Part shown: in pieces, positions 1 to 19,050 of the stretch
Layout: each line of letters opens with the position of its first letter
Position numbering within the stretch: the stretch's first letter is position 1
Assembly: GCA_017656425.1 (NCBI GenBank)
Contig: JACDNV010000027.1
Location: 1-19,050, forward strand
DNA from: Candidatus Neomarinimicrobiota bacterium
GTDB lineage: Bacteria; Fidelibacterota; UBA2242; B5-G15
DNA length: 19,050 bases
Direction: 5' to 3'
Notes under the pieces: model-generated
Database searches by the model: none
The model's input: only the letters and a program-made list of their open reading frames with translations
What the model was told of the DNA's origin: nothing
Program-made: the position numbers and the translations under genes

Positions 1-4
1 TCTT

Positions 5-68
5 AGCCATCTAGCTATCTCGCTATCTAGCCGTCTAGCCATCCAGCCATCCAGCAATCTCGCCATCT
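5..68. repeat. Octanucleotide array 1 (B-type units only)
   Basis: Eight consecutive 8-nt units of the form AGCYATCY (for example AGCCATCT, AGCTATCT, CGCTATCT) run without a phase break. The window starts inside this array, so an A-type half may lie to the left. It runs into CAATCGGATGAG and then a MITE-like right arm, the same order as at the end of array 2. Confidence 0.85.
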
Positions 69-77
69 CAATCGGAT

Positions 78-114
78 GAGATTGCCACGCTCGCTTACGC
101 TCACTCGCACTGAC
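78..114. repeat. Solo right arm of the hairpin-armed MITE-like repeat
   Basis: GAGATTGCCACGCTCGCTTA followed by a variant of the GCTCGCTCGCAATGAC ending matches the right arms at 864-899, 2401-2437 and 2537-2573. No left arm is present here, so this is a partial copy. Confidence 0.75.
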
Positions 115-134
115 AGAAGATAATCCACATACAC

Positions 135-163
135 TTGCAACCATATCTGAGAATTAGTATATT
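135..163 (+). promoter_or_regulatory. Possible sigma70-type promoter for the coiled-coil gene
   Basis: TTGCAA at 135-140 and TATATT at 158-163 are separated by exactly 17 bp, and the coding start is 28 bp further on. The -35 matches consensus at four of six positions and the -10 at five of six. This is inferred from spacing and sequence only; such matches also occur by chance in A+T-rich DNA. Confidence 0.4.
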
Positions 164-190
164 TAAGTTGCATTAACTATTGAGGTCGAA

Positions 191-634
191 ATGCCTGTTG
201 TAACAGTTAAAAAGCCTTTAAGAGAAAAACTCGGGGATGACGGCATAGAAGCTTTAGTCGAACTTATAAACGAAGCACAGAAAGAAACTAAAAACAACGT
301 AATCCAATTCGTCGAAGAAAAATTCGAAAAAAGACTCTCCGAAGAATTGGCTAAGGTAAGAGTTGAACTTACAGGAAGAATCGAAGGAGTAAGAACTGAA
401 CTGAAATCCGAAATCGAAAGCCTGAGAAGCGAAATGAAATCCGAAATCGAAAACCTGAGAAGTGAAATGAAATCTGAAATCGAAGGACTAAGAACCAACG
501 ATGAAAGGATAAAAACTGAGCTTATCGAAAGAATAGAGAAAAAACATTCAGACACTGTTAAATGGATGTTTATCTTCTGGGTTGGGCAGATTGGTGCTAT
601 CCTAGGGATACTCTTTGCCTTCTTTAAAGGTTAA
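191..634 (+). CDS. Coiled-coil protein with C-terminal membrane anchor
   Basis: A 147-residue protein of unknown biochemical role. Residues 1-30 (PLREKLGDDGIEALVELINE) resemble the N-terminal block of small DUF1640-like coiled-coil proteins. Residues about 30-122 are almost entirely charged helix, with an 11-residue repeat of the SEMKSEIENLR type at residues 71-102. Residues about 124-145 are one hydrophobic helix followed by Lys-Gly at the C-terminus. The architecture predicts a tail-anchored protein with a long oligomeric coiled coil on one face of the inner membrane. The start is supported by GAGG 6 nt before ATG and the promoter-like pair upstream. It is the only plus-strand gene in the window and is not part of the polysaccharide operon. 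The family assignment rests on overall resemblance, so function is left open. Confidence 0.85.
   Translation: MPVVTVKKPLREKLGDDGIEALVELINEAQKETKNNVIQFVEEKFEKRLSEELAKVRVELTGRIEGVRTELKSEIESLRSEMKSEIENLRSEMKSEIEGLRTNDERIKTELIERIEKKHSDTVKWMFIFWVGQIGAILGILFAFFKG
401..496 (+). repeat. 33-bp in-frame tandem repeat inside the coiled coil
   Basis: Three adjacent units (401-433, 434-466, 467-496, the last partial) share ATGAAATCCGAAATCGAA and encode the 11-residue coiled-coil repeat. High DNA identity suggests recent duplication and possible copy-number variation that keeps the reading frame. Confidence 0.8.
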
Positions 635-649
635 TTCAAGAGTTAAAAA

Positions 650-703
650 GTTCAACGTTCGACGTTCAACGTTATAGGGTTCAACGTTTGAGAGTTCAAT
701 GTT
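650..703. repeat. Short interspersed GTTCAACGTT repeats
   Basis: GTTCAACGTT occurs at 650-659, 664-673 and 679-688, with the variant GTTCAATGTT at 694-703. Start-to-start spacings are 14, 15 and 15 nt. The array lies just downstream of the coiled-coil gene. A partial inverted version (GAACTTTGAAC) lies near 728-738. No function can be read from it. Confidence 0.7.
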
Positions 704-750
704 GCCTTCCCACAAATGCGGAACATAGAACTTTGAACTCTACCATATCC

Positions 751-899
751 CGTTCGCAATGACATCAACCTGTCGTTGCTAGGAGTCCCAACTGGACGAC
801 GAAGCAATCTACAATGCTAAACACTTGATGGCTCAAATGTTCACTACATCGACCATGCAAAGTAGATTGCCACGCTCACTTACGTTCGCTTGCAATGAC
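751..899. repeat. Hairpin-armed MITE-like repeat, copy 2
   Basis: The order is a truncated right arm (751-763, CGTTCGCAATGAC), a left arm (772-810, GTCGTTGC...GAAGCAATCT), a 53-bp centre, and a right arm (864-899, AGATTGCC...GCAATGAC). Left and right arms are approximate reverse complements, so the unit can form a long imperfect hairpin. The centre aligns without gaps to that of the copy at 2446-2573 (both hold TACAATGCTAAA and CCATGCAAA). The unit carries no plausible gene. Confidence 0.75.
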
Positions 900-969
900 A
901 TGTTTGCAAGCATATATATAATCTTCGTAATAACAAAAAACATTAAAAACTTTATAAGTTACTACTTTT

Positions 970-2148
970 TTACCGTACAACAAACCCAATCATGTCTAAA
1001 TAATCATTTACCGTTAATATTAATAATTTTCTCTTTGCAGGATATTTCTCAAAAAAATCCTTCTGTTTATCTTCCATATTTCTTCCATATTTTACTTCCA
1101 GTATGGTATCATCCCAGTAAAAATCAATCTCAATTCCATCCTGATATATGTAAAAAGGTTGTTTTTCTTTAATTGACAGATATACAAGATTTTCAAAAAT
1201 CGCTCCTTTATCCCTGAATCCATTAAAAAGATTTCTAATACCAACATCAGCCGCATAAATCTTCCGGGGAGATTTAATTCTTTCATTTAATTTACCTTTA
1301 CGTTCGACAAGATGTATCAGGTAAGTCTTGCGAAAGTACTCAAGATACCTCCTTGCTGTATCCGGAGAAATATCAAGAATCCTTGCAATCTTATTAATAC
1401 TTACCAGTTTCCCGACTCTTTCCATAATCAACCTGCAAAAATCTTTTACCATACCTACATCTCGAATTCCAAATGCAGAGACTATGTCCTTATAAATAAC
1501 ACTCTCAATTAAGTTATCAAGATAATTGATATCACCTGTTAAAACATACTCAGGGATTCCACCATTTTTCATATATTCTTCAAAATACGACTCCAGCAGA
1601 TAGGTTTGTGATCTTTTAATGGTTATACTTTTAAATTGCAAATACTCACGAAAATCAAGGGGCATGATTTCTATTAGTCGTGCTCTTCCTGTCAACATAG
1701 CTCTGGTATCATTTAGTATTGTCGCCGAAGAGGAAGAGGCAAAAATCTTTACATTTTCCGAATCATAAAGATTTTTTAATTCCTGATGGATATTTGTTCG
1801 ACACCCTGCCTCATCAAAAAAAACGTACACCTTTTGCTCAAGTGGAATTTTGAAAATCTTACGATACTCCCTCAATATTTCCATAGTGGAAAACGGTTCT
1901 AAGGGGATTGAATCCAAGGAAACGTAGAGGATGTGCTCAGGTTTAACATCTTTAAGTAATCTAGAAATCATAAGTTTCATAATAGAGGTTTTGCCGACTT
2001 TTCTTAATCCTGTTATCAGGATTATATCTCTATTCTTCAAATCACTTTCTAAATAGCGAATATATTTTTCTCTTGGAATAAGAGATAGTGAATATTCACC
2101 CTCCCACCATGGATTATATTTGAACAACTCCTCTGATATGTTAATCAT
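970..2148 (-). CDS. AAA-type ATPase with C-terminal DUF4143 domain
   Basis: About 392 residues. The N-terminal half is a P-loop ATPase: Walker A GLRKVGKTS near residues 47-55 and a hydrophobic strand ending FFDEAG (Walker B) near 110. A winged-helix-like segment (SINKIARILDISPDTARRYL) sits in the middle. The C-terminal part matches the DUF4143 nuclease-like fold, including EIDFYW and ILEVKYG. The family is widespread in bacteria and archaea, usually as solitary genes, with no settled function. A TTG-initiated form (2160) adds four residues; I prefer the ATG at 2148 because the upstream sequence is operator-like. No strong Shine-Dalgarno is visible. It has its own promoter, is convergent with the coiled-coil gene, and is not obviously linked to polysaccharide synthesis. 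Autoregulation is suggested by the repeated motif over the promoter. Confidence 0.9.
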   Translation of the reverse strand: MINISEELFKYNPWWEGEYSLSLIPREKYIRYLESDLKNRDIILITGLRKVGKTSIMKLMISRLLKDVKPEHILYVSLDSIPLEPFSTMEILREYRKIFKIPLEQKVYVFFDEAGCRTNIHQELKNLYDSENVKIFASSSSATILNDTRAMLTGRARLIEIMPLDFREYLQFKSITIKRSQTYLLESYFEEYMKNGGIPEYVLTGDINYLDNLIESVIYKDIVSAFGIRDVGMVKDFCRLIMERVGKLVSINKIARILDISPDTARRYLEYFRKTYLIHLVERKGKLNERIKSPRKIYAADVGIRNLFNGFRDKGAIFENLVYLSIKEKQPFYIYQDGIEIDFYWDDTILEVKYGRNMEDKQKDFFEKYPAKRKLLILTVNDYLDMIGFVVR

Positions 2149-2149
2149 T

Positions 2150-2200
2150 TTATACGACAAACTCGCTCATATCGTATAAATATCGACAATATTATACGAT
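2150..2200. promoter_or_regulatory. Three evenly spaced TTATACGAY operator-like motifs
   Basis: TTATACGAC at 2150-2158, its reverse-complement form ATCGTATAA at 2171-2179, and TTATACGAT at 2192-2200 have starts exactly 21 bp apart, about two helical turns. The last two form a perfect 9-bp inverted repeat. The first touches the ATPase start codon and the third overlaps the promoter -10. This looks like a repressor-binding cluster; the binding protein is unknown. Confidence 0.6.
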
Positions 2201-2219
2201 GTATTCGTATATATATCAA
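2191..2219 (-). promoter_or_regulatory. Sigma70-type promoter for the ATPase gene
   Basis: On the minus strand, TTGATA (complement of 2214-2219) is followed after 17 bp by TATAAT (complement of 2191-2196). This is a five-of-six -35 and a perfect -10 at optimal spacing. The predicted transcription start near 2184 leaves a leader of about 36 nt before the ATG at 2148. Confidence 0.65.
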
Positions 2220-2231
2220 CAAATTTTTGTT

Positions 2232-2391
2232 AGCCTGATAGCCTGACAGCCAGTTGGCCAGTTAGCTTGTTATCCTGACAGCTAGTTAGCTCGATAGCTT
2301 GATAGCTTGACAGCCAGTTAGACCATTTACCTCTCAGCCATCCAGCTATTTCGCAATCTATCTATCTAGCCATCCAGCCATCTCGCCATCT
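2232..2391. repeat. Octanucleotide array 2 (A-spacer-B)
   Basis: Eleven A-type units (AGCYNGWY, for example AGCCTGAT, AGCTTGAC, AGCCAGTT) at 2232-2319 are followed by the 16-nt spacer AGACCATTTACCTCTC at 2320-2335, which is itself two octamers long. Seven B-type units (AGCYATCY) follow at 2336-2391. The 8-nt phase holds throughout. The right MITE arm begins 9 bp later. Confidence 0.85.
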
Positions 2392-2400
2392 CAAACAGAT

Positions 2401-2573
2401 GAGATTGCCACGCTCGCTTATGCTCGCTCGCAATGACTGTATCACGTCGTTGCGAGGAGTCCCATAGTGACAACGAAGCAATCTACAATGCTAAATGCTC
2501 GATGATTCAAATATTTACCATCTTGTCCATGCAAAAGAGATTGCCACGCTCGCTTACGCTCGCTCGCAATGAC
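2401..2573. repeat. Hairpin-armed MITE-like repeat, copy 3
   Basis: Right arm 2401-2437, left arm 2446-2484 (GTCGTTGCGAGGAG...GAAGCAATCT), centre, and right arm 2537-2573 (GAGATTGCCACGCTCGCTTA...). This is the same right-left-right order as the copy at 751-899. The left and final right arms can pair over about 37 nt with mismatches. The apparent reading frame through it (2433-2660) is not a gene. Confidence 0.8.
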
Positions 2574-2615
2574 AGAAGGGCTTACCTGCGAACAACAAAG
2601 CAACCTTTATCAACG

Positions 2616-2642
2616 AAAAATAAAAAAGCCCCGAAAAGGGGC
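2616..2642 (-). terminator. Rho-independent terminator, leftward
   Basis: Read on the minus strand, a 5-bp G+C stem (GCCCC/GGGGC, 2628-2642) with a TTTTC loop is followed directly by TTTTTTATTTTT (complement of 2616-2627). It lies downstream of the four-helix-bundle gene and would stop transcripts coming from the polysaccharide locus before the ATPase promoter. Confidence 0.75.
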
Positions 2643-2650
2643 GACCCAGC

Positions 2651-2806
2651 AGCGTGTTAGCTTGTTAGCCTGTTGGCTTGATAGCCAGTTAGCTTGATAG
2701 CTCGTTAGCTTGTTAGCTTGTTAGCCAGTTAGCTTGACAGCCTGTTAGACCATTTACCTCTTAGCCATCTCGCTATCTAGCTATCTAGCCATCTAGCCAC
2801 CCAGCC
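2651..2806. repeat. Octanucleotide array 3 (A-spacer-B), running into a coding end
   Basis: Twelve A-type units at 2651-2746, the 16-nt spacer AGACCATTTACCTCTT at 2747-2762, and five B-type units plus a half unit to 2806. The B part overlaps the end of the four-helix-bundle gene, so the last residues of that protein (WLDG) and its stop codon are encoded by repeat sequence. Confidence 0.85.
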
Positions 2807-3153
2807 TCTTTCACCCTCTTATAGAAACTCCACAACCTCTTACTCAACTCATTCTTAAGAAATTCAAGCTCCTTAAAATCACTATTTTTAATGTAACCAA
2901 GCCTAAGGGAAAAATCTATAAGGTACTCTGCCTCAGCTAATGAACCGATTGCTATATTTACAAATCTCGCAAGCTCCCTATCACCCTTCCTTGAATAACC
3001 TTCAACAATATTTAATGGAACCGATAATGCCGCTCTTCTCAATTGAGATGTAATCCCAAAAATTTCATGCTTTGGAAATAACCTGGTTATACTGTACACT
3101 TCAAAAGCAAACTTATCAGCTAACTCCCAGACTTTAAGACTTTTATAGTTCAT
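2785..3153 (-). CDS. Four-helix-bundle protein (23S rRNA intervening-sequence family)
   Basis: 122 residues, the usual length of this family. Conserved blocks are present: YKSLKVWELADKFAFEVY at the start, then LRRAALSVPLNIVEGYSRK near residues 38-56, and LAEAEYLIDFSLRLGY near 73-88. Homologues were first noticed as ORFs in intervening sequences of 23S rRNA genes and form small helical oligomers; their role is not established. No rRNA surrounds this copy. The ATG lies only 3 nt from octanucleotide array 4, with no recognisable Shine-Dalgarno, and the stop lies inside array 3, so the gene sits directly between two repeat arrays. It would be the last gene of the leftward transcript before the terminator at 2616-2642. 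A decayed relative lies at 6345-6618. Confidence 0.9.
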   Translation of the reverse strand: MNYKSLKVWELADKFAFEVYSITRLFPKHEIFGITSQLRRAALSVPLNIVEGYSRKGDRELARFVNIAIGSLAEAEYLIDFSLRLGYIKNSDFKELEFLKNELSKRLWSFYKRVKEAGWLDG

Positions 3154-3156
3154 TTT

Positions 3157-3391
3157 GGCCTATTGGCTTGTTAGCCAGTTAGCCTGTTAGCTTGATAGCT
3201 TGTTGGCCAGTTAGCTTGACAGCCTGTTAGCTGGTTAGCTCGATAGCTAGTTAGCTTAATAGCCTATTAGACTACCTCTTACCTCTTAGCCACCCAGCTA
3301 TTTAGCCATCAAGCCATCTCGCTATCTCGCTATCTAGCCGTCTAGCTATCCAGCTATCCAGCCATTTCGCCATCTAGCCATCCAGCCACAT
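3157..3391. repeat. Octanucleotide array 4 (A-spacer-B), the longest
   Basis: Fourteen A-type units at 3157-3268, a 19-nt spacer (AGACTACCTCTTACCTCTT) at 3269-3287, and thirteen B-type units at 3288-3391. The spacer resembles that of arrays 2 and 3 but is 3 nt longer, shifting the phase. One end lies 3 nt from the four-helix-bundle ATG; the other is adjacent to the stop codon of the sugar-transferase relic. Confidence 0.88.
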
Positions 3392-3580
3392 TCAGTACGC
3401 ATTCGGTACGCGGAAGGTTATCATCTGTAAAACGGTCTTGCCTATTATTTTCAGGTCAAGCAGGAAACTCCAGTTCTCGATATACCAGATGTCAAGCTCT
3501 GTGCGCTTTTTCATCAGCTTAAGGCTCTTAGCACTTCCACGGCACCCCACAAAGCTCACATCCACAACCCATATCGGCAT
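3392..3580 (-). pseudogene. C-terminal relic of a polyprenyl-phosphate sugar transferase
   Basis: The last 40 or so of 62 residues match the extreme C-terminus of bacterial sugar transferases: KKRTELDIWYIENWS, then LDLKIIGKTVL and a terminal AY. Compare VELDMYYIDHRSLWLDLKIL in the intact gene at 8335-8988. The catalytic core (KFRxM, SLDExPQ, LVGPR) is missing, so it cannot be active. The frame opens 3 nt after the gmhA stop with ATG, but the first 20 residues do not fit the family well and may be scrambled. Its stop codon is adjacent to array 4. It is probably the remains of a former last gene of the operon, removed by a deletion whose endpoints lie near the gmhA end. Confidence 0.7.
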
Positions 3581-3583
3581 CTA

Positions 3584-4174
3584 CTACATCAATTTTTCTT
3601 TTATATACTCCTTTATAGCATGATTTATAATCAAGTGGCTATCTTCTATTCTCTCCATAGATTCAGAGGGAACAATGACAACAATATCAGCAATCTCTGC
3701 GAGTTTTCCTCCTTCCATACCATTATAATTTCCTGTCATTCCAACAGTTACACATCCTCTAGATTTCGCAAACTCAATAGCTCTTAGCACATTGGCAGAA
3801 TTTCCAGAACCGCTATACGCTATAACAACGTCACCTTCATCGAGATAGGTCTCCAACTGGGCAACAAAAATATTATCATAGCTGGTATCATTAGCCCATG
3901 CTGTTACAAGAGTCGAATTGTCCGTCAGACACAAAGTCCTGACCCCTAACTCTTTACACCAATCACCCGCAGAATGCGATGGAGTTGCCGCACTTCCACC
4001 GTTACCAATCAGGAAAACTTTCTTACCCTTCCTCTTTGCCTCACAGATCAACTCTGCAATGCTAATCAGTACATTACTGTCTACTCCATCAAGTTCTCTA
4101 CACAGGTTCTGAAAATAATCTTTAAAGAAATTTATCATTGATCTCGCATCTTTTTCAAAAAATGTCACTTCCAA
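3584..4174 (-). CDS. gmhA: Sedoheptulose 7-phosphate isomerase (phosphoheptose isomerase)
   Basis: 196 residues, the normal length for GmhA, with one SIS (sugar isomerase) domain. The phosphate-binding loop FLIGNGGSAATPSHSAGDW is at residues 55-72 and a second SIS strand-loop AYSGSGNSANVL at 119-130. H67 and the C-terminal EDSHLIINH (177-185) fit the metal and catalytic positions of GmhA; D71 replaces the Glu of the E. coli enzyme, as in the SHxxxD branch of the family. It converts sedoheptulose 7-phosphate to D-glycero-D-manno-heptose 7-phosphate in the cytoplasm, the first step to nucleotide-heptoses. The start shown is TTG, overlapping the hddA stop by 10 bp and suggesting translational coupling. 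An ATG at 4138 (M13) is an alternative and would give 184 residues. Confidence 0.9.
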   Translation of the reverse strand: MEVTFFEKDARSMINFFKDYFQNLCRELDGVDSNVLISIAELICEAKRKGKKVFLIGNGGSAATPSHSAGDWCKELGVRTLCLTDNSTLVTAWANDTSYDNIFVAQLETYLDEGDVVIAYSGSGNSANVLRAIEFAKSRGCVTVGMTGNYNGMEGGKLAEIADIVVIVPSESMERIEDSHLIINHAIKEYIKEKLM

Positions 4175-5157
4175 TAGTTACGCTTTATATTAAATATGAT
4201 CTTACTCCCATCTGGTTCAAGCATAAAAGGTAGTTCACGATATTCTTTTAATGCTTTTCTTACCGAATTCTGCTTCTCCCTGGGCACATACAGCATCAGG
4301 AAGCCACCTCCTCCTGCTCCGCAAACCTTACCTCCCAAAGCGCCAGCGTTAATAGCTTTCATATACATATCATTTATAGTCTCATTACTTATTTTATTAT
4401 CAAGTTTCTGCTTCAGTAACCATGCTTCATGCAAAATTTGGCCGGCTCTATCGAAACTATAACCATTCTCGAGTACGGCTTTAAACTCATCGACCTGATC
4501 TCTCATACGTCGAAGGATATCAAAATTTTTCCTTGTATTCTTCTTCTGGTCTTTCAAGATAAAAGATGATTTCCTCGTCATGTTTGTAAAAAATAAGAGA
4601 ATATTCGATCCAAATACTCTTCGATCACCATTGGATATATTTACATTTTTGACAGTAACACTACCATCAGGATGAAAGATAAACTCTTTTAGCCCCCCAT
4701 ATGCAGCTATATACTGATCCTGCTTACCAATGGGCCTTCCAAGTATATCTATTTCGATCTGACATGCTTCACGAGCGAGTCTTTCTGCAGTAACTTGTTC
4801 TCCTTTATACGCATACAAAGCATTAAGCAACCCAACTATAACGCTACTACTACTTCCTAAACCTGAACCCTCGGAAGGTATATCAGCAAGAGTCGTAATC
4901 TCAACCCCTTTTTCTACTCCCGTCGTCCTCATAGCTTCGCGAACTAGATCATGCTTTATCTGTGATACATCCTCTATGATCTCTTTCCGGGAGTAGTTTA
5001 TATATATCAAGTCATCAAAACGCTCCTTGACTATCACATAAATATACTTATCAATTGCAGTTGATAGAACCTTCCCATCTTCAAGTTTCCAGAAATCCTC
5101 CAGGTCAGTCCCACCGCCAACAAACGAAATGCGTAAAGGTGTCTGAGATATAATCAT
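4165..5157 (-). CDS. hddA: D-glycero-alpha-D-manno-heptose 7-phosphate kinase (GHMP family)
   Basis: 330 residues, full length for HddA. The N-terminus ISQTPLRISFVGGGTD (residues 3-18) is typical. The GHMP ATP-binding motif PSEGSGLGSSSS is at 94-105 and the C-terminal GHMP motif GGKVCGAGGGGFLML at 275-289. The family phosphorylates C1 of heptose 7-phosphate to the 1,7-bisphosphate, leading to GDP-heptose. Pairing with gmhA immediately downstream supports this over other GHMP kinases such as fucokinase or galactokinase. AGGG lies 6 nt before the ATG and the upstream epimerase stop is 3 nt away, so both are in one operon. The next enzymes, GmhB phosphatase and HddC guanylyltransferase, are absent from the window. 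Confidence 0.88.
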   Translation of the reverse strand: MIISQTPLRISFVGGGTDLEDFWKLEDGKVLSTAIDKYIYVIVKERFDDLIYINYSRKEIIEDVSQIKHDLVREAMRTTGVEKGVEITTLADIPSEGSGLGSSSSVIVGLLNALYAYKGEQVTAERLAREACQIEIDILGRPIGKQDQYIAAYGGLKEFIFHPDGSVTVKNVNISNGDRRVFGSNILLFFTNMTRKSSFILKDQKKNTRKNFDILRRMRDQVDEFKAVLENGYSFDRAGQILHEAWLLKQKLDNKISNETINDMYMKAINAGALGGKVCGAGGGGFLMLYVPREKQNSVRKALKEYRELPFMLEPDGSKIIFNIKRNYWK

Positions 5158-5160
5158 CGT

Positions 5161-6273
5161 TTACCCTATAGACTTGCGAATGATATTTAATCTCTTCATT
5201 CTTTCAACAGAATTTCCCACAACATCATAATTAGGTTTGTACAACTCCAGATACTCCTTATACTCCAATATTGAATCTTCTACAGATCTCTTCGGCTCCC
5301 AGCCAAGTCTTCTTAACTTCGATATATCAGACAAAATATGCCGTGTATCACCATATCTATATGAACCATCTCGGATAGGTTCAATACCGGCCTTATACAC
5401 TCTATCTACCATCTCATAGAACTCATTAATCGTTACAGCCTTCCCACCACCAACATTAAAAACTTGATAGTTAGCTTCATCTTTTTCCATTACCAAGAGA
5501 TTGGCATCAACTACATCGTGAATATTTACAAAATCCCTAATTTGATTTCCATCTTCAAATATTATAGGAGGCTTCCTTTGATACAGAGAAAGAGAAAATA
5601 CTCTCATAGCGCCTGAATATGCATTGTAAAACGACTGTCTGGCACCTTGAACTATTGAATACCTTAACGCCACAGAAGGAATACCATATCTTTTACCAAG
5701 ATTTATACATATGCTCTCCTGAGCATACTTAGACATCGCATATTGATTCTGTGGCTTTATCTTATCTTCAGGAGTAGGTAAATACTGCATATAGCTGCCA
5801 CAAAAAGGACAGTGATGCTCCCAATCACCTTTTGATAATTGTTCCTCCAGTCTAATATCAGGAATTATCTCTCCATGTTTATTGCATCTATAAAGTCCCT
5901 CTCCCAATACTGCTTGCGACGATGCCACTATAACCTTTTTAACAGGCAGTTTTTTTTCAACAATAATCTCATAAATCAATGCCGTACTCACTGCGTTAAC
6001 ATGGAAATATGTACTGAAATCAGGTAAATAATCCTGGTATGCCGCAAAATGAAAAACTATATCAACATCTTCCAGAGCATATTCCATCAATCTCTTATCA
6101 CGGACATCACCAAAGATAAACTCCGCATCCTGAGGGATATAATCAGGTTTACCCCACATATGGACAGGTTTCTGAAGGTTATCAACTATTTTTACATCGT
6201 AACCTTCTTTTAACAATCTATCTACAGTATGAGAGCCGATAAAACCAGCTCCACCGGTTACTAATATCTTCAT
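5161..6273 (-). CDS. NAD-dependent sugar-nucleotide epimerase with Cys/His insert (dTDP-L-rhamnose 4-epimerase-like)
   Basis: 370 residues, an extended short-chain dehydrogenase. The Rossmann loop GGAGFIGSH is at residues 7-15, ASSQ near 117-120, and the catalytic YAMSK at Y178/K182. Between the Ser region and Tyr there is an insert with C130, H133, C155 and C158 (CNKHG ... CPFCG), spaced as for a small metal site. This insert occurs in a branch annotated as dTDP-L-rhamnose 4-epimerase or UDP-glucose 4-epimerase-like. The C-terminal part (RDFVNIHDVVDANLLVM, then FNVGGGKAVTINEF) is typical of substrate-binding epimerase domains. It is 3 bp upstream of hddA, so its substrate could be a heptose nucleotide rather than dTDP-rhamnose; sequence alone cannot decide. 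The Shine-Dalgarno is weak (TTAGG about 13 nt before ATG). Confidence 0.85.
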   Translation of the reverse strand: MKILVTGGAGFIGSHTVDRLLKEGYDVKIVDNLQKPVHMWGKPDYIPQDAEFIFGDVRDKRLMEYALEDVDIVFHFAAYQDYLPDFSTYFHVNAVSTALIYEIIVEKKLPVKKVIVASSQAVLGEGLYRCNKHGEIIPDIRLEEQLSKGDWEHHCPFCGSYMQYLPTPEDKIKPQNQYAMSKYAQESICINLGKRYGIPSVALRYSIVQGARQSFYNAYSGAMRVFSLSLYQRKPPIIFEDGNQIRDFVNIHDVVDANLLVMEKDEANYQVFNVGGGKAVTINEFYEMVDRVYKAGIEPIRDGSYRYGDTRHILSDISKLRRLGWEPKRSVEDSILEYKEYLELYKPNYDVVGNSVERMKRLNIIRKSIG

Positions 6274-6344
6274 TTTGAATTAATACCTAACTTTTACTGA
6301 ATTTTGAATTATTAATGTTGAATGCTTACCGTGTAAGGAACCTG

Positions 6345-6618
6345 CGACTGAACAGGGCTGAATTATTTGAATAAGTTCTTTGTCTTTTATAAATGCTTCA
6401 GATTCTCTCATTTATGACTGAATAAGTTTTTTCGATTTTTCATCATCTTTTCCACCTTTTAGATTGTGCAGCTTGTGCTTCATTAATATTTGCACCAATT
6501 GTGGATTTTAAAACTTGCTTTGAAATTACCATACTCATACTCTTGAGGTAATTTATTGTTCAACTTGATAATTTGCAATGAAAAATCAAAACACTTATCA
6601 ACTATCAAATTCCCCCAT
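6345..6618 (-). pseudogene. Decayed four-helix-bundle (23S IVS-family) gene
   Basis: Fragments of the family appear in order but in different frames: LIVDKCFDFSLQIIKLNNKL (about 6550-6610), then after a frameshift VISKQVLKSTIGANINEAQA (about 6470-6532), then, after stops and a scrambled part, ESEAFIKDKELIQII (about 6368-6412). In intact relatives these form one protein of roughly 115-125 residues; the DFISK...YWLRLL segment is missing here. It lies between galE and the epimerase. It is a different subgroup from the intact copy at 2785-3153 (VISKQ/GANINEAQ rather than LRRAALSVPLNIVEGYS), so it is not a simple duplicate. The remainder of 6274-6672 holds nothing I can recognise. Confidence 0.72.
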
Positions 6619-6672
6619 TTATCCCTTTACATCACAAATAATCGCTTTCTTTTATCTTTTTCATTCAATATT

Positions 6673-7650
6673 CTATCCATATCCTCTCGGATGCTTTTTG
6701 TGCCATTCCCACGCTGATCTTATTATACTTTCCAAATTCGCAAATTTAGGTTTCCACCCTAATTCTTTTTGAGCCAATTCTGATGAAGCAATTAACACAG
6801 CCGGATCCCCGGGTCTGCGAGGACCGAATTCCCAATTTATTTTTCTCCCAGAAACTTTTTCCACCATCTGCAGAACTTCCAGATTAGTAAATCCCTCACC
6901 GTTTCCCAGGTTATATTTTCCACTCGGGTGCTCATCCAGATTATCCAGAGTCAAGATATGCGCCTGTGCCAGATCAATCACATGGACATAATCCCGTACA
7001 CAGGTTCCATCCTTAGTGGGATAATCATTTCCAAATATAAAAAATTTATCCCTCTGCCCCAGCGCTGTTTGAATAATAACCGGTATTAAATGACTTTCGT
7101 GTTTGTGAGCTTCTCCCAATTTTTCAGACGCACCTGCTGCATTGAAATAGCGAAAAGTATTAAATTTTAGGCCATAAGCTTTATGGTACCAATCTAATAT
7201 ATGTTCAAACATCAGTTTTGATTCACCATAGGCATTAATAGGTCTCTGAGGGTGCTTTTCATCAATTGGAACATACTGCGGTTCTCCAAAAGTTGCTGCC
7301 GTAGAAGAAAAGATAAAGCGATTGCAATTATGTTCAAGCATTACATTAAGCAGGGTGATTCCATTGACCACATTATTTTTAAAATAAATTTTTGGATTGG
7401 TCATGGAAAACTCAACTGTCGTTTCCGCCGCAAAATGCATAACAGCATCTATTTTATGATTATCAAATATATTATTCAATAAATTCACATCTCCAAAATC
7501 ACCTTCATAAAAAACAGCTTTTGGCAATATAGCTTCTCGATTACCCTCTTGAAGATTATCAATTACAACGACTGAGTAATCTTTTTTTAGCAATTCCTCA
7601 ACAACAATACTGCCAATATAACCTGCCCCACCTGTAACCAATATCTTCAT
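6673..7650 (-). CDS. galE: UDP-glucose 4-epimerase
   Basis: 325 residues, the usual GalE length. The NAD-binding GGAGYIGS is at residues 7-14, IDNLQEGNREA at 30-40, SSTAATFGEP at 115-124 (catalytic Ser/Thr region), and YGESK with catalytic Y141/K145. FRYFNAAGA and RDYVHVIDLAQAH further on are GalE signatures. It interconverts UDP-glucose and UDP-galactose (or their GlcNAc forms) in the cytoplasm. A clear Shine-Dalgarno (GGGAGG, 8 nt before ATG) fixes the start. It lies in the same orientation as the rest of the locus and supplies precursor for the repeat unit. The distance to the next gene downstream is unusual because a pseudogene occupies it. Confidence 0.92.
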   Translation of the reverse strand: MKILVTGGAGYIGSIVVEELLKKDYSVVVIDNLQEGNREAILPKAVFYEGDFGDVNLLNNIFDNHKIDAVMHFAAETTVEFSMTNPKIYFKNNVVNGITLLNVMLEHNCNRFIFSSTAATFGEPQYVPIDEKHPQRPINAYGESKLMFEHILDWYHKAYGLKFNTFRYFNAAGASEKLGEAHKHESHLIPVIIQTALGQRDKFFIFGNDYPTKDGTCVRDYVHVIDLAQAHILTLDNLDEHPSGKYNLGNGEGFTNLEVLQMVEKVSGRKINWEFGPRRPGDPAVLIASSELAQKELGWKPKFANLESIIRSAWEWHKKHPRGYG

Positions 7651-7711
7651 ATCCCATTCCTCCCTGAATTGCCTTTATACTTTTTATTATATACAAAACT
7701 CAACAACCTCC

Positions 7712-7725
7712 CCGCCATCTGGCGG
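7712..7725. repeat. Small G+C palindrome between galE and a sugar transferase
   Basis: CCGCC and GGCGG (7712-7716, 7721-7725) flank ATCT in an otherwise A+T-rich gap. No T-run follows on either strand, so it is not a clear terminator. The adjacent 7727-7795 is low-complexity ATTCAACATTCAAAATTC-type filler. Confidence 0.4.
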
Positions 7726-7795
7726 ATTGGATTCATCATTAAAAACTTGTTTTATTGTTTTTAATTCAACATTCAAAATTCAGCATTCATCATTT

Positions 7796-8338
7796 CTAAT
7801 ACGCCCCTTCTCTCTTCAACACCTTCCACACAGTTTTTACAATAATAATATCCATCCAGATGGACCAGTGGTCGATGTAGAACATATCCATTCGTACCCT
7901 TTCTTCATAACTGGTGTTCTGGCGGCCATTGACCTGCCAGAAGCCGGTAATGCCGCCCGGCTTTACTGAAAGTCGCTTCCGGGCCCATTGACCGCATTTT
8001 TCGAGCTCGGATTTCACGATCATCCGCGGCCCCACCAGGCTCATCTGGCCTTTCAAAACGTTTAAAAACTGAGGAAATTCATCCAGGCTGTATCTCCTCA
8101 TGAACCTTCCAACCCTGGTAAGGCAGGGGGCATCCTTCAGTTTATAATTTTTCTCGAAGGCTCGCTTGAGCTGGGGATTGGTGTCGAGAATCTCATCGGC
8201 ATTGATCTTCATAGAGCGGAATTTGAAGGCATCGAATTCGATTCCTACTTTGCCAATTACCTTGAGTAAATAGATAACTGGTCCACCACTTTCAAGCCAG
8301 ATGAGAAGGCGAGAAAGGCACACCTGCCCTTCAGTCAT
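7796..8338 (-). CDS. Sugar transferase lacking its N-terminal membrane segment
   Basis: 180 residues of the bacterial sugar-transferase (WcaJ/PglC-type phosphoglycosyl transferase) family. The catalytic core is present: FKFRSM near residues 43-48, RRYSLDEFPQF with LVGPR near 90-115, VKPGGITGFWQVNGR near 133-147, and C-terminal YIDHWSIWMD. The usual first 35-40 residues, a basic start and membrane helix, are missing; the protein begins at the end of the helix (LSRLLIWLESGGP). Its ATG overlaps the stop of the upstream paralogue by ATGA, which suggests coupled translation. It may be a truncated, inactive copy or a peripheral protein needing the upstream paralogue. Intact family members transfer a sugar phosphate from UDP-sugar to undecaprenyl phosphate. 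Confidence 0.8.
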   Translation of the reverse strand: MTEGQVCLSRLLIWLESGGPVIYLLKVIGKVGIEFDAFKFRSMKINADEILDTNPQLKRAFEKNYKLKDAPCLTRVGRFMRRYSLDEFPQFLNVLKGQMSLVGPRMIVKSELEKCGQWARKRLSVKPGGITGFWQVNGRQNTSYEERVRMDMFYIDHWSIWMDIIIVKTVWKVLKREGAY

Positions 8339-8988
8339 ACTGCTCCATCTCCCTTAATCACTGCTGGAATTGTTTTAATCAAGATCTTTAGATCTAACCA
8401 GAGTGACCGGTGATCAATGTAATACATGTCTAGTTCAACTCGCTTTTCGTATGGCAGTTTGGATCGTCCGCTCACCTGCCAGAGGCCGGTTAGTCCAGGC
8501 TTTACACTGAGAAACTTCTCTTTGCAGTAGCCGTAATGCTTTTCAAGTTCAGGAGGGATGACATCCCGCGGGCCAACAAGACTCATCTCGCCTTTCAGGA
8601 TATTGAAGAACTGCGGTAGTTCATCTAAGCTGGTTTTTCTCAAAAACTTTCCCACTCTCGTTACTCTGGGATCATTGCGAATTTTATAATTCGATTCATA
8701 TTCTTCTCGTAACTTAGGGTTGCTTTCTAATAATCTTTGCAGAACCTCCTCACCGTTGGGAATCATGGTGCGGAACTTGTATTTAATAAAGAACGAACCA
8801 TTTTTGCCCAATCTTTTGGTCTTATGAATTACAGAGCCTTTAGAATCTATCTTGATAGCGATAGCGATAAGCAACCCTACTGGGAAAAGGAAGATAATCG
8901 CCACTAACGAGAGCAAAATATCAATAGCTCTCTTTATTTTCTCATAATATAGACTCATCCTGCACCATTTATAGTACTCTTTAAACAT
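8335..8988 (-). CDS. Undecaprenyl-phosphate sugar phosphotransferase (initiating transferase)
   Basis: 217 residues, the short (PglC-like) form of the family. One hydrophobic segment at about 24-47 (DILLSLVAIIFLFPVGLLIA) is followed by the catalytic domain: YKFRTM near 69-74, RKTSLDELPQF and LVGPRDV near 117-143, VKPGLTGLWQVSGR near 158-171, and YIDHRSLWLDLKIL near 184-197. It starts repeat-unit assembly at the inner membrane by loading sugar-1-phosphate onto undecaprenyl phosphate. The ATG at 8958 (MSLYYEKIKRAID) fits the family start better than the one at 8988 and would remove 10 residues; neither has a strong Shine-Dalgarno. It overlaps a second, shortened paralogue by 4 bp. All catalytic motifs are intact, so this is the likely working initiator. 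Confidence 0.9.
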   Translation of the reverse strand: MFKEYYKWCRMSLYYEKIKRAIDILLSLVAIIFLFPVGLLIAIAIKIDSKGSVIHKTKRLGKNGSFFIKYKFRTMIPNGEEVLQRLLESNPKLREEYESNYKIRNDPRVTRVGKFLRKTSLDELPQFFNILKGEMSLVGPRDVIPPELEKHYGYCKEKFLSVKPGLTGLWQVSGRSKLPYEKRVELDMYYIDHRSLWLDLKILIKTIPAVIKGDGAV

Positions 8989-9049
8989 ATCTAAAATTTA
9001 GTCTATTTTATGAAATTTTACCACACATATCCAGTTTTCTCAACAGATA

Positions 9050-10237
9050 TCACTCAAACAACAACTTCTCAAACTCACTTACAATTTTATTAATATCAAA
9101 ATTTGACTCTGCATATTTTCTCGCATTTCTGCCTAGCTCTTTACGCAAGTCTTCATCATTCATTAATAATTTAATACTTTTCAAAAAGCCAGCTCTATCA
9201 TTTGGTTCTGAAATCAATCCAGCCCCACTTCTATCAATTATCTTAGATGCCAAGTTGTCAAGCGGGACTGAAAGGACTATAGGTCTACCTGCACACATAT
9301 AAGCAAGTATTTTCGAAGGAACTGAAAAAATTCCCGCATCCCTTTCCAAAATCGCAATCAAAATGTCAGCAGTAGCAAGCACATAAGGTAAGTCAGCATA
9401 CTGCTGAAAAGGCATTATAATTAAATTGTCGAGCTCATTTTTATTTTTATTACTTATCAGATAATCTGCTCCTATCCCCTCAGAAATAACAACTACTCTC
9501 ACTCTATCAAAATCTCTAACTTCTTTAGCTAAGTATAAAATTAAATCCGGATTATGCTTCAAACCCAAAGTACCGGAATATATTATATTGAAAGTACTGT
9601 CTAAACCATACCTAATAGACCATTTATTACTTTTCGTCAGCAATGGGATCTCTTCAATTGGAGCCCAATTATAAATAACCGAAATATTGCCAGCATCAAT
9701 CCCCCAATCCCTAATGATGTCAACAAATTCATCCGCAATTACAACAATTTTATCACTCCTCCTTAGCAGAGTTTTCTCCATATTAATAAAGTACTTACCA
9801 ACACACGCGCCTATCACGCTATTTTTTCTAGAAAAGATATTTAATAAAGCTATACCATATAGATCCTGAACCCAGAAAATAAATCTTTTGTTATTCCTTA
9901 ACGAATACCTAACTAAAACATCTTGAATCCACAAAGGTGTATTAGAAGAAATTATAACATCAGGATTAATAGTAATAATCTTCTTCAGCAGCATTTTAGA
10001 ATATCTAACTTCTTGAAAATACCTTCTGATCAAAGAATATTTTTTAATTTTCCTTTTTGTTGAGATTTCTTCTATATGGAAATTATCAGGATCATTGGTA
10101 GTTTTGTCAAGATTGCCATGGGGACTGGTAATATCTCCAGAATAAATATGGTACACACAATATCCTCTCTCCGCAAGTTTTCTACTTAATTGAACCTGAA
10201 AAGGATGTCCAGCGTAATCGTGAACGATAATTATCAT
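9050..10237 (-). CDS. Glycosyltransferase family 4 (WbuB-like)
   Basis: 395 residues with a GT-B fold. The N-terminal domain contains HDYAGHPFQVQLSRKLAERG (residues 6-25), PDVIISSNTPLW near 90-101 and a WVQDLYGIAL segment. The donor-binding C-terminal domain contains IIYSGTLGLKHNPDLILYLA and the EX7E region ERDAGIFSVPSKILAYMCAGRPI. WbuB-type enzymes add FucNAc or related amino sugars to polyprenyl-linked intermediates at the cytoplasmic membrane; the exact sugar here is unknown. It lies immediately upstream of the initiating transferase, so it may add the second sugar. TAGGTAG lies about 12 nt before ATG. It is complete, with no internal defects. Confidence 0.88.
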   Translation of the reverse strand: MIIIVHDYAGHPFQVQLSRKLAERGYCVYHIYSGDITSPHGNLDKTTNDPDNFHIEEISTKRKIKKYSLIRRYFQEVRYSKMLLKKIITINPDVIISSNTPLWIQDVLVRYSLRNNKRFIFWVQDLYGIALLNIFSRKNSVIGACVGKYFINMEKTLLRRSDKIVVIADEFVDIIRDWGIDAGNISVIYNWAPIEEIPLLTKSNKWSIRYGLDSTFNIIYSGTLGLKHNPDLILYLAKEVRDFDRVRVVVISEGIGADYLISNKNKNELDNLIIMPFQQYADLPYVLATADILIAILERDAGIFSVPSKILAYMCAGRPIVLSVPLDNLASKIIDRSGAGLISEPNDRAGFLKSIKLLMNDEDLRKELGRNARKYAESNFDINKIVSEFEKLLFE

Positions 10238-10260
10238 TTATTTAATAATTCTACCTAATT

Positions 10261-10978
10261 TTAAATCCAATTATAGTTTTTTTAAAGTCCTTTGCATAGT
10301 GGTCAATTTGGTTTTCAACCAAATTTTTTTAAATAATTATCGGAAGTTCCGCCTTTAACGTCCAATGGCCCTGGGATATGTTTTATCTTTTTTATTAGCA
10401 ATATCCATTATGATCTTAGCAAGTTCTTTAATAATAACCATTCTTCTGAACCCATCCCGGAAAAGTTTTCCCATTCATGTTCATTATCCGGCATCATAGG
10501 ATTTGCTAATTCCCCTTAAGTTTTAGAATTGTTAGAATTTTTTTGTTTGTATTCTAGGTAACAAGCAGATTAGGAATTAAAAAATCTTTTTTAAACAGTA
10601 TTTAATTAACCATTCACATACATTCAAATTAATCATTGATGAATTGTGCATAATATAAGCATCATTCTCACCGGAAAAAACAAAACCAGCTCCTCCCATA
10701 TCAGCCGCCAATTGATATACCTCATCAAAACCTTTATCTCTGTCTATTAAAACTTCCAAACCCTTCTTCATCTTCAAATCCTGATTAGGAACAATTAAAA
10801 CCCCCTGTACAACTTCAGGATCTCTAAGATTACCAATAATAAATTCATCTGCTTCAGTGGGTGAAAACTCCGGATATTTCAAATCAACTCCACGGACCCA
10901 ATATCCTTCAGATTTCAGTCTCTTGACCAAATGGCTTCCGATAAAACCACCTGCACCAAGCACTAATGCTGTCTTCAT
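10261..10978 (-). pseudogene. Shredded GDP-mannose 3,5-epimerase-like gene
   Basis: The 5' part (10577-10978) is an open frame of 133 residues with GAGGFIGSHLVKRL, VRGVDLKYPEFSPTEADEF, YQLAADMGGAGF and MINLNV, all typical of the GDP-mannose 3,5-epimerase family, ending at KKIF where homologues continue into the Ser-Tyr-Lys region. Downstream, pieces of the rest follow: PDNEHEWENF (about 10461-10490), MVIIKELAKIIMDIANKK (about 10390-10443), HIPGPLDVKGGTSDN in another frame, then FG*KPN*PLCKGL*KNYNWI (about 10264-10323), where stops replace conserved Trp and Glu. The catalytic Tyr/Lys block is deleted. A strong AGGAGG 8 nt before ATG shows it was once well translated. The 5' part also has an in-frame insert of about 16 residues after VVQGVLI. 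Copy A of the IS5-like element lies 41 bp upstream of its ATG. Confidence 0.82.
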
Positions 10979-11019
10979 TACATTTCCTCCTGTTTTTAAC
11001 TACCTTCATAAAGCTAATT

Positions 11020-12578
11020 AGTCGTTCCTAAAAAATTTGTTTTTAGAAGTTTATTAACTGATATGCTAAAACGGAAATGAAACCTTTATCTGAATTAACA
11101 ACTTCTTAGATTTCTCGCTCATGTTTCTCAGGACAAAAAATAAAAAATATAGCATAGCTGCGAAGAACCTTCTAATATTGTAGCCAAATGCACAGAGAAG
11201 AGCATTAATTCTATCTCTTTATTCTCCTTTGAGATAGTTCCTTCCCATACAGTTATCATGTTTTAAATGACTTATTATCGGTTCTATAGCTGACCTACGC
11301 TTCATATACATACACATCTAGCGACTTATCTTTCTATACGATTTCCCACGTCTGCTGATCTTTATCTCAATCTCTCCTTTATAATTGTGCCCTATATATC
11401 CCCTATCACAATATGCTTCACGAGGAGTCTTCCACGTCAATCGCTCTACCTGAGAAAATACCTATTCTAATGTATGTCCCTCATATGGATTTCCATGAAA
11501 GGCCAATATACCTATGATCCAGTTATCTCCTGAGGTTGAAACAATAATTACCTTATTGCTAAATTCATATCTTTTATGAACCTTATCCTTAGATATGTAT
11601 TCTACTTCTATGACATGAATCGAATAAATCTTATTTTTATCTCAGAGGGATCCTTTATACTATCTCTCTCCCGAACTAATAGTTGATATGCCAATTCTAT
11701 AAATCCTTTAACTCCTGATCTGGAACATCTACCTTACGGTGTATATCCCTTACTACCCTATCCAAATAAGTATTCAATTCCCCGGTCTCCTTACTGGCAC
11801 ACTTCATATGCTTTGCATAGAAATACCTACCCTGCTTGACTAAGGCTCTTTTACTCAAATGTTATAACTATGCCGAATTTTATACCTATCTTCTACGCCT
11901 CATTTACGAATTTCTCACGCATCTTGTGGTATAACTTTGTGTCTGTGGGATAGGTGATAGCCTTCTCTTATACCGTTGTATCAACATTAACCTTATTGAA
12001 ATGTCTAACCTTTATGAGTTCACAACTCATATACATCTGAATAATTACCTGTAACAATTTCTCTATACCTCGAGAACCTATCCTCCTACACCACTTTACC
12101 AAACTGGTAGGATCAATAGGATATTCATGTGTAAAATACTCATATCCAGTAAAATATTGCTAATCTCGATGGAATCTCTTCAAAATATGGATCTTCTATA
12201 AACTGTTCAACTACCGATTCTTCACTCTCGCTATATGTGTGTTTCAGATAGTATAAGACTACCATAAGTCTTATCGGCTTAGTCGACCTCCCCTTACCTT
12301 CCGAATAATACTTACCAAACTCATTTCCTCCCAAAGGAATGCCTTCGGCAAAAAAATGACCAATCGATTCTTTTTGCCAGCTTAACCAATGGATACTCTC
12401 TACCGAATATAACATCCAGGCATGATTGAAATAACTTAAGAGTTGAAGTATATTTTTTATTTAACATAAATCACCAGATTTTTTGATCATTTCTAATATT
12501 TCTGGTTATTTATGCAATAAATATCAAGATCTAAATACTTATATTTATAATATGTTAGAAAATATTTCAGGGAAGACT
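11020..12578 (-). mobile_element. IS5-like element, copy A (inactivated)
   Basis: About 1.56 kb bounded by inverted ends, AGTCGTTCC on the left and GGAAGACT on the right (consensus inward AGTCNTCCCTGAAA). It carries a broken DDE transposase gene on the minus strand. The left flank is AATT but the right flank is ATCT, so there is no clean 4-bp target duplication. Positions 11227-12505 are identical to 13997-15275 in copy B, while the outer parts differ. Confidence 0.85.
11130..12415 (-). pseudogene. IS5-family (DDE, DUF772-type) transposase, copy A
   Basis: The first 91 residues (12140-12415) form an open frame: WQKESIGHFFAEGIPLGGNEF, then TKPIRLMVVLYYLKHTYSES, the DUF772-like N-terminal domain. 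Beyond the first stop the rest of the family sequence is readable in pieces: HFNKVNVDTTV*EKAITYPTD (first Asp), AYCDRGYIGHNYKGE (second Asp), and MKRRSAIEPIISHLKHDN (Glu). At least five stops or frame changes interrupt it, for example where homologues have Gln or Glu. It cannot make an active transposase. The exact C-terminal end is uncertain because the 3' part diverges from copy B. Confidence 0.82.
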
Positions 12579-12593
12579 ATCTACCAATAACTC

Positions 12594-12669
12594 TAATTTT
12601 AAGGCGCTTATTTCTACTGCAAACCAATAGGCTTCCTTATTAGATATTATAGTGATAGCCTTAAAATTA
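12594..12669. repeat. 12-bp perfect inverted repeat next to IS copy A
   Basis: TAATTTTAAGGC at 12594-12605 and GCCTTAAAATTA at 12658-12669 are exact reverse complements with 52 bp between. The pair starts 16 bp outside IS copy A. No T-run or gene fits it. It may be a hairpin RNA element or a small mobile-element relic. Confidence 0.6.
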
Positions 12670-12683
12670 AAGCAAAGATCTTA

Positions 12684-12791
12684 TTAGTTTTTCTTTTTCA
12701 TCATTTTGTTGAAAAGCTTTTTACGGAATAATTTATAATATACGTTATCAATCTCCTCGTATATTATCCTAAAATTTAAATGATATCTCAT
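12684..12791 (-). CDS. Possible 35-residue ORF, perhaps a truncated gene start
   Basis: ATG lies 6 nt after the stop of the GT2 gene and opens a 35-codon frame rich in Lys, Arg and aromatic residues (MRYHLNFRIIYEEIDNVYYK...). I do not recognise it. Its position as the next operon member and the IS copy A boundary about 105 bp further on suggest the 5' remnant of a gene destroyed during rearrangement. No Shine-Dalgarno is visible, and A+T-rich DNA can give such frames by chance. The rest of 12580-12797 holds only the inverted repeat. Confidence 0.3.
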   Translation of the reverse strand: MRYHLNFRIIYEEIDNVYYKLFRKKLFNKMMKKKN

Positions 12792-12797
12792 TAAATG

Positions 12798-13778
12798 TTA
12801 ATTATTATATTTTTTCCTAAAGATAATTTCCCTAATGAGAGTAGGCTTTTGAATACTTCTTCTAAGTATTATTTTCCTTCTTTTATATACATAATGAATA
12901 TTCTTTATAATATAGTTTATATATCTAATTGTTCTGGGTTCAAATATAATTGTATATAATAATGTTTGAAACATTCTGCAAACAATAAATACTATATCCA
13001 ATAATATATTTACAAAATACTCGTTACTAAATAATACAACTAACTCATTTTTTTTTGAATGGTACTTTAAATAATCATCAATATTCTCTCTATTATCTTT
13101 TCTAAATGTTCTTGGATGTATAGCAATGCATTGAGGTGCAAAAACGGTCTTCCATCCTCTGTGTATAGATCTCCAAGATACATCCCAATCTTCCTTATGC
13201 ATAAAAAAACTGGAATCAAAAAAATTACCGTTTATTTTAATATCCTCAATCATTTTTCTCCTATAAAGAGGTAATGCTCCATCTGCACCAGCTACCTCTT
13301 CTGTATATAAGTCAACTTCACCTAATTCTCTATTGTGATATCTTAAAGAAAAGGTTCTATCTTTGTTAAGATTAAGGCCAGCTCCATCTATAATACAATG
13401 GGTATCATTGATACAATTCTGCAATAATAAACCGCATAGAGTACCAATACTGCTATCTTGGTCCATTATATTTAAAGCATTATGTATATAATTTGGCAAC
13501 ATTATAACATCGGGATTAACTAATAATATATATTCACTACTCGTATTATTAATAACGAAATTATGTCCCCCACAATACCCTAAATTAATATCTGATTTTA
13601 TTAACTCAAATCTACTATCTTTAAATCTTTCTATCAGCTCATAAGTATTATCACTGGAATTATTATCAAAAACTACTATCTTATAATTATTATAATTTTG
13701 ACTTAAAATTGAACTAATGCACTTTTCTATTACTCTTGCACTGTTATATGTAACAATCGAAATTACTAACTTGTACAT
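12798..13778 (-). CDS. Glycosyltransferase family 2 (WbbL/rhamnosyltransferase-like)
   Basis: 326 residues, GT-A fold. ISIVTYNSARVIEKCISSIL (residues 6-25), VVFDNNSSDNT near 34-44, and LGYCGGHNFVINN near 66-78 form the nucleotide-sugar domain; LLVNPDVIMLP near 89-99 is the DXD-like site, and FFMHKEDWDVSWR near 190-203 the acceptor-side acidic motif. A C-terminal hydrophobic stretch (VNILLDIVFIVCRMFQTLLYTIIF) is likely membrane-associated. It adds one sugar, perhaps a deoxyhexose, to the lipid-linked repeat unit. Copy B of the IS5-like element ends only 12 bp upstream of the ATG, and there is no Shine-Dalgarno, so expression depends on whatever the IS end supplies. It is noticeably richer in A+T than galE or the sugar transferases. 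Confidence 0.87.
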   Translation of the reverse strand: MYKLVISIVTYNSARVIEKCISSILSQNYNNYKIVVFDNNSSDNTYELIERFKDSRFELIKSDINLGYCGGHNFVINNTSSEYILLVNPDVIMLPNYIHNALNIMDQDSSIGTLCGLLLQNCINDTHCIIDGAGLNLNKDRTFSLRYHNRELGEVDLYTEEVAGADGALPLYRRKMIEDIKINGNFFDSSFFMHKEDWDVSWRSIHRGWKTVFAPQCIAIHPRTFRKDNRENIDDYLKYHSKKNELVVLFSNEYFVNILLDIVFIVCRMFQTLLYTIIFEPRTIRYINYIIKNIHYVYKRRKIILRRSIQKPTLIREIIFRKKYNN

Positions 13779-13790
13779 ATATTAATAATT

Positions 13791-15348
13791 AGTCGTCCCT
13801 GAAAAAATTGTTTTTAAAAGTTTATTGACTGATATGCTAAAACAGAAATGAAACCTTTACCTGAATGAACAATTTTCTGGATTTCTCGCTCATGTTTTTC
13901 AGGACAAAAAATAAAAATGTAGAAAAGCTACGAGGAACTTTCTAATATTGTAGCCAACTGCACTGAGAAGAGCATTAATTCTATCTCCTTCTTCACCTTT
14001 GAGATAGTTCCTTCCCATACAGTTATCATGTTTTAAATGACTTATTATCGGTTCTATAGCTGACCTACGCTTCATATACATACACATCTAGCGACTTATC
14101 TTTCTATACGATTTCCCACGTCTGCTGATCTTTATCTCAATCTCTCCTTTATAATTGTGCCCTATATATCCCCTATCACAATATGCTTCACGAGGAGTCT
14201 TCCACGTCAATCGCTCTACCTGAGAAAATACCTATTCTAATGTATGTCCCTCATATGGATTTCCATGAAAGGCCAATATACCTATGATCCAGTTATCTCC
14301 TGAGGTTGAAACAATAATTACCTTATTGCTAAATTCATATCTTTTATGAACCTTATCCTTAGATATGTATTCTACTTCTATGACATGAATCGAATAAATC
14401 TTATTTTTATCTCAGAGGGATCCTTTATACTATCTCTCTCCCGAACTAATAGTTGATATGCCAATTCTATAAATCCTTTAACTCCTGATCTGGAACATCT
14501 ACCTTACGGTGTATATCCCTTACTACCCTATCCAAATAAGTATTCAATTCCCCGGTCTCCTTACTGGCACACTTCATATGCTTTGCATAGAAATACCTAC
14601 CCTGCTTGACTAAGGCTCTTTTACTCAAATGTTATAACTATGCCGAATTTTATACCTATCTTCTACGCCTCATTTACGAATTTCTCACGCATCTTGTGGT
14701 ATAACTTTGTGTCTGTGGGATAGGTGATAGCCTTCTCTTATACCGTTGTATCAACATTAACCTTATTGAAATGTCTAACCTTTATGAGTTCACAACTCAT
14801 ATACATCTGAATAATTACCTGTAACAATTTCTCTATACCTCGAGAACCTATCCTCCTACACCACTTTACCAAACTGGTAGGATCAATAGGATATTCATGT
14901 GTAAAATACTCATATCCAGTAAAATATTGCTAATCTCGATGGAATCTCTTCAAAATATGGATCTTCTATAAACTGTTCAACTACCGATTCTTCACTCTCG
15001 CTATATGTGTGTTTCAGATAGTATAAGACTACCATAAGTCTTATCGGCTTAGTCGACCTCCCCTTACCTTCCGAATAATACTTACCAAACTCATTTCCTC
15101 CCAAAGGAATGCCTTCGGCAAAAAAATGACCAATCGATTCTTTTTGCCAGCTTAACCAATGGATACTCTCTACCGAATATAACATCCAGGCATGATTGAA
15201 ATAACTTAAGAGTTGAAGTATATTTTTTATTTAACATAAATCACCAGATTTTTTGATCATTTCTAATATTTCTGGTGGTTTATGCAATACATATCAAAAT
15301 GTAAATACTTATATTTATAATATGTTAGGAAATATTTCAGGGAAGACT
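13791..15348 (-). mobile_element. IS5-like element, copy B (inactivated), flanked by AATT
   Basis: About 1.56 kb with inverted ends AGTCGTCCCTGAAAAAATTG (left) and the complement of AGTCTTCCCTGAAATATTTC (right). AATT lies directly outside both ends (13787-13790 and 15349-15352), fitting a 4-bp target duplication. It sits in the same orientation as copy A and separates two GT2 genes that were probably adjacent. AATT also precedes the left end of copy A, so it could instead belong to the ends or reflect target preference. Confidence 0.87.
13899..15185 (-). pseudogene. IS5-family transposase, copy B
   Basis: Same broken gene as in copy A, with the same internal stops throughout the shared 1,279 bp. 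The N-terminal 91-residue frame (14910-15185) is identical. The C-terminal fragment (13899-14087) is open: MKRRSAIEPIISHLKHDNCMG, with the catalytic Glu, then GEEGDRINALLSAVGYNIRKFL. Copy B therefore preserves the 3' end of the gene better than copy A. No intact transposase of this family is present in the window. Confidence 0.85.
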
Positions 15349-15350
15349 AA

Positions 15351-16229
15351 TTAGATAGTATAATTCATTTTTCCTCTCTTACCACGTACTCCATCAATGA
15401 TTCCAATTAAAATAAATTTAAGGTGAAATATCCAATCTTTTTCTGTAATTATTATTTTAATTATTTCCTTAAAAAATTTAACTAAATCTTTCATAACCCA
15501 GCTAGGTGAAACAAAAAAATTCTTTTTGTATATATGAATCCTGTTTCTATATCTATAGTATCTTCTTAGATAATCATATGTTGTATATTTTATTACCTTA
15601 TTAAATAATTTTTTTTCTCTTACTATACCCATTGAATGATATAATATACTACTATTTACTTTTGCTATTCTATATCCATTCATCTTTAGCCTTAGGCAAA
15701 ATTCATAATCAACACAATCTATAAATAATGAATCATCATACATTCCAACTTTGTTAAATATACTAGCCTTAACTAAACTTCCAGAAGTTATTGCTTCACC
15801 AACAAAGTAAATATCGTCATTATAAATTATATGTTTATTATCTTTCCCATTGATAAAATACTGTGGACATAACATTCCAACCTTATCACGCTCATATATC
15901 TTTTGATAGGCAGATAACATTTTACTTATATAGTTTTCACCAATTATGCTATCTTGATCTAAAGTAAGAACCCAATCTGCTTTCATATACAAGCACTTAG
16001 ATACTCCTTTGTTTAAAGCATAAGCAACACCAAAATTATCTTCGTTTTTTATCAGTATAATTTTCGAATATTTAATTAATTTTTTAAAAAAATCATTAGT
16101 TGAACAATTATCTACAATAATAATTTTATTAACCTGTGTAATTAATGCTAAAATTGACTTATTTAATACAACTATATCAGGATTATATGTCACTATTACT
16201 GCATATACATTCATTGGATAGAATATCAC
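15351..16229 (-). CDS. Glycosyltransferase family 2 (rhamnosyltransferase-like)
   Basis: 292 residues, or 287 from the better start MNVYAVIVTYNPD (ATG at 16214). The GT-A fold shows IVTYNPDIVVLNKSI near residues 12-26, IIIVDNCSTN near 36-45, NFGVAYALNKGV near 64-75 and the metal site LTLDQDS near 87-93, a signature of the RfbF/rhamnosyltransferase branch. DCVDYEFCLRLKMNGYRI near 168-185 is the acceptor-side motif. It would add rhamnose or a similar sugar. The stop codon TAA overlaps the AATT at the IS copy B boundary. The C-terminus (GIIDGVRGKRGKM) looks nearly complete for the family, so the IS has not removed much. It is strongly A+T-rich. Confidence 0.87.
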   Translation of the reverse strand: MIFYPMNVYAVIVTYNPDIVVLNKSILALITQVNKIIIVDNCSTNDFFKKLIKYSKIILIKNEDNFGVAYALNKGVSKCLYMKADWVLTLDQDSIIGENYISKMLSAYQKIYERDKVGMLCPQYFINGKDNKHIIYNDDIYFVGEAITSGSLVKASIFNKVGMYDDSLFIDCVDYEFCLRLKMNGYRIAKVNSSILYHSMGIVREKKLFNKVIKYTTYDYLRRYYRYRNRIHIYKKNFFVSPSWVMKDLVKFFKEIIKIIITEKDWIFHLKFILIGIIDGVRGKRGKMNYTI

Positions 16230-16248
16230 ATTTTCAATTAGATAGAGT

Positions 16249-16263
16249 GTGAGTAATGCTCAC
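16249..16263. repeat. Short hairpin upstream of a GT2 gene
   Basis: GTGAG and CTCAC flank TAATG (16249-16263), 20-35 bp upstream of the GT2 start and at the distal side of the IS3 relic. There is no T-run. It could be part of an IS end or an operator; the evidence is thin. Confidence 0.3.
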
Positions 16264-16329
16264 CTAAAAACAAGACAAATTTTTTGAAAAAATAAGGTAA
16301 AGTCATACTTTCTTTAATTTCGATTTTTA

Positions 16330-17462
16330 CTATTTAAATTCATGTTCAAATTCAACTGGAATTTTGTATCCCAGCGATGAATATATATTCATTGTTGTAG
16401 AACTGAATGAACTCCTCAACAACCTTTTCGGACTTGATAGTGCTGTCGAATTATCTCGGCCAAATAACTTCTTCTTTGAAAGTTCTCATAAACCTCTCAG
16501 TATCCGTGTTACCTTTGTGATTAGAATAGGATGTGGTTACATGCTCTATCCCAAGAGTCAAATAGGCTTTCATGTAAGCCTGACTCGTAGGCTGACATTA
16601 ACTATCACTCATAAGATGAATTTCGTACGATCTGCTTACTTTATCACAACGAGTGGAAAAATCCTTTTCCAATGCTTCTATCCAATCTCCGGAAGTAATC
16701 CTACTTCCAAGTGCATAACCAATCAATCTCTTTGTGTACCAGTCAAGAATAATCACAAGATACAGCCATCCAAAACCATTAACATCAAACTTGGTCATAT
16801 CAGGCCCCCACCATTGATTCGGTCTGGTGGTTACAGGCTTTCTATATTCTTGCTTACGTTTAACTTTATACCTTTTCTGGAAAGCTAATAGATTATCTGA
16901 TTTTATCAAACGTTAAACTCGTTTGTTATTTACTCTAATATTATCCCTGTAATTAAGCCATGCCTATACTCTACGATAGCCAAAAAAATGATGACGAAGT
17001 TTTATTTCCTTGATTGAAGTAAGTATTAAATCGTCTTCAGCAAAAATTCTCGATTTGGGCTTTGTTTTGCTATCTGAAACTCTTTTTCTACGATAGTAAA
17101 TGCTCTGGGAATAACCAAGTGTTTTACATATTATAGTCAATGAATATCCCTCAGCCATTAATTGATCTATTATTTCTATGTTATCACCTGCATCTATATC
17201 ATCTCTAAGCTTATTTTAGTATCTCTATCTCAAGGGTCTTCCTACCTAAAATTCTCTCAAGTTCCGTAATTCTCGCTTTGTCTGCGTTAGCCTTTTCCCA
17301 TCTTGAGCCGATTGCAGATAATGCTTCGCTCCATCCAGAAACTTGTCTCTCCATCTATAAAACAGTATCTGTGAAAGTCAATATTTCCTGCAAATGTCCT
17401 GAATGCTGTTTTTCCCGCGTAAATCTTCCAAAATGATGTTGAATTTCTCTACTGTTGTCCAT
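16330..17462 (-). pseudogene. IS3-family element relic (orfA plus orfB, multiple stops)
   Basis: orfA begins at 17462 behind AGGAGAAGG and reads through a degraded helix-turn-helix part and a Leu-rich region ERILGRKTLEIEILK before stops near 17205. orfB continues: MAEGYSLTIICKTLGYSQSI at 17099-17158, HHFFGYRRV then a stop where relatives have Trp, then 16598-16909 with RPNQWWGPDMTKF (first Asp) and YLVIILDWYTKRLIGY (second Asp). The last part has NHKGNTDTERFMRTFKEEVI, a stop in place of Glu, and, after a frameshift, YSSLGYKIPVEFEHEF. The catalytic Glu region is present but the gene is dead. I could not place its terminal inverted repeats. It lies between the polymerase gene and the GT2 genes. 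Confidence 0.82.
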
Positions 17463-17527
17463 TACCTTCTCCTGTTCATTGCTCTCCCTTTACATTGTTA
17501 ATATTATTATCGATTAGCTTAATTAAT

Positions 17528-17644
17528 TCAACCAGCGAAGTGGGGCACCCCACTCCTATCCCTTAACTTCCTTAAGTATGTGCTTCCTTTAATTGAATCT
17601 GTAATAATAAATGATCCTTTCTCTAACCTAATCATTTGTTCCAT
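17528..17644 (-). CDS. Possible 38-residue ORF cut off at the IS3 relic
   Basis: Following the polymerase stop by 27 nt, an ATG opens a frame of 38 residues (MEQMIRLEKGSFIITDSIKG...). The mix of residues looks protein-like, but I do not recognise a family and no Shine-Dalgarno is seen. It ends just past a G+C palindrome near the IS3 relic boundary, so it may be the 5' stump of a gene interrupted by that insertion. The other bases of 17463-17671 show nothing further. Confidence 0.3.
   Translation of the reverse strand: MEQMIRLEKGSFIITDSIKGSTYLRKLRDRSGVPHFAG
17539..17554. repeat. 16-bp G+C palindrome AGTGGGGCACCCCACT
   Basis: A palindrome with 7-bp perfect arms around a 2-bp centre, conspicuous in A+T-rich surroundings, about 80 bp upstream of the IS3 orfA. 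It may mark the edge of the inserted element or a protein-binding site. No T-run follows. Confidence 0.55.
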
Positions 17645-17671
17645 TATTATGGGGAGCAATATATATCTTTA

Positions 17672-18946
17672 CTAACCGATATTATAAATATATCTTGATC
17701 TTTCCATTACTTTACTATTCCTATTTCTCAATTTTTTATAATTCAATATAAACAAATAAAGTATTAATAGATATAATAGATACTTAATTGTGAAACCTGT
17801 GTATTCTCCCATAAAATAGAATTCATCCTTATAGATATTTATTAATTTCATAGCAATAATGAAGATTATTATATTGTAGTTATTAATGCAATTTATCATA
17901 AATTTATGAACATAAACGTAAATAATAGTGGAAAAAATATGTATAAAGTACGCAAATATTAATCCAAAATTAAAGATTAAAATTGCTGGATACCCCGCTG
18001 AAAATCTAGCCCCATGTTTAATCATCTCCATAGAAAGATTAGGAGAAATTGAATACATTAATCTTCCAAAACCATTATCTATGTTTGTAGAGTATGAACC
18101 CAACGAAAAAAAATGATTAATGAAAACTGAAAAGTTAAACTGAGGTAACCAATTACTTCGAGCCATATTAATAGTTCCCCAAAAAACATGTCCTTGCAAC
18201 ACAAACCTCTTAAAAAAGTTTTCCAATCCACCAATTGCATATATTTTGTAAATCATAACTCCTATCACACCAACAAATAATAATGCAAATGTCGTAATAT
18301 ATCTATATTTATTAAATGCAATTTTTATATCTTGAAATATTTCTCTATTCAGTATGGCACTATGAAAATACATAGCAGCAACCAAATATATAATTGCTTG
18401 AAAATACCCACCAAATTGAGAACCTCTTAGAATCTGAATTAAACAGTAAATTACGAAATATTGCAACTGTACTGTAAATCGTTTTTCTGTAAAAACACAG
18501 TATATATATAAATAAAGATAAACCTCTGTTAATATAAACATTAATTTAACACCAAAAGGACCTAAGCTAAAAAAAATATTAAAACGAGTATATGAAGTAC
18601 TTCTTGATATTGCATATAATAATAATGATGTATAAATGATTGAATATATGTAAAATGTTTTTTTACTATTTTTAAAATTTATTTCCAAGGTTATGATCTT
18701 CGAATAATGGTTAATTAACAATAAGGCAATAATTAAAAAAGAGTATAAATAGTAAAAAGCACCATTTTCATAACCAAATTTATACTGTTCAATAATATAG
18801 GCACCATTCTCTATTAAAATCGTTGATATCAATGCATATATATTAAGGATAAAATAACCAATAAAAACGATCATTTGTTTTTTCCTATATATAAGAAGTG
18901 CAATAACTATAATGTATATTATAAGTAATATTATCTTTAAATACAT
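17672..18946 (-). CDS. Polytopic membrane protein, probable O-antigen/polysaccharide polymerase (Wzy-like)
   Basis: 424 residues, almost wholly hydrophobic, with about ten to twelve predicted membrane helices starting at residue 3 (LKIILLIIYIIVIALLIY). The size, helix number and a longer loop in the C-terminal half (about 250-320, with GHVFWGTINMARSNWLPQF and MIKHGARFSAGYPAIL) fit the Wzy and oligosaccharide-repeat-unit polymerase group, whose sequences are very diverse. Such proteins join lipid-linked repeat units on the periplasmic face. A Wzx flippase is an alternative, but those usually have 12 evenly spaced helices and a different N-terminus. It is the most A+T-rich gene of the window, typical of horizontally acquired wzy genes. 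No clear Shine-Dalgarno precedes the ATG. Confidence 0.72.
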   Translation of the reverse strand: MYLKIILLIIYIIVIALLIYRKKQMIVFIGYFILNIYALISTILIENGAYIIEQYKFGYENGAFYYLYSFLIIALLLINHYSKIITLEINFKNSKKTFYIYSIIYTSLLLYAISRSTSYTRFNIFFSLGPFGVKLMFILTEVYLYLYIYCVFTEKRFTVQLQYFVIYCLIQILRGSQFGGYFQAIIYLVAAMYFHSAILNREIFQDIKIAFNKYRYITTFALLFVGVIGVMIYKIYAIGGLENFFKRFVLQGHVFWGTINMARSNWLPQFNFSVFINHFFSLGSYSTNIDNGFGRLMYSISPNLSMEMIKHGARFSAGYPAILIFNFGLIFAYFIHIFSTIIYVYVHKFMINCINNYNIIIFIIAMKLINIYKDEFYFMGEYTGFTIKYLLYLLILYLFILNYKKLRNRNSKVMERSRYIYNIG

Positions 18947-18996
18947 GATATATTTATGTTACTTCAATACCTTTTAATTTAGTACGTTTTACAAAA

Positions 18997-19020
18997 GACT
19001 GTTTCATTTTTTGTGTAAAT
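18997..19020. other. Possible insertion-sequence end at the window edge
   Basis: GACTGTTTCATTTTTTGTGT followed by AAAT resembles the terminal inverted repeats of IS256-family elements, which commonly carry GACTGT and GTGTAAA at similar spacing. The sequence ends 30 bp later, so no transposase can be seen. The remainder of 18947-19050 shows no gene. Confidence 0.3.
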
Positions 19021-19050
19021 ACCTCTTTTCATTAGAGCTCCAGGTTTAAT

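Follow-up and report, generated by a model that had tools for sequence, protein, structure and literature searches.

Octanucleotide repeat arrays around an S23 gene as probable arms of a small element in a Candidatus Neomarinimicrobiota genome

The window (the whole stretch of DNA analysed, 19,050 nt) is contig C27 in the assembly of a Candidatus Neomarinimicrobiota genome (2.8 Mb in 50 contigs, 99.7% complete). It carries four arrays of tandem octanucleotides. An earlier note had described these as an A half, a spacer and a B half; mapping of the exact halves bore out both the build and the A-spacer-B order. All array parts are assigned to the bottom strand. Array 1 (positions 5–68) is a B half alone, eight octamers long and truncated by the contig end; positions 1–4 (TCTT) are the end of the spacer preceding it. 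Array 2 consists of an A half of 11 octamers (2232–2319), a spacer (2320–2335) and a B half of seven octamers (2336–2391), which on the bottom strand form the 3' arm, the loop region and the 5' arm, respectively, of a predicted hairpin. The same array, with the same 5' flank, is also found in G200, a genome of a sister genus. In array 3, an A half of 12 octamers (2651–2746) and a spacer (2747–2762) are followed by a B half (2763–2806) made of five octamers (2763–2802) and a decayed unit. Array 4 contains an A half of 14 octamers (3157–3268), a 19-nt variant of the spacer (3269–3287) and a B half of 13 octamers (3288–3391).

The bottom strand carries an intact gene exactly between arrays 4 and 3, which the earlier note did not mention. 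It encodes an S23, or 23S rRNA-intervening sequence, protein of 122 aa (2785–3153; PF05635, E-value 4.8e-33), whose solved relatives are 2GSC (E-value 4e-18) and 2RLD. PF05635 (S23/IVP) is the protein that 23S rRNA intervening sequences (IVSs) encode; until now it has been known mainly from insertions within ribosomal RNA. The start codon is located 3 nt past the A half of array 4, whereas the last codons extend into the B half of array 3, so that the 3' end of the gene and the array overlap. Just past array 3, a hairpin followed by a T-run, GCCCCTTTTCGGGGCTTTTTT (2622–2642, bottom strand), reads as an intrinsic terminator, and this flank has a homologous counterpart at another array of the genome, C31b. 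The bottom-strand order of the locus is thus B' of array 4, spacer, A', S23, B' of array 3, spacer, A' and terminator, with the B half of array 4 as the outer upstream arm and the A half of array 3 as the downstream arm of an S23 cassette. The arrays had been described as non-coding, which is true except where the S23 gene ends: stops occur in all frames of both strands except in the last S23 codons, and we rejected the arrays as protein-coding sequence.

The whole genome was searched with patterns of four consecutive units. The A pattern matched 116 times and the B pattern 64 times, compared to none for either pattern read backward; the arrays are therefore not due to chance. Twelve arrays were found genome-wide, the four on C27 and eight outside the window, on contigs C2, C4 (two), C14 (two), C31 (two) and C32. 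Units are 8 nt long in all 12 and A precedes B throughout, as expected from the dispersed family of fixed polarity and variable unit number proposed previously. The spacer is present in nine of the 12 arrays (19 nt long in one of them), and in two, C14b and C32, the A half is joined directly to the B half. Since these two copies and the arrays read in G200 lack the spacer, which sits at the hairpin loop, it is not the essential anchor that it had been taken for. The unit consensus, proposed as AGCYNGWY and AGCYATCY, was refined with 269 units from 13 arrays (11 of the source genome and two of G200) to RGCYNGWY for A (148 units) and MGCYAYCY for B (121 units); in nearly all units of both halves, C or T occupies the variable positions 4 and 8. 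A search against Rfam returned no match. When the pattern was scanned against 85,000 genomes, most of the matches listed were near-perfect runs that lacked the A-spacer-B build, and among them near-perfect AGCYNGWY runs occurred in very many genomes. In the viral contigs scanned, only simple octamer runs were seen. REP-like palindromes, which the earlier note did not mention, adjoin most of the array copies.

The two halves are complementary in register, another property that had escaped the earlier note: YAGCY, the core of A, is matched by AGCYA in B, and G6 by C7. Bottom-strand RNA (B', spacer, A') of nearly all copies is predicted to form a single long, imperfect hairpin, which agrees with the structured element suggested as one possibility in that note. 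In 11 of 13 arrays the bottom strand had a lower minimum free energy than the top strand (for example, -129 vs -78 for C31b and -65 vs -36 for the copy win1), with z-scores of -4 to -15 relative to shuffled sequences. The lower energy of the bottom strand is explained by the top-strand Y being R on the bottom strand, where it pairs with U as A-U or G-U. Permuting the order of units within the halves left the fold energy unchanged, and no site-by-site covariation was seen; any unit can therefore pair with any other, and the hairpin results from the composition of the units and gives no indication of covariation between individual sites. When the entire 741-nt bottom strand was folded, the predicted structure enclosed the S23 gene between B' of array 4 and its pairing partner, A' of array 3. 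The sense strand had the lower energy at only 16 of 28 S23 loci (p = 0.31), so that the advantage is not general and RNA-level selection is unsupported across S23 loci. It is the complementarity of the halves, together with the link to S23 genes, that defines the arrays.

The source genome encodes nine S23 proteins, and all nine genes are adjoined by tandem repeats of 7 or 8 nt. One of these elements, with AATGCAA-type repeats, is followed by S23-less copies that share its arms and right-hand flank. Octamers of the exact family stand beside an S23 gene only in arrays 3 and 4, the other ten of the 12 arrays having none. With a single S23-adjacent site in the genome, what ties these other copies to S23 is their sequence and analogy rather than a neighbouring gene.

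The flanks of the window S23 gene scored 32.5 for complementarity, compared to a 95th percentile of 15.5 for swapped flanks. Upstream and downstream flanks exceeded the corresponding threshold at 121 of 155 S23 loci pooled from many phyla, the remaining 34 falling below it, but at only 7 of 70 control genes (other genes within the phylum loci; p = 1e-22). Short tandem arms were present at 126 of the 155 loci, with a period of 7 nt in 80 and of 8 nt in 38, and complementarity and periodicity occurred together at 103 of 155 S23 loci vs 3 of 70 controls. Within the phylum, where genomes are mostly fragmented assemblies, arrays lay within 200 nt of 22 of 28 S23 genes vs 5 of 26 DUF4143 control genes (Fisher p = 2.7e-5), and median flank complementarity was 19 for S23, 11.5 for controls and 10 for swapped pairs. 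In 41 genomes of other groups, a sample that is not neutral, having been picked for containing octamer runs, 22 of 29 S23 loci exceeded the 95th percentile of swapped flanks. Complete plasmids reached through protein similarity alone (11 cyanobacterial and one from Gemmatimonadota) gave complementary flanks at 12 of 12 S23 loci by the pooled threshold, and the S23 genes of the cyanobacterial plasmids examined are flanked by heptamer arms. In general, then, S23 genes are enclosed by complementary arms built of 7- or 8-nt units, in a sample biased toward the best profile matches.

The nearest relatives of the window protein share its octamers. The closest, at locus L037 (66% identity), likewise has AGCY octamers, as does the next nearest, L304, found in Elusimicrobia by the cross-phylum scan, and the three proteins form one clade with a support of 99. 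Over the S23 tree as a whole, arm period is clustered, requiring 21 changes compared to 32 after shuffling (0 of 500 shuffles), a difference to which near-copies contribute. The length of the arm unit therefore tends to follow the S23 lineage.

Mobility was assessed by comparing related sites. Five S23 elements on complete plasmids of Nostoc, Calothrix, Aulosira and relatives have orthologous sites that lack both gene and arms: past a TraM-domain gene, between two ribonucleotide reductase genes, between two secretion genes and, in two cases, between hypothetical genes. As these empty sites are free of any array, arms and gene appear to arrive together. The TraM site is empty in Nostoc sp. C057, L427 and L429 and is occupied by S23 with GGGAACA arms in Nostoc sp. 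C052 and N. edaphicum; at L428 it holds a 260-nt S23-less region with GGGAAC...GTTCCC arms, which folds back on itself. Between the two S23-bearing plasmids the element is 99.7% identical, and its flanks have diverged (83% identity for the upstream and 94.5% for the downstream gene), indicating that it was exchanged or else arrived after divergence of the flanks. The two S23 genes show one difference in 363 positions and no synonymous change; arm identity is 97–100% apart from one 7-nt unit. Slippage had been suggested previously as the source of the octamers; change by whole units, at least, was seen directly in a related element, as a 7-nt arm difference between two alleles. In three plasmid pairs the dN/dS of S23 was 0.11–0.14, and the gene is under purifying selection in the plasmids tested. 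No consistent or clear target-site duplication was observed in the five plasmid comparisons, and we found no transposase that would account for movement of the S23 elements. For the octamer family of the window itself, G200 yielded no usable empty site, comparison at array C4a returning only repeats and short fragments. The genome contains a single Y1_Tnp match (E-value 3.5e-10) within an 817-aa frame, and with this one weak candidate RAYT-driven REP spread was rejected as the whole story. A retroelement route was likewise rejected, the reverse transcriptase domain PF00078 having no match in the 99.7%-complete genome.

Short heptanucleotide repeats of cyanobacteria, STRRs, were reportedly described by Mazel in 1990, and Vioque is said to have placed one in the RNase P RNA gene in 1997. 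Their hairpins have been noted (PMC2670836). The octamer arrays resemble them in being short, tandem, intergenic, hairpin-forming and variable in copy number, but have units of 8 nt and occur in a non-cyanobacterial phylum. In rRNA IVSs, such as those with an S23/IVP ORF in Coxiella and Leptospira, the ORF is located in a loop between complementary ends and the insertion is excised by RNase III (PMC4990558). The window locus shares with 23S rRNA IVSs an S23 ORF between complementary ends able to form a long RNA stem. It differs in its position between protein genes rather than in an rRNA gene (there is no rRNA in the window, and no 23S gene was found in this assembly), in arms that are arrays of degenerate 8-nt units instead of a single inverted repeat, and in the many S23-less copies in the source genome. 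The statement that no named repeat has this build is fair for the octamers, but STRR heptamers and 23S rRNA IVSs are close in kind. The window element falls outside both in the strict sense, being neither in rRNA nor heptameric, yet would work like both. The intergenic heptamers GGGAATC of Xanthomonas (PMC4692102) and TAACTGA of Beggiatoaceae (PMC4679880) are likewise short, tandem and of unexplained abundance, with other units; neither paper mentions S23. As small dispersed hairpins without an enzyme of their own, and with REP-like palindromes beside them, the arrays also recall MITEs and REP/BIME sequences; the difference is that their arms are tandem arrays and that the genome has one Y1-transposase-like frame. 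Finally, S23 is homologous to Avd (PMC10053308), the four-helix-bundle protein of diversity-generating retroelements (DGRs), but the source genome lacks a reverse transcriptase.

Taken together, these observations make it probable that the arrays represent arms of a small S23-type element, related to IVSs but free-standing, and that the other arrays are its S23-less relatives. The arrays might instead be plain tandem repeats born of slippage, with S23 lying between arrays 3 and 4 by chance. Ten of 12 arrays do lack an adjacent S23 gene, and near-perfect AGCYNGWY runs are found in very many genomes among the matches listed; but the association of S23 with arms across 155 loci, with controls and swapped flanks, the same octamers at the nearest S23 relatives and a complementarity of A and B that slippage of one unit does not produce leave this explanation strongly disfavoured and quite improbable. 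It is also rather improbable that the arrays came first and served as a preferred target into which S23 inserts. Such an order of events would suit the location of the gene within, or next to, the B half of array 3, as well as the excess of S23-less over S23-bearing arrays in the source genome. Against it speak the five empty plasmid sites without any array and the flanks themselves, which are complementary and not one array split in two. The arms without a gene at L428 are best read as gene loss, though they could also represent a pre-loaded target.

Another explanation is that the arrays are RNA or DNA control elements maintained by the host, to which S23 binds for regulation and not for spread. 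Hairpins between genes and ahead of start codons, the intrinsic terminator after array 3 and the REP-like palindromes next to most copies are in its favour, as are the proposals that STRR hairpins are transcript stabilisers or terminators in cyanobacteria (PMC2670836) and that heptamers ahead of start codons are regulator sites in Beggiatoaceae (PMC4679880). The arrays have no conserved host gene attached to them, however, and can be present in one of two close relatives and absent from the other, which speaks against their being essential for control; we regard this explanation as unlikely. We can give almost no credence to S23 as an Avd-like accessory part of a DGR: the homology with Avd (PMC10053308) would fit, but PF00078 is absent throughout the 99.7%-complete genome and no pair of template and variable repeats was seen near the S23 gene.

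If the arrays are indeed arms of a free-standing S23-type element, its full form would comprise the S23 gene with an arm of short tandem units upstream and one of complementary tandem units downstream, both arms lengthening and shrinking through slippage of whole units. In RNA of the S23 sense, the gene would occupy the loop of a long stem. By analogy with rRNA IVSs, RNase III probably cuts this stem, which would render insertion between host genes tolerable, and S23, as a homologue of the DGR protein Avd, may bind the stem and aid spread of the element. The other ten octamer arrays, which have no S23 gene beside them, would descend from such elements as S23-less, MITE-like derivatives. A much wider proposal, which we put forward tentatively and with slightly more doubt than confidence, is that free-standing S23 genes are widespread, unrecognised small mobile elements that consist of an Avd-like gene and self-complementary arms of 7- or 8-nt units, spread between genes and leave S23-less hairpins behind; S23 might then recognise its own arms, and such elements might be the common source of rRNA IVSs, STRRs and much of the so far unexplained heptamer and octamer load of bacterial genomes.

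Parts of this picture are already known, namely S23 in the loops of rRNA IVSs, STRR heptamers and their hairpins (PMC2670836) and the abundance of heptamers (PMC4692102, PMC4679880). A link between free-standing S23 genes and such repeats was not found in the open-access literature searched, subscription papers being outside its scope. The discovery of IVSs lay more than 25 years back when their origin was still termed unclear (PMC4990558), and bacterial tandem repeats of 7 and 8 nt have been described as over-represented and little studied (PMC4692102). The unit of an S23 gene between repeat arms looks like an overlooked small mobile element of many bacterial phyla. Its architecture accounts for odd annotated proteins whose ends run into repeat sequence, and ties together three separate questions: the function of S23/IVP, the origin of rRNA IVSs and the abundance of 7- and 8-nt repeats.

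On the strand corresponding to the sense strand of S23 genes, the spacers that separate the A and B halves of the octamer arrays (that of array 2, at positions 2320-2335 of the window, and the others) read RAGAGGTAAATGGTCTAA. On this strand the spacer contains the Shine-Dalgarno-like motif AGAGG, followed by ATG GTC TAA, with GTG replacing ATG in arrays C2 and C4b, located on other contigs of the same genome. Nearly all octamer arrays are adjoined by one or two copies of a REP-like, MITE-like element of ~150 nt, the ends of which are GTCATTGCGAG...CTCGCAATGAC; copies are found at positions 751-900 and 2425-2574 of the window.

The same genome contains a second S23 family, represented by four near-identical copies with arms composed of AATGCAA heptamers (e.g. 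loci L044 and L041, on contigs C9 and C5, respectively). Hairpin copies devoid of the S23 gene are present downstream of the AATGCAA-flanked S23 and are arranged in tandem at L044. A further family of short tandem repeats, with the unit GTTCAACGTT, occupies positions 642-703 of the window and is also dense at locus L045, where it adjoins a broken S23 gene. The backward control pattern, YCGAYNNN octamers, yielded many matches in two genomes from another family within the same phylum (G009 and G013), which probably represent a separate octamer family. S23 elements, consisting of an S23 gene between complementary tandem-unit arms, also reside within CRISPR-cas operons at loci L328, L333 and L335: one separates cas10 from cmr3, and the other two separate cas6 from cas4. 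The assembly containing the window, although rated 99.7% complete, yielded no 23S rRNA gene.

The polysaccharide gene cluster of the window contains two identical 91-aa fragments of an IS transposase (DUF772; 12140-12415 and 14910-15185). A repeated coiled-coil gene with internal 33-bp repeats (191-634 in the window; 9224-9556 in L032) recurs adjoining octamer arrays, including after array C31b. An AAA/DUF4143 ATPase gene (970-2160 in the window; 230-1426 in L236) is immediately preceded by an octamer array, and this pairing is retained in the sister genus, G200. Since the remaining neighbours of the gene differ between the window and G200, it appears as if the ATPase gene and the array had moved as a module.

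Follow-up and report, generated by a model that had tools for sequence, protein, structure and literature searches.

The S23 gene in the stretch of DNA analysed here probably serves as the gene of a small mobile element of the hairpin type, organized as left arm array, S23 and right arm array. In such an element each arm is a tandem array of 7-8-nt units and the two are inverted relative to each other; those around this copy appear to have been enlarged into complete hairpins, copies of the solo elements found elsewhere in its genome. S23 (TIGR02436/PF05635, "23S rRNA-intervening sequence protein") was named after a few rRNA inserts; it is a widespread bacterial family whose structures have been solved and for which, to our knowledge, no function is known. 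The window, as the term is used below, is the whole stretch, an entire contig of 19,050 nt from a genome of 2.8 Mb.

The S23 gene of the window and its flanking arrays

The features concerned are the following, all on the minus strand.

3392-3580, minus strand: WcaJ-type sugar-transferase C-terminal relic (PF02397, TIGR03023), upstream neighbour
about 3157-3390, minus strand: upstream composite array, predicted rod fold z = -8.06, middle degenerate
2785-3153, minus strand: S23 / 23S_rRNA_IVP four-helix-bundle gene (PF05635, TIGR02436), 122 aa, ATG at 3153
about 2651-2808, minus strand: downstream composite array, overlapping the S23 stop codon, predicted rod fold z = -5.81
2744-2761, minus strand: middle motif AGAGGTAAATGGTCTAAC of the composite array, conserved
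2229-2391, minus strand: third composite array, gene-less, same family, predicted rod fold z = -5.37
970-2160, minus strand: AAA_14/DUF4143 ATPase gene (profile match), downstream neighbour past the third array
3-68, minus strand: array of the same family, truncated by the contig end

The product of the S23 gene matches PF05635 with 114 bits (E 4.8e-33) and TIGR02436 with 108.6 bits, and has 2gsc and 2rld as relatives in the PDB. The window gave no Rfam match and has no rRNA, and the neighbours of S23 are protein genes. The upstream open reading frame covers only positions 145-178 of the 179 of PF02397 and 405-453 of the 453 of TIGR03023; judged from its sequence, it is a sugar-transferase relic of which only the C-terminal 35-50 residues remain.

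On the minus strand, the relic stop (TGA, 3394-3392) is followed by an 8-mer array, the ATG at 3153, the S23 coding region and the second array. The upstream array begins right after the relic stop and ends 3-4 nt 5' of the ATG, as an earlier note on this DNA had described. The note's further claim that the gene has no ordinary leader also agrees with the sequence next to the ATG (...GGCTAACAAGCCAATAGGCCAAAATG), where the sole Shine-Dalgarno-like element is an AGG within the last array unit. At the other end, the final codons GAG GCT GGG TGG CTA GAT GGC TAG (EAGWLDG*) are array units; the stop codon and at least the residues WLDG of the tail therefore come from the array, again as had been claimed. 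The tail is unique among 25 aligned homologues, most of which were entered as the domain only, and is absent from the nearest paralogue in the genome (C23), which fits a tail encoded by the array.

The arrays of the window have Tandem Repeats Finder scores of 43-123; a repeat search groups them with the array at 2229-2391 as a single family, in register at 8-nt spacing. The two that flank S23 are direct copies of each other, each being internally inverted as well.

Composite arrays elsewhere in the genome

Each array of the window is composite and reads, in the gene sense, (GGCTAGAT)n - AGAGGTAAATGGTCTAAC - (AAGCTAAC)n, its two halves being approximately inverted versions of each other. On the gene-sense strand the three arrays listed with z values are predicted to fold into one long rod each (z = -5.8, -8.1 and -5.4 after rounding, in the order 2651-2808, 3157-3390, 2229-2391), whereas the plus strand of the 2651-2808 array, the sole one folded in this way, gave z -1.5. 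We set aside sense-strand folding as proof of a role in RNA, because the array copies share ancestry and solo copies occur in either orientation.

The motif AGAGGTAAATGGTCTAAC has seven exact or near copies in the genome, versus none in a reversed control. Composite arrays without an S23 gene were found in at least seven places (C2; two each at C4, C14 and C31), several of them 100-600 nt from the nearest open reading frame and in either orientation to genes. Abutment is therefore a feature of S23 sites rather than a property of the array family. The earlier suggestion that arrays grow until they reach coding sequence is contradicted by these distant copies, and the check for S23 genes beside other array copies, which the note had recommended, turned up none at the four sites named.

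Several further observations concern the arrays and their surroundings. The middle motif (2744-2761, 2317-2334, C2, C4, C14 and C31) resembles a minimal open reading frame with Shine-Dalgarno sequence, start, one codon and stop; the pattern AGAGG TAA RTG NNC TRA occurs in most copies, which are only a handful and all related. REP-like palindromic repeats (GATTGCCACGCTCGCTTACGCTCGCTCGCAATGACA) lie at 79-114, 751-900, 2398-2436 and 2425-2574 of the window, and such palindromes adjoin composite arrays both there and elsewhere in the genome. A coiled-coil gene of the LA_3696 family with a C-terminal hydrophobic helix (191-634) sits between the 8-mer array at 3-68 and a heptamer array of GTTCAACG (649-703), and two of its paralogues (L209, 11363-11756; L207, 13167-14056) adjoin composite arrays too. 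This gene is possibly a second cargo of array-armed elements, and its six matches in three genomes of the phylum are too few copies for a test. The window also holds a broken transposase-like locus in two near-identical direct copies (11015-12447 and 13786-15217) 2,770 nt apart as well as transposase-like fragments at 16598-17158.

Mirrored arms as a rule of the family

S23 genes were found in 117 of 199 sampled genomes of the phylum, often several in one genome and up to 27 matches per genome. For each locus, local alignment set the 220 nt upstream against the reverse-complemented 220 nt downstream; flanks from other S23 loci provided the null, and the threshold was p<=0.05. RNAduplex energies of whole flanks, tried as an arm test, were noisy and driven by GC content, and local alignment was used instead. 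Mirrored arms were detected at 75 of 97 loci of the phylum (77%; median p 0.016) and direct-orientation matches at 18, while mirrored flanks were seen at 30 of 350 control open reading frames in the same contigs (9%). A second set of 80 named contigs covered Desulfobacterota, candidate phyla, Verrucomicrobiota, Chloroflexota, Bacteroidota, Planctomycetota, Bacillota, Pseudomonadota, Acidobacteriota and others; here, 66 of 83 S23 domains had mirrored arms (80%) and 21 had direct matches. Both samples favour sequences that match the family model or the window protein well, and the loci are not fully independent. At the S23 locus of the window the mirrored-arm test gave p 0.005, yet the direct match was also strong.

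The arms have a median length of 35 nt and a unit period of mostly 7 or 8. Their polarity is constant, the upstream arm having G>C in the gene sense at 69 of 75 loci in the phylum and 59 of 66 in the named contigs. A full-text literature search, with subscription literature outside its scope, returned no earlier description of non-rRNA S23 genes with mirrored arrays; an S23 cassette with mirrored arms outside rRNA is apparently undescribed, and we regard its novelty as provisional.

S23 genes are also strongly oriented. Those lying between codirectional neighbours were in the sense orientation in ratios of 71:1 and 52:2 (together 123 of 126), above the 263:39 (263 of 302) of ordinary genes in the same contigs. 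Possible reasons for this bias are that S23 depends on a host promoter, that antisense insertions are purged, or that movement passes through an RNA step.

Evidence of movement

The genome of the window contains four S23 copies that are 96-98% identical over most of their length and have unrelated flanks. These units share exact ends (TTAAGCGC...ACAAGACG) and AATGCAG-type arms. One such unit has 33 matches in the genome, most of them gene-less; about 20-30 are solo units of 201 nt that have the same ends and arms, have a non-coding loop of 60 nt where S23 would be, and in many cases lie head to tail. At C7, the S23 copy is a 504-nt insert within a ferritin gene. With the 504 nt removed, the ferritin aligns without a gap to PDB ferritins across the junction, so the insertion occurred without target duplication. 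The copy at C11, as read from the sequence, follows the second codon of a putative sulfate adenylyltransferase-like frame. In another genome, G017, two S23 units are 97% identical over 727 nt, bounded by arms and placed in unrelated flanks. A further candidate pair of mobile S23 units (L110/L108) turned out to be simple orthology.

S23 is the only open reading frame of the defined 504-nt unit, which encodes no transposase. Profile searches of the window's genome identified no mobilising enzyme for the S23 units, and the reverse transcriptase profile PF00078 had no match there. In the genome G011 the family seems to be dying out: it has 16 weak PF05635 matches, and many of its S23 genes are degraded, each interrupted by several stops.

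The earlier note had proposed, as one option, that array, gene and array form a single transposing cassette. For the S23 family this proposal is supported by the mirrored arms in both samples, the four dispersed copies, the gene-less units, the ferritin insertion and the G017 pair. The window copy itself has no near-identical sibling that would point to recent movement, its nearest paralogue standing at 66% at the amino acid level; its membership in the cassette class would follow from its architecture and gene family.

Turnover of the arms

Arm sequences differ between loci, even between species at one site, while the two arms within a locus match. Four Flavobacterium species carry S23 between the same two genes, the S23 genes being 66-88% identical. 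In two of these loci (L146 and L170) S23 is 71% identical and the arms are unrelated, with AGTAGCTG as the unit in the former and AAAGGTTC in the latter; arm scores were 24 and 29 within each locus and 7-11 across. Among the 42 same-site pairs, the two arms of one locus matched better than arms from different loci in 34 (mean 18.8 versus 13.5), with a p of 1e-6 that is optimistic, as the pairs overlap and are not independent.

At one site, G017 (L111) carries the S23 segment in the opposite orientation to that in two related species (L105 and L075). The breakpoints fall in the arms: arms do recombine, and the inversion is a direct trace of recombination between them. On the transcript strand, G-U-compatible pairs were not in excess among the mismatches between arms (137 versus 121, and 80 versus 112, the latter in the wrong direction), so nothing indicates that RNA pairing on this strand keeps the arms matched.

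As a separate observation, many array unit types recur in G017 (L230-L249), among them GAAGTTG, CAGTCGA, GTCACGC, ATTCATC and GATTGATTT, forming mosaics in intergenic DNA.

A proposed mechanism

The S23 unit would be a mobile hairpin that is either non-autonomous or assisted by S23. Its folded arms may be recognized by shape rather than by sequence, and an enzyme acting in trans would cut and join without target duplication, with S23, the only open reading frame of the unit, perhaps assisting by binding folded nucleic acid. The arms would lengthen and drift by slippage and be re-matched by recombination or template switching between them. In the transcript, pairing of the arms may also give a stem for RNase III to cut, by analogy with the 23S rRNA inserts. 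Arrays would abut S23 because they are the ends of the element, a position from which they can provide the start context, the final codons and the stop. In the window, the S23 gene would be hemmed in at either end by the enlarged hairpin arms, which provide its tail and stop codon. Several points stand against the hairpin element: the window copy has no near-identical sibling, its flanking arrays copy each other directly where the family typically has a simple inverted pair, short-unit arrays without S23 are abundant in some of these genomes (266 in 400 kb of G017), and neither the unit itself nor the profile searches yielded a mobilising enzyme.

More tentatively, and with somewhat less than even confidence, we suggest that S23 across bacteria is the core of a class of mobile elements whose ends are set by mirror symmetry rather than by sequence. 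S23 or a partner in trans would recognize the folded arms, the arms would drift and arm-arm recombination would re-match them; the 23S rRNA inserts would be members that landed in rRNA. A gene that normally sits and travels between mirrored arms would give the family a concrete, testable role. Such a cassette would explain many short-repeat arrays beside genes and oddities of gene models such as array-encoded tails, link the rRNA inserts to a general element and provide an example of element ends in which symmetry alone is conserved.

Alternative explanations

An intervening sequence acting at the RNA level is the strongest competitor, although we consider it rather doubtful. S23 would be co-transcribed with its operon, the mirrored arms would pair and RNase III would cut the stem, freeing the S23 RNA and splitting the operon mRNA, and the arms would be conserved for this processing. 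The sense orientation of S23 within operons (123:3) and the strong folding of the three window arrays on the transcript strand are as expected, and the Coxiella 23S insert, which has terminal inverted repeats around an S23 open reading frame, is excised by RNase III (PMC4990558). However, the sense-strand G-U excess that this explanation predicts is absent, and solo composite arrays occur in either orientation to genes. Processing of the arms in RNA may still follow as a consequence of the arrangement.

It is less probable, and we think unlikely, that a REP-associated (RAYT/Y1) transposase moves the unit as a non-autonomous element, with hairpins in single-stranded DNA as its substrate. This would account for the hairpin ends and for the ferritin insertion without target duplication; REP-like palindromes stand beside several composite arrays, and the genome has one Y1_Tnp domain. 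That domain is single-copy, however, and lies in frame inside a methylase-like open reading frame, where it is possibly inactive, and no constant tetranucleotide was seen beside the insertions. The frame (L325 922-3051; C5 near 26438) has 700-800 aa and is bordered by repeat-like TGIPAC / TGISACEGRNDNTLKGTQTRMSV.

Ordinary microsatellite expansion, with S23 merely one gene among common intergenic short arrays, is already disfavoured and very improbable: 7-8-mer arrays are indeed abundant in G017 intergenic DNA (the 266 noted above have periods of 5-10) and the window's genome has solo arrays, but mirrored arms are specific to S23 (77% versus 9% of control open reading frames), the matched units on both sides turn over together and moved units have the arm as their outer boundary. 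Least probable of all is an integron-like cassette, in which a tyrosine recombinase would act on units starting G|TTRRRY and stored head to tail: solo units do lie head to tail, joined at ACG|TTAAGCGC, and most isolated copies have a G before them, but in the genome no integron integrase scored above the cut-off (best match 85.7 bits versus 265, in a draft assembly from which the gene could be missing), generic recombinases match in all 14 control genomes, no attC-like RYYYAAC partner was seen by eye in the right end, and the unit ends in G017 do not fit G|TT.

Comparison with known systems

REP/REPIN sequences, MITEs and Rickettsia-type palindromic elements are short dispersed hairpins without a transposase of their own. 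The gene-less units described here look like them, whereas the full S23 unit has a conserved gene in its loop and arm sequences that are not conserved between loci. The one Y1_Tnp domain relevant to a RAYT/REPIN comparison is the domain inside another open reading frame noted above. Unlike a classical IS or DDE transposon, the S23 unit has no transposase and no fixed terminal sequence, and its insertion into ferritin made no target-site duplication. An integron cassette differs in that the draft assembly of the window's genome has no integron integrase above the cut-off. The Avd protein of diversity-generating retroelements resembles PF05635 in sequence and structure (PMC10053308), but the window's genome has no reverse transcriptase and no template/variable repeat pair was seen. 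By the tests applied, the S23 unit is not a classical transposon, an integron cassette or a diversity-generating retroelement.

The TAACTGA heptamer arrays of Beggiatoaceae are intergenic, lie near start codons and sometimes overlap the ends of open reading frames (PMC4679880). They resemble the S23 arms as short-unit tandem arrays in such positions, but are direct repeats of one fixed unit, and that report mentions no association with S23.

The closest parallel is the intervening sequence of 23S rRNA in Coxiella, Leptospira and others, in which an S23 open reading frame lies between complementary termini and for which a selfish or mobile origin has been proposed (PMC4990558). Both have an S23 open reading frame (PF05635, TIGR02436) in the sense orientation within a transcribed locus, and stem-capable terminal inverted repeats, seen here at 75/97 and 66/83 S23 loci. 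In contrast to the rRNA inserts, the units described here lie in protein-gene operons and intergenic DNA, that of the window not being in a 23S rRNA helix; their arms are tandem arrays free to change sequence, and gene-less derivatives and recent movement are visible. The S23 unit works like a 23S rRNA intervening sequence, but by its location it is not one.
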